DNA of 64,000 nt from Acidilobaceae archaeon (GTDB lineage: Archaea; Thermoproteota; Thermoprotei_A; Sulfolobales; Acidilobaceae). Under the pieces are notes generated by a model. That model did no database searches. It worked only from the letters and a program-made list of their open reading frames with translations, and had not been told where the DNA came from. The translations under genes were made by a program, and so were the position numbers. Position 1 is the stretch's first letter, and every line of letters begins with the position of its first letter. Where the stretch lies: contig JALVZQ010000008.1 in NCBI GenBank assembly GCA_027037535.1, positions 124,001 to 188,000 on the forward strand, given 5' to 3'. Of the stretch, positions 1 through 64,000 are shown in pieces.

Positions 1-583
1 TTATCACCGGTCCCGTCGCTATTTCGATTAGAGGTATTCCAAGCCTATCTAGCCGATATCTTATTCTAAGGCCTTCATCCTTGATTTTCCTAGCCGCGTC
101 TTCTTCTATAGCGATTGTCTGGATGGGGATCTCTTTTTCTCCTACCTTTATCGCTCCTCCAAGCGCAACTATAGCCGTTCTCTGGAATCCAGTCGTGTTA
201 CTGCCGTCAATTACTATTTTTCTCATCACGTGTACTTCGTCCACTATGTATGATTTGAAGGCCAGGCCCATAGCTACTCCTATAGCTATTGCTTCTTTGT
301 TCATCTCGTGTGGCGGTTCTTCGTCGGCTTCTACTAGACAACTATGCTTTGTGGGGGCCTCATAACGATAGTACTTTCCTTTTCTCCACTCGAATAATGC
401 TGCTATATCTATGTCGCCTGTTTCTCCCCTCGTAGGCCTGAGTCTTCTCTCGAATTCGTCATGATCCTCTTCGCCAAGCTCTGCTGGACAGGGACAGAAA
501 AGCTTCTGCTTTGTAGCTAGTTGTTGGTGGATTTCAAGGCCTACTAGGAGGCCTATCTTTCCGTAATCTAATCTCCTTGACAC
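1..583 (-). CDS. gatE: Glutamyl-tRNA(Gln) amidotransferase subunit E (partial)
   Basis: GatE binds Glu-tRNA(Gln) and, with GatD, converts it to Gln-tRNA(Gln), the archaeal route to glutaminyl-tRNA. Reading leftwards from a GTG at 583-581, the protein begins [22 protein letters not shown] and continues with a KLFCPCP segment. This is the GatB/GatE N-terminal signature (GLEIHxQL plus a Cys pair). A strong GGGAGGTG ribosome-binding site lies 7-14 nt upstream of the GTG. It starts 18 nt after the gatD stop, so the two genes form one leftward operon. The 3' part lies outside the window, leaving about 194 codons. Confidence 0.9.
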
Positions 584-601
584 TGCCTAGCACCTCCCGG
601 C

Positions 602-1984
602 CTAGAGGTTGTCATGATACCATGTGGGATAATATCTAAGGGACTGTCTCTCACCTATCTCCCATGATAGATTAGTCAACATGATTCGTCGCACTTCTTC
701 TAAGTCTCTTGTTCTAGCCAGCGCCCATGAGAGTTTAACATAAGCAGTTTCAGCTATCATATCCTCTACGGGTATGGCGCCTGCTTTCAGCATTTTTCGA
801 CCTGTACTATACACGTTTAGGTTTACCCTTCCGAAGACAGTCTGTGTCGCTATAACGACAGGTATACCGGCCTGCGTTGCTCTCTCAATACTCTTTATAG
901 CTTCCTGGTCTACATGCCCGAAGCCAGTCCCCTCAACCACTATTCCATGGAATCCTTTGTCGACGAGAATGTCGATTATCTCACTAGTTCTCCCAGGATA
1001 ATGCTTGATTAAGGCGACCTTATCGTCGAAACCATTCTCGACTACTATGCTAGTTTCTTTTCTTTTTCTATATCTCTGGTCTAGAACCTCGATTCTTCCA
1101 TTTTCTGGCCAGATCTTGGCGAGAGGAGTCGTGTTTATACTTTGGAATGCATCTCTTCTACTCGAATGCATCTTTCTGACCCGGGTACCCCTATGAGCTA
1201 AGGCGTAGGAGTCGCTGAGAGTACCGTGCATTACGACTACTACCTCGGCGAAGGGAGCGTTTACTGCTGTTAGTACTGCGGCGGTAAAGTTAAAGGCCGA
1301 GTCACTGCTGGGCCTGTCACTTGATCTTTGGGCACCTACAAGCACGATGGGTACGGGCAGGCCTTTGTGGAAGGCGAAAGATAGGGCTGCCGCCGTATAG
1401 CCCATCGTATCGGTTCCGTGGGCAATGACTATACCATCGTAGCCCTCCTCGATTACTTTTGCAACATGTTCAATGATTTTCTCCCAATGATACGGCTTCA
1501 TGTCTTCGCTAAACACGGTGAAAAGCTCCTCAGCATATATCTGCGCGTACCGTGCTGCCTCGGGGATTGCCTCGATTAGTTCTGCAGCGTCTATGTACGG
1601 CTTTACAGCTCCTGTCTCATAATCTATTCTGCTAGCTATCGTTCCTCCTGTACCTATCACAAATACTTTCTTATCAGAAGAAACCTTTAGGTCCTCCACT
1701 AAAGGAGCTGGGCTCCCTGGCTTTGACAACCTGGTCTTTCCTTCTACTTTAATTATAGTTTTTATTCTATCTAGTCTTATACCGATATTATAGCCGTTGT
1801 CGAGTTTAACAATTATGACGTCTCGACGAATGACTTCGTACCTGGGCATAAGAATTCCTTCCACGACAAGCCCATCGTCTCTAACGATTCGTACCCTGTC
1901 TCCTGGTTTAAGATTTCTCTCATTTAGCAATTCACTTGTTCTTTTAGGGTATCCTTGTAACACTTCATAATCCCCAATACACAC
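602..1984 (-). CDS. gatD: Glutamyl-tRNA(Gln) amidotransferase subunit D
   Basis: This is the amidase subunit of the archaeal GatDE amidotransferase. It releases ammonia from glutamine or asparagine for Glu-tRNA(Gln) amidation. The 460-residue protein has an N-terminal beta-barrel-like extension (about 1-90) followed by an L-asparaginase-type domain. Visible signatures are VIGTGGTIASR (nucleophile Thr near residue 113) and IAHGTDTMGYTA (second catalytic Thr-Asp pair). The ORF opens with GTG. The extension before the asparaginase core separates GatD from a plain type I asparaginase, and the adjoining gatE confirms the assignment. Confidence 0.93.
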   Translation of the reverse strand: MCIGDYEVLQGYPKRTSELLNERNLKPGDRVRIVRDDGLVVEGILMPRYEVIRRDVIIVKLDNGYNIGIRLDRIKTIIKVEGKTRLSKPGSPAPLVEDLKVSSDKKVFVIGTGGTIASRIDYETGAVKPYIDAAELIEAIPEAARYAQIYAEELFTVFSEDMKPYHWEKIIEHVAKVIEEGYDGIVIAHGTDTMGYTAAALSFAFHKGLPVPIVLVGAQRSSDRPSSDSAFNFTAAVLTAVNAPFAEVVVVMHGTLSDSYALAHRGTRVRKMHSSRRDAFQSINTTPLAKIWPENGRIEVLDQRYRKRKETSIVVENGFDDKVALIKHYPGRTSEIIDILVDKGFHGIVVEGTGFGHVDQEAIKSIERATQAGIPVVIATQTVFGRVNLNVYSTGRKMLKAGAIPVEDMIAETAYVKLSWALARTRDLEEVRRIMLTNLSWEIGERQSLRYYPTWYHDNL

Positions 1985-2180
1985 TCATAACACTCTAGGA
2001 CTTTAAACAGACACGATCCCCGAAGAAGGAATATACAAGCTATCTAATACTATTCATGTTATATGATCCTTGAGAGAATAGTAGAGTTAGGAATATCTAT
2101 CTAATATAATATAAGTTATATGATAGATAGTTGGATAGATAATTATATTAGTTATCTCATTGTTTATTGACTCTACTGAT
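1985..2180. other. AT-rich intergenic spacer between gatD and rps30e
   Basis: About 196 bases without a convincing gene. It is strongly AT-rich, with repeated short words: GTTATATGAT occurs twice, and GATAGATAG-like runs are present. Both flanking genes read leftwards, so the spacer probably holds the rps30e terminator and the gatD promoter. I see no hairpin, tRNA or C/D motif in it. Confidence 0.5.
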
Positions 2181-2351
2181 TTACCTTCTTCTTCTCCGTA
2201 TGGTGGCTTCCTCTCTTCTCTTTATGAACTTGTTTATGTACCTTATTCGGTTCCTGATTCTTGGAGGTAGACCTTTCCTCTGCTTGCCCTCAATTTTTGG
2301 TGTCTGCTTTCTGACCTTTCCCGCCTTTGTCATTGATCCGTGTGTTGGCAT
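2181..2351 (-). CDS. rps30e: 30S ribosomal protein S30e
   Basis: A 56-residue, very basic small-subunit ribosomal protein. The sequence [18 protein letters not shown] matches the S30e N-terminus, where 'HGSLxxAGKVRxQTP' is the family hallmark, and the C-terminus is an arginine run. I chose the ATG at 2351-2349, not the upstream in-frame ATG, because GGTGGGAG lies just before it and because the family starts at this MPTHG. A TATA element at 2390-2399 would give a leader of about 18 nt. It stands alone between gatD and the divergent nop5 operon. Confidence 0.93.
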
Positions 2352-2389
2352 GATTCTCCCACCATGCAATCGTCTAGTCCCTGTAATCC

Positions 2390-2399
2390 TTATATAAAG
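2390..2399 (-). promoter_or_regulatory. TATA box of rps30e
   Basis: On the minus strand this reads CTTTATATAAGG, a good archaeal box A. Its centre is about 44 nt upstream of the rps30e ATG, which predicts a start site near 2369 and a leader carrying the GGTGGGAG ribosome-binding site. Inferred from sequence and spacing only. Confidence 0.55.
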
Positions 2400-2487
2400 T
2401 ATTCTATCCGTTGAAGAGAAACCTCTGGATCCCTTGGATCTTGATTATCTTGAAGACCTATGCGAAGAACTCGGGTCTTGTTTATCT

Positions 2488-2500
2488 TTTTATATTATCT
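2488..2500 (+). promoter_or_regulatory. TATA box of the nop5-fibrillarin operon
   Basis: A TTTTTATATTAT stretch lies about 50 nt upstream of the nop5 ATG at 2548. This predicts transcription from about 2520, with the GGGTGAT ribosome-binding site (2534-2540) inside the leader. Inference from spacing. Confidence 0.45.
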
Positions 2501-2547
2501 AATACGTCTTCTTATTGTATCGGAGTAGTTTAAGGGTGATATTAGTA

Positions 2548-3798
2548 ATGGAAAAAGTATATCTAGCAGACCTCATAATTGGGGCATTTGCTCTGAGGGA
2601 TGATGGAAGCATTGTAGAATACGAACTTGCTCCCCGCGACATGGACGAAGCAGTAGATCAAGGTATGAGAATAGAGAATGGAGAAATGTACGCGGCCCTC
2701 TCCAAGCTCCTAGATAAACTCTCCGAAAAAGGAGTCAAGAAGATAATAGTTGAGAGTGATGATATTGCTAGAGCAATATCGAAGCGTGGATTTGATGTAG
2801 CAGTAGAACCAGGAAATAAGGCCGCACTGACAGCAAGAATGAATTTATTCAAGCTCGCTGTCGAGACCGGATTCAGTGAGAGCGAAGAGGCTTTCGCAGA
2901 TTGGCTCTTCAAGGCAGAACTAGAATACACCCGTAGAAAACTCAGGAGAGCCGCCGAGAAGAGAGATATGCTTGCAGCCCAAGCTATAAGAGCAATCGAC
3001 GACATCGATAAAACAGTGAACCTATACGTAGCAAGGCTAAGAGAATGGTACAGCCTACACTTCCCAGAGCTTAACGACCTAGTACGAGAACACGAGGACT
3101 ACGTCAAGATTGTAGCAGAGCTTGGACATAGATCCAATATTACAGAAGAAGCATTAAAGGAGCTAGGATTCAGCGAGGCTAAAGCCAAGAAGATAGCCGA
3201 CGCGGCAAAGAACAGTATCGGAGCAGACCTGTCAGAATTCGATGTGGAAGCAGTACAGACACTCGCTAAAATAACTGCTCAACTCTACAAGCTAAGAAGA
3301 GACCTAACAGAATATATCGAGCAGGTAATGAATGAGGTAGCACCAAACATTACAGCGTTAGTAGGACCCCTACTAGGTGCACGACTAATCAGCCTAGCCG
3401 GAGGACTAGACAAACTTGCACGCATGCCGGCCAGCACAATACAAGTATTAGGAGCAGAAAAAGCACTCTTCCGCGCCCTAAGAACCGGTGGAAGACCGCC
3501 TAAACACGGCATAATATTCCAGTACCCCGACATACACAAGAGTCCTAAATGGCAGAGAGGTAAGATCGCTAGAGCGCTGGCGGCTAAACTGGCTATTGCC
3601 GCAAAAGTAGATGCCTTTAGTGGAAGATTCATTGGAGACAAGCTAAGAGAAGATCTAAGGAGGAGAATCGAAGAAATCAAGAAGATCTATGCAAAGCCTC
3701 CAAAGCGGAAGCCCGAGACAAAACCCTCTAGACCACCTAGGCGGAAGGGAGGCAAGAGGAGAAGACCCAAGAGAAAAGGAGGCAGGAGAAAGAGGTGA
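2548..3798 (+). CDS. nop5: C/D box sRNP core protein Nop5 (Nop56/58 family)
   Basis: Nop5 is the scaffold of archaeal C/D box RNPs, bridging L7Ae-bound guide RNA and fibrillarin for 2'-O-methylation. The 416-residue product has an N-terminal fibrillarin-binding domain, a central coiled-coil (around 110-250), and the Nop domain with ALVGPLLGARLISLAGGLDKLARMPAS followed by LFRALRTGGRPPKHGIIFQ. The C-terminus is a Lys/Arg-rich tail. The ATG at 2548 is preferred to earlier in-frame starts because GGGTGAT precedes it by 7 nt and family proteins begin at this MEKVYL. Fibrillarin follows after 6 nt. Confidence 0.96.
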   Translation: MEKVYLADLIIGAFALRDDGSIVEYELAPRDMDEAVDQGMRIENGEMYAALSKLLDKLSEKGVKKIIVESDDIARAISKRGFDVAVEPGNKAALTARMNLFKLAVETGFSESEEAFADWLFKAELEYTRRKLRRAAEKRDMLAAQAIRAIDDIDKTVNLYVARLREWYSLHFPELNDLVREHEDYVKIVAELGHRSNITEEALKELGFSEAKAKKIADAAKNSIGADLSEFDVEAVQTLAKITAQLYKLRRDLTEYIEQVMNEVAPNITALVGPLLGARLISLAGGLDKLARMPASTIQVLGAEKALFRALRTGGRPPKHGIIFQYPDIHKSPKWQRGKIARALAAKLAIAAKVDAFSGRFIGDKLREDLRRRIEEIKKIYAKPPKRKPETKPSRPPRRKGGKRRRPKRKGGRRKR

Positions 3799-3804
3799 TA
3801 GGAC

Positions 3805-4509
3805 ATGGTGAACGTAGTTAAGGTCGAGGAGCACCCCAAGTGGAAAAACGTATTCATAGTCGAGCTAGAAGATGGAAGCCTAAGACTAGCAACAAAGAAC
3901 CTAGTCCCCGGCCAACGAGTATACGGAGAACGACTCTTCAAATTTAATGGAGTCGAATACAGAGAATGGAACGCTTACAGGAGCAAGCTAGCAGGAGCCC
4001 TACTTAAAGGACTGGAAGAGCTCCCAGTAAAAGAAGGCGACAAACTACTATACCTAGGAATTGCAAGCGGTACGACCGCTAGCCATGTAAGCGACATCAT
4101 AGGGAAAGAGGGACGAATATACGGAGTAGAATTCGCGCCTAGAGTTATGAGAGACCTGATCCTTATAATACAAGAGCGTAAGAACATATATCCAATTCTA
4201 GGAGATGCACGGTTCCCAGAGAAGTACCGCCATCTAGTAGAGGCAGTAGACGGACTATACGCTGACGTGGCCCAGCCCGATCAGGCAGCTATCGTAGTAA
4301 GAAACGCCAAGTTCTTCCTTAAAGATGAAGGATACTTGCTATTAGCGATAAAGGCGAGGAGCATAGACGTAACAACGGAGCCCGGCGAAGTCTATAGGAG
4401 AGAAGTACAGACTCTCAAGGACAATGGATTCGAAATAGTGGACGTAGTACACCTAGATCCCTTTGACAAGGACCACGCAATGATATATGCAAGGTATAGA
4501 AGAGGGTAG
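3805..4509 (+). CDS. flpA: Fibrillarin, 2'-O-methyltransferase
   Basis: The catalytic subunit of C/D box RNPs, transferring methyl from SAM to ribose 2'-OH at sites chosen by guide RNAs. The 234-residue Rossmann methyltransferase shows KLLYLGIASGTTASHVSDIIG (SAM motif I, about 84-105), YGVEFAPRVMRDL (motif II) and DARFPEKY. GGTGAT at the nop5 end serves as its ribosome-binding site, so the pair is translationally coupled. The window also encodes the H/ACA protein Nop10 and holds candidate guide RNAs. Confidence 0.96.
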   Translation: MVNVVKVEEHPKWKNVFIVELEDGSLRLATKNLVPGQRVYGERLFKFNGVEYREWNAYRSKLAGALLKGLEELPVKEGDKLLYLGIASGTTASHVSDIIGKEGRIYGVEFAPRVMRDLILIIQERKNIYPILGDARFPEKYRHLVEAVDGLYADVAQPDQAAIVVRNAKFFLKDEGYLLLAIKARSIDVTTEPGEVYRREVQTLKDNGFEIVDVVHLDPFDKDHAMIYARYRRG

Positions 4510-4518
4510 CGTCTCCCA

Positions 4519-4956
4519 ATGAGGGATGCTGAAGAATCAAGATCAAAGAATACTAGGAGACTAATAGAGAGAAAATATCGAAACGATATACAACGCCTAT
4601 CAAGGTACTGGCCAAAAGAACTAGTAAACCTAGAGGAAGCATACTCTGGAAGAAACTACATTTATCTCCAGAACGGCGAAATACATGATTTTTCCCAAGA
4701 CGAGATCAGACTCCTCGCATCTAATATACCTAGATTCCTATGGAGGCTAGTTAGCCTCCCACTCCTACTCAGATACGAGATAGTAGGCACAGAGAGACAC
4801 TATAGAGTTCTAGGAAACACGTGGCAAAAAAGACTCGCTGAAATAATGCTTACGGGAGATTACTCATACTCCGGTAAGGAGAAATTAACAATCTCGGAGT
4901 TCTCGATAATAATAAGAAAATATAGGAGCCTAATCTTCGTGAATCTTAGCATATGA
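4519..4956 (+). CDS. UPF0216 (DUF61) family protein
   Basis: A 145-residue protein of the archaeal UPF0216/DUF61 family, function unknown. I recognise the family from the central NGEIHDFSQDEIRLLASNIP and the 'LPLLLRYE' stretch. It lies 9 nt after fibrillarin and just before the polyprenyl synthase, so it is probably co-transcribed with the nop5 operon. No catalytic motif or membrane segment is visible. Confidence 0.75.
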   Translation: MRDAEESRSKNTRRLIERKYRNDIQRLSRYWPKELVNLEEAYSGRNYIYLQNGEIHDFSQDEIRLLASNIPRFLWRLVSLPLLLRYEIVGTERHYRVLGNTWQKRLAEIMLTGDYSYSGKEKLTISEFSIIIRKYRSLIFVNLSI

Positions 4957-4976
4957 TCCATACCTATATATAGAGT

Positions 4977-5954
4977 TTGAAAACACTATTCCCAGACACG
5001 GATAATAAGGATACAGTGGAGTGGTTGAAAACGATGCTATCAATCGCTGAAAAAGAACAGCTAAAAGAAAAATTATACAGAGAATGGCTAGAGGCAAAAA
5101 CACTAATAGAAGACGAGCTCGAGAAAACACTTAACAATCTAGATCCGAGCGGGCTCCCCGACGTGGCAAAATATATAAGTAGAGGCGGTAAGCGGTTCCG
5201 CGGCTTCCTGACAATTCTAACTGCAAAGGCGCTTGGAGGATCAGAGAAAGACGCTATAGAGGCCGCTGTAGCAATAGAACTCGTACAGGCCGCTAGCCTA
5301 GCAATAGACGATATCGTCGACAAGGACACTATAAGAAGAAACAGCAAAGCGGCCTGGCTAGTTCACGGAATAGGTAAGACTGTACTAAGTAGTCTCTTAC
5401 TCATACCTATAGCTCAAAGAATGGTCGAAAAACTGGGAGTCTCAGCCCTATATCATGTCATAAGAGCCTGGGAATCGACGGTACGAGGAGAGATTATAGA
5501 TGTCTTCCTTGCCGAGTCTCTTCCCAGTTCAAAATACCTTGAGCTTGCCAAATTAAAGACAGGGAGCCTCTTCAAACTTGCAACAATACTGGGAGCCCTA
5601 GCAGCTGGAATAAAAGACAAGCCCGTCCTAGAAAAGATCGGTAGATACGGAGAACTACTAGGTATCATATACCAGCTAGCCGACGACATAGCTGACTACA
5701 CTAAATATATCAGCGGAGAAAAAGAAAAGCTCGATCCAAGCGAAAAATTATTCATCAAATGGGCAGGCGAGGAACAAAAAGACACGACAAGAAACACGTT
5801 GAGAACACTTAACGAATATCTAAAGGAAATAACCGAAAACGTAGACGAACTACCATTTAAAAACAGCGAACTATACGTGTTATTCAAATTCATACCCTAC
5901 TTCCTAGTATCAAAAATGCTTGAAGAAGCAGATCTCTCACTTGCCTCTTCTTAA
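4977..5954 (+). CDS. Polyprenyl diphosphate synthase (GGPP/FGPP synthase family)
   Basis: A trans-prenyltransferase that condenses isopentenyl diphosphate with allylic diphosphates, most likely making the C20/C25 chains of archaeal ether lipids. Visible motifs are GGKRFRGFL (IPP-binding), IDDIVDKDTIRR (first Asp-rich DDxxD) and QLADDIADYTK (second DDxxD). The frame opens with TTG at 4977, but a GTG at 5016 or ATG at 5034 is equally possible, since AAGGAT precedes the GTG and a TATATATAG at about 4963-4972 could start transcription near 4990. Chain length cannot be told from sequence alone. Confidence 0.85.
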   Translation: MKTLFPDTDNKDTVEWLKTMLSIAEKEQLKEKLYREWLEAKTLIEDELEKTLNNLDPSGLPDVAKYISRGGKRFRGFLTILTAKALGGSEKDAIEAAVAIELVQAASLAIDDIVDKDTIRRNSKAAWLVHGIGKTVLSSLLLIPIAQRMVEKLGVSALYHVIRAWESTVRGEIIDVFLAESLPSSKYLELAKLKTGSLFKLATILGALAAGIKDKPVLEKIGRYGELLGIIYQLADDIADYTKYISGEKEKLDPSEKLFIKWAGEEQKDTTRNTLRTLNEYLKEITENVDELPFKNSELYVLFKFIPYFLVSKMLEEADLSLASS

Positions 5955-6050
5955 TTTAAACGCTCCTAACAATATACCGTCATAGGATCTTGCATCTATA
6001 GCACTACACGTATACATTGATTTCCACAAATTGGCATCTAATCAATACCA

Positions 6051-6057
6051 TTTTAAA
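6051..6057 (+). promoter_or_regulatory. TATA box of tRNA-Cys
   Basis: TTTTAAA lies about 30 nt upstream of the first base of tRNA-Cys (6086), the expected archaeal box A distance. The preceding 5955-6050 holds nothing else I can name. Confidence 0.45.
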
Positions 6058-6085
6058 CCGTGCCACGAATATATCCTATAAAGGT

Positions 6086-6202
6086 GCCGGGGTGGCCGAG
6101 CGGTCGAAGGCGGCGGGCTGCAGCGGAATTCAAAATATCACCTGCCCATCGGCCCGCAGAGACCCGTTACTATCCCGGGTTCGAATCCCGGCCCCGGCTC
6201 CA
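6086..6202 (+). tRNA. tRNA-Cys (GCA) with 38-nt intron
   Basis: Acceptor GCCGGGG pairs with CCCCGGC. The discriminator is T, as in archaeal tRNA-Cys, and CCA is encoded. The anticodon stem GCGGG/CCCGT encloses loop CTGCAGA with anticodon GCA. An intron at 6124-6161 interrupts the loop between positions 37 and 38, the canonical site. The 5' exon GCGGGC can pair with GCCCGC near the intron's 3' end, consistent with a BHB precursor. The T arm is CCGGG-TTCGAAT-CCCGG. Odd: the variable region (6168-6174) is 7 nt, longer than the usual 4-5. Confidence 0.9.
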
Positions 6203-6249
6203 TCGAATCACATATATAACCCAAAAGATGAATGTCATGAAATGGGCGT

Positions 6250-6327
6250 GCCGCGGTAGTATAGCCCGGCCCAGTATGCGGGCCTTTCGAGCCCGTGACC
6301 CGGGTTCAAATCCCGGCCGCGGCACCA
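6250..6327 (+). tRNA. tRNA-Glu (TTC)
   Basis: A 78-nt intronless tRNA with encoded CCA: acceptor GCCGCGG/CCGCGGC, anticodon stem CGGGC/GCCCG, loop CTTTCGA with anticodon TTC, T arm CCGGG-TTCAAAT-CCCGG, discriminator A. It lies 47 nt after tRNA-Cys and may share its transcript. It is nearly identical to the spliced tRNA-Asp at 33615-34259 (73 of 78 positions), differing only in two D-loop bases, anticodon-loop positions 34 and 37, and the discriminator. Confidence 0.95.
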
Positions 6328-6381
6328 TTCAACTATCTCGCGCGGGCTACCTTAACACAATGATCCCAGGTTCTTTCTCGT

Positions 6382-7398
6382 TTATTGCAGCATCTCGTAG
6401 CCTGGTATCTTGCTTTCTTCAATGAATTGTGTGCTCTGTATTCGTAGGAGGTCTACTATTCTACGTATATTGTTTGAATCCCTGGTCCTTACAGCTATTA
6501 CATAGTCCTCCCATGTAATAGGTATAAAATTAAGGCCAAAGAGCCTTGCATACGGTTCTATAGTAAGTCCTATGTCTGCCTTGCCTGATGAAATATGTTT
6601 GCAAGTATCAAAATGCGTTCTACTTTCTACTGCTTTTCCAAGTAGTGTCTTAATCCTGTTTTTATCGGTTATCCATTCTGAGAGTAGTTCCTCCATTAGT
6701 ATCCTTGTTCCGCTTCCCGGATTTCGAACAGCTAGAACTAGTTCTTCCTTGTTAAGCATGCGTTTTAGCGTGTCTATACCTATCGTTTTTCTGGATGCGA
6801 ATCCTTGTCGACGCTTGAAAATAGGATGAAGATCTATTATCCCTTTTAGCCCTAGTGCTTCGAGCAGCTTGACAGGTCCTCCTAGTTTGACCGGATAATG
6901 GGCTCCTGCTAGATCCGCGCCACCGTATGCAAGCTGTATTAGTCCTTGGACGGTTCCACTCCATATTGGTTCTATATGGTATTCCTGTATACTGTTGAAG
7001 ACATTTTCTAGTACAAAGTCGTGGCTTCCTACAAACACTATTAGTCTCCTGCGTGATTTAATCTCAAGAAATTCCTCGAAGGGTCTTTGGAGGAAGAGCC
7101 TATAATATCTCATGTATGCTTCGAGTACTTTTTCTCCCATAGATGTTAGCTTTGCACCTCCCCTAGAAGCGCCTCCCCTCCACCGAAATACTAGTTTTTC
7201 TCCCAGTATCTCCTCTGCTCTCCGAATCCTTTCGTGAAGCCTAGAATATGGCACACCCAGCAACTTGGATGCTTTATGAAGACTTTCCTCTACCTTAACC
7301 ATATATAGTATTTTGGCTAACTCCTCGTCTACAACTATTTTTCCATTGCATTCAAGTACTAGTATCTTCGACGGCTCTAATCTACATTTTTCATTCAA
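6382..7398 (-). CDS. ModE-like transcription regulator with substrate-binding-like domain
   Basis: Residues 1-110 form a LysR/ModE-type winged helix (VEESLHKASKLLGVPYSRLHERIRRAEEILG, then the GGASRGGAKLTSMGE wing). Residues 115-338 resemble the periplasmic-binding-protein-like domain found in ModE-type archaeal regulators. Such proteins usually sense molybdate or tungstate and control its transport or cofactor genes. No transporter gene is adjacent, so the ligand is inferred from the family only. The frame opens with TTG at 7398 and lacks an obvious ribosome-binding site, so the exact start is uncertain. It converges on the tRNA-Cys/Glu pair. Confidence 0.72.
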   Translation of the reverse strand: MNEKCRLEPSKILVLECNGKIVVDEELAKILYMVKVEESLHKASKLLGVPYSRLHERIRRAEEILGEKLVFRWRGGASRGGAKLTSMGEKVLEAYMRYYRLFLQRPFEEFLEIKSRRRLIVFVGSHDFVLENVFNSIQEYHIEPIWSGTVQGLIQLAYGGADLAGAHYPVKLGGPVKLLEALGLKGIIDLHPIFKRRQGFASRKTIGIDTLKRMLNKEELVLAVRNPGSGTRILMEELLSEWITDKNRIKTLLGKAVESRTHFDTCKHISSGKADIGLTIEPYARLFGLNFIPITWEDYVIAVRTRDSNNIRRIVDLLRIQSTQFIEESKIPGYEMLQ

Positions 7399-7516
7399 TT
7401 TTCAACAACTCAGGACACTCTCCTACCTAGGGATATAGCCCTGTAAATATACTATTATCGGAGCCAGGAAAAACTACTACAGTAATAATACAGTATATGT
7501 AGGAAATTATGCAATG

Positions 7517-7669
7517 CTACTTTTTCTTCTTAGGTCTAAGGTTCTTACTCTTACATCTCCTACATTTCTTTGCGCCTGGTGGATTAAGAGCCCCACAGTT
7601 CCTACATACAAGCTTGTTAAGTACCCTCTTTTCTACTATAGCTATTAGCTCTGGATCCGTTATCGGCAT
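7517..7669 (-). CDS. rpl40e: 50S ribosomal protein L40e
   Basis: A 50-residue zinc-ribbon protein of the large subunit. Translation of the minus strand gives [18 protein letters not shown], then C-R-N-C-G and C-R-R-C pairs (a CxxC...CxxC zinc site) and a lysine-rich tail, which is the archaeal L40e pattern. The start is set by GGGGAT 7 nt upstream of the ATG at 7669-7667. Confidence 0.93.
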
Positions 7670-7807
7670 CTTCTAATCCCCTCGAAAAGCTATGATACTT
7701 CGTGGTTTTAAAGGTTTAGTTGACATTCTTACTAGATGATGTTATTATAGCTTTGATTATTAAGATTCTTATTTCAATATTGTTTACAAATGGTTAATGG
7801 TTGAACG

Positions 7808-8410
7808 GTGATACACAAGGTGCCAGTAAACATTCCGCTAGATAAAATATGCGTTAAAACTGGAGTTCTATGTCCCAGATGTCAACGTATAATGGATAGT
7901 GGCAAATATGACGAGATAGATCTAGAAGTAATGCGCGCTCTAGTAAGTATAGAACAACGAATCGATGACTCCCAGCTAGAATATGTGAAGTCGTATCTCT
8001 TTGGAAATAAGCTTGTAGTGCTTGTTAAAACAAATCGCGGTGAGCTTCCAAGAGATCTAGGAAAACACATTGAAGCGGCACTAGACAATCCTAGAATAAG
8101 GAGTGTAATAGTTATCCCCACAGACGAAGACCCTCAGAGACTGGTAGAATATGTGATAAGGCCCTACAAGGTCATAGACATGAAGAGAGTTTATCTACCT
8201 GATGGATCAGAAACCGTGACCATAATAGTACCTCTAGATGCAGCACCTAAACTCTCCGGAGAAATCGCAGACCTTGTCAAGAAGTATCTAGAGAGAAAAC
8301 TCTCGGCCGAGATATTTTTTGAATTCATAAAGAAGAACTCGACGGAAGAAAAAAGGCATGGATTAGGACTAAAAAAGCCTGATTTAAAGAGGATTCTAGG
8401 CGAGCTCTAA
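7808..8410 (+). CDS. NusA-like KH domain protein with N-terminal zinc finger
   Basis: A 200-residue protein with an N-terminal Cys cluster ([12 protein letters not shown], about residues 15-26), a central region, and KH-like RNA-binding segments ([21 protein letters not shown] and [25 protein letters not shown]). It resembles archaeal NusA-type KH proteins linked with transcription termination/antitermination or ribosomal RNA processing. The start is a GTG at 7808. Its 3' end overlaps the convergent fen1 stop by 4 nt. Exact cellular role is not known to me. Confidence 0.65.
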
Positions 8411-9456
8411 CCAAACCAGGAGTCGAGGCTAGTTTGCTTTCCCCGCAGATGCTCTCTATATGCCTTATATAATCGTTCGTATGCTTTTGATACTCTGTCT
8501 GGATTGAAATCGTGTTCTTCGACTAGTATCTTTACTATTTTGTCTTTGTCGGGCTTTCTCCATTCTATCTTATAGTTGTCTGTCACCTGGGGGTTTAGGA
8601 ACATATTGTACACTTCTAAGAGATCTATTTCCTTATACAAGTGCTGGACCGCCTTTAACGCCTTTACAGGATCCCCAATACTTCTAACATGTTTGAGCGC
8701 GGTCTTTGGCCCATATCCTGGTATTCCACCGGGATTATAATCTGTTCCTAGCAGTATCCCTACTACTATTAACTGCTCCCTAGTAATGTTAAGCTCTCTC
8801 AACAACTCTTCTAACTCAATGATCTCGGGTTTAACAATTACATATACGTTTTTTCCTGGAAGCTTCCTCCTCCCCGTTATAGCTAGATTCCTGACAAGCC
8901 TCTTCGCGCCAAATAGAAGACTATCATAGTCCTGGCTTCCCGCCGCATACACGTCCCCTTTAGAAGACATGTACGCTGCCTGAGCTTCTCCCTCCGCAGG
9001 TGCTTGAACCGATGGTATACCCATAGCGTCTAGAAGCCGTTTTGACTCTTCTACCATATCTTTGGTTAAATGCGCGGCTTGTACAGCGTATTTCCTTGCT
9101 TCTTCTATTTTCCCTTTCTTTACTGCCTCAACATACTTCTTCTCTGCAGTTTCCTTCCTCTTCATTCTTTCCTGGATCTCCCTTCTCTTCAGCTCCGGAG
9201 GCTTCCCATCAAATACGTAGACTGGCTTGATCCCCTCCTCTATAATATTAATAGTCCTATAGAATAGTCCGCTGAGATGACTTGTGATCCTGCCTTGCCT
9301 ATCCATTAGGGGTGTACCGTCTGGCTGCCTTATTGCTGTTAGAAACTGGTATAGCATGTTATAAGCGTCGAGTGCGATGATTTTACCCCTTAGAGCCTTT
9401 AACTCTATTTCTTTCCTAGCTCTGTCGGGTATGAGTTCTCTGAGGTTTACTCCCAT
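8407..9456 (-). CDS. fen: Flap endonuclease 1
   Basis: Structure-specific nuclease removing 5' flaps during Okazaki fragment maturation and base-excision repair. The 349 residues contain the XPG N domain ([30 protein letters not shown]), the XPG I domain ([32 protein letters not shown], with metal-binding acids) and the helix-hairpin-helix [18 protein letters not shown]. The C-terminus [10 protein letters not shown] is a textbook PCNA-interacting (PIP) box, and PCNA itself is encoded at 25675-26430. Confidence 0.96.
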
Positions 9457-9485
9457 GAATCATCCCCATTATAAATCCCTTTTAT

Positions 9486-9740
9486 CTATGTGTTTCTTTT
9501 TACAAGTTTTATTCTGAACTCGTTTCTCGGGCCAGATGCCTCAACGGATATCTTGCCTATGGTCTCCAACGTGATAAGTACCTTTACTAGTTCCCGGCGT
9601 GAGAGCGATATCCCTTGCTTAGATATGTCTTCGATTAAATAGACTTCCTCTACCGGAACTTCTCCGTTCTTGCTAAGTTTCTCTATTGACTCGCATACAG
9701 CGTTTACGATATGCTTATCCACCCAGATAGGCTCTACCAT
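9486..9740 (-). CDS. Hypothetical small protein, winged-helix-like
   Basis: An 84-residue protein with alternating helices and a beta-hairpin-like C-terminus (ISLSRRELVKVLITLETIGKISVEASGPRNEFRIKLV), suggesting a small winged-helix fold. I do not recognise a named family. It lies 29 nt upstream of fen1 in the same direction and may be co-transcribed with it. No Cys or catalytic motifs are present. Confidence 0.6.
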   Translation of the reverse strand: MVEPIWVDKHIVNAVCESIEKLSKNGEVPVEEVYLIEDISKQGISLSRRELVKVLITLETIGKISVEASGPRNEFRIKLVKRNT

Positions 9741-9884
9741 ACTTACTCAACCCCTCTAGATCCTCTCAGTACGTCTAGGAATACTCTTTAGCCGCTAGAA
9801 CCCATCGATAAACAAAGTACATGTTTGGCTAAAATATCATTTCTTTCCAGGATATCTCAAAGCAATATGAAAAGAATGAGACGA

Positions 9885-12089
9885 CTAGAACATAATTGTT
9901 GGCTGCATCTTTCTTCTCTCCACTTTCATTTGTCTGTAGGTCTCCAGCCATCTCTTATAGTAGTTCAACATCTCGTCTGTTACACTAGGCTTTACTTTTC
10001 TTAGTGCCTCTTGGAAGTGATACATTTTAACCTCTTTAACCTCTAGGTCTTCCCGTAGCGCTAACATTGCCGCTTCTCTTACGAGTGCCGCGAGATCCGC
10101 GCCGGTATATCCTTCTGTAAGCCTGGCTATTTCTGAGAGATCAACATCCTCCGAAAGAGGCATCTCCCTCGTGTGGATTCTTAGGATCTCGAGCCTGCCT
10201 TCATAGTCTGGCGGCGGCACATAGATTAGTTTCTCGAGCCTGCCTGGTCTTAGTAGTGCTGGGTCCACCATGTCTGGCCTGTTTGTTGCTGCGATAACTA
10301 CAACATTTGACATTTCCGTGATCTGGTCTATCTCTGTGAGTAGCTGGCTAAGTATTCTCTCTCCGACCTTGCTGCTTACATCGGCGCCCCTCGTCAGCGC
10401 TATTGCGTCTATTTCGTCGAAGAATACTATTGTTGGAGCGTATTGTCTCGCTTTCCTGAAGATTTCACGTATTGCTTTTTCGCTTTCTCCCACCCATTTG
10501 CTTAGTATTTCTGGTCCCCTGACAGCGATAAAGTTAGCACCACTCTCAGTAGCGGCAGCCTTGGCTAGCAGAGTCTTACCAGTACCAGGAGGGCCGAATA
10601 AGAGTATACCTCGAGGGGGCTTTACTCCGAGTCTCGCGAATACATGTGGGTGTTTGAGCGGCCACTCTACGGCTTCCCTTATTTCCTGCTTTATCTGGTC
10701 TAGCCCTCCTACATCGCTCCATCTTATTTCTGGTATTTCGACCTGGATCTCTCTAAGACCGCTAGGTGTTATTTCTTTGTATGCTTGGAGGAAGTCCTCC
10801 ATCTTTACTACCATCTTCTCGAGGATTTCTACAGGTATCTTCTCTTGTTCTATGTCTATAAGGGGCAGGTATCTTCTAAGCGCATGCATGGCTGCTTCTT
10901 TGACAAGTGCTGCTAGGTCTGCGCCTGTATATCCTTTTGTCATCTCAGCGATTTTCTCTAGGTCGACATCATCTGCTAGGGGCATGTGTCTTGTGTGGAT
11001 TTGCAGTATCTCGAGCCTGCCTTGTTTGTCGGGTAATGTTACTTCGATTTCTCTGTCGAATCTTCCGGGTCTTCTGAGCGCCGGGTCTATAGCGTTGGGC
11101 CTGTTGGTGGCAGCTATAACTATTACTTGGCCCCTAGACTCTAGGCCGTCTAGAAGGGCTAACAGTTGTGCTACTACTCTCCTTTCCACTTCGCCTACTA
11201 CTTCGTCTCTCTTTGGGGCTATTGCGTCTATTTCATCGATGAATATTATGCTTGGAGCATTCTGTTCGGCTTCCTTGAAGATTTCTCTTAGTCTCTGCTC
11301 GCTCTCGCCATAGAACTTGCTCATTATCTCCGGGCCATTTATCGCTATGAAGTTGGCATCGCTCTCGTTTGCTACTGCTTTTGCAAGCAGGGTCTTACCG
11401 GTTCCCGGAGGACCGTAGAGTAGAACTCCCTTCGGAGGCTCGATTCCTAGCCTAGCGAATAGCTCTGGGTGTCTAAGCGGGAGCTCTATGAGTTCTCTGA
11501 CTTTTACTATTACATCTCTTAGCCCGCCGATGTCTTCATATGTTACTTTTGGGACATTGATCATAGCGACTGGCTTCTCGAGGATCTCTATTATAGTGTT
11601 CTCCGTTATTATTACTGGGCCTCTTGGCTTTGTTAGAACTGCTGTTAAGTGAATTTCCTGGCTAAGAACAGGCACTATTAATATGTCTCCTTCGACTAGT
11701 GGTGTGCCTCTAAGTTTTTTCTTAACATAGTTTTTGAATCCTTCGTCGACAGATATTGTGTGGCTTGTAGGGGCTAGTCTAACTTTTTGGGCTGGCTTGA
11801 CCCTGGCTTTCCTAACGATTACCTTGTCGCCTAAGTTTACATTTGCGTTCTTTCTAAGTATACCGTCCATTCTTATAATTCCTCTCCCGTGATCCTCCGG
11901 GAGAGCAGGCCAGGCTATAGCGACTGTCTTCCTCTTACCCTCAATCTCTACTATATCTCCTGGCTCTATTCCCAGCTTTTTCATTACACTTAAGTCTATC
12001 CTCACCCTTCTCTTGCCATGGTCTCGTTGTCTTGCCTTTTCCACTCTTAGTATAACTTCGTTCTCGGTTGGTTCCTTGCTGTGTATCAT
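9885..12089 (-). CDS. cdc48: Cdc48/VAT AAA+ ATPase
   Basis: A 734-residue double-ring AAA+ unfoldase (archaeal VAT, eukaryotic p97) that extracts and unfolds proteins, typically feeding the proteasome. The N-terminal substrate domain (about 1-190) contains a double-psi barrel. Modules D1 and D2 each show Walker A GPPGTGKT, Walker B ([16 protein letters not shown] in D1, [15 protein letters not shown] in D2) and second region of homology with ATNRP. The start ATG follows GGAGGTGG by 9 nt. The large plus-strand ORFs opposite it are shadows. Confidence 0.97.
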
Positions 12090-12240
12090 TGTCAGCTACC
12101 ACCTCCGTCTATCTCTTGGTAACCCAAACTCTCTTCTCTCATTTAGGCCTCTTATAGATATGTCATGTACTACCATAATTATTATTAGAGTATAATCTGT
12201 TTGAATCCCTTGATACGTGAAGGAAAAGCATGTATTAGCT

Positions 12241-12918
12241 CTATAAGTTTAGTATTGCTATGCTTCGTATAACGTCTGCAGTATCCTCACACTTGTCTGT
12301 AGCTGTTTCAAGGCTCTCCAGAGCATTGTACAATGCTATACATGATCCTGTTTCTCCCTCATCGTTACACCATTCGAGTATTTTTTCCTCTACTTCACTT
12401 CTAATATCGTCGGCTTGTTCCTCCAGCCTCTCTATTTCTCTTGCTAGCTCTACTGCGTGCCTTGGGTTTTTCCTCACGGCCTCGATCCCTTCCTTTATTT
12501 TTTCGACTGCTCTAACAGCTAACTCTGCTATCTGCTCCATCCCAGACAAGATTTGTCTAGAGGGCTTCTTACTACTTGTCTTCGAGAATAGGAGTAGTCT
12601 TCTTGAAGCAGCCTTCAAATGTGCAGCTATATCGTCTGCCACTAGGACTAGTCGTAGTAGCTCTTCTCTGTCAATTGGATGGAAGACTCCCTCAGAGAGA
12701 TCCTTAAGTATTCCTTCCTTGACTTCATCAGCCTTATTTTCTGCTTTCGATACCTTTTCATAATAACCGACAAGCTCCTCGGTGCTTTTTTCCATAAACG
12801 CTTTTACTAATTCAAGGGAATATTTAGCTACGTCATATATGTGATCTATGTGGCTTAACTCTAGACGAAGTATTTCTTCCTCTCTCCTACGTCCTATCCA
12901 TGCCCAGGTACCAGCCAT
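12241..12918 (-). CDS. DUF47 / PhoU-like phosphate transport accessory protein
   Basis: A 225-residue all-helical protein of the DUF47 (TIGR00153) family, with PhoU-type acidic metal-binding repeats visible (VSKAENKADEVKEGIL and IERLEEQADDIRSEVEEKIL). Such proteins regulate or assist Pit phosphate permeases. Its gene follows the Pit permease by 39 nt in the same direction, strongly suggesting a functional pair. A second PhoU-like protein sits at 57441-58139. Confidence 0.88.
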   Translation of the reverse strand: MAGTWAWIGRRREEEILRLELSHIDHIYDVAKYSLELVKAFMEKSTEELVGYYEKVSKAENKADEVKEGILKDLSEGVFHPIDREELLRLVLVADDIAAHLKAASRRLLLFSKTSSKKPSRQILSGMEQIAELAVRAVEKIKEGIEAVRKNPRHAVELAREIERLEEQADDIRSEVEEKILEWCNDEGETGSCIALYNALESLETATDKCEDTADVIRSIAILNL

Positions 12919-12957
12919 TTAGTTCACCCCCGGGATCTTCTACTTCATCGATAAAAA

Positions 12958-13980
12958 TCAGATAAAATAAAGTAAAGTGTATATTAGTGAGGCCAGGCCG
13001 GCGGCTACAGGGACCGTTGCGAGCCATCCCGCCAAGATTATTAACACGGTCCATTTATCTATGCCTTTTAACCCCTTGCCTTTAGCTATACCAACTCCTA
13101 TAACCGATGACACGCTGGCATGAGTGGTAGATACAGGCATTGCAAGCCTCGTGAAGAGATACACTATTAAAGCATTGCTCAACTCTGCGGCTGCTCCACT
13201 TACATAGTCGAGCTTAGTTATCTTGAATCCTACAGTCATTATTACCCTGTAACCCCATATAAGTGCTCCTAGTGCTATTCCCAGTCCTCCCCATAATGCC
13301 AGCAATCTCATAGTATTATCGTCCGGCATACCTGTTATACTTGAGACAGCTGTAACGTATACACCTGTCGCGTTCCCAACGTCATTGGCTCCGAAAGCAT
13401 ATGCGCTAAACGCTAAATTAAATATCAGTAGATAACGGAAGAACTTGTCTGCGTTTCGGCTGGCAAGAAATTTTGCCTCGATGAATTTTAAGACATTATA
13501 TAAGAGTATTGCGAGAAGTATTGCTCCTATCGGGCTAGTAATCCAGCTCATAACAACTTTAACTACTACTCCCCAATCAATAGATTCATTTACATTCTCT
13601 AAGTATTCTCGAGTGAGGCCGACTCCTAGTACTGCACCAACAGCTGAGTGCGTTGTTGAAACTGGAAGACCTTTTCTTGTAGCGATCGTCACCCATATAC
13701 CTGCTGCTAGACCAGCAGAGAGAGCCATTACCGGGTCCAGGTCTTTTACAACGCCTTTTCCGATAGTTTTGATTACCCTATATCCTTCGAGGAGAGCTCC
13801 CAGAATCGCGAACACGACGAATAACAATATTGCTTTACGAAGGCTTAGTGCTCCGGCACCGACTGCCGTATCCGTAGGATTTGCAGCGTCGTTCGCGCCA
13901 AGATTCCATGCCATGTAGAAGGCTACTGCGAGGCCTAGTAATACTGTTAGCTCGTAGCTACCTGGGTCCGGTATCCCCAT
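12958..13980 (-). CDS. pit: Inorganic phosphate permease, PiT family
   Basis: A 340-residue integral membrane phosphate transporter with about 10 hydrophobic segments. The duplicated PiT signatures are visible: NLGANDAANPTDTAVGAGALS near residue 26 and FGANDVGNATGVYVTAVSS near 200, plus the paired PVSTTHSAVGAVLG and PVSTTHASVSSVIG repeats. The co-directional DUF47 gene downstream completes the transport module. Confidence 0.93.
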   Translation of the reverse strand: MGIPDPGSYELTVLLGLAVAFYMAWNLGANDAANPTDTAVGAGALSLRKAILLFVVFAILGALLEGYRVIKTIGKGVVKDLDPVMALSAGLAAGIWVTIATRKGLPVSTTHSAVGAVLGVGLTREYLENVNESIDWGVVVKVVMSWITSPIGAILLAILLYNVLKFIEAKFLASRNADKFFRYLLIFNLAFSAYAFGANDVGNATGVYVTAVSSITGMPDDNTMRLLALWGGLGIALGALIWGYRVIMTVGFKITKLDYVSGAAAELSNALIVYLFTRLAMPVSTTHASVSSVIGVGIAKGKGLKGIDKWTVLIILAGWLATVPVAAGLASLIYTLLYFI

Positions 13981-14153
13981 TCATTAGCCCATGTAAGGGA
14001 TGCGCTTCTCCCTGGATTATAAACTATAATCGATACTGATAGTCTATATTACATAATGATAATTAGATTCTTCTATCATTATAAAATCAACATTTCTAAA
14101 GTCAGGAAAATTAAGTTATTCAAACAATAATAAAGCTAGGAAGGGAAACCTGT

Positions 14154-14426
14154 TTAGCTCAGTCTATGAACTGTCTCGACTTCTACTTCTTCTACGCCTT
14201 CTACTTGTTTCAGGAATTCCTCGAGCTTCTCTGTTCCACCTTCCGTTTCTTCAGGTATTGCTATTATGATCTTTAGCGCCTTAAGTCCGAAGGCAATGGG
14301 TTCTTCTCCGCTCCCCATTATCTGGTAGTCTTCTGGGAGCGCTTTTTTGATTCTTTCAAGTAGTTCCTGGGGCTGTATACTTACATCGTTTGGAAGAACT
14401 TTCATTATTACAGCTACTCTTGCCAT
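14154..14426 (-). CDS. aef1b: Translation elongation factor 1-beta
   Basis: A 90-residue guanine-nucleotide exchange factor that recycles EF-1alpha. The compact alpha-beta protein reads MARVAVIMKVLPNDVSIQ and continues with KALKIIIAIPEETEG...EGVEEVEVETVHRLS, matching archaeal aEF1B. The start at 14426 is chosen over the longer ORF because GGTGAATGGGGAA precedes this ATG. It follows a zinc-ribbon gene by 16 nt, an arrangement common in archaea. Confidence 0.92.
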   Translation of the reverse strand: MARVAVIMKVLPNDVSIQPQELLERIKKALPEDYQIMGSGEEPIAFGLKALKIIIAIPEETEGGTEKLEEFLKQVEGVEEVEVETVHRLS

Positions 14427-14442
14427 TTCCCCATTCACCTCT

Positions 14443-14652
14443 TCATGGTCCAATGAAGCCGCAGTTCGGGCATTTATACTGTGTTCCCTGTGCACGACAC
14501 TTACTACATCTCCAGATCACTGCTTGCCCACAGTTCGGACAGAGAAATGCTACAGCTTTTTCTCCCGGAGCTATTATCCTGCCACAGCTTGTACATATTG
14601 GTGGGTTCACGTTGTCGTAGACATCCATTTTCCTTATTTCTACTGTCGACAT
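14443..14652 (-). CDS. Zn-ribbon RNA-binding protein (COG2888-like)
   Basis: A 69-residue protein built of two zinc ribbons with four CxxC pairs: CTSC, CPNC, CSKC and CPNC. It matches the archaeal 'Zn-ribbon RNA-binding protein involved in translation' that is habitually encoded next to aEF1B, as here. The biochemical role is inferred from that association. Confidence 0.85.
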   Translation of the reverse strand: MSTVEIRKMDVYDNVNPPICTSCGRIIAPGEKAVAFLCPNCGQAVIWRCSKCRAQGTQYKCPNCGFIGP

Positions 14653-14777
14653 CCTCTCTTCTCCCCTGCAAACCCTATGAAGCTACGGACTATATATTTA
14701 CTATCCTCTACAACGCTGTCTACGCCCGCCCAATATTATTATTAGAGGATAGAAACTATTTATCAGGTGCTGAACAA

Positions 14778-15485
14778 GTGGACCTAATAAGTCTGCTCAA
14801 GGAATCATTAAATGAAGACTCCATAGTATCGATTAAAGATACCCTGTCCTCTAACATAGTTGAGATAAAAAACAGGCTCGATACCTTAGACACCACTAGG
14901 GAAAAAATAATCAAACTTACAAGAGAGATAATAAGACGCTCTGGATGGGCTATTGTTGAAGCTCTGAAAGGAGAACTGGCCAAGGCAACAGAGCATCTAC
15001 AAGTATGTGAAAACAAAACAAGAGAGCTCCTCGCCCTCGCAGAACCATATCCAGAACTCCTCCATACAGGGCTCGTCAACAATGCTCTCAGCGAGTACGT
15101 TGAAGCCAAGCTTTTCATCGAAATAATCACGAATGGTAAACTCCCAGGATATAAAGAACTAAACATACCACCTGTTCCATATCTACAGGGACTCGGCGAT
15201 CTCGCTGGAGAGCTGAAACGCCTAGGCCTAGAACTGATAAGAAATAACGAGTACGAATTAGCAGAAAGGCTACTCTTAATAATTGAAGCGATATATCTTG
15301 AATTAAGATCTTTAGATTATCCCGAAGCCTTGCTGCCGGGAGTTAGACATAAAACAGATGTGGCGAGGAGAATAGTAGATGACTTTAAGACGCTCCTAGT
15401 CGATCTAATGAATAGGAATAAGCTTACACGCATATTGGAACAGAACCTTGAATACATATCAAAACGGGAACAGACAAACACATAA
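14778..15485 (+). CDS. Translin-family protein
   Basis: An archaeal translin homologue (COG2178), all-helical, of a family that binds single-stranded RNA/DNA. The C-terminal signature LPGVRHKTDVARRIVDDFKTLLVDLMNR is typical of translin and TRAX. The open frame extends upstream into the promoters of the divergent zinc-ribbon gene without any ATG. I place the start at GTG 14778 because AGGTG precedes it by 8 nt, giving about 235 residues, near the family length. Divergent from the aEF1B pair, and followed by aIF2-alpha. Confidence 0.72.
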   Translation: MDLISLLKESLNEDSIVSIKDTLSSNIVEIKNRLDTLDTTREKIIKLTREIIRRSGWAIVEALKGELAKATEHLQVCENKTRELLALAEPYPELLHTGLVNNALSEYVEAKLFIEIITNGKLPGYKELNIPPVPYLQGLGDLAGELKRLGLELIRNNEYELAERLLLIIEAIYLELRSLDYPEALLPGVRHKTDVARRIVDDFKTLLVDLMNRNKLTRILEQNLEYISKREQTNT

Positions 15486-15529
15486 TTTATTCTGAGAACC
15501 GTACATAGCTTACAAGGGTGTGAAACTAA

Positions 15530-16360
15530 ATGTCATCGCCAGGAACAGTGTTGAAACCACGCCATAGACTACCCATGGTAGGAGAACTCGTAGTAGGGAC
15601 AGTAGAAGAAGTATACGATTTCGGCGCCTACCTCAGCCTAGACGAGTACGGGGGAATGAGAGCGTTCCTGCCCTGGAGCGAAGTAGCGAGTAGAATGGTT
15701 AGAAATATAGCTACAGTCGTTAAACCGGGGCAAAAGATAGTAGTAAAAGTAATACGAGTGTACAAGAAGAGAGGACAAGTAGACGTAAGCCTGAAGAGAG
15801 TAATGGAAGGAGAAAAACGCCGTAAAATGATGCAATACAAGAGAAAAGTAAAAGCCGCGACATTAATTATTCTCGTAGCCCAAAAAATAGGAAAAAGCAT
15901 CGACGAAGCATACAGAGAAGTCATCTGGAAACTTGAAGACGCGTATGGAGACGCAATGACAGGTCTAGAAAACGCCGTCATATATGGTGAACAAGCCCTC
16001 AGAGACGCTGGCATACCGGAGGACTGGATCAAGCCCGTTCTCGAAGCGGCAAAAACACATATCGAAGTCAAACAAGTAAAGATAAGTGGGATTATAACCG
16101 CGACAAGCAGAGAGCCTGATGGAGTAGAGCGAATCAGAGAACTACTACTTACCATAAAGAAGGAGATAGATAAAGCACTGAGAGGTGAAGACAAGTATCA
16201 AGTCCGTATATATACTATAGGGGCTCCAAAATACCGTATCGATCTCGCAGGCCACGACCCTAAAACTCTAGAGAAAGCACTATCAAAAGCAATTAAACGA
16301 GCCGAGAAGAAGGCAACTAAACTCAAGGTAGAAATGAGCTACGAAAGACTAAAGACATAA
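15530..16360 (+). CDS. aif2a: Translation initiation factor 2 subunit alpha
   Basis: The alpha subunit of archaeal IF2, which together with beta and gamma delivers initiator tRNA. The 276 residues have an N-terminal S1/OB domain (VGELVVGTVEEVYDFGAYLSLDEYGGMRAFLPWSEVA...RGQVDVSLKRV), a helical domain, and a C-terminal alpha-beta domain (PKYRIDLAGHDPKTLEKALSKAIKRAEK). It is followed by nop10, the conserved archaeal aIF2a-Nop10 pair. Confidence 0.96.
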   Translation: MSSPGTVLKPRHRLPMVGELVVGTVEEVYDFGAYLSLDEYGGMRAFLPWSEVASRMVRNIATVVKPGQKIVVKVIRVYKKRGQVDVSLKRVMEGEKRRKMMQYKRKVKAATLIILVAQKIGKSIDEAYREVIWKLEDAYGDAMTGLENAVIYGEQALRDAGIPEDWIKPVLEAAKTHIEVKQVKISGIITATSREPDGVERIRELLLTIKKEIDKALRGEDKYQVRIYTIGAPKYRIDLAGHDPKTLEKALSKAIKRAEKKATKLKVEMSYERLKT

Positions 16361-16443
16361 TGCTAGCAGTTATTAAATACCTCTTGATCCCTTAGTCCTC
16401 CCATGCCATGAATCTAAGTGTCGGAAAAAGGCGGTGAATACTC

Positions 16444-16620
16444 TTGAAATGGCTGCTTAGAAAATGCGTTAGATGCGGAAGATACACGCTTAGAAGGGAT
16501 CGGTGCCCCGTATGCGGTGGGCCTGTTAGGGTTCCTCACCCTCCGCGGTTCTCGCCGGACGATAGATTCTTGATTTACAGATATCTAATGAAGAAAGAAG
16601 CCGGAGAGATACCTCCATAG
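16444..16620 (+). CDS. nop10: H/ACA RNP protein Nop10
   Basis: A 58-residue component of H/ACA pseudouridylation RNPs. The frame reads MKWLLRKCVRCGRYTLRRD, then CPVCGGPVRVPHPPRFSPDD and YRYLMKKEAGE. The N-terminal CxxC...CxxC zinc ribbon and the PHPPRFSPxD linker identify it. The start is a TTG at 16444 preceded by GGCGGTGA. It lies 83 nt after aIF2-alpha, and the two are conserved partners. Confidence 0.95.
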   Translation: MKWLLRKCVRCGRYTLRRDRCPVCGGPVRVPHPPRFSPDDRFLIYRYLMKKEAGEIPP

Positions 16621-16776
16621 ACTAACAAGTTCTAGCCGTTAACAAATCACATTATCCCAAGATTCCATCATATTATAAATATTGTAATTTTACGATTCCT
16701 CAGCATCTATAGGTTTTTGAGCCCTTATATAATATTCGCCCCGTCTCTGGAAATAGACGTTTATGTGGAGGATGGG

Positions 16777-16900
16777 TGGTCCCGCCGCGGGGATTCGAAC
16801 CCCGGACCACCCGGTATCTGCAGGGCCCTCCTTCTAAGGAGGGTCCCACCTCGCCCGTGTCCCACTACAGCCGGGCGCTCTGCCGCTGAGCTACGGCGGG
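16777..16900 (-). tRNA. tRNA-Tyr (GTA) with 49-nt intron
   Basis: Read leftwards: acceptor CCCGCCG/CGGCGGG, D arm GCTC-GAGC, anticodon stem CCCGG/CCGGG, loop CTGTAGA (anticodon GTA), T arm CGGGG-TTCGAAT-CCCCG, discriminator A, encoded CCA. The intron at 16816-16864 sits at canonical position 37/38. CTGT of the 5' exon pairs with GCAG at the intron's 3' end, forming the 4-bp central helix with 3-nt bulges AGT and ATA. The intron carries its own CCCTCCT/AGGAGGG hairpin. An AT-rich ACTTAAAC element about 30 nt upstream is the likely promoter. Confidence 0.92.
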
Positions 16901-17035
16901 TTTGCCATATCATACTCTCTGTTGTTCGGGGGTTTAAGTTTTTCCCTTCGGCCGATAAGTTCATTGCTCAAACATAGACCACACATTGTAATTTTTAAGT
17001 ACACCTTGCTAGACTAAACTGTTTGGTGTGGCGGA

Positions 17036-17242
17036 ATGGGAGGAAAACATGGAAAGTACGTGTACATAGCTAGGAGAGACGGATGGTATCTAAAAGCACG
17101 TGTATTTAAGAATAAACCTGAGGATGATCCTGGGAAATACCTAGTATTAGGTCCTAAGACGAAGAATCCTCCGTTCACGTTTGAGATCGTGAATGAAGAC
17201 GACTTGCCGGATGAGGTGAGACCTAAACTATATGAGTTTTAG
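17036..17242 (+). CDS. Small conserved crenarchaeal protein (DUF5622-like)
   Basis: A 68-residue protein beginning MGGKHGKYVYIARRDGWYLKA, rich in Tyr/Lys and probably mostly beta. I associate it with the small crenarchaeal DUF5622 family, but function is unknown. The start ATG follows a GGTGTGGCGGA ribosome-binding region. It stands alone between tRNA-Tyr and the glycosyltransferase. Confidence 0.6.
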   Translation: MGGKHGKYVYIARRDGWYLKARVFKNKPEDDPGKYLVLGPKTKNPPFTFEIVNEDDLPDEVRPKLYEF

Positions 17243-17310
17243 TATCTATAATTTAATAATATCGGGGAATAACGGGGTACTCGTTGTCTCCTAAAAGGAG
17301 GCATATCAAA

Positions 17311-18444
17311 TTGACGCTGGCAAAATCAACAAATACGCAGCCCTTGTTCACTGTGGTTATCCCTACATATAACGAGGCAGATAACATAAGGATACTTATC
17401 CCGAAGCTTATTAACATCCTGGAATTAAATGGATTCAGCAACTTCGAGATACTTGTAGTAGATGATGACTCGCCTGACGGTACATGTCTTATAGTAAGAG
17501 AGTTCGCAAACAGCGATAACCGGATTAGATGCCTTCTAAGGAGAAGGAATAAGGGTTTAGCTACCGCTATACTCAGAGGAATTGCATGGGCAAGAGGTAA
17601 ATACGTAGTAGTTATGGACGCTGATCTACAGCATCCCCCGGAGCTCGTCCCAAAGCTCGTGTCAAAAGCAGTCTCTACCGGAGCCGATGTAGTGGTCGCC
17701 ACAAGATATGCTCCTGGCGGAGGAGTAGAGGGCTGGAGCCGTTTTAGACTACTCATGAGTAAGACCGCGATTCTAGTCTCGAAGATCCTCGTCCCTGGCA
17801 CAAAGTCGACGAGCGATCCCATGAGTGGATTCTTCCTCGTGAAGAAGTCTATAATAGATCCTTCCCTGCTACGCCCACGTGGATACAAGATTCTAATGGA
17901 GATCCTAGAAAAGTCACCCTACCAGAAAGTAGAAGAAGTACCTTATACCTTTAGGAACAGGGCATACGGCAAGAGTAAATTAGGCGCTAAAACGATTATA
18001 GATTTCCTCATACATGCGATGACCTTGTCTCCTCTCGTGAGGTTCGCATCGGTGGGAGCCCTTGGCGCTGTCTTGAACTTAACCATAATGGCTCTTCTAC
18101 TATTGCTTGGAGCACCAATAGACCTGGCTAGCATTGCGGGCATCGAAATCAGTATCTTATTCAACTTTATATTCCATGAGTACTGGACGTTTAAGACAAA
18201 CCTAGAAGAAAACTGGCTCAGGAGATTATGGACGTATCATTTATCGAGTCTGGGTGGAATAATCACAACGTTCACCGTGATGAAGGCGACAACAATGCTA
18301 GGACTACTAGGTCCCCTCGCAGGACAGGCCCTCGGCATAGTGACTGGGTTCGCGGCTAACTATATTGTCTCACTCGATAAGGTGTGGAGGAGGAGTATTC
18401 TAAATGAAATCAAAAAGAGAAGAATATCGGCATCTAGTGAATAA
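17311..18444 (+). CDS. Family 2 glycosyltransferase (dolichol-P-mannose synthase-like) with GtrA domain
   Basis: A membrane-linked GT2 enzyme that probably transfers a sugar to a polyprenyl (dolichol) phosphate for surface glycosylation. The N-terminal catalytic domain shows FTVVIPTYNEADNI, VVDDDSPDGT, VVMDADLQHPPE (DxD) and SDPMSGFFLVKK. The C-terminal 130 residues form a GtrA-like domain with four hydrophobic segments (VRFASVGALGAVLN onward). I place the start at TTG 17311, preceded by GGAGG at 9 nt, not at the earlier in-frame TTG. The 3' end overlaps udg by 41 nt. Confidence 0.85.
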   Translation: MTLAKSTNTQPLFTVVIPTYNEADNIRILIPKLINILELNGFSNFEILVVDDDSPDGTCLIVREFANSDNRIRCLLRRRNKGLATAILRGIAWARGKYVVVMDADLQHPPELVPKLVSKAVSTGADVVVATRYAPGGGVEGWSRFRLLMSKTAILVSKILVPGTKSTSDPMSGFFLVKKSIIDPSLLRPRGYKILMEILEKSPYQKVEEVPYTFRNRAYGKSKLGAKTIIDFLIHAMTLSPLVRFASVGALGAVLNLTIMALLLLLGAPIDLASIAGIEISILFNFIFHEYWTFKTNLEENWLRRLWTYHLSSLGGIITTFTVMKATTMLGLLGPLAGQALGIVTGFAANYIVSLDKVWRRSILNEIKKRRISASSE

Positions 18445-19033
18445 AATAGTAAAGTGCACTAGGTGTCCTCTCCATAAATCCCGTAAAAACCCTGTTCCCG
18501 GCGAAGGATCACTAGACTCAGAAATTATGTTTGTTGGGGAAGCACCCGGTAGAAAGGAAGATGAACGAGGAAGACCATTTGTGGGTATGGCAGGGAAACT
18601 ATTATCAGATCTTTTAACAAAAATCGGTTTGAGCAGAGACGAAGTCTATATAACTAATATTGTTAAATGCCGGCCGCCTGGAAATAGGGATCCAAGACCC
18701 GAAGAAATACAAGCATGCCTTCCATATCTTCTAGAACAAATAAGAATTATCAAGCCCAGAATTATAGTTACCCTGGGCCGTCACTCGGGCAAAACACTGT
18801 TTGAAACAGCGAGGCTGAAATGGGCCCCCCTAAGCAGGATACATGGCAAACCTTACACAGGAGTTGTAGAAGACGTTAATGTTACATTATATCCTACTTA
18901 TCATCCTGCCGCCGCACTCTATAATCCGAGCCTAAGAGAAGTTTTGGAACAAGATTTTAGAAGGCTAGCAGAAATCCTAGAGGAAATCCGTAATAAGCCT
19001 AAGACTAGGAAAACTCTATTCGATTACATGTAA
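18404..19033 (+). CDS. udg: Family 4 uracil-DNA glycosylase (4Fe-4S)
   Basis: Removes uracil from DNA, important at high temperature where cytosine deaminates quickly. The 209-residue protein has four Cys ligands for the iron-sulphur cluster (KCTRCPLHK near residue 14, then KCRPPGNRDPRPEEIQACLPYL), the motif GEAPGRKEDERGRPFVGMAGKLL, and YPTYHPAA. The C-terminus RKTLFDYM resembles a degenerate PIP box (Lys replacing Gln), which may allow PCNA contact. This last point is inference. Confidence 0.93.
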   Translation: MKSKREEYRHLVNKIVKCTRCPLHKSRKNPVPGEGSLDSEIMFVGEAPGRKEDERGRPFVGMAGKLLSDLLTKIGLSRDEVYITNIVKCRPPGNRDPRPEEIQACLPYLLEQIRIIKPRIIVTLGRHSGKTLFETARLKWAPLSRIHGKPYTGVVEDVNVTLYPTYHPAAALYNPSLREVLEQDFRRLAEILEEIRNKPKTRKTLFDYM

Positions 19034-19050
19034 TAGGGACTCTAGATATT

Positions 19051-20949
19051 CTAGTATTTTACTGACTTTATCGTACTCCGGAGTAGTCTAGCCGAGTATA
19101 GTAATCCTACTAATATACCTGCCAGTAGTAGACTCGCCATTACAAGGATCACTGGTGTGTTGCCAGGTGATGTGGGCATGAATATCTCGGGTGTTTCTTG
19201 TCTTGGCATTGTCTCTATTCCAGGATTCTTAGCTAGAGCGTATAGATACCATATTATCGAGGAGGCCAGGGCTGCTCTGCCTAGTGATAGGGCCGTTTCG
19301 TAATTACTGTTCTTCGCCTCTAGAAGAGCATAGTCCATATATGCTGGTGCGAGTCCTGGAATTATGCCGGAGCTTATGGCTTTCAGCGTGATCAGATCAT
19401 AGAGACTTACTACTTCTGCTATATAGTTCTTGTAGATGTACTCGATGACTGTAGTGTTACTCGAGGGGATTATTGAGAAGATATTGTTCATGCTTTGACT
19501 AAGGGCTTCTCTATAGAATCCTAGGGCTGCTACGTAGTTTGCTTGCATCGCATATCTGTCTCCCTCGTCTAGGAGTAGCTGGAGGATGTCTACGTATTTC
19601 CTCAAGAGCTCTGCATCTACAGTGTTACCATATGTATCTATCATATAGTTTGCCAGTGCTATACTGTACTGTGTTGATATGTGTGAGAAGTCTCCCATGA
19701 GCGTTGCTAGTAATCTGGTATCGTTTCGGTCTAGTCTCGGCCATAGATTCTTCACCCTTTCTGCCGTATCGATCCATGATAGTATACTGTATACTCTAGC
19801 ATGCACGTAGGCTAGTTCTGATACTGCTTCTGGGATGTTGATTGAGACGAGCACGTTTATTCTCTCTAGACTTGACTCTGCTGATGCTAACCGACTATAG
19901 GCTATGCCAAGGAACTCGATATAGTAAACGCTTCCATTGTGATCAATACTATCAAGCCTTTCTCTCAGCATAGTGAGGTTCCTTTCAAGAGATTGTGATT
20001 CTGAAAGGATGTATTCTCTTACACCAGTATTTGATTGGAGCGTAGCTATCTCGTACATGTAGTATAATTGATATGCTCTGTATAGGGCGTAGAATGCTTT
20101 GCTGGCCGACGCATAGGGGTGATCATTATAGTATTCTATGCTCTCATTTAGTGCCGTTATTGTCATATTGTATATTGTTAAGAGATCTGGACCCAGATTC
20201 TCTAAGGGTACAGAGGACAATACTTGAAGAGTAAGGTTCCTCATCACGTCAGAGGCGTTCTTCATGCCATCGTTAAATTCTCCGGGAAGATTCAAGTTGA
20301 TATACGAGGCATTCATCGTTACACCAGTAAGAGCATGCATAGAACTCATAAATCCTGAGACCGGTACTGCTTGTGGACATGCTACTTCTAATTCTGGGTC
20401 ATAGTTTGCCATTGGATAATAGAATGCGAGACCAAGGTTCCTTGCCGCTGTACATTTCTCTATAATGCCTCCAACCGCAGAGTATAATCCTACAGGCGAG
20501 ATCGCACCGGTCATGGTCATGTTAGGGAATATCTCTTGTACAGGGGAACCTGATAGAAGCGAGTATATCGCGAACGCTGTCATAGCGCTACCGCTGGGGC
20601 CGGCGACATCGCTCGTGTTGAGGAACACTATCTTATAATCGAACGATCTCCAGTCATACCCAGCAAGAAGAGCCCCGGTAACAGTAGCCTGCATCATACT
20701 GTATTTAGTAGTATCATCTACCTTACCATTGGAAACGACCTCTACTTTACCGGTTCCACCAGGTATAATAGTTATTGTAACATTGATAATTGTTCCTTTT
20801 CCACTGCTCTCGACTGCGGGCAGATGAATATTTGTTACTAGTTCCTGCTGCCCGGAGTAGAATTGGGCAGCAGACTGGAGCGGAGCCATAAGAGATACAA
20901 TGACCGCTACTATGATCAAAGTAGACGCTAATGCTATCCGCCTGTTCAC
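19051..20949 (-). CDS. Secreted, membrane-anchored Lon-like (S16-type) serine protease domain protein
   Basis: A 632-residue protein with an N-terminal signal segment (IALASTLIIVAVIVSLMAPL) and a C-terminal transmembrane anchor (VILVMASLLLAGILVGLLYSA). The domain after the signal resembles the Lon proteolytic domain without its ATPase: VAGPSGSAMTAFAIYSLLSG holds the probable Ser nucleophile, and GLYSAVGGIIEKCTAARNLG the partner Lys. It belongs to the archaeal COG1750 'predicted serine protease' group. The long remainder is helical with many N-glycosylation sequons, fitting an extracellular location. Substrate unknown. Confidence 0.75.
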   Translation of the reverse strand: MNRRIALASTLIIVAVIVSLMAPLQSAAQFYSGQQELVTNIHLPAVESSGKGTIINVTITIIPGGTGKVEVVSNGKVDDTTKYSMMQATVTGALLAGYDWRSFDYKIVFLNTSDVAGPSGSAMTAFAIYSLLSGSPVQEIFPNMTMTGAISPVGLYSAVGGIIEKCTAARNLGLAFYYPMANYDPELEVACPQAVPVSGFMSSMHALTGVTMNASYINLNLPGEFNDGMKNASDVMRNLTLQVLSSVPLENLGPDLLTIYNMTITALNESIEYYNDHPYASASKAFYALYRAYQLYYMYEIATLQSNTGVREYILSESQSLERNLTMLRERLDSIDHNGSVYYIEFLGIAYSRLASAESSLERINVLVSINIPEAVSELAYVHARVYSILSWIDTAERVKNLWPRLDRNDTRLLATLMGDFSHISTQYSIALANYMIDTYGNTVDAELLRKYVDILQLLLDEGDRYAMQANYVAALGFYREALSQSMNNIFSIIPSSNTTVIEYIYKNYIAEVVSLYDLITLKAISSGIIPGLAPAYMDYALLEAKNSNYETALSLGRAALASSIIWYLYALAKNPGIETMPRQETPEIFMPTSPGNTPVILVMASLLLAGILVGLLYSARLLRSTIKSVKY

Positions 20950-21032
20950 TACCTCTACCCTTTTAATTATCGTCGAGCCGCTACTAGTTATTTTTATTGG
21001 ATTATGCTCTAGAATAGAGTGGTGCAGGGCTC

Positions 21033-21551
21033 GTGGCCAAGAAAGACAAGGATAAAGGAGGAAAAGACGAAAAGAGCGGAAAGGAGCTTAAGATAATCTC
21101 AGTACAAGTCATAACACCGGAGAAAGTCCTAGAGAACGAGAGACAAATAAGTTTACTCTACGTGATAGAGAAGCTGGGCCCAATGCATGAAAAGACCCTA
21201 TTCCATATTCTGAAAGAGCTAAAGGACGAGTACAACGTAGATCTAGGCTATACGATCAGAAAAGTAGGAAACGTCCCCTATAGCCCAGAAGTAAAGAACG
21301 ATCTAGTAGCCCTACTCTACGTAGGATTCGTAGAGACAGAGCCCAACATGTATAGAAAGCTCAGAATAACAAGTAAGGGCAAAGACGCGCTAGAACAGAA
21401 GAAGCCTCCAGCCGGAATAATATCTGCAATAGAGAAACACTATGAAGCTTTAAGAAACAAGGCAAGCATGCTCGATAGCATGCAGGATGCTGAAATAAGG
21501 AGATTAACACGAACAATGAGAAGGCCTTCAAGGAGACCTCCATTATTCTAG
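21033..21551 (+). CDS. Hypothetical protein with winged-helix-like domain
   Basis: A 172-residue protein with a Lys/Asp-rich N-terminus, a central winged-helix-like region (ISLLYVIEKLGPMHEKTLFHILKEL, then LRITSKGKDALEQ) and a basic, Arg-rich C-terminus. The start is GTG at 21033. I recognise no named family. It could bind nucleic acid. It is divergent from the Lon-like protease gene and 70 nt upstream of the RecA-like ATPase. Confidence 0.65.
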   Translation: MAKKDKDKGGKDEKSGKELKIISVQVITPEKVLENERQISLLYVIEKLGPMHEKTLFHILKELKDEYNVDLGYTIRKVGNVPYSPEVKNDLVALLYVGFVETEPNMYRKLRITSKGKDALEQKKPPAGIISAIEKHYEALRNKASMLDSMQDAEIRRLTRTMRRPSRRPPLF

Positions 21552-21620
21552 CTAGTCCCATGATAACATTATCTATATAGTTATTTTTCCAAGCAATAGT
21601 CTCCGGCTTCCTAGTTTGAG

Positions 21621-22229
21621 ATGAAGACAAGAACGATTAATAGTCTTGGTCAGAAACTCGGTGCAGAAAACTTGAACCATAGCGAAACAATGGGTATACC
21701 GTCAGGCTGGATTAAGAAAGGTATATTTACGTTGGTTTATGGTAGAGCCGGTACAGGTAAGACTCATCTAGCCTATTATGCTTATCTAGTAGCCAAATCT
21801 AAGAACCTAGATCCTGTTCTAATCGCTACAGAGCCCGGAACAACTCTCTTCCTGAGGAAGATCCAGCACGCCGAATATCACGTAGCTCATACACTCGACG
21901 AACTAGTAAGACTCGTTACATCTAACTCGCTTCGCGGTAAATTCATTATAATAGATAGTGTAAACTGGCACTATAGATCTGAGCCCGGAATAGAGAACGG
22001 AAAAATACTAATGTATTTATCTTCTGTCGCCAGAAGTACAGGTGGACTATATACAGCCCAGGTATCCGGTGAAGGACTCCTCCCAAGCGGAGCCCCCTAT
22101 ATCATACCGTGGGCGCACATAGTTATCAGAACCTCCAAGATTAACGATAAATTCTTAGCAGAGTCTCTTAGACCCCACCGGAAGACATTGATGTACGAGA
22201 TAAGAGGTAAGGATCTAAGATGGCTCTAG
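21621..22229 (+). CDS. RecA-superfamily ATPase (RadA paralogue)
   Basis: A 202-residue single-domain RecA-fold ATPase with Walker A GRAGTGKT (about residue 41) and Walker B KFIIIDS. It lacks the N-terminal helix-hairpin-helix domain of RadA, so it is a short RadA/RadB-type paralogue, a class thought to modulate recombination. It overlaps the carS start by 10 nt. The exact subfamily cannot be fixed by eye. Confidence 0.75.
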   Translation: MKTRTINSLGQKLGAENLNHSETMGIPSGWIKKGIFTLVYGRAGTGKTHLAYYAYLVAKSKNLDPVLIATEPGTTLFLRKIQHAEYHVAHTLDELVRLVTSNSLRGKFIIIDSVNWHYRSEPGIENGKILMYLSSVARSTGGLYTAQVSGEGLLPSGAPYIIPWAHIVIRTSKINDKFLAESLRPHRKTLMYEIRGKDLRWL

Positions 22230-22738
22230 CAGAAGACCTAATAAAGCTACTCCTCTTAGTACTGCCAGCTCTCGCCGCTAATGGTGCTCCAGTTGTCGCT
22301 AGGCGGATATATGGTAGAGGAACGCCACTTGATATGGGTCGTAAATGGATTGATGGTAGACGTGTTCTCGGAGAGGGGAAAACTCTGGAAGGATTTGTTG
22401 CTGGGGTGCTAACAGGGCTTCTGGTAGGTATAATTGAGGGAGTATTATTTAGCGACTTGTATTGGTTTGCCCGTGCAGGATTGCTGGCTGGAATAGGTGC
22501 AATGATTGGGGACCTTATAGGTTCCTTTATCAAGAGGAGACTCGGTATGGAGCGTGGAGATCCTGCACCGCTTTTGGATCAATTGGACTTTTACATTGGG
22601 GCACTTGTTGTCCTGTATATAGGCGGTTATAGATACAATTTGGTAACAGCTGTTGTCCTAGCTCCTCTTGTCGTTATCCTGCATATTATGACGAATCGGT
22701 TAGCGTATAAGGCCTCCTTGAAGGAGGTTCCGCATTGA
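22220..22738 (+). CDS. carS: CDP-archaeol synthase
   Basis: Activates unsaturated archaetidic acid with CTP to make CDP-archaeol, the precursor of polar head-group attachment. The 172 residues form about five membrane segments with conserved LPALAANGAPVVARR near the N-terminus and the charged cytoplasmic motif GRKWIDGRRVLGEGKTLEGF. A downstream GDLIGSFIKRRLGMERGDPAPLLDQLDF is also typical of CarS (formerly DUF46). Head-group transferase and lipid reductase genes lie at 51-53 kb and DGGGP synthase at 62 kb. Confidence 0.93.
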   Translation: MALAEDLIKLLLLVLPALAANGAPVVARRIYGRGTPLDMGRKWIDGRRVLGEGKTLEGFVAGVLTGLLVGIIEGVLFSDLYWFARAGLLAGIGAMIGDLIGSFIKRRLGMERGDPAPLLDQLDFYIGALVVLYIGGYRYNLVTAVVLAPLVVILHIMTNRLAYKASLKEVPH

Positions 22739-22781
22739 ATACTCTTTGGGGCCCGTATGCTAGTTAGGCTTTTCCGAGGGC

Positions 22782-22836
22782 TCAGCTACGACCGCACTCG
22801 TCATATGTAAAGTCGGTAAAGCCCACCAGTCATCAT
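22782..22836 (-). ncRNA. Candidate C/D box sRNA
   Basis: Read leftwards, a 55-nt unit has box C ATGATGA (22836-22830), a 13-nt spacer, D' CCGA (22816-22813), C' ATGACGA (22804-22798), a 12-nt spacer and box D CTGA (22785-22782). Order, spacing and total size fit archaeal 2'-O-methylation guides; D' and C' each differ from consensus at one base. It lies in the 156-nt gap between carS and the next gene, in a locally GC-rich patch. By the N+5 rule both guides would methylate a G. Targets are not identified. Nop5 and fibrillarin are encoded in this window. Confidence 0.6.
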
Positions 22837-22894
22837 TGCCCTTGTAAATTTATCTATGGTAGACAAGATAACCGTAAAATTGTTAGTTATGGGT

Positions 22895-23449
22895 TTAGTT
22901 TGGCTCGAGATCTTGGTCGCTTAATCCTAGTTCACCGAATATTTCTTTTGCTTTTTTGTCTAGGAACTCTGTTAATTCTTTTATAACTGATATACTCCGG
23001 GCCCTCTCGAATGCTATGTTTAGGTTCTTCTCTACATTTTCTAAGTGGACGGAATCAATTGCTTCAGGCCATTTCTTCATCGCCAACTCTAATCCATATG
23101 AGGCCCTGTAGAGTGGTGCCAGTATCCAAGCTTTTTGTTTCGGGTCGAGCTCCGACCATTTCTGGGTACATTGAGACAAGAATAGTGTGTCAATCATGCT
23201 CCTTAGGGTGAGCGCGTCTCTAACTTGGTCCTCATCGGCTGCCTCAGCGAGTGCGTCTAGTTTTATTAAGTTGATTACTGCATCGTTACCGTTGCATATT
23301 TCTCTCCTTCTCTCTAGTAGAACTTCCCTGAGATCCTCGTCCATATTTTTAAGATATTTCTCTAGGATTTCCTCTGCTTCTCTCAGATCGTCGACCCAGT
23401 ATATTTCCTCTATTATTTTTCTGAAGGCTGTTGCTATGGGATCCCCCAT
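22895..23449 (-). CDS. Hypothetical helical protein
   Basis: A 184-residue acidic, largely alpha-helical protein beginning MGDPIATAFRKIIEEIYWVDD. There are no membrane segments and no metal or catalytic motif I can name. It lies downstream of rps27e in the same direction, separated by 136 nt, so it may be the tail of that operon or have its own promoter. I do not recognise a family. Confidence 0.6.
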   Translation of the reverse strand: MGDPIATAFRKIIEEIYWVDDLREAEEILEKYLKNMDEDLREVLLERRREICNGNDAVINLIKLDALAEAADEDQVRDALTLRSMIDTLFLSQCTQKWSELDPKQKAWILAPLYRASYGLELAMKKWPEAIDSVHLENVEKNLNIAFERARSISVIKELTEFLDKKAKEIFGELGLSDQDLEPN

Positions 23450-23585
23450 ATATTATAACACCACTGGTGGGGATAGGAGACTGGGAGGATATTTATATGC
23501 GTTGTCTAGAAATATGACTATCTCCGTTACAATCCACATTTGTTAAGGAGTAGATGATATAGGGGTTAAAATTAAGAATGATTGA

Positions 23586-23801
23586 CTAGCCTAGGATTTT
23601 CTCTATTTTGCCTAGGATTTGGGCCTTTCCTCCTGTGGGTCTAACCAGTAGTGTACCGCATGACGAGCATCTTACGGGGAACGTGGCGTGGCTGAATACT
23701 ACCTGCTTATTGCCACAGTTTGGACATACGACTAGTAAGAACCTGCTCCTGGGCTTGGGCACGAGTATTTTCCGCTTCTTTGCAATGAAGAACTGTGCCA
23801 T
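23586..23801 (-). CDS. rps27e: 30S ribosomal protein S27e
   Basis: A 71-residue small-subunit protein with a four-Cys zinc ribbon: VVCPNCGNKQVVFSHATFPVRCSSCG, then LVRPTGGKA, the S27e signature. GGTGATGAGGGG precedes the ATG. It follows rpl44e by 9 nt in the leftward PCNA-primase-GINS operon; L44e-S27e adjacency is conserved in archaea. Confidence 0.95.
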   Translation of the reverse strand: MAQFFIAKKRKILVPKPRSRFLLVVCPNCGNKQVVFSHATFPVRCSSCGTLLVRPTGGKAQILGKIEKILG

Positions 23802-23810
23802 GGCCCCTCA

Positions 23811-24098
23811 TCACCTCGTGACATCTACGAGCTCTATCTTCTTTAATCTTACTCTTAAGATATGTCTTCTATAACCGCACTGTGTACATTGTATTCTAAG
23901 TACTATTTTCTTAGTCACCTTAGCATATCTCTTCTGCTCCGGCCTCCTCTTGCTACCATATCCTTCCTGTTTCCTCATATATCGTCTCTGACCCTCGGAC
24001 ATGGTCCTCCTCTTACCGTGCTTATACACCTGTACCGTGTGTACTGTATGAGTGTTGCACCGTGGACAATACGTCCTTATCCTCTTCGGAAACCTCAT
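23811..24098 (-). CDS. rpl44e: 50S ribosomal protein L44e
   Basis: A 95-residue basic large-subunit protein with zinc-binding Cys pairs: YCPRCNTHTVHTVQVYKHG, then IQCTQCGYRRH. I chose the ATG at 24098, not the longer frame, because MRFPKRIRTYC is the family N-terminus and GGAGGAGA lies just upstream. It overlaps the end of the GINS gene by 4 nt (ATGA), implying translational coupling. Confidence 0.95.
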   Translation of the reverse strand: MRFPKRIRTYCPRCNTHTVHTVQVYKHGKRRTMSEGQRRYMRKQEGYGSKRRPEQKRYAKVTKKIVLRIQCTQCGYRRHILRVRLKKIELVDVTR

Positions 24099-24592
24099 TT
24101 TCTCCTCTCCTCCTCTTCCCCTATACATGCTGTACCTATTTTAATAAATGTCGTTTCTACAGGCTCTGCTACACCGGCTACGTATAGTGCCGCTGCTTTT
24201 CCTGGATCCATCTCGACATATTCTCCCTTCTCTAACTTTACTCCGTCCAGCTCAATACTAGTTCTCAAATGCATAACTGGGTTCTCACCGTATGAGAGGA
24301 GACTAGCGGAAATATAGTCTGCATAGAATTCCACAAGCCTATTATATAGTTCTAGGATGCCTGAGTCGATACCGGTGTAACTCGTATTCTCCGCAAGATC
24401 CCTTATACGAGCCTTCGCAACAAGTATCGACGCTTTCTTTAGGTGGCGTAGGAACTGGCAACAGTATTCGTCTTTGCTTACACAGTATATGCTGGCAGCC
24501 CTACGTGCCTCCATTAAATGTTCTAGGCTTAATGGTTCGTGAAGCCCTGCCGCCGCCTTATATGGCCCCCCCGCGGGAATCCTTTCAGACAT
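24095..24592 (-). CDS. gins15: GINS complex subunit, Gins15/51 type
   Basis: Part of the GINS tetramer, which with MCM and Cdc45/GAN forms the replicative helicase. The 165-residue protein has a helical A domain (about 30-110) followed by a short C-terminal beta-rich B domain (VEMDPGKAAALYVAGVAEPVE). The A-then-B order is that of Gins51/15, as opposed to Gins23. GGAGGCG precedes the ATG. It overlaps priS by 8 nt; primase-GINS linkage is known in Crenarchaea. Confidence 0.78.
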   Translation of the reverse strand: MSERIPAGGPYKAAAGLHEPLSLEHLMEARRAASIYCVSKDEYCCQFLRHLKKASILVAKARIRDLAENTSYTGIDSGILELYNRLVEFYADYISASLLSYGENPVMHLRTSIELDGVKLEKGEYVEMDPGKAAALYVAGVAEPVETTFIKIGTACIGEEEERRK

Positions 24593-25697
24593 ATATTTCG
24601 CCTCCTAGGAGCCTAACTATTCCTTTCTCAGCTAAGTGGAGGGCGATTGATGCGGGTATCTCAGCCATACTTCTCTTCTGGCCAGACAACTCTACGCCCA
24701 TGAACGTAATATTCTCGACGTCCTGTACGTATTCTACGCGGACCCATCCCTTAAATGGTGAAAGCCTAGAATAATGTATTCTGAGCCCTGAAGATACATC
24801 CGTCACTAGTAAGTGTCCTTTACCATGTAAACTACCTATAATCCGGGTAAGACGGCTAGGATCTTGTGTAACCATGACGTCTATCGGAACCGATATATCG
24901 CTAATTATCTTAAGAACCTCATACTCCCATGATTCTCCGAAAACGTCCACTAGCGATTTCCCTTTTCTATCATAAATGTATTGTGCTATCCATCCCCTCC
25001 AGCCTGGATCTGTTTCTTCTGGAAGTGCAGGGACCAGCCTTGTTTTTCTTCGTCCTCTCTTCACGACTTGTACAGAGGGAAAAATCAGGTATGGATCGAC
25101 CTCCTGGCCGGCAAAGTACAGTGCAAGCTCTCGTCTAGCCGTTTTGCCCAGACCCCTACATTCTTCGCAGATTACGCGCATATGGAAGCCCCTATGCCCT
25201 GTAAAGTAGATTATTATCTCCTCCGGCGATAAGTCGCGTTTTATCATGGACTTGAGCCTTAGCATTAACCTGTAGCCTTCTTGATAGCATGAATCGTCGA
25301 GAACGTATCCTTTATCGCCTTCTATTCTCTTATCCTTACAGTATTCTAGGTGATCTAGGTCCAAGTCGAACAATAAGTCTGAGCCCAGCCAGTTTTTCTC
25401 TTCCATACTCTTTGCTTCGGGTAGCTCGTATTCTGCAATAGAATAATATGCGTGGCGGGGATGTTTCTCTGCTAGAAACTCTAGAAGTTCCTCGTATGTA
25501 TCGAAGGATAGATGTCTAACGTATGAATCTACGTCGAAAAACTGGAACGCGAATTCTCTCCTCATGATATTTTCTGGCTCTTCGATGTTCGGCGTGCTCT
25601 TGTAGTAGAGAGAGTATAGTGCTAATACTAGTGTTTTGAATTCTTTGAAGCGTGATGGATCTATGTATTCCTTGCTACTCGATCCTCGGCGATACAT
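24585..25697 (-). CDS. priS: DNA primase catalytic (small) subunit
   Basis: The catalytic subunit of the archaeal/eukaryotic primase, making primers for replication. The 370 residues contain EYELPEAKSMEEKNWLGSDL followed by LFDLDLDHLEYC (the metal-binding D-x-D), YFTGHRGFHMRV (with the conserved His near residue 170) and a Cys pair CEECRGLG of the zinc knuckle. It overlaps PCNA by 23 nt and GINS15 by 8 nt. Confidence 0.95.
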   Translation of the reverse strand: MYRRGSSSKEYIDPSRFKEFKTLVLALYSLYYKSTPNIEEPENIMRREFAFQFFDVDSYVRHLSFDTYEELLEFLAEKHPRHAYYSIAEYELPEAKSMEEKNWLGSDLLFDLDLDHLEYCKDKRIEGDKGYVLDDSCYQEGYRLMLRLKSMIKRDLSPEEIIIYFTGHRGFHMRVICEECRGLGKTARRELALYFAGQEVDPYLIFPSVQVVKRGRRKTRLVPALPEETDPGWRGWIAQYIYDRKGKSLVDVFGESWEYEVLKIISDISVPIDVMVTQDPSRLTRIIGSLHGKGHLLVTDVSSGLRIHYSRLSPFKGWVRVEYVQDVENITFMGVELSGQKRSMAEIPASIALHLAEKGIVRLLGGEIYV

Positions 25698-26430
25698 AGA
25701 AGGTCAGCCTTCCGCCTTCTTGGTATTCCATATCTACCCTAATGGGAGCGTCCATGGAGTATCTGATCACAGTTATGTTTGCTGCTTGTGCTGCCTGGAT
25801 CATCTCCGAGAAATATTCGAGCGTATACATTGATTTATCGGGTGATTCTACTTCTAGGTCTAGAAGGCTTCCTCTCTCCATTGATAGAATGAGTTCGGCC
25901 TTCTCGATGTCTCCCTCTCCTCTTACGTAGAGCTTGTCTCCTCCTTCATCCGCTTCGAAGACTATTGCATCGGCGATAGGCTCTATTGTTCTCACCACTT
26001 CCCTAAATGTCGAGCCTAGGAGTCTTGCTGTGACAGTATATGATATCTTAGGCTCAGGCAATTTCTCATAGCTTAATGTTATTTGGGGGATCCTGAATCT
26101 CCTAGTTCCTCTGCCATGGAAGATTATTTCTATGTAGCTACCCTCTATTTTGAGCTCGAGTTCATCGTCTTTCCTTGCACGACGTAGTACTTTGCTGAGT
26201 AGAGGAAAACTTACTCCGAACTCTGTCTCTTCTTCTACTTCATACTCCTTGAAGGAGTCCTGTGGATAGTAGAGATCAACCATTGCTACCCTACTCGTGT
26301 CAAGTGCCCTTAAGCTTAAGCCTTCTGGTGATGCGACGAAAACCCCTTCGTCAATTATCTTCTCTATGCTTGCAACCATATACCTCCAAGTCCTAGCATC
26401 TGTAAATCTGAATCGGAACAAGCACCTCAC
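25675..26430 (-). CDS. pcn: PCNA sliding clamp
   Basis: The ring clamp that tethers polymerase, FEN1, ligase and repair enzymes. The 251-residue protein shows two repeated clamp domains with SLRALDTSRVAMVDLYYP (domain 1), an interdomain connector, and a C-terminal VSPRIE that is the usual PCNA ending. The ORF starts at GTG 26430; the SD-like GGTGAGGTG overlaps the start itself, so initiation may be leaderless or at the TTG four codons in. Crenarchaea usually carry three PCNA paralogues; only one is visible here. Confidence 0.95.
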   Translation of the reverse strand: MRCLFRFRFTDARTWRYMVASIEKIIDEGVFVASPEGLSLRALDTSRVAMVDLYYPQDSFKEYEVEEETEFGVSFPLLSKVLRRARKDDELELKIEGSYIEIIFHGRGTRRFRIPQITLSYEKLPEPKISYTVTARLLGSTFREVVRTIEPIADAIVFEADEGGDKLYVRGEGDIEKAELILSMERGSLLDLEVESPDKSMYTLEYFSEMIQAAQAANITVIRYSMDAPIRVDMEYQEGGRLTFYVSPRIE

Positions 26431-26482
26431 CCTTTTACTTAATTGTTTTATCCACCGAATATTATTAGTTGTCCTCGATTAT

Positions 26483-26704
26483 TTACTCGCCATATTCATC
26501 ACGTAATAACGCAAGCATGTTCCGCAATGCATAGACTATTTCTAGTGATTCTTCTATCAACTGCCTCGAAGAAACTGTTGGAGGGGTTCGAATAGATGCC
26601 TCTACAAGATACTTCTCCAGCCTTCTCACAGCGTTAAGAGAGGCTTCAAGGAGCTCCTCTTTATCTAAGCGTATTCTCTCCATGTGTGACCGCATTTCGT
26701 ACAC
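26483..26704 (-). CDS. Hypothetical small helical protein in the TFS-PCNA operon
   Basis: A 73-residue helical protein between TFS and PCNA, overlapping the TFS end. Sequence: MERIRLDKEELLEASLNAVR near the N-terminus, then a second helical half. In-frame ATGs at 26704, 26695 and 26683 compete as starts. I do not recognise a family. Its fixed place between a transcription factor and the clamp hints at an information-processing role, but this is inference. Confidence 0.6.
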   Translation of the reverse strand: MYEMRSHMERIRLDKEELLEASLNAVRRLEKYLVEASIRTPPTVSSRQLIEESLEIVYALRNMLALLRDEYGE

Positions 26705-27057
26705 CTATAGAATCGTGTCGGTGGCTCATCGGCAGACCGAGTCTGCATCATCCAGAATATAACCTCGTCGTGTCCACACTTAGGACATCTCACTTGCCCT
26801 TTCAACACTAAGGCGTCCGGAGGAGGTTGAGAGGCGTTTACCACTATTATCTTGTCCTTGGGACTCCGTTTGGCCTTAACCTTTATCTTGTAAGCGTCTA
26901 TTTCTTCCTCGCTAATCTCCATAACGTAGCCACAGCTTGGGCAGAATAACTGTCTCTTACCCCCTATCGTTCTAGGATACATTAACGAGCCGCATTTCGG
27001 GCAGAATTTTAATCCTCCCTTAGGCTTTCTAGGTTTTTTAACCGGCACTAGTCCCAC
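26665..27057 (-). CDS. tfs: Transcription factor S (TFS)
   Basis: The archaeal TFIIS/RpoM-like cleavage factor, which rescues backtracked RNA polymerase by stimulating transcript cleavage. The 130 residues have an N-terminal zinc ribbon (FCPKCGSLMYP...FCPSCGY) and a C-terminal one (CPKCGHDEVIFWMMQTRSADEPPTRFYRCTKCGHTW) carrying the catalytic Asp-Glu in the SADEPPT loop. It heads the leftward operon leading to PCNA, PriS and GINS15. Confidence 0.95.
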   Translation of the reverse strand: MGLVPVKKPRKPKGGLKFCPKCGSLMYPRTIGGKRQLFCPSCGYVMEISEEEIDAYKIKVKAKRSPKDKIIVVNASQPPPDALVLKGQVRCPKCGHDEVIFWMMQTRSADEPPTRFYRCTKCGHTWREYA

Positions 27058-27170
27058 CCATACTTTCTTTTCCTATTCCGTACTAGATACCTAGTAGTTA
27101 GATATATTCTTAGACCCTCGGTATACCTTCCTAGGAGGCCATAAAGGACACGGTTTCGAGAGAGGAACGG

Positions 27171-28496
27171 GTGCATAAGTTGAGTATCGAGGAGGGCAAC
27201 GAGTACCTATACGTGACAAGCACTGCTATAGAGATACTGAAGAAGTATCCTCTATGCGATAGGTGTCTAGGGCGATTATTTGCGAAACTAGGATATGGAT
27301 GGTCAAACAGGCAACGGGGAGAAAGCATAAAAAGGGTCGTATTAATGGAGCTCCACAACATGCTACGAAACGAGAAGATAGAGAAAGAACAATTCGAAGC
27401 CATAGCAAGAAACATAGGCGAACATGCTCAACCCCTATTGAGAAAGCTGGGTCTAGGCAATGACGAAAATACAAGATGCCTGGTCTGCGGGGGACTGCTA
27501 GATAGCTTTATAGAAGACGTAAGCAGAAGGAGCATACCTATCCTAAAAGCCTATGATATAAAGCGGTTTATTGTCGGGGCAAAAGTTAGTGGATCAATAA
27601 TAAACAGGGAGAACCAGCTTAAACTAGAGTTTAGGCTTGGCTTTGGAGAAAGTATAAAGGCAGAGATCAGGAGAGAAATAGGAAAACTAATACAATCCCT
27701 CGACAAGGATCTTACAGTAGACTTCGATAACCCAGAAGCAACACTCCTCGTAGAATACCCGGCTGGCGCAATCTATCTCCAGGTAAATAGCCTATTGATA
27801 AAGGGCCGATACTGGAAAACCGGCCGTATGATAAGTCAGGCCTATTGGCCTACTCCCTCCGGGCCAAAATATTATAGTATAGAAGAAGCACTGTGGAGCG
27901 TTCTCCGCATAATTGGAGCGGAGAGAGTCGTATTACACGCGGCAGGGAGAGAAGATGTAGATGCAAGAATGCTTGGATCGGGTCGACCAGCAATCTTTGA
28001 GTTCAAGACTCCTCGGAAACGTCACCTGCCTCTTAGAGAGCTAGAACAAGAAGCGAATAAGTCGAGTAACTATGTATCGTTTAGATTCGAGGATTATGCC
28101 TCGAGAAAAGACGTGCAATTATACAAGGATGATATGGCGAAAACCTCGAAGATCTATAAGGCCCTTATAGTCTCTGAGGAGCCCATCGACGATGATAAGC
28201 TTAAGGAGCTAGAATCCTTCTTTGTGGATAGGCTCATAATGCAGAAGACGCCTAGCCGGGTACTCCACAGGAGACCCAACATTTTACGTAGGAGAAAAGT
28301 ATACTCAATGCAATGCCTTAAGATATGGGAACACGTCTTCGAATGCCTCATAAACGCGGAGGGAGGCCTCTATATCAAGGAACTTGTTAGCGGAGATGAG
28401 GGCCGGACTACTCCTAGCTTCAGCGAGGTTCTAGGAGCCCCCGCTAGATGCGTGGAGCTCGATGTAGTATCTGTAAAACTAAGAGGGCATCCTTAA
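27171..28496 (+). CDS. pus10: tRNA pseudouridine synthase Pus10
   Basis: Makes pseudouridine 54 and 55 in archaeal tRNAs. The 441-residue protein has an N-terminal zinc-binding part (CDRCLGRLFAKLGYG and CLVCGGLL), a THUMP-like RNA-binding stretch, and the catalytic domain with RMLGSGRPAIFEF containing the family motif around Asp (AGREDVDARMLGSGRP). GTG at 27171 and TTG at 27180 are both possible starts; GGGTG sits 5-6 nt before the TTG. It leads the rpl21e-rpoF operon. Confidence 0.93.
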   Translation: MHKLSIEEGNEYLYVTSTAIEILKKYPLCDRCLGRLFAKLGYGWSNRQRGESIKRVVLMELHNMLRNEKIEKEQFEAIARNIGEHAQPLLRKLGLGNDENTRCLVCGGLLDSFIEDVSRRSIPILKAYDIKRFIVGAKVSGSIINRENQLKLEFRLGFGESIKAEIRREIGKLIQSLDKDLTVDFDNPEATLLVEYPAGAIYLQVNSLLIKGRYWKTGRMISQAYWPTPSGPKYYSIEEALWSVLRIIGAERVVLHAAGREDVDARMLGSGRPAIFEFKTPRKRHLPLRELEQEANKSSNYVSFRFEDYASRKDVQLYKDDMAKTSKIYKALIVSEEPIDDDKLKELESFFVDRLIMQKTPSRVLHRRPNILRRRKVYSMQCLKIWEHVFECLINAEGGLYIKELVSGDEGRTTPSFSEVLGAPARCVELDVVSVKLRGHP

Positions 28497-28536
28497 AATA
28501 CCCTTCAATGCTCACACCTAGAGAGGTGTCGGGAAA

Positions 28537-28836
28537 ATGGTAAAGCCGCCAAGGGGCTACAGGCACAGAACAAGGAAACTACTTCGCAAAAAAGTAAGGG
28601 AAAAAGGGGCTATCCCAAAACTCTCGGTTATCCTGAGAGAGTACAAGCTAGGTGAGAGAGTAGCTATAAAAATAGATCCTTCGTTCCATTATGGAATGCC
28701 CCATAGGAGATTCCATGGCCTAACAGGTGTTATAACAGGTAAGCGTGGAAGGGCATACGAGGTTGAGGTATATCTTGGTAGGAAAAAGAAGATACTATAC
28801 GTACCGCCCGAGCATCTACGCCCGCTAAAAGGCTAG
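28537..28836 (+). CDS. rpl21e: 50S ribosomal protein L21e
   Basis: A 99-residue basic large-subunit protein: MVKPPRGYRHRTRKLLRKKV, then GERVAIKIDPSFHYGMPHRRF and GLTGVITGKRGRAYEVEV, all L21e hallmarks. It lies between pus10 and rpoF in an order conserved across many archaea. GAGGTG precedes the ATG at a workable distance. Confidence 0.96.
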   Translation: MVKPPRGYRHRTRKLLRKKVREKGAIPKLSVILREYKLGERVAIKIDPSFHYGMPHRRFHGLTGVITGKRGRAYEVEVYLGRKKKILYVPPEHLRPLKG

Positions 28837-28905
28837 CTAAAATATTCGCTCTTTTCCTCATATAATTAAGGCTAGACCACCTATACTAGTAGGGGCTGAT
28901 AACAA

Positions 28906-29271
28906 ATGACAAGGAAGATACTTTCATCTAAGAGCCTAACTTGGTCGGAAGCAAAAGAGATCCTGCAAAAAAGAAAACAGGAGAGTAGCGGTGGCATACT
29001 AGTAACACAGGAACGAGCATGGGAATATTTAAAGACCTTCGCTGTTCTCGACTCAAAAACAGCGAGGAAACTAGTTAATGAGCTAGTAAATGAAACGTCT
29101 ATAGACGAGGACCTAGCGGTAGTGGTAGCTAACATGTGTCCCTCGACTAAGGGAGAGATAAGATCTATACTTGAGATGAAGAAAGAGATACAATACAATG
29201 AAGAAGTCGTAGACAAAATAAAGTCTATAGTTGACAAATATTGCCAACCGACTATAGAAGAGCAATCTTAG
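28906..29271 (+). CDS. rpoF: RNA polymerase subunit F (Rpb4)
   Basis: The Rpb4 homologue that forms the polymerase stalk with subunit E (Rpb7) and helps open-complex formation and termination. The 121-residue helical protein has the HRDC-like C-terminal region (LVNELVNETSIDEDLAVVVANMCPSTKGEIRSIL), including the typical AxxxxNMCPxTxxEIRSIL. It is followed by the DUF655 gene, the usual archaeal neighbour. Confidence 0.94.
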   Translation: MTRKILSSKSLTWSEAKEILQKRKQESSGGILVTQERAWEYLKTFAVLDSKTARKLVNELVNETSIDEDLAVVVANMCPSTKGEIRSILEMKKEIQYNEEVVDKIKSIVDKYCQPTIEEQS

Positions 29272-29296
29272 AACGCTTGCTCAAAACCCTACTCCA

Positions 29297-29317
29297 ATAC
29301 AATAGTTATGATTGTAT
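29297..29317. repeat. Inverted repeat ATACAAT/ATTGTAT downstream of rpoF
   Basis: ATACAAT, a 7-nt loop, then ATTGTAT form a perfect 7-bp palindrome. Flanking CTACTCC and GGAGTTAG extend it imperfectly. It sits in the 149-nt gap between rpoF and the DUF655 gene. It could be a regulator site or an RNA hairpin affecting read-through; sequence alone does not decide. Confidence 0.45.
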
Positions 29318-29420
29318 GACTAGGAGTTAGAAACGTTGAGAGCGTTTTAGCTATATTCCTTATAGGCTAGATCTATATTCTATAACTTACATATAAGTAT
29401 TATTGTGGAGCTGTGGGGAG

Positions 29421-30320
29421 ATGAAGGGTCCGAGGGAGAGATACCGCGATAAGAGGCATGAGGCGGCCCCGATAGTCTCGCATCCAGCTACAGAGATAGA
29501 GGCAATTATACTCGATTATCTTCCGAAAGGATATTACGCTGATCCACATAGGGAACATCGTAACAGGCCTGTTGCACAAGCACTTGGACTAAGGAACTTT
29601 ATCTTGCTAGACGGAATCCCCCTCGAACCAGTAGAACCCCTAGAGTATGTCTCACTAGCAAGAGAAATCACAAGAACTCTTCCAATTGAGATAGGACCGG
29701 GAGGAAGACCATTAACTAAGACCGTGTATCTAGCCTGTATACCTGGCGCGGACAAGCACATCTACTGCTATCCATTTGAAATTAAAGATCCTAAAACTAT
29801 GAGAATAATCGTTGAGACAGTTGAGAGTGAAGATCCCAGAGTAATAGTCGTGACGAGCCTAGAAGCATTAAAGAGCGTGGCGCAAGAACGCGGATTACCT
29901 ACAAAGATACTAGTAGTGCCTAGACGACCACTAACCTATAATGATCTATCAGACTTCGCGAAGAAGACTCTAGAAGAAGCTCTGAGAAAAGCTATAACCG
30001 ATAGAGAAGAATTCTTCGTAGAATTCTTCAATACAGCTGCTCCTATAAACATAAGACTACATAGCCTAAACCTACTGAAAGGAATAGGCAAGAGAGTACT
30101 TCTACAAATAATCAGAACAAGGGAAAGACGACCCTTCAAATCCTTTAACGATATAAAGAAGATCATAAAGGCAGACCCGGTAGATGCATTAGTCGAAAAA
30201 ATACTAGAAGAAATACGTGGAGAAGCAAGATACTACCTGTTCGTCCCCCCACCACCTGGATCCAACGAACCGTTCCTCAATTACATGGATTACATTAGAA
30301 AACACATGAGAAGACGGTGA
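29421..30320 (+). CDS. DUF655 family RNA-binding-like protein with an insertion
   Basis: A 299-residue member of archaeal DUF655, always found between rpoF and ksgA. The N-terminal IEAIILDYLPKGYYADPHREHRNRPVAQALG and the C-terminal helix-hairpin-helix-like LLKGIGKRVLLQIIRTRERRPFKSFNDI match the family. Between them lies roughly 110 residues not seen in the typical ~190-residue protein. GGGGAG just before ATG 29421 sets the start. Its last bases include GGTGAT, which can serve the following ksgA. Confidence 0.85.
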   Translation: MKGPRERYRDKRHEAAPIVSHPATEIEAIILDYLPKGYYADPHREHRNRPVAQALGLRNFILLDGIPLEPVEPLEYVSLAREITRTLPIEIGPGGRPLTKTVYLACIPGADKHIYCYPFEIKDPKTMRIIVETVESEDPRVIVVTSLEALKSVAQERGLPTKILVVPRRPLTYNDLSDFAKKTLEEALRKAITDREEFFVEFFNTAAPINIRLHSLNLLKGIGKRVLLQIIRTRERRPFKSFNDIKKIIKADPVDALVEKILEEIRGEARYYLFVPPPPGSNEPFLNYMDYIRKHMRRR

Positions 30321-30323
30321 TAA

Positions 30324-31130
30324 ATAATCGAAGAAGTTAACTCACACCAAAACCTTAGAAAACTACTTCTATCGATTCTAAGTAGACACGGACTACGTCC
30401 AAAGAAGAAATATGGGCAGCATTTCCTCGTTTCACGTAAAGGAATTAAATTATTTACAGATACACTCTCAGCTCTCACTCCCAACAGTTGCCTCGAGATA
30501 GGGATAGGCGTTGGATTCATCACCTTCTATTCTTCGAGGATTGTTCCTAAGATAGTAGGCGTCGAAATAGATAGAAGTCTAGCCGTGGCCTCCCAAGAAA
30601 TACTATTGAGTACTCCTAATGTCCTTGTCGTAATAGGAGATGGGTTAAGGATGCTAGACGCATGGAGAGGAAGCTGTCTTTATTCTAACACACCATATAA
30701 TTTAACTAGCCAGATAATAGCACGTTCTGCAAAAAACAACCATGTAGATGTCCTGGTTTTAGGTGTCCAGTATGACTTAGCCAAGAGGATTCTCGCACAT
30801 CCAGGCTCCAGGGATTATGGTAGGTTAACCGTGATAGCAAGACTATTTTTCGATGTTGAGCATGTCGGTTTCATCCCGCGCTCATGGTTTTACCCGGTTC
30901 CAAAAGTGGAATCATCTGTTCTTTTACTAAAGCGTAAGCGTCGTTGGAAACCAGAATATAATATTCTAGAACAATTGACTGCATGTCTGTTCAGTCAAAG
31001 AAATAGGCGAGCATCTAAGATAGTTGCGAGGTGCGCTCCCGGGACTCCGCATAGTATTGATCCAGGAAAAAGAGTAAGAGACATAGATCCGGAAACCATT
31101 TTGTCCCTAATCGAGGAACAACATAATTAG
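30324..31130 (+). CDS. ksgA: rRNA small-subunit adenine dimethyltransferase KsgA/Dim1, non-canonical start
   Basis: Dimethylates the two adjacent adenines near the 3' end of 16S rRNA. Conserved elements are LRPKKKYGQHFLVS (N-terminal KsgA signature), CLEIGIGVGFIT (SAM motif I), VEID, and NTPYNLTSQI (the NxPY catalytic motif). The family N-terminus is in frame from about 30324, directly after an in-frame TAA at 30321, yet no ATG, GTG or TTG occurs until 30585, far inside the domain. I therefore place the start at ATA 30324 or ATC 30327, downstream of GGTGAT (30316-30321) in the DUF655 stop region. A sequencing error is the alternative. Confidence 0.85.
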   Translation: MIEEVNSHQNLRKLLLSILSRHGLRPKKKYGQHFLVSRKGIKLFTDTLSALTPNSCLEIGIGVGFITFYSSRIVPKIVGVEIDRSLAVASQEILLSTPNVLVVIGDGLRMLDAWRGSCLYSNTPYNLTSQIIARSAKNNHVDVLVLGVQYDLAKRILAHPGSRDYGRLTVIARLFFDVEHVGFIPRSWFYPVPKVESSVLLLKRKRRWKPEYNILEQLTACLFSQRNRRASKIVARCAPGTPHSIDPGKRVRDIDPETILSLIEEQHN

Positions 31131-31170
31131 GATCTCTACATAACATCTAATAGAGCATTGGTAGCCGAGA

Positions 31171-31800
31171 ATGATATTCACTGGGAAGAGAGATATATCG
31201 AGTTCAAATATTATCGAGGAGATAAGTGAGGAAATAGAGTACGATGATTGTACATATCCCCCTTCAGACGACTCATTTCTAGGCATGTCACTTATACTAG
31301 AACTAGCTAGGAGACACTACGAGTTCTCTAAGGTACTTGACCTCTGCACGGGTACCGGGATCCTAGCCCTCGCAGCCCATAGATTACTCGATCCAGACCT
31401 GCTAGTTGCCGTTGATGTTTCGCCTTACGCAGTGCAGGACGCTAGGAGAAATCTTCCGAGCGAGATACTGGTTATCAGGTGTAATCTAGCAGAGTGCATA
31501 CGTGGAACATGGGATCTTGTAATAGTTAACCCTCCCTATCTCCCGTATACTGATGACGTGGATAACTGTGAGGGATTTCTGGTCAACACCTGGAGGGATA
31601 CCGGGGTTCTTAGAAGGGCATGTCTTCAATCAGCTAATATTGCGGATTCGGTTCTTTTCATATATAGTTCTCTGTCTCCTTTCGACGTTGAAGAATGCCT
31701 ATCCTCAAGAGGCTTCGATATTAAGCTGAAACTGGCCAGAGGATTCTTCATGGAAAAAATATATGCGATATACGCTGAGCGGAAGTTCAGGGAGACGTGA
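31171..31800 (+). CDS. HemK/Mtq2-like protein methyltransferase
   Basis: A 209-residue SAM-dependent methyltransferase of the PrmC/HemK/Mtq2 type, which in archaea and eukaryotes methylates the GGQ glutamine of release factor aRF1/eRF1. Visible motifs are YPPSDDSFL near residue 30, VLDLCTGTGILALAAH (motif I), VAVDVSPYAVQDAR (motif II) and the catalytic VNPPYLPY. It follows ksgA by 40 nt, a conserved archaeal neighbour. Confidence 0.9.
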   Translation: MIFTGKRDISSSNIIEEISEEIEYDDCTYPPSDDSFLGMSLILELARRHYEFSKVLDLCTGTGILALAAHRLLDPDLLVAVDVSPYAVQDARRNLPSEILVIRCNLAECIRGTWDLVIVNPPYLPYTDDVDNCEGFLVNTWRDTGVLRRACLQSANIADSVLFIYSSLSPFDVEECLSSRGFDIKLKLARGFFMEKIYAIYAERKFRET

Positions 31801-31804
31801 TAGA

Positions 31805-32536
31805 ATGACTAGATTGAGACTAGTTCTCGTAGAGACAGAAGGTGGAGTAAATCTTGGCATGATAGCGAGGCTCTGCGAAAACTTTGACGTAGACGAATTC
31901 TACCTAGTTAATCCTAAAGCAAGCCTCGAGGAGGCTAAAGAGTACGCAGTACATGCAGCACATAGACTAGATAACGCGGTCATAGTCGACTCACTCAACA
32001 AGGCTTTGGAAGGCGTTGATCTCAGCATCTGTACTTCTGCCAAGACCAGTGAGAGAAACGTGCTAAGGGAACCCATAACCGTGCGTGAGGCTGCGGATCT
32101 CTTTTCCGAGATAGATGGTATTGTTGGACTCGTGATGGGTAGAGAAAGCGTTGGCTTGACACGCGAAGAGCTCAGGAAATGCGATATACTTAGCCATATA
32201 CCTAGTAGTCCCAAGTATCCGGCTCTGAATCTTGCGAACGCGACAGCAATATATCTATACGAGTTCTATCAAGCTAGAACTAGAGGCTCCTCCACGACCA
32301 AGCCTAGCTCCAGGACTATAGGATTACTTGACGCATATACTAGAGCCCTGTCGGAAATCCTCATACATGACGAAATAAAGCAGAAAGACGTGGTCCTCGC
32401 CCTTAAGAGAATAGCGATGAAGAACATTACTCGCAAGAGAGAAATAGATCTACTAGTCTATCTCTTATCAAAGGCTTGTAGGAGGATCGAAGGCTGTGAA
32501 GACAAAGTATCTAGTTACATGCAATCCAGGCCTTGA
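31805..32536 (+). CDS. trmJ: SPOUT RNA ribose methyltransferase, TrmJ-like
   Basis: A TrmH/SPOUT-class enzyme most similar to TrmJ, which methylates ribose 32 of tRNAs. The 243 residues include LVLVETEGGVNLGMIARLCENF (motif 1), GLVMGRESVGLTREEL (motif 2, knotted SAM site) and YPALNLANATAIYLYEF (motif 3). The start at ATG 31805 is preferred over an earlier in-frame ATG inside the HemK-like gene because CGTGAT precedes it and the family begins here. Overlaps the next gene by 41 nt. Confidence 0.88.
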   Translation: MTRLRLVLVETEGGVNLGMIARLCENFDVDEFYLVNPKASLEEAKEYAVHAAHRLDNAVIVDSLNKALEGVDLSICTSAKTSERNVLREPITVREAADLFSEIDGIVGLVMGRESVGLTREELRKCDILSHIPSSPKYPALNLANATAIYLYEFYQARTRGSSTTKPSSRTIGLLDAYTRALSEILIHDEIKQKDVVLALKRIAMKNITRKREIDLLVYLLSKACRRIEGCEDKVSSYMQSRP

Positions 32537-33563
32537 AGACATCGCTGCTAAGGAGATCACCGAGGAATTACCTAGTGCAAGGATACTTCTGCGCAAGGAG
32601 TATAAGGGAAGGATAATTGTTGAGGATGAACAGGACGAATATGTTATGACCCGGCTGATAAAGCTACGAAGCATTCACTCCGCATACATACTATTGGCTC
32701 AGGACACTATTGGCAAGACTGTTTCTGATCTCGATAAAATCTATGCAATTGTCGAGAACTCGAGCATAGACAGGTATATTCCTGCTGGAGCCTCATTCGC
32801 TGTTAGAGCTTCGAGAATAGGTGAAGGACACGAGTATACGAGCATGGATGTAGCCAGGATAACTGGAGACGCTATAGGGAGAGTTTATCTTGAACGATAT
32901 GGCAGTGCTCCTCTCGTCAGATTAAATTCGCCGAGCATAACAGTCTATGCCGAGATAGACGAGGATATCTACAGACTGGGTATAGAAATTACAGGCGAAA
33001 GAAGCCTTCACAGAAGAGGATACAGAATATATGATCATCCAGCCGCCCTTAAAGCTACACTGGCCTATTCAATGCTTAGACTCATAGGAGCCCATGATAA
33101 CAGTGTCATTATGGACCCAATGTGCGGAGGAGGTACTGTTGCTATAGAGGCAGCTCTCTTATTCGAGAATTCAAAGATTCTCTGTGTAGACAAGTTATCA
33201 AAACACATACGGGGAGCAAGAATAAACGCATTAGCTGCAAGAGTCTATAACAGGATACACTTCTATGTACACGATGCAAGAAGACTCGAGGAAATAATTC
33301 CTGAAGATAGCGTCGATTTCGTTGTAAGTAATCCCCCATACGGGATACGCATGGGGGATCCTACTAGCGTCAGAAGACTCTATAGAGATTTCCTGCCCAG
33401 CCTCTACAAAATAATGGCTCCCGACGGAAAAGCTGGTGTAATTACTGCCGACTCACACTACTTCGCAAAATATGCTAGAGAGGCAGGATTCAAAATAACA
33501 AGTGCCAGAAAAGTAAGACATGGAGATCTCTGGGCGACTATCTTCATACTAGAGAAGCACTAG
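32496..33563 (+). CDS. THUMP-domain tRNA guanine-N2 methyltransferase, Trm14/TrmN-like
   Basis: A 355-residue class I methyltransferase with an N-terminal ferredoxin-like plus THUMP domain (about 1-160) and a C-terminal Rossmann domain: VIMDPMCGGGTVAIEAALL (motif I) and VDFVVSNPPYGIRMGD (NPPY, N2-guanine methylation). Archaeal relatives methylate G6 or G10 of tRNA; G6 (Trm14) is my best guess. It starts with GTG, is preceded by GGAGGATCGAAGG, and ends 51 nt before tRNA-Asp. Confidence 0.85.
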   Translation: MKTKYLVTCNPGLEDIAAKEITEELPSARILLRKEYKGRIIVEDEQDEYVMTRLIKLRSIHSAYILLAQDTIGKTVSDLDKIYAIVENSSIDRYIPAGASFAVRASRIGEGHEYTSMDVARITGDAIGRVYLERYGSAPLVRLNSPSITVYAEIDEDIYRLGIEITGERSLHRRGYRIYDHPAALKATLAYSMLRLIGAHDNSVIMDPMCGGGTVAIEAALLFENSKILCVDKLSKHIRGARINALAARVYNRIHFYVHDARRLEEIIPEDSVDFVVSNPPYGIRMGDPTSVRRLYRDFLPSLYKIMAPDGKAGVITADSHYFAKYAREAGFKITSARKVRHGDLWATIFILEKH

Positions 33564-33575
33564 ACACAGGATAAT

Positions 33576-33585
33576 CTTTATAATC
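33576..33585 (+). promoter_or_regulatory. TATA box of tRNA-Asp
   Basis: CTTTATAATC is centred about 35 nt upstream of the first tRNA base (33615), predicting a start site a few bases before the gene. This indicates the tRNA is transcribed independently of the upstream methyltransferase operon. Confidence 0.55.
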
Positions 33586-33654
33586 CATCCCGTGTCTAGA
33601 AAATCATGGCCCGTGCCGCGGTAGTATAGCCTGGCCTAGTATGCGGGCCTGTCA

Positions 33655-34221
33655 AAGGCCCAACCTCCGCCCCCATAATTATCGGTGCACCCAGAAAGGT
33701 CTATTATGGTGTAACGTGCACTACATATAGTATTACTCTAACAGTTTTACCTAGGTAGAAACATGACCATTAAAATGACTCGATGTTACGAATGTTTTAT
33801 AGCAGGCCTCTTGATGGCGGAAGGTGGGTTTGGTAAAAAAGAACACAGAAATGTTGGCAGAGTAACATTTACAAACACAGATCCTAAAATTATAAAAATG
33901 GTATATAATTTTTTTATTAATTATATGAAAATATCTAAAGATAAAGTAAAAATATACGTCTCTTATAATAAAAGTATCGCAATACTTGACGAAGGAGAGA
34001 TACTAAATTTTTGTAAAAATTACTTAAATATACCTGAAAATAACATAAAAATATATAGCTATAATAGAAAAGTGAAGAAAATAAGAAGACGACAGAGTTC
34101 ACAGTACGGTATATGTCAAATTAGAATAAATAATGTTAGTATAAGAAATCTCATAGAAAACTTTTTAAGATCCATACTCCAAACAATTGATGTTCCTGGG
34201 GGCGGAGGAGGGCCTACAGGC
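33655..34221 (+). mobile_element. Mobile-type archaeal tRNA intron encoding a LAGLIDADG protein
   Basis: 567 nt between tRNA-Asp positions 37 and 38. Its ends pair strongly (AGGCCC/GGGCCT, then an 11-bp GC helix), so the splice motif can fold despite the large insert. The interior is visibly AT-rich, unlike the flanking genes, as expected for an acquired element. It holds one ORF (33763-34230) with its own possible TATA element. Archaeal rRNA introns encoding LAGLIDADG enzymes are well known; a tRNA intron doing so is unusual to my knowledge. Mobility is inferred, not shown. Confidence 0.85.
33724..33732 (+). promoter_or_regulatory. Possible intron-internal TATA box for the endonuclease ORF
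   Basis: CATATAGTA inside the intron lies about 35 nt upstream of the ORF's ATG (33763), which would place a start site near 33753 and leave a leader of about 10 nt. If real, the endonuclease could be expressed without transcription of the tRNA 5' exon. Weak evidence: the surrounding sequence is AT-rich anyway. Confidence 0.3.
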
Positions 34222-34230
34222 AGCCCGTGA
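33763..34230 (+). CDS. LAGLIDADG homing endonuclease in the tRNA-Asp intron
   Basis: A 155-residue basic protein with a single LAGLIDADG helix at residues 12-21 (FIAGLLMAEG; Glu20 in the metal-binding position), followed by the RVTFTNTDPKIIKMV stretch typical of this family and Lys/Arg-rich DNA-binding segments. One motif implies action as a homodimer. ATG 33763 follows CTAGGTAG. The frame crosses the 3' splice site at a codon boundary (34221/34222) and stops at TGA 34228-34230 inside the tRNA 3' exon, so the last two residues are tRNA-encoded. Base composition is far more AT-rich than the neighbours. Confidence 0.85.
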   Translation: MTIKMTRCYECFIAGLLMAEGGFGKKEHRNVGRVTFTNTDPKIIKMVYNFFINYMKISKDKVKIYVSYNKSIAILDEGEILNFCKNYLNIPENNIKIYSYNRKVKKIRRRQSSQYGICQIRINNVSIRNLIENFLRSILQTIDVPGGGGGPTGSP

Positions 34231-34379
34231 CCCGGGTTCAAATCCCGGCCGCGGCGCCAGGCCCTTCTCCAAAATTATTCTTCCAGTCAAAGATACCAGT
34301 TATAGGAACGTGTACTACGTAATGGATACGATTTTAGATTTCCAAGACAATATTTCATTCCATGGGGATATTGAGAAAA

Positions 34380-35579
34380 ATGAATATAGACGCCAGTGGC
34401 CTTAGACAGGAGCTACCTAGAGAAACAGCTTGGCTCTTAACAGGACCTTCAAGTATCCGACTAATCAATGGAGAAATTGCAGTAAACGGTTATGTTATCG
34501 AAGAACAAGGTAGACAACTAACTGTGCCTACAGGCAGAAGCGTGCTTATATATGCTATATCAAGCTCTGCGATAGAAGCAACAAAACCACTTTCACGGGT
34601 CAACACCAATGCATATAAGTCATATTATTCCCTCGCTGTTCAAAGCACCGACTATGACAAGACACTTATTATTGGACCTACCGACTGTGGAAAGAGCACC
34701 CTATTCTCGTTTATATCTAATATAAGTCTCGTCGAAGGAAAACCAATAATCCTAGCAACTATTGATATCGGCCAAAACGAGCTCTACGCTCCAGGATTCG
34801 TGACCAAGCTTGAAGCCTCTAACGGCCCCATTATACCTGGATCCATTACAGGAAACACAGAGAACTGTTTTGTCGGCGCGTTTTCCCCATTACACGTCCT
34901 AACTAAATATTTCGGATGTGCCTCGAAGCTCTTGACTAATAATAGACACATAGTAATTGATACTGATGGATGGATATCTATTTGGCAGGGGATAGAATCA
35001 AAAACGGCTATTGCCACAGCTATTAAGGCTGATAACATTATTCTAATGGGGCTCCATGACAAGGTCTTCGAGTATATTAAGTCACGGTTCACTGATACAA
35101 ACATTATCAAATCGCCATGTCTCGCGTCATCAACTAAGAAGACGCGCGAGGAGAGAAGAACTCATCGTGACAGGCTCATAGCTAGACGATTACTAGGTGC
35201 AAAACGTTATTCAATAAATCTAGACGCCATACCCGTATATGGAGGTCCATTATTCTTCGAGTCTTCTTTGAGCAGGGAAGACTACTCGCTACTTCCTGTG
35301 AAACATGTTGTTTACGCTGAAAAAGGACCTAATGGACTGGTAGTAGTCACGAAGCACAAAATACAAACTAGGCTTCCCGGCATAAAGATCCTCCATGAGG
35401 GTTGGGAAAGAGGACTCATCGCGGCCGCGCTCTGTAATGGTAAAGAAGCCTTAGCAGTTATTGAGAGAATCGATTATACCAGAAGAAGGATGCATATATT
35501 ATCTATGTGTATGCCTGAAGCCGTGTTACTAGGATCAGCTAAAGTATCCCTGGAAAGTTATTCGGGCATAATCAGTTAA
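34380..35579 (+). CDS. Clp1/Grc3-family polynucleotide 5'-kinase
   Basis: A P-loop kinase of the Clp1/Grc3 group; characterised members phosphorylate 5'-OH RNA ends, as made by the tRNA-splicing endonuclease. Walker A is GPTDCGKST (about residue 103), followed by the family IDIGQNE motif. The 399-residue length fits. The start at ATG 34380 is preferred over ATG 34362 because GGGGATA lies about 10 nt before it. It sits immediately downstream of the intron-bearing tRNA-Asp, with 120 nt between. Confidence 0.83.
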   Translation: MNIDASGLRQELPRETAWLLTGPSSIRLINGEIAVNGYVIEEQGRQLTVPTGRSVLIYAISSSAIEATKPLSRVNTNAYKSYYSLAVQSTDYDKTLIIGPTDCGKSTLFSFISNISLVEGKPIILATIDIGQNELYAPGFVTKLEASNGPIIPGSITGNTENCFVGAFSPLHVLTKYFGCASKLLTNNRHIVIDTDGWISIWQGIESKTAIATAIKADNIILMGLHDKVFEYIKSRFTDTNIIKSPCLASSTKKTREERRTHRDRLIARRLLGAKRYSINLDAIPVYGGPLFFESSLSREDYSLLPVKHVVYAEKGPNGLVVVTKHKIQTRLPGIKILHEGWERGLIAAALCNGKEALAVIERIDYTRRRMHILSMCMPEAVLLGSAKVSLESYSGIIS

Positions 35580-35697
35580 AGGCCAAAACCTTAGGTTATT
35601 CGTTTTTGTCCTGTTCATTATTATTTCTGCTAAACATATTTAGGATATGTTATATTTCCTGGGCTTCCTAATTCATACAATAGTTGGGTGCGATATT

Positions 35698-36093
35698 ATG
35701 AGCAATCAGGATTCTCATTGTGGAGAAAAAGTAGCCCACTATACACAGGTCGAGGAAAAAATTATACCCCAGGATATGGCTGTCAATACTACTATACGCT
35801 GGCTAATCGCCGAACAAGATGGAGCGAGAAACTTTTATATGAGACTGTTCAGGATGGGCGAGAATTCACATATAAAAGGCCACTTCCATCCATGGGAGCA
35901 CGAGATTTTTATCATAAAAGGCTCGGGCAGGGTCAGGATAGACGAAAAATACTATGATGTCAACGAAGGCACAGCTATCTATATTCCGCCGAATGTGGAA
36001 CACGAGTATTGGAGCGAGAGAGGTATGTGGTTCATATGTGTTATTCCAGCTAAACCCACAAGTGAAGAAAGAGAGAATCCTATAAAGTGCTAA
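35698..36093 (+). CDS. Cupin-domain protein
   Basis: A 131-residue small beta-barrel protein. The cupin metal-binding motif is visible as HFHPWEHEIFIIKGSGRVRI (His, His and Glu ligands) and the second motif as IPPNVEHEYW. Single-domain cupins of this size range from isomerases to sugar-binding or sensor proteins, so function is not assigned. The start at ATG 35698 is preceded by GGGTGCGAT. A Cys occurs near each end. Confidence 0.82.
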   Translation: MSNQDSHCGEKVAHYTQVEEKIIPQDMAVNTTIRWLIAEQDGARNFYMRLFRMGENSHIKGHFHPWEHEIFIIKGSGRVRIDEKYYDVNEGTAIYIPPNVEHEYWSERGMWFICVIPAKPTSEERENPIKC

Positions 36094-36129
36094 AGTGATT
36101 TATAGAAAGCTTGGATCGGTGCTTGAATA

Positions 36130-36684
36130 ATGCTTGGGTATCGGTATCGACTAATAATACTAGCGTTTTTAGTTATGGTAGTAGCTAATAGTATCCAAGT
36201 CCTAGGTGACGATACATTGCCTAAAATAGAATCGGTCACTTGCGTAAACGTCCAAGGATCACCATACTTGAACGTGTTAATCGTTCTACCAACACCCGGA
36301 TACAATATCACATACAACTATACTTACATTGATAATAATACTTTGAGGCTGGACATTACACTAGAACCTCCCAAACAACCCGTTATCCAAGTAATAACCC
36401 GGAAAGGCATATCGATCAATCTAACAATGCAGCCCAAGACCGTTATAATATACCTGAATGGAGAATACAGTGGAGTCTATTACTGCAATAACTCCGGGGA
36501 ACCAAATGAATCTCTAGCCGAGAAAACTTCGACGAACACTACCTCAGATCTAACAGACACGTACAGTGTCAACATACAGTATGATAATCCGGAGAATAAT
36601 AACACTATGAAAACTGGGCTCATAGCAGGACTAGGAATAGGAGCCCTCTTACTCGGATTATTATTGTATAGGAGATTACTCTAG
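36130..36684 (+). CDS. Secreted membrane-anchored hypothetical protein
   Basis: A 184-residue protein with an N-terminal signal or anchor (LIILAFLVMVVANSIQVLG) and a C-terminal transmembrane segment (GLIAGLGIGALLLGLLLY). The domain between contains many N-glycosylation sequons (NIT, NYT, NLT, NTT), indicating an outer-surface location. I recognise no family. It converges on upp with 5 nt between stops. Confidence 0.65.
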   Translation: MLGYRYRLIILAFLVMVVANSIQVLGDDTLPKIESVTCVNVQGSPYLNVLIVLPTPGYNITYNYTYIDNNTLRLDITLEPPKQPVIQVITRKGISINLTMQPKTVIIYLNGEYSGVYYCNNSGEPNESLAEKTSTNTTSDLTDTYSVNIQYDNPENNNTMKTGLIAGLGIGALLLGLLLYRRLL

Positions 36685-36689
36685 GTAAT

Positions 36690-37325
36690 TTAGAAAACAA
36701 CGCCGAGGCTTCTATCTCCCGCATCTCCTAGTCCAGGAACGATAAAGTTCCTTGCGTCTAATTCTTTGTCAAGACCTAGTGTGTAGACTTCTACATCAGG
36801 ATGTTTAGATGAAAGATATGAGATTCCCTGGATCGATGAGATAACAGCTCCTACGATTATCTTGCTTGATCCACGCTTCTTTAACACGTCGATAACCCGT
36901 GATATTGTTGATCCGGTCGCGAGCATTGGATCAACAACTATTGATTCTCCTCTCCACTCAGTTGGTAATCTAGAGTAGTAGACCTCTATCCTTACCTCGG
37001 AGCCATCTTCTATTCTTTTGGCAGAGACAAGCCCCAGTGGTGCCTCAGGATACAACTTCATTATTCCATTGGCCAAATATACTCCGGCGCCAAGTATACT
37101 TACCACAAGCGGCTGCGTCTCTAGATCTAGTTCGACCGCCGACCCTAGTGGTGTTTCAACCTCTATTCTTCTCCAGGAGAGACTTCGAGAAATGAACACT
37201 CCCAGAAGAATACCTGCTTTCTCCATCCATCTCCTAAAATCGGATACTCCCGTGTTCTTATCTCGTAGATGTCTAAGAATTAACCGTGCATACGGAACCT
37301 CTTCCGCCAGTACATGTATTTCCAC
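36690..37325 (-). CDS. upp: Uracil phosphoribosyltransferase
   Basis: Salvages uracil to UMP using PRPP. The 211 residues include VSILGAGVYLANGIMKLYPEA, the PRPP-binding VVDPMLATGSTISRVIDVL, and the uracil-binding FIVPGLGDAGDRSLG near the C-terminus. The family match is clear and of normal length. It is the last gene of the leftward dph2-csl4-rpoL run. Confidence 0.95.
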   Translation of the reverse strand: MEIHVLAEEVPYARLILRHLRDKNTGVSDFRRWMEKAGILLGVFISRSLSWRRIEVETPLGSAVELDLETQPLVVSILGAGVYLANGIMKLYPEAPLGLVSAKRIEDGSEVRIEVYYSRLPTEWRGESIVVDPMLATGSTISRVIDVLKKRGSSKIIVGAVISSIQGISYLSSKHPDVEVYTLGLDKELDARNFIVPGLGDAGDRSLGVVF

Positions 37326-37360
37326 GGTGACCCAGGAATACCGATTTCCACGAATAGTTT

Positions 37361-37666
37361 TTATTCGTTGTCCTTATTCTTCAATAATTCAACAGTAATC
37401 TTATACCATAAGCCTACATCCCTGTCCAAGACCCGGAGAAGGTTTTCAATATATGGCGTGCTTATAGGGGATTCTACCAGCCCACACGAACAGTCTCCGA
37501 TAAAGTAGCGGAGCTCGCCGAGATAACCCTTTTTAGATAATTGGCTGCATGCTTCCCTGCAATTTTTACCGGAGACCACTCCGTCGACTCCTATGCCTCT
37601 AACTATAACGCCTATGCAAATATCAGGATTGCACTTGCTCACAAAAATCCGTGCTTCTTCCTTCAT
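37361..37666 (-). CDS. Hypothetical cysteine-containing protein
   Basis: A 101-residue protein with six Cys (KCNPDIC, NCREAC, GDCSCG), suggesting metal binding or disulphides. Its start overlaps the rpoL stop by 4 nt (ATGA), so it is translationally coupled to an RNA polymerase subunit gene. I do not recognise a family. Confidence 0.65.
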   Translation of the reverse strand: MKEEARIFVSKCNPDICIGVIVRGIGVDGVVSGKNCREACSQLSKKGYLGELRYFIGDCSCGLVESPISTPYIENLLRVLDRDVGLWYKITVELLKNKDNE

Positions 37667-37974
37667 TGCTCTAGCGACACGCCTATTTTTTCAAGAGCTT
37701 TCAGATACTTTTGCCTGAGGTCTTCTATATCCTCTAGGATCTGTCCGATAGCTTTTTCAACTACCTTTTTTATGTCTATGTCTTTCTTCAGCTTAACGTA
37801 GACCACGATCTTGTCTTCTAATACGTGTGGCCTGCTATAGTATGATAATTGTACCTCGTCGAGATTTTCTAAGTACGTTGCAAGGAGGTTTCCTATAGAG
37901 TCATCTTCTCCCTGTATCTCTAGCTCGTAGGTCTGCGGCTCTATTTTACGTATTATTAGGTTCATTTCTTCCAT
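37663..37974 (-). CDS. rpoL: RNA polymerase subunit L (Rpb11)
   Basis: The Rpb11/AC19 homologue that pairs with subunit D to nucleate polymerase assembly. The 103 residues show EGEDDSIGNLLATYLENLDE-like sequence (EIQGEDDSIGNLLATYL) and VQLSYYSRPHVLEDKIVVYV, the RpoL pattern. It lies 2 nt after the DUF2067 gene, with GGAGGAGAAT as ribosome-binding site. Confidence 0.95.
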   Translation of the reverse strand: MEEMNLIIRKIEPQTYELEIQGEDDSIGNLLATYLENLDEVQLSYYSRPHVLEDKIVVYVKLKKDIDIKKVVEKAIGQILEDIEDLRQKYLKALEKIGVSLEQ

Positions 37975-37976
37975 GT

Positions 37977-38609
37977 TTATTCTCCTCCCTTGACTTGAAT
38001 GTTATCAATCATGGTTTTAAGCGCTTTTCTCCAGTCCATGGTTAAGTGGACTTTCCCGTCCTGATCTATTTCAATTAAACCCAGTGCCTCTCCAATGTTT
38101 ATTATTTCGAAAGGTTTTAGATTATTATCAAGTACTAGAAGAGCGAGCATTAGCTTCTTGGCTGTTCTTGTAGCATGAAGCATAGCTGTCGCTCTGATGG
38201 CTTCACCCAACAGCATGGCGACCTCATATACTATCGAGGGAGAGGCACTGGTTTCAACGTACTCTCCTCGATACTCGGCTTCATATCCCTTATACTTCAG
38301 TATCTCTTCTAGAACATCGCCGGGAATAGCTGTTTTGGCCTCCCTTGATAATGCTTTGAGAGAGTATCTCTTGAGGATCCGGGATCCTATAGAGTACTCC
38401 TTCACAAGTTTCCGTATCTCCTTTATCGTCCTCTCCGCGGCCAGCTTGCTCCCGTAGAGATTTATCCGTAGCACATTACCTTCTATTGACGCTACCATTG
38501 TGTCTCCATGGATTAATTTACCTAGTCTTTCCATGAACTTCTCGAATTCTGATCGTGCTAGAGGAGGCAACTTGATGTATATCGTTGTTTTCTTATGTTT
38601 CTTCGCCAT
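37977..38609 (-). CDS. DUF2067 family protein
   Basis: A 210-residue archaeal protein of DUF2067, function unknown; the family is regularly encoded between csl4 and rpoL. The sequence is basic at the N-terminus (AKKHKKTTIYIKLPP) with alternating beta and helix reminiscent of RNA-binding folds (VLRINLYGSKLAAERTIKEI). No catalytic motif is seen. It follows csl4 by 29 nt. Confidence 0.8.
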   Translation of the reverse strand: MAKKHKKTTIYIKLPPLARSEFEKFMERLGKLIHGDTMVASIEGNVLRINLYGSKLAAERTIKEIRKLVKEYSIGSRILKRYSLKALSREAKTAIPGDVLEEILKYKGYEAEYRGEYVETSASPSIVYEVAMLLGEAIRATAMLHATRTAKKLMLALLVLDNNLKPFEIINIGEALGLIEIDQDGKVHLTMDWRKALKTMIDNIQVKGGE

Positions 38610-38638
38610 TTACTCAGCCTCGTCAGTTATAATTATAG

Positions 38639-39286
38639 TTAGCTGAGAGATACGACTAATCCTTTCTTTATTTTTATGGAGAGTATCTTCGACGACGCTA
38701 ATGCAGATACTTTTCTCTTCTCTATGCGTCCGCACCTGGTGCATTTCATGCTCCTGTTGTTTATTGGGTGTAGTAGGCCCCCGCACTTGCTACAGGTAGC
38801 ATATATTACCCCATACTGGGGTGGAACAGTTGTGAGATGATATGGATTACTGTTGTTTAGTACTCTTGCTAGGACTATGTCGCCTAGCTTATAGTAGTCG
38901 AAGATATCCTTCACATACTCGTCAGCAATATTGGCTACATTTATAGCTCCAGAGAATCTTCCGGAAAACTCGCCCTTAAACCTAGGAACCGGATGCAGGT
39001 CTACTTCTCCTACAAGGTCTAATATGACGACGTCATGTTTTACTTGGGTAACCACTCCAATAACGCTTGACCCGGCTCGAGGAACGAGTGGGTCTTTCTT
39101 TGGTTTCACATATACGATCTTAGCTTTATCATCATAGTATACTATTCCTGCAACTGCTGCACGTACTACTCCATTTTCTAGATCGACATATGTTCCCTCT
39201 CCCGCATCATATTCTTCTATGATCGCCAATATGTCTCCTGGCGTTACCTCCTTATTCTCTTGTTTCTTTAACGAAGACGATGACAT
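38639..39286 (-). CDS. csl4: Exosome RNA-binding subunit Csl4
   Basis: A cap protein of the archaeal exosome that recruits RNA to the Rrp41-Rrp42 ring. The 215 residues have an N-terminal domain (TPGDILAIIEEYDAGEGTYVD), an S1 domain (VIGVVTQVKHDVVILDLVGEVD) and a C-terminal zinc ribbon (YATCSKCGGLLHP...MKCTRCG). It overlaps the upstream METTL5-like gene by 35 nt, indicating tight coupling. Confidence 0.93.
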   Translation of the reverse strand: MSSSSLKKQENKEVTPGDILAIIEEYDAGEGTYVDLENGVVRAAVAGIVYYDDKAKIVYVKPKKDPLVPRAGSSVIGVVTQVKHDVVILDLVGEVDLHPVPRFKGEFSGRFSGAINVANIADEYVKDIFDYYKLGDIVLARVLNNSNPYHLTTVPPQYGVIYATCSKCGGLLHPINNRSMKCTRCGRIEKRKVSALASSKILSIKIKKGLVVSLS

Positions 39287-39896
39287 CTACGTCAACCCTC
39301 CTTATCCTACTACGATGTTTCAACATGGATGCTTTTATAGGAAACCTATACCGTGCTAATAGAAAAGTACTATATCCATAGTTTTCCGCTATCCTCTTGT
39401 GAAACTCTAGATTCCCTGATTTTAGAATAAAATAAAGTATGCGAGCTCCGATGTTAAATGAATACTCGAGAAACTCCCGGTCCGCACCTCTTCTCGCAAT
39501 GCCAAAGGGAGGATTGGAGATAACAACGTCTATTGCCTTGAAGAGGCCGAGATCTTTGCGGATCCAGGCTCTTACAAGCTGAACTCTATCCATTAGTCTA
39601 AGACGTGAGAGCGCTTCTCTACATATCCCGAGCAGTTTCGGGTCATATTCCGCTGCTATAACGTAACTAGCTCCTAGCAAAGCCACTGCGGTTGATAGCC
39701 TGCATGTACCGGCTCCTAGGTCTAGTATCCTAGCATCTACTAGGTTTACTCTGTATTGTAGATCCCATGCTATTAGTGACGCCAGGTCGCCTGGAGTCGT
39801 ATACTGTTCTAACTTAAAGCTTGGTTCAGGTATTTCTGGAACTTCCTTCTCTAAGATAATCGAGAGTTCGTTTCTACTTTTCACATTGTAAGCCAA
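39252..39896 (-). CDS. METTL5-like RNA methyltransferase
   Basis: A 214-residue Rossmann methyltransferase of the COG2263/METTL5 group. Eukaryotic METTL5 makes N6-methyladenosine in 18S rRNA. Motifs: LEQYTTPGDLASLIAW, ILDLGAGTCRLSTAVALLG (SAM motif I), AAEYDP (motif II) and VISNPPFGIARRGADREFL (catalytic NPPF). It lies between dph2 and csl4 in the same direction. Confidence 0.88.
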   Translation of the reverse strand: MAYNVKSRNELSIILEKEVPEIPEPSFKLEQYTTPGDLASLIAWDLQYRVNLVDARILDLGAGTCRLSTAVALLGASYVIAAEYDPKLLGICREALSRLRLMDRVQLVRAWIRKDLGLFKAIDVVISNPPFGIARRGADREFLEYSFNIGARILYFILKSGNLEFHKRIAENYGYSTFLLARYRFPIKASMLKHRSRIRRVDVDVIVFVKETRE

Positions 39897-39905
39897 CTTA
39901 CTGGC

Positions 39906-40943
39906 TCACCATGGAAACCTGTATCGTTCTAGTTTGCCGGTTAGGACCATAACGGCTTCTCCTGGAGTAAGTACTGGTTTCTCGAAGTCCGCGAGGTCAT
40001 CTATTGGAAGCCTAGGACAGCTTGTTACAACGTATGCATCTATTTCTTGTGGTAGGGAGCGTAATGCTTCTATTGTGAGTTTCTCGAATAGGAAGACATC
40101 GTATTTGACCCCTTTGGAGATGAGGAGGCTTGATAATTGTTTTTCCAGCCATGGCCTATATTGCCCCGTTTTTAACCCTAGTACTAGTCCCCAGTGCTTT
40201 GCGTTCATCGCCTGCATGATCTTGTACATTCTCTTTTTGTACGTTTTTTCACCGTAAGGTGTTAGGTCTTCTACTTTTTGATGGTAGGGATCGAGTTTTA
40301 TGACGGGTTTCATCGTGGCAAGATATAGTCCTAGGGGGTGGAAGAGGCCTCCTCCCACATAAACATAGAGATCCGATTTGAGCATGAGTGCGCTACCGTA
40401 CTCACATCCGAGGACTTGGCCCTCTACAAAATAGGGGGGTCTCGCAGGAGATGTAGATGCGTTATATCCCCGTCTCCTGAGCCGGTTAACTATCTTTGGG
40501 ATTAATCGATAATGTTGTAACGTACCAACTACTCCTATGTTACCGGAATCATATTTTTCGATAAAACGTAGCAGGTCCTCTAGAAGATTCTCATCTACGT
40601 CTAGACGGCTTTCTGCCGGAATGTAGACGACTCGTGTTTTCCCCTGTGGCGAGGATTTTTTGCTGGCAAGCTCTGGTGGATAAGGCGTATGTCCTATATG
40701 TATGATTAGGTCAGGTGACAAATAGTATTCGAGTTCAGGATAGGATAGGTCGCAGGCGCCATAGCTCGGATCTCCGTGAATATAGATTTCTGCTCTCGGA
40801 CATTTTTGCCTGATACAGTCAGCTATTTTTATGCTGAGGGGTTTCATTCCTTCTGGCAACTGGAGCACGATTTTCCCCAGCTTATTATTAGCACAGAGGT
40901 CTTCCGGTAACTCTATATTATATGGGATATCATTGCATGTTAT
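39906..40943 (-). CDS. dph2: Diphthamide synthase Dph2, start codon uncertain
   Basis: A radical-SAM-like 4Fe-4S enzyme making the first step of diphthamide on elongation factor 2. The three cluster cysteines are visible in YGACDLSY, VLGCEYGSA and VTSCPRLPIDD. The first canonical start (GTG, 40868-40866) falls inside the conserved GKIVLQLPEGM strand. Upstream, the frame stays open for another 25 codons with a plausible family N-terminus (DIPYNIELPEDL) and no ATG/GTG/TTG. I therefore extend it to ATA 40943-40941, which overlaps the preceding stop (ATAA) and follows GGTGAG. If a canonical start is required, use 40868. Confidence 0.82.
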   Translation of the reverse strand: MTCNDIPYNIELPEDLCANNKLGKIVLQLPEGMKPLSIKIADCIRQKCPRAEIYIHGDPSYGACDLSYPELEYYLSPDLIIHIGHTPYPPELASKKSSPQGKTRVVYIPAESRLDVDENLLEDLLRFIEKYDSGNIGVVGTLQHYRLIPKIVNRLRRRGYNASTSPARPPYFVEGQVLGCEYGSALMLKSDLYVYVGGGLFHPLGLYLATMKPVIKLDPYHQKVEDLTPYGEKTYKKRMYKIMQAMNAKHWGLVLGLKTGQYRPWLEKQLSSLLISKGVKYDVFLFEKLTIEALRSLPQEIDAYVVTSCPRLPIDDLADFEKPVLTPGEAVMVLTGKLERYRFPW

Positions 40944-41647
40944 TGCTTCTCACCTACTATGACTTTCGCCCAGAGATACATAGCGTTAGACTGCATTTCA
41001 GCCACAAGTATTCCTAGATCTGGATCTATCCATATCACGGATACCACTTCTCCGTTTACATATACCCTCCACGAAGGTAGACTTTCATTATAATATAGCC
41101 ACGCGGAGTCATCGTAAGGCACAACAGTATAACCCAAGTACTCGAGATATATGTTTGATGCATCCTTGTACAGTGTTCTAGCCGCTGCGACTGCACATTC
41201 TTCTCCAGTCGAGTTTGGTAGAAATATCTTGTATCCTTTGCTTGGCGATACCGTTATATTAGTTGCGAATGGATTGTTTTCTAATATAGAAATATTATCG
41301 TTTGACGAGAGTATTTGCTCTAAGAATCCAATATCGCTATAGTTTAGATCTGGGTAATCTTGCTCCAGCACATAGATAAGTGTCTCTGTTATCTTTACAC
41401 TTCCATTGCCGACTGGGACCACGATAAAGACGTCTCCTAGGTCGTCAAGCACTATGAGGCTCTGTTCTGACCATCCTGCCTTACATGACGGAGGCGGAAT
41501 AAACGTACCGTTCGCTGCTTCATTGCTTGTTTGTGTCTCGTTGTTATAAGCTAAGTATAACATGAGAGAGGCTACAAGTACTCCTATTATCAGAATTCCC
41601 AGCATAACTTTCTTTCTATATGAGATAACCATCTTTTGCATTTTCAC
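40940..41647 (-). CDS. Hypothetical membrane-anchored extracellular protein
   Basis: A 235-residue protein with one N-terminal hydrophobic anchor (VMLGILIIGVLVASLMLYLAY) and a large outer domain with several N-glycosylation sequons and two Cys. No family recognised. Its last codons carry GGTGAG, which may act as ribosome-binding site for dph2. The upstream 41648-41859 spacer (212 nt) shows no gene. Confidence 0.65.
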   Translation of the reverse strand: MKMQKMVISYRKKVMLGILIIGVLVASLMLYLAYNNETQTSNEAANGTFIPPPSCKAGWSEQSLIVLDDLGDVFIVVPVGNGSVKITETLIYVLEQDYPDLNYSDIGFLEQILSSNDNISILENNPFATNITVSPSKGYKIFLPNSTGEECAVAAARTLYKDASNIYLEYLGYTVVPYDDSAWLYYNESLPSWRVYVNGEVVSVIWIDPDLGILVAEMQSNAMYLWAKVIVGEKQ

Positions 41648-41859
41648 TGTACCGCACCGTTCCTGCCAGGTGTCTAGTACTGGTCTATCTAGTAATATTA
41701 TCGTAGCATACGTATAGTCTGCGACCTAATACGTATTACTTAATTGATAATCTATCTTTGACCAAATGAAAATCATCATGAGAGATATCTCTGCTTTACG
41801 TTAACTATAATGGGAATCAAATAAGGGAAATAGGTCCAAGAACAGTATACTAGGAGGGT

Positions 41860-42372
41860 TTATTGTAATGGCTTGATAATAATTCTTGTCGGTATCGGCA
41901 TCTTGTCTCCGCCGCGCCTTAATGCCTCCTTTATTGCCTCAACGTCTTTCTTTCTGCCCCATACTTCCAGTATAACGTGTCCGGGGTACACTCTTGCTGC
42001 GGTTCCGATTGGTTTACCGAATGCTTGTCTCATACCGTCCTGGAGTCGATCTGCTCCAGCGAATGCCATCATCTTGTTTTCTCTAAGTACATGGTGGGGA
42101 TATACCCTTATTCTGAAATAGAAATTAGCGTCACCCACTGTTGTTACAAGGAACTTGTTTACCGCGATTCTCGCAGCCTCAAGAGCATTATGGCGTATTT
42201 GGCCTGCTTCTATTGCGATGAGTTCTCCCTTTACTTCAGCGACCTCCATCATGTCTCTGTTGCCCATCTCGAACTTAGTGATCTTCGGCTGTGGGACTCC
42301 GTGAATATATTCTTTTCTCGTATAGGGTGGTCCACTGAAGTGTGTATAGCATCTCGCTGGCCTAAGCGGCAT
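41860..42372 (-). CDS. rpl10e: 50S ribosomal protein L10e (L16 family)
   Basis: A 170-residue large-subunit protein near the peptidyl-transferase centre. [23 protein letters not shown] is the archaeal L10e N-terminus, followed by [43 protein letters not shown], the L16/L10e signature. A TATA-like AATATATTTTTATT lies about 45-60 nt upstream. Single gene, near tRNA-Asn. Confidence 0.96.
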
Positions 42373-42532
42373 CTTGATACTCCCTCCTCCACCAGCAAAT
42401 CATGATCTACGGAAACAATAAAAATATATTCATTCTAGGAGAAGGATCCGAGCATATGCTTATGCCTCCAAAAGCAGAATACCTATTGAACACTATGCAG
42501 GAGAGAAGACATTTAATAAGAGTCCAGTTACG

Positions 42533-42609
42533 TGGCGCCGGGGAGGGGACTTGAACCCCCGACCACCGGGTTAACAGCCCGGCGCTCTACCTAGCTGAGC
42601 TACCCCGGC
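42533..42609 (-). tRNA. tRNA-Asn (GTT)
   Basis: Read leftwards: acceptor GCCGGGG/CCCCGGC, D arm GCTC-GAGC, anticodon stem CCGGG/CCCGG, loop CTGTTAA with anticodon GTT, T arm GGGGG-TTCAAGT-CCCCT, discriminator G, encoded CCA, 77 nt. No intron. Confidence 0.95.
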
Positions 42610-42652
42610 ATCCTCCCCGGCCCGGATACCATTCTATGTTCTTATGGGTTTA

Positions 42653-43045
42653 TTAGGGTTTTCCGTGTTCTTCCAGCGATAATAGGTTTATTACGAATTC
42701 GTAGAGTCCGTCTTTTTTCAATCCACGCTCTATCCTGTATAATTGTTCGGGGGCTACTCCATATTTTCTCGCTATCTTGTAGGGAGCTACTCCTTGAGCT
42801 CTTGAGTACAGTAGTAGAATGAGGCTTCTTATGGCCCCGGGATGTGCTAGTCTGGTTCTAAACTTATAATGCCCTATGAGCTCGTCAAGTATCCTTATAG
42901 CTACCTTGCTCTCAGAGACCCATTCTACGACTTCTTCAGGCAATTGAATTATTTTCGGCTTGCCTATCCCCATGACGATTATCGTATCTTTGTCTTTGAC
43001 ATCTAGTATCCTAGTTATATACGGTGTTCTTACCACTTCAAACAC
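42653..43045 (-). CDS. Hypothetical HTH protein
   Basis: A 130-residue protein with a C-terminal helix-turn-helix (PYKIARKYGVAPEQLYRIERGLK), resembling resolvase or sigma-like HTH units, and a beta-rich N-terminus. I recognise no named family. It lies between tRNA-Asn and tRNA-Trp, on the same strand as both, as a probable monocistronic gene. Confidence 0.6.
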   Translation of the reverse strand: MFEVVRTPYITRILDVKDKDTIIVMGIGKPKIIQLPEEVVEWVSESKVAIRILDELIGHYKFRTRLAHPGAIRSLILLLYSRAQGVAPYKIARKYGVAPEQLYRIERGLKKDGLYEFVINLLSLEEHGKP

Positions 43046-43199
43046 CGTTGAAACTATCTATCTTATTACACCTCTAATAAGAATTAGCCAATATTCTCGT
43101 TTCAAGAACATAGAACGTCCTTATGGCTAGTAGACGTCATTCGAAAAGAAGATCTTATAGAGATGTAGTGAGGAGCCCTCCCCGATGCCTACACCTTTG

Positions 43200-43306
43200 T
43201 GGTGGGCCCGGGGGGATTCGAACCCCCGACCTACGGGTCTGGAGCTTCGACAGACCCTGGAGGCTTCCAGGGCCTCCGCCGCTCTGCCTGGCTGAGCTAC
43301 GGGCCC
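43200..43306 (-). tRNA. tRNA-Trp (CCA) with 30-nt intron at position 30/31
   Basis: Read leftwards: acceptor GGGCCCG/CGGGCCC, D arm GCTC-GAGC, T arm GGGGG-TTCGAAT-CCCCC, discriminator A, encoded CCA. The anticodon loop CTCCAGA (CCA) follows a stem whose 5' strand is split: GCGG, then a 30-nt intron (43246-43275), then G. After removal the stem is GCGGG/CCCGT. The intron contains CCCTGGA/TCCAGGG, and exon CGGC pairs with intron GTCG to give the 4-bp central helix with bulges GGA and AAG. This non-canonical site lies in the anticodon stem. Confidence 0.88.
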
Positions 43307-43400
43307 AGGGCTTCCTCCATAATGCTTCTATTAAGGGAAAGGAGTAATAAAGGATTATTGTTCCTCTCAATTTTTAGCCTCTCACAGCATTGTTTTAGTA

Positions 43401-43540
43401 AGTGATGTGTGCGCCGATGACCATATCATTAGCAGGGAACCCGGGTCTCGAGGCCGCGGATCTCCATTGTTCCGTGGCTGGTGATGACAAGGCCCGCATG
43501 TGAGGCGCATGAGCCCCTGCTCTAGGTGCAATACTGACGA
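43401..43540 (+). ncRNA. Candidate structured RNA, possibly containing a C/D box sRNA
   Basis: A GC-rich block between tRNA-Trp and the NUDIX gene with no coding frame. It has a hairpin GCCGCGGA/TCCGTGGC (43453-43460 with 43471-43478) and a longer pairing AGCAGGG/CCCTGCT (43431-43437 with 43515-43521). A possible C/D unit spans 43481-43537: box C GTGATGA, D'-like GTGA, weak C' ATGAG, box D CTGA, 57 nt in all. The hairpins and the C/D unit overlap, so they may be alternatives. The RNA class is not settled. Confidence 0.4.
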
Positions 43541-43570
43541 TATGTAGGATAGTGATAGCGGGGAACATAA

Positions 43571-44146
43571 TTGAGCCTTGACACGTGTCCACTAAGAAAA
43601 AACATTGATGGATCAGAGGACGTCGATGCGAGCGTACTCGCTGTTCTCTGGGGAATTCCGCCTAGGGTTCTCCTAGTGAGGAAATCCTGCAGACGGAAAA
43701 CGTATTGGTCGTGTGATGCGGCTCTTCCAGGAGGTCATATAGAGGAACATGAAGGCCCTGTTGAGGCAGCTCTAAGGGAAGCCTGGGAAGAGGCATGGAT
43801 ACACAGAGGTAGTATTAGTATTAAGGGCGTTCTTCCTATAGAGGTTACCCGTATTGGTAAGGTAAAAATACTTCCCATAATAGGGGTGGTCTCTGGACCA
43901 ATCTGTTATCGTCCTAACAGTGAGGAGGTAGACGAGGTTTTCTGGGAGAATCTTTCAATTCTTGATCGTCCTCCGAGAATCTTCTTTCACCCGAATAGAC
44001 GTCTAGCTATCGAAGGCTACATTTTAGATAGCGGGGCTATACTATGGGGGGCCACACTTAGAATTCTTAGACGTATTCATCGTTCATTACAGAGCTGTCC
44101 TAGCCTGCTAGATCCTTTTATAACCCAGCATCCTTCTCCTCGGTGA
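43571..44146 (+). CDS. NUDIX hydrolase
   Basis: A 191-residue nucleoside-diphosphate-X hydrolase. The NUDIX box is visible as GGHIEEHEGPVEAALREAWEEA (GX5EX7REUXEEXGU with small deviations). Substrate is unknown; the family ranges from ADP-ribose to damaged nucleotides. The start is TTG at 43571, preceded by GCGGGGA. Its 3' end overlaps the convergent HAD gene by 70 nt. Confidence 0.85.
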   Translation: MSLDTCPLRKNIDGSEDVDASVLAVLWGIPPRVLLVRKSCRRKTYWSCDAALPGGHIEEHEGPVEAALREAWEEAWIHRGSISIKGVLPIEVTRIGKVKILPIIGVVSGPICYRPNSEEVDEVFWENLSILDRPPRIFFHPNRRLAIEGYILDSGAILWGATLRILRRIHRSLQSCPSLLDPFITQHPSPR

Positions 44147-44532
44147 ATAACCAGAGCCCCGCACACGTATCTCTTTAGACTCTCTAGAACATATGGGTTG
44201 TCGTCGTGCCATTCATAGATGCAACCTTCCTTTTCTAGTATACGTTCTGCACAGTATAATTTGTGGTCTATTTCACTTCTTTCCCGGTTAAGGCAGAATT
44301 CCATTCGTGATAATGATACGCCCATAGATTTTAAAGTATCTTTTATGAAGTAGAGCCATTTAGCTGATCTTCCAGAAACTATGTATATCTTCATATGATG
44401 CGGAATATTCTGTAAGAGTAATAGTCCTAGATTCCTCGCCCGGACGTGCTCTGGAGCCCACTCATAGACGTCTACTGGTTCTACTAATACTCCGTCAAAG
44501 TCTAGGACTATTACGTCACAGTCACAATCCAT
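44077..44532 (-). CDS. HAD-superfamily hydrolase
   Basis: A 151-residue HAD phosphatase-like protein. VIVLDFDGVLVEPVDVYEW is motif I with the nucleophile DFDGV, KIYIVSGRSAKW is motif II (Ser), and a Lys lies in EIDHKLYCAERIL, followed by acidic EWHDDNPYVLESL (motif IV). The start at ATG 44532 is set by GGGAGAAT upstream; the longer frame reaches into the divergent Ncs6 gene and is unlikely. No substrate can be named. Confidence 0.8.
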   Translation of the reverse strand: MDCDCDVIVLDFDGVLVEPVDVYEWAPEHVRARNLGLLLLQNIPHHMKIYIVSGRSAKWLYFIKDTLKSMGVSLSRMEFCLNRERSEIDHKLYCAERILEKEGCIYEWHDDNPYVLESLKRYVCGALVIHRGEGCWVIKGSSRLGQLCNER

Positions 44533-44658
44533 TTCTTTATTCTCCCTAACCTGATTCCGTGTTATGGACAGTGTATTAAACTCCTTAAGATAAGCTATTT
44601 GCAATGCGGAGAGTAGAGGTAGCGATAGACAATAGGATAACGAAGGATAGTGATAGAT

Positions 44659-45645
44659 ATGGTAAAGTGTAGCGTGTGCGGCATTAGAGACGCGGTAGTG
44701 TTCCAGCAACATAGCGGTAAAGCCCTCTGTAGGCAATGCTTTATCGAAGATGTCACTGCCAGGACTATAGCTGAGATTAAACGTTGGAAAATGTTTGGTC
44801 CTAAAAACAGGCTTCTGCTAGGGTTGAGCGGTGGTAAGGACAGTTATGTGCTCTTAGATATCCTAGCTAGGATCCATCCTGTTTCTAGGATCTTGGCAGT
44901 ATCTATTATCGAGGGTATACCACGGTATAACAGAGAAGAAGATATAAGAAGGCTTAAAGTAGTTGCACGAGAGTATGGAGTCGATGTCATCGTTACCAGT
45001 ATTAGAGAATATACGGGGCACAGCTTAGCAGAACTTGTTATGAGGGCTTGGAGAAAAGGTAAACGTATCTCTCCATGTACTTATTGTGGCATATCTCGGA
45101 GACGTATACTTAACTTCTATGCTAGAATGTATGGCGCTGACAAGACAGTTACAGCACATAATCTAGACGACGAGGTACAGACAGCCGTTGTTAATCTACT
45201 TAGAGGTGATAGAATAGGATTGCTACGACTTCATCCAGCCGCCTCGCCTGCAAGTAAACTTATAGTGCCCAGGGTTAAGCCATTGCGGAAAATATACGAA
45301 TGGGAGAGCGCTACCTACGCATATATGAAAAAGTTCCCATTACAAGAGACAGAGTGCATGTTCATACGTTACGCCCCAACGCTGAGGGCCAGGGTTAGAG
45401 ACATGCTATACGTCATCGAGTCCCGCAGGCCAGGAACCCTTCTCCGCATACTAGAACTACTTGACGAAGTACTCGAAGAAGAAGCCCGTAATCTGTCGCC
45501 TGAAGCCCTCTCACGGTGCAAGAAGTGTGGGGAGCCAACCAGTCCCTCTCGCCACTTGTGCAAACTATGCGAGATCCTTGAGCTAGCAGACGTTCAAAGA
45601 CCTGTATACTCAGTTTATTACTCAGAGAATTCTGATCCCGCATAA
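44659..45645 (+). CDS. tRNA 2-thiolation protein, Ncs6/TtuA/TtcA family
   Basis: An ATP-pyrophosphatase that thiolates tRNA uridines. The 328 residues show an N-terminal zinc finger (CSVCGIRDAVVFQQHSGKALCRQC), PP-loop LLGLSGGKDSYVLLD, a central CTYCGISRR with catalytic/cluster cysteines, and a C-terminal zinc finger (CKKCGEPTSPSRHLCKLC). Archaeal relatives act at U34 (Ncs6) or U54 (TtuA); by eye I cannot separate them. The start at ATG 44659 has AGTGAT just upstream. Confidence 0.88.
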   Translation: MVKCSVCGIRDAVVFQQHSGKALCRQCFIEDVTARTIAEIKRWKMFGPKNRLLLGLSGGKDSYVLLDILARIHPVSRILAVSIIEGIPRYNREEDIRRLKVVAREYGVDVIVTSIREYTGHSLAELVMRAWRKGKRISPCTYCGISRRRILNFYARMYGADKTVTAHNLDDEVQTAVVNLLRGDRIGLLRLHPAASPASKLIVPRVKPLRKIYEWESATYAYMKKFPLQETECMFIRYAPTLRARVRDMLYVIESRRPGTLLRILELLDEVLEEEARNLSPEALSRCKKCGEPTSPSRHLCKLCEILELADVQRPVYSVYYSENSDPA

Positions 45646-45701
45646 TAATTATTTATCCGGTTAGTCAATCCAGATCAGTAAGGAGAGGAGGTGTTAGTGT
45701 C

Positions 45702-45956
45702 ATGGAGGTAGGAAAAGAGCTACAGCCTCCATACGCTGTTGTTAAGAAACCTCATCTCGTAAAGAAGGGTCCAGTCGATCCAGGTATAAGGCGTGGGAGA
45801 GGATTTAGCATTAAGGAGTTAGAGGCTGTCGGATTAACCGTTAAGCAGGCAAGGAAACTTGGCCTGTATGTAGATACAAGGCGTAAAACCGTGCACGAAT
45901 GGAATATCAAGGCACTCAAAGAATACCTTGAAAAAGTAAAGGCTCTCTCAAAGTAG
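45702..45956 (+). CDS. rpl13e: 50S ribosomal protein L13e
   Basis: An 84-residue protein found in Crenarchaea and eukaryotes but not in most Euryarchaeota. The segment RRGRGFSIKELEAVGLTVKQARKLGLYVDTRRKTVHEWN is the L13e core. GGAGAGGAGGTG lies upstream of the ATG. Its presence supports the crenarchaeal assignment. Confidence 0.93.
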   Translation: MEVGKELQPPYAVVKKPHLVKKGPVDPGIRRGRGFSIKELEAVGLTVKQARKLGLYVDTRRKTVHEWNIKALKEYLEKVKALSK

Positions 45957-46036
45957 GTTTTTCTAAACATTATATTAGGAAATAATTAGGTAGCGGAATT
46001 ATATGTTAATTACCTACAGGAAAATAATCTCCTTCA

Positions 46037-47143
46037 CTACCTTTCCCTTTTGCCCTCGATGAATTCTTCGAACCATTGAAGCGCTATCTCATCGCTTGGA
46101 GCTTGTACTGGCGGATGCTTGAAGAACGGTGCAGATACGCTTACTAGTGGTCCTCCGATACCTCGGTCGATGGCAACTTTTGTCCCTCTTATAGCATCTA
46201 TCATTGCTCCAGCAAACATGCTCTTATCGTCGACCGTGAGCTTGGCCTCTATTGTTACTGGGAAGCCACCGAAGCTTGTACCTTTCAGGTAGATGTAGGC
46301 TACTTTCGTGTTACCGAGGAATGGGACGAAGTCGCTGGGACCTATTCTGACTTTTCCGTTTTTGTAGAGTTCCTCTCCGTAGGGGAGAATCGATGTCACC
46401 GCCTGGGTTTTGCTAATTCTCTTGCTCCTAAGTCTTTCTTCCACTAGCATGTTCTCGAAATCAGTATTTCCTCCGATATTGAGCTGATATGTTTCTTCGA
46501 CTTTTACTCCACGCATGTGCATAAGTCTCACAAGTGTTCGGTGAAATACTGTTGCTCCGAGCTGACCTTTTATGTCGTCGCCGGTAACGGGTATTCCCTT
46601 TTCTTCGAATTTCTTGGGCCATCCCTCGCTCTGGTCGCTAGCTATGAAAACTGGCATTCCATTGATAAATGCTACTCCTGCTTCTAGTGCGGCTTCTGCA
46701 TAGAACCTTGTGGCCTTCTCACTTCCTACTGGTAGGAAGTTTATGAGTATTTCAGCTCCTGATTCCTTCAGCACGTCTACGACTTCTCCTAGGGATACGT
46801 CTTTTTCTATCGGGTTGAATCTCTCCCTCATGTGGGGAGCTACGCCGTCTAGTACTGGTCCTGGGCTAACGTATACGCCGAGCCTCTCTGGTATTTCTGC
46901 AAATCTTGGTGTGACGTTTGGAGGCTCAAATATTGCTTGGGCTAGGTCTTTTCCTATTTTGTTCTTTGAAACGTCGAATGCGGCTACCCATTCTATGTCT
47001 CCGATATGGTATCCTCCTAGTTTGACTCTTGTCACTCCGGGGACGAATTCGTCTTCCTCAGCGTTTTTGTAATAGTATACTCCTTGAACAAGAGCTGATG
47101 CACAGTTACCTACTCCTACTATTGCTGCTTTTATCCTCGCCAA
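46037..47143 (-). CDS. ino1: Myo-inositol-1-phosphate synthase
   Basis: Converts glucose-6-phosphate to inositol-1-phosphate, the precursor of archaetidylinositol and of di-myo-inositol phosphate, a thermoprotectant in hyperthermophiles. The 368 residues begin with the NAD-binding [23 protein letters not shown] and include [20 protein letters not shown] and the family [19 protein letters not shown] and [15 protein letters not shown]-alcohol phosphatidyltransferase gene at 51.3 kb may use the product. Confidence 0.95.
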
Positions 47144-47189
47144 TATTCACACCCGTAAATATCTCTATCCATGAATATTCTGAGATGAC

Positions 47190-47199
47190 AAATATAAAA
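47190..47199 (+). promoter_or_regulatory. TATA box giving a leaderless padR-like transcript
   Basis: AATATAAAAC is centred about 28 nt upstream of the ATG at 47223. With normal archaeal spacing transcription would begin at or one base before the start codon. No ribosome-binding site precedes the ATG, consistent with leaderless mRNA. Confidence 0.45.
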
Positions 47200-47222
47200 C
47201 TTTAGCCCCACAAATCTCTGTA

Positions 47223-47570
47223 ATGGTGCATAACAGCATGGAACTAGAGAAAAATCCCCCACTAGCAAGACTCTATAAGAAAACTACTGTGGAAACTCTA
47301 TGGCTCTATATCCTAGCATCACTCATATCTGAAGGACCTACATACGGCTACAACGTTAGAAAAATAATCGCGAACAAGTTTGGGTTCAAACCCTCTACAG
47401 TCACGCTATACACGGTTCTATATCGTTTAGAGAGATTAGGCTATCTCGTAAAACAAGGCGACACCTATAGTATAACTGAGAAGGGTCGAAAACTGCTCGA
47501 AGAAGGAATAAATCATTTGGAAAAAACCGTGTCCCTGCTGAAAGAATCTCTTGCCACAGAAAGTAAGTAA
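47223..47570 (+). CDS. PadR-family transcription regulator
   Basis: A 115-residue winged-helix regulator. ASLISEGPTYGYNVRKIIANKFGFKPSTVTLYTVLYRLERLGYL is the PadR DNA-binding domain, followed by TYSITEKGRKLLEEG (wing) and a short dimerisation helix. It is divergent from ino1, with only 79 nt between, so it may control itself and possibly ino1. Effector unknown. Confidence 0.87.
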   Translation: MVHNSMELEKNPPLARLYKKTTVETLWLYILASLISEGPTYGYNVRKIIANKFGFKPSTVTLYTVLYRLERLGYLVKQGDTYSITEKGRKLLEEGINHLEKTVSLLKESLATESK

Positions 47571-47583
47571 GGATACCTAATAT

Positions 47584-47660
47584 TGTTGGCGGCTCGAATG
47601 GTCCGTGAATCTCTCATCGGGAGACCCTCTATTCTAACCCAGCGGATCTCATCGCCGCCA
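47584..47660 (-). ncRNA. Candidate H/ACA-type pseudouridylation guide RNA
   Basis: Read leftwards, a 7-bp lower stem TGGCGGC/GCCGCCA encloses an internal loop with 5' strand GATGAGA and 3' strand CCATTCGA, then an upper stem TCCG/CGGA with further GAAT/ATTC and TCTC/GAGA pairs and a terminal CCGAT. Box ACA (47586-47584) follows the lower stem at once. The distance from upper stem to ACA is about 15 nt, as expected for H/ACA guides. A GATGA in the upper part could form the L7Ae kink motif. Target not identified; Nop10 is encoded at 16.4 kb. Confidence 0.45.
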
Positions 47661-47693
47661 CCTTGAGTATCGTGTCTAGGGGGTTTAGTAGTT

Positions 47694-48077
47694 TTGACAA
47701 GCGGAGAACGACTGCTTAAATATCCATGGTTGCTTCCAATTATTATCTCCCACCTTTATGGAATAAGAGAACCTAAGGATATTGCAGAGTGGCTAGGGAT
47801 CTCGTCTAAAACTGCTAAGAGCCTGGTTTACTATGCCTCAAGAATACCTGAAATATACAGGGTTAAGATAGACTGTTATGCTAGAATAGATGATAGATCC
47901 TTTGGAGCTATCATAAATAGATACGTTATTGTAGCTAGGATTAGGAAAAAGAAGATAGCAGGATACACGCTTGTCTCTACTGAGAATAGAGGCCTTATAT
48001 CTATAAGCGGCAGGGCTCCTAAATGGGCTTTGGAGATCGCGGAAAAAATTCGTGGAATGTGTGGTGAAGGGGTTTAA
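47694..48077 (+). CDS. Hypothetical helix-turn-helix protein
   Basis: A 127-residue protein with an N-terminal HTH (IREPKDIAEWLGISSKTAKSLVYYASRIP) and a beta-rich C-terminal half (INRYVIVARIRKKKIAGYTLVSTENRG). Start is TTG at 47694, preceded by AGGGGG. I recognise no family. Converges on aconitase, with one base between the stops. Confidence 0.62.
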   Translation: MTSGERLLKYPWLLPIIISHLYGIREPKDIAEWLGISSKTAKSLVYYASRIPEIYRVKIDCYARIDDRSFGAIINRYVIVARIRKKKIAGYTLVSTENRGLISISGRAPKWALEIAEKIRGMCGEGV

Positions 48078-48078
48078 G

Positions 48079-50778
48079 TTACTGTTTCTTTTGTTCTTTG
48101 ATTATTTTTCTAAGCACGTATTGTAGTATTCCTCCGTGCTTGTAGTATTCGACTTCTATTGGTGTGTCGAGTCGTGCTTTGACCTTGAACTCTATTATTT
48201 TCCCGTCTGGCTTCTTTGCTCTTACTGTTAGTATCTTTCCTGGATAGAGGCCTTCGCTGATACCTATAATATCATATTCTTCGCTTCCATCAAGACCTAG
48301 TTTTTCGGCGTTTTCGCCTGGTAGGAACTCTAATGGGAGAATTCCCATTCCTACTAGGTTACTTCTATGGATTCTTTCGTAGCTTTCGGCTATGACTGCT
48401 TTTACTCCGAGTAGGGCTGGTCCTTTTGCTGCCCAATCCCTGCTACTGCCAGTACCATACTGTTTACCGCCCAGTATTATTACTGGTATGTTCATTTCCT
48501 TGTATTTCCTGGCTGCGTCGAAGATGTGCATTATTTCTCCTGTCGGCCAGAATATAGTCCATGCCCCTTCTCTGTCTGGTACTAGTTTGTTTCTGAATCT
48601 TGGGTTATCGAATGTGCATCTCATCATTACTTCGTGGTTTCCTCTTCTCGAACCACATGTGTTGTATTGATAGGGTTTTACTCCGTGTTCGTCTAGATAC
48701 TCTGCTGCCTTTGTACCTGGAAGTATTCTTCCCGCGGGACTTATATGGTCGGTTGTTACTCTGTCTGGCGCATATACTATTACTCTAGCTCCCTTGATGT
48801 CTTGGGGTTCTGGTGGTTCGAGAGGCATGTCTTCGAAGAATGGTGGCTTCTTTATGTACGTGCTCTTCGGATCCCAGGGATATGTTGGCGAGTCTATTTC
48901 TGGAAGTGACTTCCAGTTCTCGTCGCCTTCCCATATGTTGCTATACTTTTGTTTGAAGGCCTCGGGATCCAGTGCTTTCTCTACCGCTTCCTGTATCTCT
49001 TTCTGACTTGGCCAGATATCCTTCAGGTACACTGGGTTTCCGTTGGGATCGTATCCTATTGGCTCTGTGTAGAAGTCTATGTCTATTCGTCCAGCTAAGG
49101 CATATGCTATTACCAGTGGTGGGCTTGCTAGGAAGTTGCCGCGTGCGAGTGGATGTATTCTACCAGAGAAGTTCCTGTTACCGCTCAGTACTGTTGCCGC
49201 CCATAGATCCTTCTCCTTTATAGCGTCTTCAACGACCTTTGGCAGGGGACCGCTGTTACCTATACATACTGTACAGCCGAAGCCTGTGACATGGTATCTT
49301 ATTGCTTCTAGATATGACATTAGGCCTAGCTTATTCCAGTAGTCTGGAACGACTCTGCTTCCAGGCGCATTGCTGGTCTTCACCCAGGGCCTTGGCTTTA
49401 GTCCAAGCTCTACTGCTTTCTTTGCAACTAGACCCGCAGCTATCATTAAGCTTGGGTTGCTTGTATTGGTACAGCTGGTTATGCCGGCGAGAACCACGCT
49501 TCCATCTGTTAACTCTACTTTTTCTCCGTCTATTTCTATTTGTACAGCTGCTGGTCCTCTTCCTTTCTGCTTCCAGTATTCTTCTAGGATTGCCTTGATT
49601 CTCTTTTTGGCTTCTTTTAACGGTATTCTGTCTTCAGGATGGCTTGGTCCTGCTATACTGGGTTCTACATCGTTTAGATCTATTTCTATTATCTTTGTAT
49701 AGCTTGGTACCGGGCTCTCTATATCGTACCATATGCCTGTCCTCTTTAGGTATTCCTCTACAAACTTTACATATGCGGGGTCCCTTCCTGTTAGTAGTAG
49801 GAACTTCATGGTTTGTTCATCTGGCGGGAAGAAGCCCATTGTTGATCCGTACTCTGGAGCCATGTTCGCTATTGTCGCCCTGTCTGGTACCGCTAGGTTC
49901 TTGACTCCTGGGCCGAAGTATTCAACGAATTTTCCTACGACTCCCACCTTTCTTAGCTTTTCTGTTATGTAGAGGACAAGGTCTGTCGCAGTCGCTCCTT
50001 CTGGTAGTTCTCCTACTAGTTTTACCCCGACTACTTCGGGTAGCAGCATGTAGTATGGTTGTCCTAGGAGTGTGGCTTCGGCCTCTATTCCTCCTACTCC
50101 CCATCCCATGACTCCGAGACCGTTTATCATGGTGGTGTGGCTATCGGTTCCGAGGACGCTGTCGGGGTATGCGATTAGTTTATCGCCGTTCTCCCTTAGC
50201 CATACGACTTTGGCTAGATATTCTAGGTTTACTTGGTGAATTATTCCTTTGCCTGGAGGTGCTACGCGGAAGTTCTTGAATGCTTTCTGGGCCCATTTGA
50301 GAAGAGTGTATCGCTCTGCGTTTCTTTCGAATTCCTTTTTCATGTTCCAGGCTAGGCTATACGAGGTGCCGAAGTAGTCTACTTGGATGCTGTGATCAAT
50401 TATTAGGTGCACTGGTATAACGGGGTTTAGTAGGGTTGGGTCATAACCGAATTCTTTTAATGCATCCCTCATTGCTGCTAGGTCTACTACTGCTGGGACT
50501 CCGGTGAAGTCTTGCATTATTATTCTTGTCGGATGAAGAGGTATGTCTTTTTTGGCCGCGTTTTCCTCCCATTTTGCTACGCTGAGTACCTCTTCGTCCC
50601 TAACTATGTATCCGTCATGGTTTCTGATAACGTTTTCCAGTAGAATTCTTATAGAATATGGTAGCCTGTCGAGTTTACCATAGCCGAACTCATCTATCTT
50701 CCTTACATTATAGAATAGTGCTTTTCCCTTTGGAGTCTCAATGTATTCTTTGAACTCTTCTTTATTGAATGAAGCCAT
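48079..50778 (-). CDS. acnA: Aconitate hydratase A
   Basis: A 4Fe-4S enzyme interconverting citrate and isocitrate. The 899 residues show SVLGTDSHTTMINGLGVMGWGVGGIEAEA, the cluster cysteine motif GITSCTNTSNPSLM, and GFGCTVCIGNSGPL (second pair of Cys), plus C-terminal swivel-domain GGKQYGTGSSRDWAAKGP. I take ATG 50778 because GGGTGAT lies 5 nt upstream and family proteins begin here; the in-frame ATG at 50829 is probably not used. Suggests a citric-acid-cycle capacity. Confidence 0.95.
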   Translation of the reverse strand: MASFNKEEFKEYIETPKGKALFYNVRKIDEFGYGKLDRLPYSIRILLENVIRNHDGYIVRDEEVLSVAKWEENAAKKDIPLHPTRIIMQDFTGVPAVVDLAAMRDALKEFGYDPTLLNPVIPVHLIIDHSIQVDYFGTSYSLAWNMKKEFERNAERYTLLKWAQKAFKNFRVAPPGKGIIHQVNLEYLAKVVWLRENGDKLIAYPDSVLGTDSHTTMINGLGVMGWGVGGIEAEATLLGQPYYMLLPEVVGVKLVGELPEGATATDLVLYITEKLRKVGVVGKFVEYFGPGVKNLAVPDRATIANMAPEYGSTMGFFPPDEQTMKFLLLTGRDPAYVKFVEEYLKRTGIWYDIESPVPSYTKIIEIDLNDVEPSIAGPSHPEDRIPLKEAKKRIKAILEEYWKQKGRGPAAVQIEIDGEKVELTDGSVVLAGITSCTNTSNPSLMIAAGLVAKKAVELGLKPRPWVKTSNAPGSRVVPDYWNKLGLMSYLEAIRYHVTGFGCTVCIGNSGPLPKVVEDAIKEKDLWAATVLSGNRNFSGRIHPLARGNFLASPPLVIAYALAGRIDIDFYTEPIGYDPNGNPVYLKDIWPSQKEIQEAVEKALDPEAFKQKYSNIWEGDENWKSLPEIDSPTYPWDPKSTYIKKPPFFEDMPLEPPEPQDIKGARVIVYAPDRVTTDHISPAGRILPGTKAAEYLDEHGVKPYQYNTCGSRRGNHEVMMRCTFDNPRFRNKLVPDREGAWTIFWPTGEIMHIFDAARKYKEMNIPVIILGGKQYGTGSSRDWAAKGPALLGVKAVIAESYERIHRSNLVGMGILPLEFLPGENAEKLGLDGSEEYDIIGISEGLYPGKILTVRAKKPDGKIIEFKVKARLDTPIEVEYYKHGGILQYVLRKIIKEQKKQ

Positions 50779-50850
50779 TCGTGCATCACCCAGATCATGT
50801 TTCCAATGATCTCTAGGCGGATCGCTCAAAATTAAATATCACTATCTGTG

Positions 50851-50860
50851 ATGACGTCAT
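50851..50860. promoter_or_regulatory. Palindrome ATGACGTCAT upstream of aconitase
   Basis: A perfect 10-bp palindrome between the divergent acnA and aIF1 genes, just upstream of an AT-rich GATATTTAATTTT element (50829-50843 on the minus strand) that could be the acnA TATA box. The position suits a regulator-binding site. No binding protein is known. Confidence 0.35.
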
Positions 50861-50941
50861 GGCTTTCGACTTTTGCACATGTAAATGTTTATTACCCCGA
50901 GAATAATAATGATTAATACGCTAGAGTAAGCCGCGTTATAG

Positions 50942-51262
50942 GTGGTCAGCAAAGCCATGACGGATCTCTCGATGTGCGGAGGACTCCCTCCTGAAATCTG
51001 CGAGCAACTTTCTATAGAAGAACAAATCATAAAGATAAGAGTCGAGAAGAGAAAGTTCGGACGAGAAGTAACAATTATTGAAGGAATCAACGAGAAAGAA
51101 TTCGATCTTAGAAAACTAGCAAGCAAGCTAAAAAGCAAACTAGCCACTGGTGGAACGGCCAAAAATGGCAGAATAGAGCTCCAAGGAGATCATCGTCACC
51201 GCGTCAAGAAATTACTGGTCGAAATGGGGTTCCCTGAAGAGAACATAACGATAATAGAGTAA
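50942..51262 (+). CDS. aif1: Translation initiation factor 1 (SUI1)
   Basis: The archaeal eIF1 homologue that checks start-codon selection. The 106-residue protein includes [33 protein letters not shown] and [34 protein letters not shown], the SUI1 core. GTG 50942 and ATG 50957 are both possible starts. Of interest given the candidate non-AUG-type starts noted for ksgA and dph2. Confidence 0.95.
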
Positions 51263-51324
51263 GGATTCAATGCTTTTTTACTATTCTAACGCCTCATACC
51301 CTGTTTTCAGACACTCGTGGTATC

Positions 51325-52008
51325 CTATCTTGTACTCTCACCATAGCTTAGAACAAGGTAAATGATCCATCCAACAGCGGCGTATAAAACTCCGATGGAC
51401 AGTAAGACTATGCCAAAGCCCTGCCATATTGTTGAGGCACAAGGTATAGCTACCAATAGTAGGATGGCTAGAGCCCTGCCAGCAACGGCTGGGCTGGGTC
51501 CACTGCCCGTTCTTCTCCTGAAATATGGTATATTTAGAGCTGTGCCTAGTGCGGCTCCGAGGAGGATGAATGAATAAAAACTATAATATGAGCCGTAGAT
51601 GACCGCTCCTAACAATATTAAGGCGTGAACGAACAAGGGGGTTCCCGGGAAATAATCTAGGCTCCGCCTTGTCCTGTATACGAGTCTATAGAATATTGCC
51701 GGCATCATTATTGATGCATATATGTACATTATGCCTAGACTGTATCTCTCCAAGTATTTCTCGTAAGTTGCTATGAAAAGGATGAATGGAACCACTGCCT
51801 GCGATATTCTATCCAAAACCCTGTCAAGCATCTGTCCACGTTCATCCGGCTCATCATACTTTCGCGCAACCCATCCATCTATAACGTCCATAAAGTACGC
51901 TAATAATAATAGTTTCACTGCAAGACATATTTCACCCGTTAACCCGGTTACTAGTGCTAATCCTGTTAGGGATCCGCCTATTAGCGTTACTATATCTGCT
52001 TTCCTCAA
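51325..52008 (-). CDS. CDP-alcohol phosphatidyltransferase (archaeal phospholipid head-group enzyme)
   Basis: A 227-residue membrane enzyme with about six hydrophobic segments. The CDP-OH motif DG-x2-AR-x8-G-x3-D-x3-D is visible in VIDGWVARKYDEPDERGQMLDRVLD. It transfers a head-group alcohol to CDP-archaeol made by CarS; inositol phosphate (from Ino1) or serine are the likely acceptors. Its start overlaps the reductase stop by 4 nt, forming a lipid operon. Confidence 0.88.
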   Translation of the reverse strand: MRKADIVTLIGGSLTGLALVTGLTGEICLAVKLLLLAYFMDVIDGWVARKYDEPDERGQMLDRVLDRISQAVVPFILFIATYEKYLERYSLGIMYIYASIMMPAIFYRLVYRTRRSLDYFPGTPLFVHALILLGAVIYGSYYSFYSFILLGAALGTALNIPYFRRRTGSGPSPAVAGRALAILLLVAIPCASTIWQGFGIVLLSIGVLYAAVGWIIYLVLSYGESTR

Positions 52009-53183
52009 TGCATCATTCCTCGTACCATGTGATAGGCCAGTCTAGGCCTAGTTACCAGTATTAGTATCCCAAATAATAGCGATTGTAGAGGCTTCTGCTT
52101 TAAAACCCGTCTTGGCACAGACTCATGTCTATCATATTCTAGCACTATATTAGATAGCCCGAGCCTAGAAGCGTATGATAGTAGTAGCGATAGTGCCCTT
52201 GAGTCGAGAAGTTCTCTAATAAACCTATACTGCTTGTTAAGCATGTTCTCTACCGTACAATACGATTGCAATAATGCTTCTTGCAGACTATCTCCCTGAT
52301 TAATCCTATCTTGTAAAATCCTAGCCATAACTGTTACAGGATAGAGGCCGCCTCCGGTCAATGGTTTATTCATTGATGCCGCATCGCCTATGATAAAGAT
52401 GCTTCCTCCCTGTTTCTTGCATGGTAGTGGAGGACCGTGAACAACTCTCCCTCCATATATCTCTCGGCGCTTCTTTTCCGCTGGAGAGAGATTACGTATT
52501 AATCGTCGCAATCCTAATGGATCAAAAGATAACCCACCGACAACAACGTATTTCTCTGCAATAGTGAAGCGCCATCCGTAAAGGGTTCCAGGAATGCCAC
52601 TATCCACGTGTATCTCTATGATGTTCTTCTCGGGCGCTATATCGTTTATATCATAGTCGAGGTTAATCCCATAGGACCATATAGGAGTATGGAGTACCCC
52701 AAGACTTTTCCTAAGTCCTCCTCCTAGTCCCTCAGCTATTATTACTATGTCATAATCAGCTTGTTCACCGTTGCTAGCTACTAACGATACTTTGTTTTCT
52801 TTAACACGGATTCCTTTAATCTTATGACCGTACCTTATTGACGCTCCATATCGTACTGCTTCATTAAGAAGGAGCTTTTCGGTTTTGACTCTATCAATAC
52901 GATATACAGGTGATGCCAGTCTTATCTCCAAATATCTATTAGTTTTTTCATCTATGAACTTTATCTTATAAAACTGGCTCTCTATAATGTCCCGAGATAT
53001 GTGTTCGAGAAATTTTACTACTTCCTGGGAGACTAAGCCTGTGCAGTGTTTTGGAAACCCTACCTTATCATGCTCCTCATATATATCGACACTATATCCA
53101 AGTCGTGCGAGTACCGTTGAAGTAAGAAGTCCCGAATACCCAGCACCTATAACCGCGATTTTCTGGAGGTTCTCTGTGCCCAT
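52005..53183 (-). CDS. Geranylgeranyl reductase-family FAD oxidoreductase
   Basis: An FAD enzyme that hydrogenates the isoprenoid chains of archaeal lipids. The 392 residues begin with the dinucleotide-binding IAVIGAGYSGLLTSTVLARLGYSV, then the family FPKHCTGLVS and, near residue 270, IIGDAASMNKPLTGGGLYPV (FAD contact). It is coupled to the CDP-alcohol transferase downstream. No ferredoxin gene is adjacent. Confidence 0.88.
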   Translation of the reverse strand: MGTENLQKIAVIGAGYSGLLTSTVLARLGYSVDIYEEHDKVGFPKHCTGLVSQEVVKFLEHISRDIIESQFYKIKFIDEKTNRYLEIRLASPVYRIDRVKTEKLLLNEAVRYGASIRYGHKIKGIRVKENKVSLVASNGEQADYDIVIIAEGLGGGLRKSLGVLHTPIWSYGINLDYDINDIAPEKNIIEIHVDSGIPGTLYGWRFTIAEKYVVVGGLSFDPLGLRRLIRNLSPAEKKRREIYGGRVVHGPPLPCKKQGGSIFIIGDAASMNKPLTGGGLYPVTVMARILQDRINQGDSLQEALLQSYCTVENMLNKQYRFIRELLDSRALSLLLSYASRLGLSNIVLEYDRHESVPRRVLKQKPLQSLLFGILILVTRPRLAYHMVRGMMH

Positions 53184-53274
53184 TCTGGATCCTCGTTTTT
53201 ATTCTATTCAGTTAAACATGGATCTAAAGGATAATTAACCCTTAAAGGGTCATCTCTTAGAAAGGTGCCGGTAT

Positions 53275-53511
53275 ATGAGCAGTTGGGACGAGTTTGATGA
53301 GATGCTAGAAAGCGAGAGTATCGAAGAAGAGGTTCTACCCTACGGGATCAAGCCCAGAGAAGTATACTATATGTGCCTATATTGTGGTCATATAATGAAG
53401 AAGAGCGAGCTCGACCAACAAGACAATATTCTATGTACTCGGTGTGGAGGACGTATTCTTGTAAAAATCAGGAGTCCTGTCATAGCTCCACGTAGGGTCT
53501 ATGCTATATAG
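53275..53511 (+). CDS. rpoP: RNA polymerase subunit P (Rpb12)
   Basis: A 78-residue zinc-ribbon subunit. YMCLYCGHIMKKSELDQQ followed by ILCTRCGGRILVKIRSP is the Rpb12/RpoP signature with CxxC pairs. The N-terminus is an acidic extension. It is divergent from the lipid operon and converges on agmatinase with 6 nt between. Confidence 0.9.
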   Translation: MSSWDEFDEMLESESIEEEVLPYGIKPREVYYMCLYCGHIMKKSELDQQDNILCTRCGGRILVKIRSPVIAPRRVYAI

Positions 53512-53517
53512 CTATCT

Positions 53518-54453
53518 TTATCTCTGGGACTGCTTCTTTACTCTACTACTAAACTTGTAGAGAAGAATAGCCTCCTGTAACATCTTAGCACCGAGAACAC
53601 TAGTGATATCATTACAGTCTACGAGGGGATTGACCTCGACTAAGTCGATTCCTACGAGTCTATCGTCGAGGATACCTCCTATGATCTTTACAACTGTTAA
53701 CGGGGATAATCCGAAGGGCTCCGGTGTCCCTGTTCCGGGCGCATATGAAGGATCTATCCCGTCTATGTCAATGCTTACATAGATATAGCGGCATTGTGAC
53801 AAGAACCTCTTCGTTGCTACAGTTATATTCTTGTATCCTTCTCGCTCAACGTCTATAGGTGTCTTATATAGAATCCTGTCCTTATGGGCTTCAGCATATA
53901 ATATTTCCTCTTCCTCATACGCTCTTACTCCAATGTAGACGATCCTGTCCGCGAGACTTGACTCTATTATCCTGCGCATTACTGATGCATGACTATACGA
54001 GTAGCCGAGATAGTCTTTTCTAAGATCGAAGTGAGCGTCTATGACAGTTATACAAGGCTTCATTCCTAGATTTGCCATAGCTTTGACTGCTCCGTAGGTA
54101 ATAGTATGTTCTCCCCCTATAGCTACGAGCAGTTTTCCGTCTTGGATAATCTCTTCGGAGACCTTGCTTAGCCTATTTAATGTTTCGAGGGTATCTCCGG
54201 GGACGACTGACAGATCACCCATATCATGTATTTTGACCTGTTCGATATAGGATCTATTTGCTAGTATCCCATTGGACTCTATATTGTTAGATGCCTCCCT
54301 GACACTTCTAGGCCCAAACCTAGATCCAGGCTTAAAAGAGCTAGTCGAATCAAACGGAACTCCTACAATAACGACCTCTGCTTCGCTATATGGCCTTTGG
54401 GTCCCGCTGAAAGCCAGCGGGTTTTGAATCGTGTAGAACTCTCTTAGAGACAC
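53518..54453 (-). CDS. speB: Agmatinase (arginase/ureohydrolase family)
   Basis: Hydrolyses agmatine to putrescine and urea in polyamine synthesis, or a related guanidine. The 311 residues carry GGEHTITYGAV, VIDAHFDLRKDYLG and YVSIDIDGIDPSYAPGTGTPEPFGLS, the three Mn-binding ureohydrolase motifs. Polyamine production fits a hyperthermophile. Substrate choice among agmatine, aminopropylagmatine or others is not readable here. Confidence 0.9.
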   Translation of the reverse strand: MSLREFYTIQNPLAFSGTQRPYSEAEVVIVGVPFDSTSSFKPGSRFGPRSVREASNNIESNGILANRSYIEQVKIHDMGDLSVVPGDTLETLNRLSKVSEEIIQDGKLLVAIGGEHTITYGAVKAMANLGMKPCITVIDAHFDLRKDYLGYSYSHASVMRRIIESSLADRIVYIGVRAYEEEEILYAEAHKDRILYKTPIDVEREGYKNITVATKRFLSQCRYIYVSIDIDGIDPSYAPGTGTPEPFGLSPLTVVKIIGGILDDRLVGIDLVEVNPLVDCNDITSVLGAKMLQEAILLYKFSSRVKKQSQR

Positions 54454-54518
54454 TTGATCTCCCCCAATCTTAGGAGAGAGTCTTTGATATTAACTTAGTT
54501 GTCTTAGTCCACACTAGA

Positions 54519-54530
54519 GTATATAATATT
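54519..54530 (+). promoter_or_regulatory. TATA box of glyS
   Basis: GTATATAATATT lies about 60 nt upstream of the glyS ATG (54586), predicting a start near 54551 and a leader of about 35 nt that includes GAGGATG before the ATG. Confidence 0.5.
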
Positions 54531-54585
54531 GATAAGGGTGCTATGGTTTCCATAACAATTAGCAGGTCTAAGAGGATGCATAGAG

Positions 54586-56337
54586 ATGGCTGAAGACAAG
54601 TACCAAAAAGTACTGGAGCTTGCTAAGAGAAGAGGCTTCTTCTGGCCAAGCTACGAAATATACGGTGGCGTAGCAGGATTCTACGATATGGGCCCATATG
54701 GAATACTCCTCAAGAACAGGATAATAGAGAAGTGGAGACAATACTTTGTACGCGACCACAGCAACTATGTAATTGAGATCGAGAGCCCAATAATTGGACC
54801 CTCAAAAGTATACGAAGCAAGCGGCCACGTCGAAAACTTCACCGATCCAATAGTCGAATGCACAAGGTGCGGCAGAAAATTCAGGGCAGACCATCTTATC
54901 AAGGATAAGCTCGGAATAGATGTCGAGGGCCTCTCACCAGAAGATATGACTAGGATCATTAAAGAGAACAATATCAAATGCCCTGTATGCGGTGGAGAGC
55001 TCGGAGAAGTAAAAACCTTCAATCTACTATTCAAAACCCACATCGGTCCTTATGAAGGAAACATTGGCTACTTTAGACCAGAACTAGCACAAGGCATGTT
55101 TGTCGCGTTCAAACGCGTCTACGAAGTTATGAGATCACGCATGCCTCTAGGGATCGCGCAGGTTGGCAGAGTAGGAAGAAACGAGATAAGCCCGCGCCAA
55201 GCCATGATGCGTCTACGAGAGTTCACCATAATGGAGATGGAGTACTTTATCGACCCGGAGGAAAAGGAGAAAAGCTGCCCGTTCTTCGAGAGACACGCTA
55301 GTACTAGGATAAGGATACTCCCGTACAAGTATAAGGTAGAAGAACGCGGCCCGGAGGAAGTAACTGTAAGAGAAGCGGTGGAAGAAAAACTCATATTGCA
55401 CCCATGCCTAGGCTACTGGATGGCTGTTAGCAACGAGTTTATTGCTTCACTAGGTATCCCGAGAGACGAGGTATATTTCGAAGAGAAGGGCCCTCATGAG
55501 AGAGCACATTACTCGAGTCAAACATTCGACCAGCTAGTCAGAGTCTCACGATGGGGTTGGGTCGAAGTCTCCGGGCACAGTTACAGGGGAGACTACGATC
55601 TTAGCAGGCACATGCAATACAGCGGGCAGGATCTGACAGTCTTCAAACCATTCGATGAGCCAAAGATCGTAGAGAAAACCCGGTACCTTGTAGATAAATC
55701 CTATATTGGGAGAACCTTCAGGTCAGAGGCTAAGAAGGTATTCGAGTTACTAGCCAATATTCCTGAAGAGGAGCTGAAGAACGCTTATCTACAGAAAAAG
55801 CCTCTAAAACTAGGAGACTATGAGATACCGCCCGATGCAATCCTGGAATACAAGACCCATGAGAAGATCACCGGCAAGAAGTATATTCCTCACGTGATCG
55901 AGCCCTCCTTCGGAGTAGAAAGAGTAACATATGTAGTGTTTGAACATGCATATCGAGAAAAAGAAGGGAGAATAATATTATCCCTACCTAGAGACATAGC
56001 TCCTATCCAAGCTGTAGTCTTACCGCTAATAGAGAAAGACGACAGCTTGAGAAAAATCGCCGTAGAAATATATGATGATCTGAGGAGAGCAGGATTCTAT
56101 ATACTATATGACGATAGTGGTAGCATTGGAAGACGATACGCAAGATACGATGAAATAGGTGTTCCTGCCGCGATAACCGTAGATTACCAAACCCTCGAAG
56201 ATAACACAGTAACCCTTAGAGACAGAGATTCCTGGCGCCAGGTGAGGATACCTATAGCCTCTATCGTCGATATACTTAGAAAGTTCATATACTTCGGCGA
56301 GGAAATAGATAAACTCGGCACACCGATAAGTACATAG
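54586..56337 (+). CDS. glyS: Glycyl-tRNA synthetase
   Basis: A class II alpha2-type synthetase of 583 residues. Visible elements: KRRGFFWPSYEIYGGVAGFYDMGPYG (N-terminal GlyRS signature), a zinc-like insertion with CTRCGRKF and CPVCGG, class II motif 2 around GNEISPRQAMMRLREFTIMEMEYF, motif 3 with EPSFGVERVTYVVFEH, and a C-terminal anticodon-binding domain (APIQAVVLPLIEKDD). Length is normal. Confidence 0.97.
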   Translation: MAEDKYQKVLELAKRRGFFWPSYEIYGGVAGFYDMGPYGILLKNRIIEKWRQYFVRDHSNYVIEIESPIIGPSKVYEASGHVENFTDPIVECTRCGRKFRADHLIKDKLGIDVEGLSPEDMTRIIKENNIKCPVCGGELGEVKTFNLLFKTHIGPYEGNIGYFRPELAQGMFVAFKRVYEVMRSRMPLGIAQVGRVGRNEISPRQAMMRLREFTIMEMEYFIDPEEKEKSCPFFERHASTRIRILPYKYKVEERGPEEVTVREAVEEKLILHPCLGYWMAVSNEFIASLGIPRDEVYFEEKGPHERAHYSSQTFDQLVRVSRWGWVEVSGHSYRGDYDLSRHMQYSGQDLTVFKPFDEPKIVEKTRYLVDKSYIGRTFRSEAKKVFELLANIPEEELKNAYLQKKPLKLGDYEIPPDAILEYKTHEKITGKKYIPHVIEPSFGVERVTYVVFEHAYREKEGRIILSLPRDIAPIQAVVLPLIEKDDSLRKIAVEIYDDLRRAGFYILYDDSGSIGRRYARYDEIGVPAAITVDYQTLEDNTVTLRDRDSWRQVRIPIASIVDILRKFIYFGEEIDKLGTPIST

Positions 56338-56365
56338 GCTTCCTAGTTGAACAGGGTGTCATAAT

Positions 56366-56773
56366 ATGGAGGAGAAAAAACAGCCTAGAGAGCATGAAGA
56401 GGCCCCAAAGCTCGAGAAGCCTAATCTACCTCGTATGCTTGCAGTTATCCCACCAGCTTCAGCCATAAAGTCAAGGTCAAAAAAAGTAACTGAGAAAAGA
56501 ATAAGGCTAAAGTACGATTACAGCCTGGAACCTGAAGAGGCAAAGATAAGCCCCTCATTAGCAAGGGAACTGGGTATAACTGAATTACTCGAGATAACGG
56601 TTGCAGGCAGACATAGGTTCGCCTTCAAAGCCATAATAGACGAAGAAGTCGAAGAAAACAGGGTCCACGTAAACCCTGATCTCATGGAAGAGCATGGAAT
56701 AAGCGATAATAGTATAGCAACTGTTCGGCCATATAAGGGCTCTGAAAAACTCGGCGTGCGGCTTTCCGTCTAG
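56366..56773 (+). CDS. Hypothetical protein with Cdc48-N-like beta region
   Basis: A 135-residue protein with a charged N-terminus and a C-terminal beta-rich segment (ISPSLARELGITELLEITVAGRHRFAFKAI...NPDLMEEHGISDNSIATVRPY) whose 'LGI...D.. I.V' pattern recalls double-psi barrels of the Cdc48 N domain or AbrB. That similarity is a visual impression only. It follows glyS by 28 nt and is probably co-transcribed. Confidence 0.6.
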   Translation: MEEKKQPREHEEAPKLEKPNLPRMLAVIPPASAIKSRSKKVTEKRIRLKYDYSLEPEEAKISPSLARELGITELLEITVAGRHRFAFKAIIDEEVEENRVHVNPDLMEEHGISDNSIATVRPYKGSEKLGVRLSV

Positions 56774-56915
56774 TCTAGCATTGTCTTCTCTTGTAAGAAT
56801 TACTTCTTTTAACAATTTTTAACAAAAGATTTTTATCAATTATAATTCATAATTATCTATAAAAATATATCCCCATAAATCAACTTTCTCAATAAAGGCA
56901 GAAGGCTGGTACATT

Positions 56916-57338
56916 ATGAAACAGGAAGAAATGATACGCTATGCAATATCTATAACCGCAAACAACCTAGAGGAACTATTAGGAGTATCAGAAACCCTAT
57001 CAAAAATAATCTTAGACACAGCAGATCCCGCTACAATTGAAAGCATCAGCGAACTACTCTTAAACGCGATAGGATTAAGAGAAAAGATAATCGAGGTAAT
57101 GGAACTGGCCCAAAGCATAGTAAAAAACAGTAATGAACTTGACTACGAGCTTCTCATAGACCTTTACACCATAGCAGGCTACTATGCGATGGAAGGCTAC
57201 AAAACCGATAAAAACAGTATTGCAAGAGTCTCCAGCATAATAGATGTGAGCAGGAGCCTTGACTCGATAAATAAACTCTATACTCTTTCCATGGACCTCT
57301 ACAAGACCCTTGACAAAATATTAAATCTAGAAAAGTAA
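56916..57338 (+). CDS. Hypothetical helical protein (PhoU-like neighbourhood)
   Basis: A 140-residue all-helical acidic protein (MKQEEMIRYAISITANNLEEL). No catalytic motif. It lies upstream of a PhoU-like gene and could be a partner of it, but I do not recognise the family. The 142-nt spacer before it is very AT-rich and probably holds its promoter. Confidence 0.6.
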   Translation: MKQEEMIRYAISITANNLEELLGVSETLSKIILDTADPATIESISELLLNAIGLREKIIEVMELAQSIVKNSNELDYELLIDLYTIAGYYAMEGYKTDKNSIARVSSIIDVSRSLDSINKLYTLSMDLYKTLDKILNLEK

Positions 57339-57440
57339 GGGAATCCTTATATTACCCGGTGTGACACCCCCTTAAGCAGGAATACGGAACAGTACCATGT
57401 ATACCAAACCTAATAGCATTACCGGATATAGGTGGGCTAA

Positions 57441-58139
57441 ATGTATGCAGGAACGGGAAACCTGAGTAAAACAACTATAATAGAGCAGCTAATATACATA
57501 TCCCGAGAACTCGACGGCGTAGTAAGCCAGCTCCTCAGATATATGCCCGAGGAGGGTGGTCTTCCAAGCCAAGAGGTCTTAGATAAACTATATAGGCAAG
57601 ACGTAGCGATCACTAAGGACAAGATAGATCAAGCAGTATCCAGGCTACTAGAATTCATTGCATCGGGGAGAATGGGTCTAATAGATTCAAAGGAGTTCTA
57701 TATAAGTATAGCAATGGGTCTTAGAAGGATAACAGATTATATTGAGGCAGTAATCCACAGACTTCTCCTCGCGAAGAAAAAGCTCGGCTCAGACCTTGAA
57801 ATTCCCGAGCTATCAAATAGACTTAGAGAAATGATACGGATGCTTGAAGAAGCAATATTCGAAACCTCAAGCATCATTAGGGCATTCTCGACTATATCAC
57901 GTGGCAACACCGAGATCCTAAAAAGCATGGAGTCTAAAGTCGATAGGATAAAAGAAATAGAACAGGACGCAGACGAAACCTACAGAGACCTAATGGAGAA
58001 ACTACTAGACTTCTTCCCCGACAACTATATAGCATACACGGTATACAGGGAGATAATAGATAAACTCGAGGATGCGCTTGACGAAGCAGAACGCATCGCT
58101 ATCGATCTAAAAATACTAGCTTTAACTTCGGCATACTAG
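57441..58139 (+). CDS. PhoU/DUF47-like protein
   Basis: A 232-residue helical protein with PhoU-type acidic repeats: SKVDRIKEIEQDADETYRDLMEKLL and YREIIDKLEDALDEAERIAIDL. The family binds metals and modulates phosphate uptake. It is a paralogue of the DUF47 protein at 12241-12918, but has no transporter gene next to it. Start ATG 57441 follows GGTGGGCTAA. Confidence 0.72.
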   Translation: MYAGTGNLSKTTIIEQLIYISRELDGVVSQLLRYMPEEGGLPSQEVLDKLYRQDVAITKDKIDQAVSRLLEFIASGRMGLIDSKEFYISIAMGLRRITDYIEAVIHRLLLAKKKLGSDLEIPELSNRLREMIRMLEEAIFETSSIIRAFSTISRGNTEILKSMESKVDRIKEIEQDADETYRDLMEKLLDFFPDNYIAYTVYREIIDKLEDALDEAERIAIDLKILALTSAY

Positions 58140-58237
58140 TCTTTCTCTCATAATTTTCCGAAAGAAACCTATCCCTAGTAATAAAGAATATCTCGCTAAT
58201 AATCCTGGTAACAGGTACTGTATAGGAGGCTAGTATT

Positions 58238-58783
58238 ATGAGTAAGATCAAAGCACTAATGTACTCGACCACAATTATCGTCCCCGATCTCGATGAATCA
58301 GAGAAGCTTTTCAGAGAATTCTACGGGAAACCGGCAGGATACGATAAGCCAAAACCGGGAGAAGCACGGGGACCTCTTATACTCGATCCACTTGAAGCAG
58401 TTTATCTCCTAGAACTAGGAAAACTTGAAGTATATAGGGGCAGTGGAGATCCTGTAAACTATGAGGAACTAGTTGAGTGGGCTCGTGAACGAATCCCTAG
58501 ATTCAATATGTTGTATCCTGTATACAAGGATCTTAGAAACCGTGGGTTTGTTGTAAGATCCGGTCTAAAATATGGGTCAGACTTCACCGTCTATAGGCAT
58601 GGTCCTGGAATCGATCACTCGCCTTACATAGTTCATTCTTATCCCGGCAAGTATACTATTGATCCGGTAGAGATTGTTAAGGCCGGGAGACTAAGCCATA
58701 CTGTTAGGAAAACATTTATTCTTTCAATAACAGGTGGTGAAAGCGATGTCATCTACTTAATGTTTAAATGGTTCAAACCCTAG
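58238..58783 (+). CDS. endA: tRNA-splicing endonuclease, catalytic subunit
   Basis: Cuts BHB motifs in pre-tRNA and pre-rRNA. The C-terminal half matches the catalytic domain: YPVYKDLRNRGFVVRSGLKYG, DFTVYRHGPGIDHSPYIVH and SHTVRKTFILSIT. The probable triad is Tyr119, His127 and Lys158. The 181-residue length fits the catalytic (alpha) subunit; crenarchaeal enzymes are alpha2-beta2, which allows cleavage of relaxed BHBs such as the tRNA-Trp 30/31 intron. I see no structural subunit gene in the window. GGAGGCTAG precedes the ATG. Confidence 0.92.
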   Translation: MSKIKALMYSTTIIVPDLDESEKLFREFYGKPAGYDKPKPGEARGPLILDPLEAVYLLELGKLEVYRGSGDPVNYEELVEWARERIPRFNMLYPVYKDLRNRGFVVRSGLKYGSDFTVYRHGPGIDHSPYIVHSYPGKYTIDPVEIVKAGRLSHTVRKTFILSITGGESDVIYLMFKWFKP

Positions 58784-58882
58784 CTTAATTATTTGTGGAA
58801 CTAGTTATCAGTCAGTCATAGGAAAACGAGAGCAGTGTAACTGTACGATCTTAATATACAGAGATGAGAGGTGTGATTTGGG

Positions 58883-59251
58883 TTGAGCAACTGGCCCCAT
58901 AGATCAAGACCACATAGAGGACCGGGTCCAAGAAGTAGACAGCCTAGGCCTAGGCCCCTAGGGGATAAATGTAACCCTCTGTGCCCCTTCTTTAGATGCT
59001 CGAAGAATGCTCTCCGCATCACTACTGAACAATATAAGGGTAGAGTAATTCGTGTACCCTTCTGTTCTTGGATAGGAGACAAGTGTATTGGAGCTTCCTG
59101 TAGATTTGCTTACTGTGAAAAAAGAGCAATGTTGCCTGATGGCAGATGCTCCTTTGCAGTAAGGCAACAGAAGACCCGGGACTTCGAGGACGAGCTCAGG
59201 GAGCTGGAACGGGAGGAGAGGAAATTCAAGTTTAGAGACGATTTCTACTAG
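58883..59251 (+). CDS. Hypothetical cysteine-rich protein
   Basis: A 122-residue protein with an Arg/Pro-rich N-terminus (about 1-28), a core with eight Cys (DKCNPLCPFFRCSKN, PFCSW, DKCIGASCRFAYC, GRCSF) and an acidic helical C-terminus. The spacing suggests two metal sites, either zinc or iron-sulphur. Start is TTG 58883, preceded by GAGGTG. It is followed on the opposite strand by ubiX (4-nt overlap). No family recognised. Confidence 0.68.
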   Translation: MSNWPHRSRPHRGPGPRSRQPRPRPLGDKCNPLCPFFRCSKNALRITTEQYKGRVIRVPFCSWIGDKCIGASCRFAYCEKRAMLPDGRCSFAVRQQKTRDFEDELRELEREERKFKFRDDFY

Positions 59252-59829
59252 GCTGACTCTCCCCATCTCCTGTATAGTTTGTTTTCTATTCCGGCCGCGT
59301 CGAGTAGCTTTCCTACGAGGAAGTCTACAATGTCATCTATGTTTTCGGGCTTATGATAAAATGCCACCATTAGTGGAGCTATTATTGCTCCGGCCCTAGC
59401 TAGCTTCAACATGTTCTCCAGCTCCACTATGCCTAGCGGGGTCTCTCTCGGAGCTATAACAAGCCTCCTCCCTAGTCTTAAGACTGAGAGAGCAGCTCTA
59501 ACTATTAGGTTCTCAGCAATACCAGAGGCTATCAGTGCAACCGTTTTCGTACTGGCAGGAGCTATGATCATAACGTCAGGTGCGTTACTCGAGCTAGCAT
59601 ATGGGCTAGTGAACTCGTGTTCTAGATAAACTCTAGTATACTTAGACAGGGTCTCTAACACTGATTCTCGATCCATTCCTTCTTCTAGATACGCTACTTT
59701 TAATGCCCCTTCCGATATAACAATATCGAAGCTAATCGTGTCTCGACGATGTGCCAGATATTCTGCTAGCCTAAACCCTACTCTGACCCCGCTAGCTCCT
59801 GTTATTGCGAGAAGTACTCTTTTCCGCAT
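59248..59829 (-). CDS. ubiX: Flavin prenyltransferase UbiX/Pad1
   Basis: Makes the prenylated FMN cofactor for UbiD-type decarboxylases. The 193-residue flavoprotein shows LAITGASGVRVGFRLAEYL (flavin phosphate loop), VMIIAPASTKTVALIASGIAENLIVRAALSVL and LVIAPRETPLGIVELENMLKL, all UbiX signatures. No ubiD gene is visible nearby. Confidence 0.92.
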   Translation of the reverse strand: MRKRVLLAITGASGVRVGFRLAEYLAHRRDTISFDIVISEGALKVAYLEEGMDRESVLETLSKYTRVYLEHEFTSPYASSSNAPDVMIIAPASTKTVALIASGIAENLIVRAALSVLRLGRRLVIAPRETPLGIVELENMLKLARAGAIIAPLMVAFYHKPENIDDIVDFLVGKLLDAAGIENKLYRRWGESA

Positions 59830-59845
59830 TCTATCAGCCCAGATA

Positions 59846-60397
59846 TCAGCAATCGTATCCTTCGCTGCCTAGCGCTTTGATCACTCCCCGTAGCATTTCA
59901 TTATATGCTTTCTCTCCCCATGCGACAAACACTATCTCTTTGAGACACTTTGCTTCATGCGAGTCCACTATTTTCGCCATTTCACGAGCAACTTCTTCAA
60001 CTCTGAGTCCACCGACTCCAGCACCCATGGCTGGGAACGCTATTGACTTGACACAAAGGTTCTCTGCTTCTATGAGGGCGGCTTTCGTTGCTTTTACCGC
60101 GTTCTCAAGAGGTATTCGCATAGCTGGTCTCTCCATTGTCGGGGCATGTATAACGTATTTTGCTGGAAGATTCCCGGCAGTGGTTGAAATTGCTTTACCG
60201 ACCGGAACAGGGGCCTTTTTCCTCGCTTCATCTTCTATTACTTGGCCTCCTCTCCTCTTTATGGCTCCTGCGACGCCTCCTCCCATTATCATGAGACTGT
60301 TTGCAGCGTTTACTATCGCGTCTACACTAATCTGTGTGATATCGCCTTCCATTACGATTAGCTTTGCACCATTTGATAGCTCAAAGCACTTCTTCAC
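59846..60397 (-). CDS. Macro-domain protein (ADP-ribose binding)
   Basis: A 183-residue macro domain: GDITQISVDAIVNAANSLMIMGGGVAGAIKRRGG and SIAFPAMGAGVGGLRVEEVAREM are the ADP-ribose-binding loops. Members remove ADP-ribose phosphate or protein-linked ADP-ribose, or deacetylate O-acetyl-ADP-ribose. Co-directional with ubiX (16-nt gap). Confidence 0.92.
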   Translation of the reverse strand: MKKCFELSNGAKLIVMEGDITQISVDAIVNAANSLMIMGGGVAGAIKRRGGQVIEDEARKKAPVPVGKAISTTAGNLPAKYVIHAPTMERPAMRIPLENAVKATKAALIEAENLCVKSIAFPAMGAGVGGLRVEEVAREMAKIVDSHEAKCLKEIVFVAWGEKAYNEMLRGVIKALGSEGYDC

Positions 60398-60443
60398 TCT
60401 TCGTCACCATATTTAGTTAAATAGACGTCCTGGTAATTCAAGA

Positions 60444-61190
60444 TTAGCCCGTTCCACGCCTCTTTAACAGTTCCTTTAGTAATGGTATTGCGTCGAGTTT
60501 TTCTTTTGGCAGTGAGTTATAGTCTATGCCTTTAGGTCGATGACCTCTTTTCCCGCATCTAATTATCCTTGTATTTGTTACGATTAGATCGACAGGGACA
60601 TCGTGTGGTTTTCTCGGAATATTATTTACTAGTTGGAGATCGTGTATCGTTGTAGCTATTGGTGTTTTTTCATCTACTATTCCTAGCTCTGCGAGTATTC
60701 CGTATTCTATGTCTCCGTATCCCTCGCCTTTTCCTAGTCGGTTACAATTCTTGTCTATAGCAACGCTTCCCTCAACTATTAGCTCTATTCTTTTTATAGA
60801 TGATTCAATTTTTGGAATAGTGTTAAGGAGTACACCAAATCTAAACGCTCCTCGGATAGTTGAAGCATACCTCTTGTATTCTTCAGGTATGTCTTTTCCA
60901 TATAGTAGAAGGAATCCTTGCCTTATTCTTGGAGTAGGCATGACTAGTATTTTTCCTTCCTTTAACGCTTTCAGTCTGACCGGTCGCTGTGGCGAGTCTG
61001 GGTTTACCTTGATTATTTTTGAATTCCTCCACTCAGGAGTTCTAGCTAGGAGTTCTGCTGCCTGCTCGGCTCCTTTGAAGTTTGGAATTCTCCCTCTTAT
61101 AGGATATGGTGGCCTTGCTGCATCATTCTTTTCCAGCTTATTGTAGACTTCTTCCCTTATTCGTCTCCTAATCGTGTCGACTGGATCCAT
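60444..61190 (-). CDS. 5-formyltetrahydrofolate cyclo-ligase-family protein
   Basis: A 248-residue protein of the MTHFS family, which makes methenyl-tetrahydrofolate from 5-formyl-folate. The phosphate-binding GKGEGYGDIEYGIL and the N-terminal RGRIPNFKGAEQAAELL are visible. Archaeal members may act on other C1 carriers. It lies next to a MetF-like gene (38-nt gap), suggesting a one-carbon module. Confidence 0.85.
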   Translation of the reverse strand: MDPVDTIRRRIREEVYNKLEKNDAARPPYPIRGRIPNFKGAEQAAELLARTPEWRNSKIIKVNPDSPQRPVRLKALKEGKILVMPTPRIRQGFLLLYGKDIPEEYKRYASTIRGAFRFGVLLNTIPKIESSIKRIELIVEGSVAIDKNCNRLGKGEGYGDIEYGILAELGIVDEKTPIATTIHDLQLVNNIPRKPHDVPVDLIVTNTRIIRCGKRGHRPKGIDYNSLPKEKLDAIPLLKELLKRRGTG

Positions 61191-61228
61191 GTCCTTTGCT
61201 CCTGGTATTAATTAATAGGGGTCAGAGC

Positions 61229-61975
61229 CTACTTTAGGTATCCTACTTCCTTTAGAATATACGCTGATCTAGTTAAAAGATCCGAGTTCCCGGGACTTGA
61301 TAAGATCACGCGCTCAATGACGCCTTGGGCCTCTATTTTTTCGAGGAAAGAAACAATATCCTCTACTGGGATATATGGTATATCGTGTTCTTCTAGATAT
61401 TTCTTATTGTGCTCATTGGCTAGCACAATATATGCTCCAAGCATGGCTTCTGATTCTCTCCTATCGATAAGCCTCATTATCTCCTTTACTATAGATAAGT
61501 TCTCCGGGTTTAGACGAGTTATGTAATAGTATTTGGCGTCTGCGTCGATTCGTTTTCTGATCTCTTCGATGCTTCTTCTAGAGCTCAGTAGGAGACCAGT
61601 GTTTACCCCATAACTGTTCCCGTAGGAAACCGCGTCTTCAGGAACCCATGCTCCCGGACAGTAATTTCCTTGGAGAGGTGGATCACCGGTGAGATACAGT
61701 TGGTCTCGGAGTCCTAGATAGACTGCGGTTTTTATAATAGATTTCAGGGAGACAATGCTGTGGTCTCTCACCCTTAGATGCATTATCGGGTAGGCTCCTA
61801 GCTCGGATAAAGCATAGAGGGCGAGGAGAGGAGAGCTTATAGAGGGTTTTCCGAGTGGTACGTCGGGCACATCTATTCTCTTGTATAGTTTAGCTAGACG
61901 GCCGAGTCTTTCAAGAATTATTTCCTTGCTTCTCGCAGGTTCAAGCTCCGGGAATATCTCTATATTTTTAGACAT
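61229..61975 (-). CDS. Methylenetetrahydrofolate reductase-like protein
   Basis: A 248-residue TIM-barrel protein similar to MetF: FPELEPARSKEI (catalytic Glu region), YPIMHLRVRDHSIVSLKSII and QLYLTGDPP (flavin contact), shorter than bacterial MetF. Archaeal MetF-like proteins act in C1 metabolism with pterin cofactors; substrate unproven. Sits between the MTHFS-like and UbiA genes. Confidence 0.75.
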   Translation of the reverse strand: MSKNIEIFPELEPARSKEIILERLGRLAKLYKRIDVPDVPLGKPSISSPLLALYALSELGAYPIMHLRVRDHSIVSLKSIIKTAVYLGLRDQLYLTGDPPLQGNYCPGAWVPEDAVSYGNSYGVNTGLLLSSRRSIEEIRKRIDADAKYYYITRLNPENLSIVKEIMRLIDRRESEAMLGAYIVLANEHNKKYLEEHDIPYIPVEDIVSFLEKIEAQGVIERVILSSPGNSDLLTRSAYILKEVGYLK

Positions 61976-62000
61976 TTCTACTCACCTTAATTATACCAAA

Positions 62001-62855
62001 TTATACTAATACACTAAGCACGAATCCCATTAATCCAATCATCATGGCATAGAGCATTATTCGTTTCTGACGTAACGCTTCTTCTCGGCTTGGATTAATA
62101 ATCACTCTGTATGACGAATAGATAAGTGCGAAGTCTACAATTATCACGAAACCACTATATACGGCCTCGTTGACTAGTCCGTAGACAACGGGTATAGGGC
62201 TCAGCAAGACTGCTAAAAGGTTAAACATTCCTGCAATAAATGCGGCTTTTCTTTCTCCTATTAGTATTGGAAGGCTTTTGACTCCTTTGACCTTGTCACC
62301 TTCTACGTCTGCTATATCCTTTACTATCTCTCTTGCAAGTACGCTTAGGAAAACCATTGCCCAGAACACGAGTACCGTGTAATTGGGATTATTAGTAAAG
62401 GTAAAAGCATACAGAAATGGGAGGCTAGTAGAGAAAGCAACTGCGACATTTCCCATAAACCCACTCGCTTTGAGTCTAAGATCGTATAGTGCACTAACAA
62501 TTACCGCGGCTATCACAACTGCCAGACTATCAAGACCTGCTCGCAGGCTAGCTATTATTCCTATAGATACGAGCACAAAGTAGCAAATGAAAGCCTGTCT
62601 AATAGATATAATTCCCGACGGGAGAGGTCTATTCGGGGTATTTATCTTGTCAATTTCTATATCGGCAATATCGTTTAGAACCATTGCTGATGCAGAGATT
62701 GTGAACCCGACGAGAAAACCAGCAATATAGTCTAATGTCTTGAACCGGAAAAAGTCTCTTCCAGTAGCTATGGCAAGGGCTACAAGCACAGCGAAACCAA
62801 CCATAACACTATTAACTATCCGCATCAGCCGCAGGCAAGCATAGATGCGTTTCAT
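62001..62855 (-). CDS. Digeranylgeranylglyceryl phosphate synthase (UbiA superfamily)
   Basis: An integral membrane prenyltransferase of 284 residues and 8-9 hydrophobic segments adding the second geranylgeranyl chain in ether-lipid synthesis. The Asp-rich motif is visible as LNDIADIEIDKINTPNRPLPSG, and a second as DIADVEGDKVKG. UbiA paralogues for quinones or hemes look similar, but the NRPLPSG motif and archaeal setting favour DGGGP synthase. Works with CarS and the reductase at 22 and 52 kb. Confidence 0.85.
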   Translation of the reverse strand: MKRIYACLRLMRIVNSVMVGFAVLVALAIATGRDFFRFKTLDYIAGFLVGFTISASAMVLNDIADIEIDKINTPNRPLPSGIISIRQAFICYFVLVSIGIIASLRAGLDSLAVVIAAVIVSALYDLRLKASGFMGNVAVAFSTSLPFLYAFTFTNNPNYTVLVFWAMVFLSVLAREIVKDIADVEGDKVKGVKSLPILIGERKAAFIAGMFNLLAVLLSPIPVVYGLVNEAVYSGFVIIVDFALIYSSYRVIINPSREEALRQKRIMLYAMMIGLMGFVLSVLV

Positions 62856-62979
62856 TAATCATTTCCTCCCCTATTATCGATCCTAACCTACTCCACTTTA
62901 TAATAAAGGATTGTGTACAGGATACAGGTTATATTAAAAACCTATGTATGATACACATTGAGTCCCTGGATGAGAAATC

Positions 62980-64000
62980 ATGAGCAAGCATGTACACTGG
63001 GTAGATAAGTTAGCAGACGAACTAGAACAGAGACTCCGTAGGCGAAATAAACAGGTCTACGTCTTTAATGGTGGGCTGAGCGTATCAGGTATACAACATA
63101 TTGGCAGGCTAAGAGGAGAGATTCTACTACCCGAGACCTTGAGACGGATACTAGAGAAAAAAGGGCTCAATATTAAACAACTGCTAACACTATATACTCA
63201 GGATCCATGGAAGGGTAAAGCCTCGCAGAGATCAGCTTTCAAAGATCCTGATAAGGCTAAAGAATACACAGGGCGTCCTCTGGTAAGTGTGCCTGATCCT
63301 TATGGATGCCACGAAAACTGGGTCGAACATTACTGGTCGGATTTCGGCCCTTATCTGGATGAATTCACCGATGGAAAAATAGAGGTTGTCACAACGACGG
63401 ATCTATACCAGTCTAAATTCAGGGATTTCATAATGAACGTTGTTCTTCCAAAGAAGGACGAGTTTAGGAAGGTAATAAACAAGTATCGTGGTAGAAAACC
63501 GTATCCAGAGGATTGGATACCTGTAGAACCAATATGTGAAAAATGTGGTCGAATCGATAAGACTGTGGCGATCTCCGTAGATGAGAACGGTAGAGTACGT
63601 TATAGATGCAAGTATTGTGGACACGAGGGAGTAACTGACGTCTCTAACAGTAAGCTTAACTGGAGAATAGAGTGGGCCGGCGTATGGTATATTCTAGGCG
63701 TAGACTTTGAGCCCTATGGCAAAGACCACGCTACTCCTGGAGGTAGCAGGGATAGCTGTGTAGACTTAGCAGTTAATGTTATCGGTTTCCAGCCGCCTGA
63801 AGGAGAATGGTATGAGTGGGTCTCTATCAGAGAGATGGGACAGAGTAGGGATATGACAAGTAGTGGCTTCGTGGGTATAACACCTAGGGAGTGGCTTGAA
63901 ATAGCACATCCACAGATTCTCCGATTCCTCTACTTCTATACTCACCCCCATAAGAAGATCGTAGTAGATCTCGATCGAATACCCCAATACTACGAGTCAT
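62980..64000 (+). CDS. lysK: Lysyl-tRNA synthetase, class I (partial)
   Basis: A class I LysRS, found in most archaea and some bacteria. The frame starts at ATG 62980 (GGATGAG just upstream) and reads MSKHVHWVDKLADEL, with GIQHIGRLRGE (HIGH-type motif), ICEKCGRIDKT...CKYCGHEG (zinc finger) and RDMTSSGFVG (KMSKS-type loop). The 3' end lies beyond the window, so about 340 codons are seen. Confidence 0.95.
   Translation, partial: MSKHVHWVDKLADELEQRLRRRNKQVYVFNGGLSVSGIQHIGRLRGEILLPETLRRILEKKGLNIKQLLTLYTQDPWKGKASQRSAFKDPDKAKEYTGRPLVSVPDPYGCHENWVEHYWSDFGPYLDEFTDGKIEVVTTTDLYQSKFRDFIMNVVLPKKDEFRKVINKYRGRKPYPEDWIPVEPICEKCGRIDKTVAISVDENGRVRYRCKYCGHEGVTDVSNSKLNWRIEWAGVWYILGVDFEPYGKDHATPGGSRDSCVDLAVNVIGFQPPEGEWYEWVSIREMGQSRDMTSSGFVGITPREWLEIAHPQILRFLYFYTHPHKKIVVDLDRIPQYYES

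What the first reader, a model, noticed from the sequence alone, without database searches (positions are those of the whole stretch)
33615..34259. tRNA-Asp gene split by an intron that encodes a LAGLIDADG homing endonuclease
The two exons fold into a complete tRNA-Asp(GUC) with the correct discriminator G. The 567-nt intron sits at 37/38 in a textbook hBHBh' motif (bulges CAA and GCA, central helix CTGT/ACAG, then a GC-rich inner helix of 6 plus 11 bp). Inside is a single-motif LAGLIDADG ORF. Such enzymes are established in archaeal 16S and 23S rRNA introns, but archaeal tRNA introns are normally only tens of nucleotides and non-coding. A self-propagating tRNA intron would be a new or very rare class of mobile element.
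Basis: partly seen in the sequence, partly recalled or inferred. Interest (0 to 1): 0.95.

Follow-up and report, generated by a model that had tools for sequence, protein, structure and literature searches.

The report
Homing-endonuclease intron inside archaeal tRNA-Asp
The only aspartate tRNA gene of this heat-loving archaeon is interrupted by what looks like a small selfish, self-copying intron, and fossils of the same intron appear to sit inside the known 'split' aspartate tRNA genes of Aeropyrum, which would explain where those split genes came from.

Summary
tRNA-Asp(GUC) exons lie at 33615-33654 and 34222-34259, with a 567-nt intron at 37/38 in a full hBHBh' fold. A 155-codon single-motif LAGLIDADG-like ORF ends on a TGA inside exon 2. 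It is the only tRNA-Asp in a ~99.9% complete genome, so it must be processed.

Two homologues of the ORF were found, both in tRNA-Asp at 37/38, in two other families of the order: a 448-nt intron with an intact ORF, and a 451-nt intron with a frameshifted ORF. Close relatives of two of the three carriers have intronless tRNA-Asp at the same locus with conserved flanks. Distribution is sporadic (3 of 214 order genomes). This is the signature of a homing intron.

One is the Aeropyrum pernix 'split' tRNA-Asp, which Chan et al. 2011 attributed to an unidentified mobile element targeting this site. These and the HEG introns carry a TATA-like box 44-52 nt before exon 2, where A. pernix has its 3'-half promoter.

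Endonuclease activity, splicing and the fossil-to-split step are inferred. I found no prior report (open-access papers only).

The parts
33572..33587 (+). Promoter-like BRE/TATA element of the tRNA-Asp gene (TAATCTTTATAATCCA), 27 nt before exon 1
   Evidence: PWM trained on 40 tRNA upstream regions of the same genome, score 7.5
33615..33654 (+). tRNA-Asp(GUC) exon 1 (positions 1-37)
   Evidence: 40/40 identical to intronless same-genus tRNA-Asp
33653..33655 (+). 5' bulge CAA of the BHB motif; cut predicted after A37 (33654)
   Evidence: cut position follows the known BHB rule
33655..34221 (+). 567-nt intron at 37/38
   Evidence: exactly absent in G003 with 98% and 93% identical 500-bp flanks
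33656..33674 (+). 5' strand of the intron inner helix (AGGCCC AA CCTCCGCCCCC), shared with ORF-less introns of the same family
33763..34230 (+). 155-codon single-motif LAGLIDADG-like homing endonuclease ORF; stop codon TGA (34228-34230) lies in exon 2
34158..34173 (+). TATA/BRE-like box AAACTTTTTAAGATCC inside the ORF tail, 48 nt before the intron end; same place as the internal promoter of A. pernix split tRNA-Asp
   Evidence: function inferred from PMC3218864
34198..34215 (+). 3' strand of the intron inner helix (GGGGGCGGAGG A GGGCCT)
34220..34222 (+). 3' bulge GCA of the BHB motif; cut predicted before A38 (34222)
34222..34259 (+). tRNA-Asp(GUC) exon 2 (position 38 to encoded CCA)
   Evidence: 38/38 identical to intronless same-genus tRNA-Asp

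Best explanation
This is a homing intron of the archaeal BHB type that lives in tRNA-Asp(GUC) at 37/38. Shown by sequence: host gene, splice motif, ORF, homologues at the same site, empty sites. Inferred: the pre-tRNA is cut at the two bulges by the splicing endonuclease and the exons are joined by RtcB. The intron-encoded endonuclease, probably a homodimer, cuts intronless tRNA-Asp genes at the near-palindromic anticodon arm (CGGGC-CTGTCAA-GCCCG), and repair from the intron-bearing copy spreads the intron. The ORF runs through the 3' stem into exon 2, so this stop is used only in unspliced RNA (in the excised circle the frame would close on an in-frame TAA). When the ORF decays the intron shrinks. 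In the family of Aeropyrum the leftovers are 118-187-nt ORF-less introns with the same terminal stem and an internal TATA-like box; the A. pernix one is expressed as two separate tRNA halves (a split tRNA).
For: Sole tRNA-Asp in a ~99.9% complete genome. Two splicing-endonuclease genes and RtcB are present. Precise empty site in same-genus G003, with 98% and 93% identical 500-bp flanks and 78/78 exon identity; a second empty site for the G087 homologue in same-genus G141, flanks 90% and 86%. Homologous ORFs (41-53% identical to the window's by segment) only in tRNA-Asp 37/38 of G108 (intact, record JAMOPC010000494.1) and G087 (frameshifted), and no other close homologue in 214 order, 229 class and 398 phylum genomes, plasmids or phages. 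Coding constraint: codon-position identity 0.62/0.74/0.40 against G108. LAGLIDADG relatedness: Pfam LAGLIDADG_3, I-DmoI as best PDB sequence hit, hhalign matches to LSU- and SSU-rRNA-intron ORFs. Consensus hBHBh' with compensatory changes in 6 of 26 pairs. Terminal stem shared with six ORF-less introns of the same family (P <= 0.012 each, four at <= 0.0005) and with none tested outside it. G017 coordinates 372080 and 372241 equal the published A. pernix split halves.
Against: No RNA or enzyme data. The Pfam match is 1.3 bits under the gathering score, and the AlphaFold2 model (pLDDT 77, four-row alignment) finds no LAGLIDADG fold in the PDB by Foldseek. Outside the stem there is no significant DNA similarity between this intron and the ORF-less ones, so the fossil relation rests on the stem, the site and the TATA position. 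Absence in G003 could be loss rather than never gained.
Confidence: 0.8

Rival explanations
1. The non-coding tRNA-Asp intron is the old element, and a free-standing endonuclease gene invaded it later; the ORF-less introns never carried a HEG.
For: ORF-less introns with the same stem are commoner in the family than the HEG form; no HEG remnant is detectable in them; the stems of the f1 introns and of the G108/G087 introns are not alike.
Against: In all three HEG introns the ORF runs in the same frame through the 3' stem and stops on the same TGA in exon 2, and in G108 it starts at the second base of the intron, so ORF and intron ends behave as one unit. G107 (same genus as G108) and G103 carry 36- and 49-nt introns with G108's stem (P 0.002 and 0.005), as expected of HEG loss.
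Confidence: 0.2
2. In this genome too the tRNA is made from two separate transcripts (a 5' half, and a 3' half started inside the HEG), i.e. a split tRNA that still houses its mobile element; not exclusive with the main explanation.
For: TATA/BRE-like box 48 nt before exon 2, score 7.5, equal to the gene's own upstream promoter; a box at 41-52 nt before the 3' exon in the nine long introns and two Thermosphaera-type 3' halves scanned (weak in G005 and G018), including A. pernix, where a promoter was predicted and the halves seen on northern blots. Only 0.5% of synonymous recodings of the window ORF reach that score there (5.6% and 9.2% for G108 and G087).
Against: AT-rich sequence yields such boxes by chance (5.5% of 12-nt intervals in this ORF score as high), and the best box in the window intron is elsewhere; no transcript data.
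Confidence: 0.35
3. The ORF is translated but is no longer an endonuclease (dead relic, or a maturase-like RNA-binding protein); the intron is inherited vertically and is being lost.
For: The G087 copy is frameshifted; the fold search is silent.
Against: The window and G108 ORFs are intact with third-position-biased divergence; the acidic residue of the motif (E20 of AEGGF/AEGSF) is kept in all; patchy occurrence in three families with empty sites in sister species.
Confidence: 0.12
4. Assembly artefact or tRNA pseudogene.
For: None beyond the odd size.
Against: Independent assemblies G087 and G108 show the same architecture; no other tRNA-Asp in the genome; the mature sequence is perfectly conserved.
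Confidence: 0.01

Closest known systems
HEG-bearing BHB introns of archaeal 16S/23S rRNA (I-DmoI, I-ApeI type)
   Same: BHB splice motif read by the tRNA splicing endonuclease, internal LAGLIDADG ORF, sporadic occurrence; detectable homology of the ORF to LSU- and SSU-rRNA-intron ORFs and best PDB sequence hit I-DmoI.
   Different: Host gene is an essential single-copy tRNA; the ORF ends inside the downstream exon; a distinct subfamily confined in these searches to tRNA-Asp.
Group I intron with endonuclease in bacterial tRNA-fMet (Bonocora and Shub 2001, listed in PMC3984707)
   Different: Bacterial self-splicing ribozyme intron, not a BHB intron. I read only the reference entry; the enzyme family was not compared.
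[quoted passage not shown]
   Same: Same tRNA, same 37/38 site, GC-rich stem after the BHB, TATA-like box 41-44 nt upstream of the 3' exon; the stems of A. pernix (G017) and its congener G025 match this intron's.
   Different: No ORF; 121-nt spacer in A. pernix, inverted halves in T. aggregans. The T. aggregans stem sequence was not compared statistically.
Ordinary archaeal tRNA introns
   Same: BHB motif, canonical 37/38 position.
   Different: Published size range 11-129 nt, non-coding apart from the C/D RNA in tRNA-Trp (PMC4090602, PMC3218864); here 448-567 nt with an ORF.

Membership tests
Archaeal BHB (tRNA-type) intron | hBHBh' motif at both exon-intron junctions | tested here: met
   (5-sequence consensus, 26 bp, 6 with compensatory change)
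Archaeal BHB (tRNA-type) intron | Joined exons give a standard mature tRNA | tested here: met
   78/78 identity to intronless tRNA-Asp of same-genus genomes
Archaeal BHB (tRNA-type) intron | Splicing endonuclease and ligase in the genome | tested here: met
   two PF01974 genes and RtcB
Archaeal BHB (tRNA-type) intron | Excision and exon ligation in RNA | not testable with these tools
   no RNA data
LAGLIDADG homing endonuclease | LAGLIDADG motif and domain by profile | tested here: met
   PF14528 E=3.5e-4 but 1.3 bits under gathering; three of four aligned members match, best 8.3e-5; hhalign to a LSU rRNA-intron ORF over 120 columns
LAGLIDADG homing endonuclease | LAGLIDADG fold | tested here: inconclusive
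   AF2 pLDDT 76.7 from 4 rows; Foldseek lists no LAGLIDADG structure
LAGLIDADG homing endonuclease | Site-specific cleavage of the intronless allele | not testable with these tools
   needs purified protein
Homing (mobile) intron | Same insertion site in distant carriers, empty sites in close relatives, patchy distribution | tested here: met
   three families, 3/214 genomes, two orthologous empty sites
Homing (mobile) intron | ORF decay among carriers | tested here: met
   G087 frameshifted; ORF-less introns with the same stem
Homing (mobile) intron | HEG tree incongruent with species tree / co-conversion of flanks | not tested
   only three HEG sequences known
Split tRNA gene | Internal promoter driving a separate 3' half | tested here: inconclusive
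   TATA-like box at the right place; no transcript data

The most novel reading that the evidence does not exclude
The tRNA-Asp homing intron is the mobile element that created split tRNA-Asp genes in this order: HEG introns invade 37/38, a TATA-like box in the HEG tail codons (ENFL/ENFI) gives the 3' half its own promoter, the HEG decays, and cis-splicing is replaced by trans-splicing, after which the halves can be inverted (Thermosphaera) or moved tens of kb apart (G111).
Probability: 0.4. Interest if true: 0.92.

Novelty: new variant of a known kind. Interest (0 to 1): 0.86.

Why it matters
Endonuclease-bearing BHB introns were known from archaeal rRNA, while archaeal tRNA introns were thought short and non-coding, so how tRNA introns spread had no candidate enzyme. 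This gives one. It also offers a concrete identity for the unidentified element that Chan et al. 2011 inferred to have hit the same position of tRNA-Asp twice. If right, the origin of at least this set of split tRNAs becomes directly testable: late, by decay of a selfish intron, not a relic of an ancient two-piece tRNA.

Tried and rejected
Foldseek of the AF2 model against the PDB gave no meaningful match; not used as evidence. HEG relatives in viral contigs: one hit, a virion-protein false positive. Plasmids and phages: none. First genome-contig scan with the single sequence: none; the second, with the alignment, gave one locus. DNA homology between the window intron and ORF-less introns outside the stem: not significant. 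Weak HEG hits in other phylum genomes: three of seven loci tested hold rRNA genes, so they are relatives, not tRNA introns. Second tRNA-Asp, pseudogene, artefact: rejected. Group I ribozyme: no Rfam group I match in the window at gathering threshold. Literature: seven full-text searches found no HEG-bearing archaeal tRNA intron; subscription papers are not covered.

Full report
CHECK OF THE OBSERVATION. Exons 33615-33654 and 34222-34259 make a 78-nt tRNA-Asp(GUC) with encoded CCA; the 567-nt intron (33655-34221) sits at 37/38. The junction has the outer helix CGGGC/GCCCG, bulges CAA and GCA, central helix CTGT/ACAG and an inner helix of 6+11 bp; the 78-nt junction construct folds at -54.5 kcal/mol against -31.9 for shuffles. 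An ORF of 155 codons (33763-34230) fills the 3' four fifths of the intron; 1000 dinucleotide shuffles of the intron never gave a stop-free run above 138 codons. Its TGA lies inside exon 2. ARAGORN and the Rfam tRNA model both miss this gene, as they would miss others like it.

THE GENE IS ESSENTIAL AND UNIQUE. In the host genome (1.65 Mb, 8 contigs, 99.94% complete) the spliced sequence finds only its own two exons at 100%. The next hits are tRNA-Glu (TTC, CTC), tRNA-Gly and tRNA-Ser. The genome has two splicing-endonuclease genes and RtcB. So the intron must be removed, or two half-transcripts must be joined.

THE ORF IS A LAGLIDADG-LIKE PROTEIN. Pfam LAGLIDADG_3 matches at E=3.5e-4, 21.2 bits against a gathering score of 22.5; three of four aligned members match, best 8.3e-5. 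The best PDB sequence hit for the three-row profile is I-DmoI, E=0.019. Profile comparison aligns 120 columns with an ORF inside the LSU rRNA gene of a phylum member (E 5.7e-9 for that pair) and the motif region with an SSU rRNA-intron ORF. The AF2 model from four rows gave no LAGLIDADG hit by Foldseek, so the fold is not independently confirmed.

RELATIVES SIT AT THE SAME SITE. In 214 genomes of the order, only G108 and G087 carry close homologues; 229 class and 398 phylum genomes add none. G108 (Desulfurococcales MAG, JAMOPC010000494.1) has a 448-nt intron at tRNA-Asp 37/38 whose 151-codon ORF starts at the second base of the intron and ends on the same TGA in exon 2. G087 has a 451-nt intron at the same site with a frameshifted ORF. 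The three belong to three different families. Divergence from G108 is concentrated in third codon positions (0.62/0.74/0.40 identity), so the ORF has been under protein-level selection.

EMPTY SITES. G003, in the window's own genus, has the same locus without the intron: 500-bp flanks 98% and 93% identical and exons 78/78 identical. G141, in G087's genus, has the G087 locus without the intron, 300-bp flanks 90% and 86%. Presence or absence at this level of identity, plus the patchy spread, is what a homing intron gives.

FOSSILS AND SPLIT tRNAs. I surveyed the 37/38 site across the order. In the window's family, six ORF-less introns of 118-187 nt (G025, G017, G005, G018, G011, G029) carry a terminal stem like the window's (CCTCCGCCCC/GGGGCGGAGG). 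Each match beats shuffles at P <= 0.012 and four at <= 0.0005, and none of 13 other introns tested does (two of those 13 are short introns of the same family). G029 shares 21 of 22 nt at the 5' end and 23 of 25 at the 3' end by local alignment. G017's coordinates (372080 and 372241) are those published for the A. pernix split tRNA-Asp, and G120's (41001 and 41160) those for Thermosphaera aggregans. Chan et al. [quoted passage not shown] G107 and G103 carry 36- and 49-nt introns with the G108 stem (P 0.002 and 0.005). G111 and G112 show further split tRNA-Asp genes; in G111 the halves lie 33.5 kb apart on opposite strands.

INTERNAL PROMOTER. A PWM trained on 40 tRNA upstream regions of the host genome finds a TATA/BRE-like box ending 44-52 nt before exon 2 in nine long introns, though weakly in G005 and G018, and at 41 nt in two Thermosphaera-type 3' halves. 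In A. pernix this is where the published promoter of the 3' half lies. In the HEG introns it falls on the conserved codons E-N/T-F-L/I. Synonymous recoding reaches the observed score in 0.5%, 5.6% and 9.2% of trials for G000, G108 and G087. This is suggestive, not proof, because TATA consensus sequences can converge, the interval was chosen after seeing the data, and the three ORFs are related. The idea that HEG codons became the promoter of a split 3' half is my inference.

MECHANISM (inferred). The pre-tRNA is cut by the splicing endonuclease at the BHB and joined by RtcB; the ORF is translated from unspliced RNA or from the circular intron (567 = 3 x 189, closed by an in-frame TAA). A single-motif enzyme normally acts as a homodimer on a near-palindromic site (general knowledge), and the anticodon arm of a tRNA gene is such a site. 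Repair of the cut from the intron-bearing allele copies the intron.

NOVELTY. Published archaeal tRNA introns are 11-129 nt (PMC4090602; PMC3218864). rRNA BHB introns with endonucleases are well known (PMC4496867), and a bacterial group I tRNA-fMet intron has an anticodon-specific endonuclease (cited in PMC3984707). I found no report of a BHB tRNA intron with an endonuclease, within open-access literature only. I class it as a new variant of a known kind.

Noticed in passing
G000:C5:76873-79629 (L139, L140), same genome, outside the window: The tRNA-splicing ligase RtcB is itself interrupted by a 474-aa in-frame insertion that reads like an intein with a LAGLIDADG motif (FLAGLFGADGSK).
   Followed up: partly
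G111:C11:132445-166001 and G112 (L141, L147, L059): A further split tRNA-Asp at 37/38: in G111 the 5' half and 3' half are 33.5 kb apart on opposite strands, with complementary GC-rich leader and trailer and a TATA-like box before the 3' half.
   Followed up: partly
window 31763-35579: The tRNA-Asp gene is flanked by RNA-processing genes: SpoU-type methylase, THUMP/UPF0020 methyltransferase, and a CLP1-type polynucleotide kinase.
   Followed up: no
window 6086-6199 (+), 16780-16900 (-), 43203-43306 (-): Three more tRNA genes in the window match the tRNA model over 104-121 nt, i.e. probably with ordinary short introns.
   Followed up: no
window 58502-58756 (+): One of the two splicing-endonuclease (PF01974) genes of the genome lies in this same window.
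   Followed up: no
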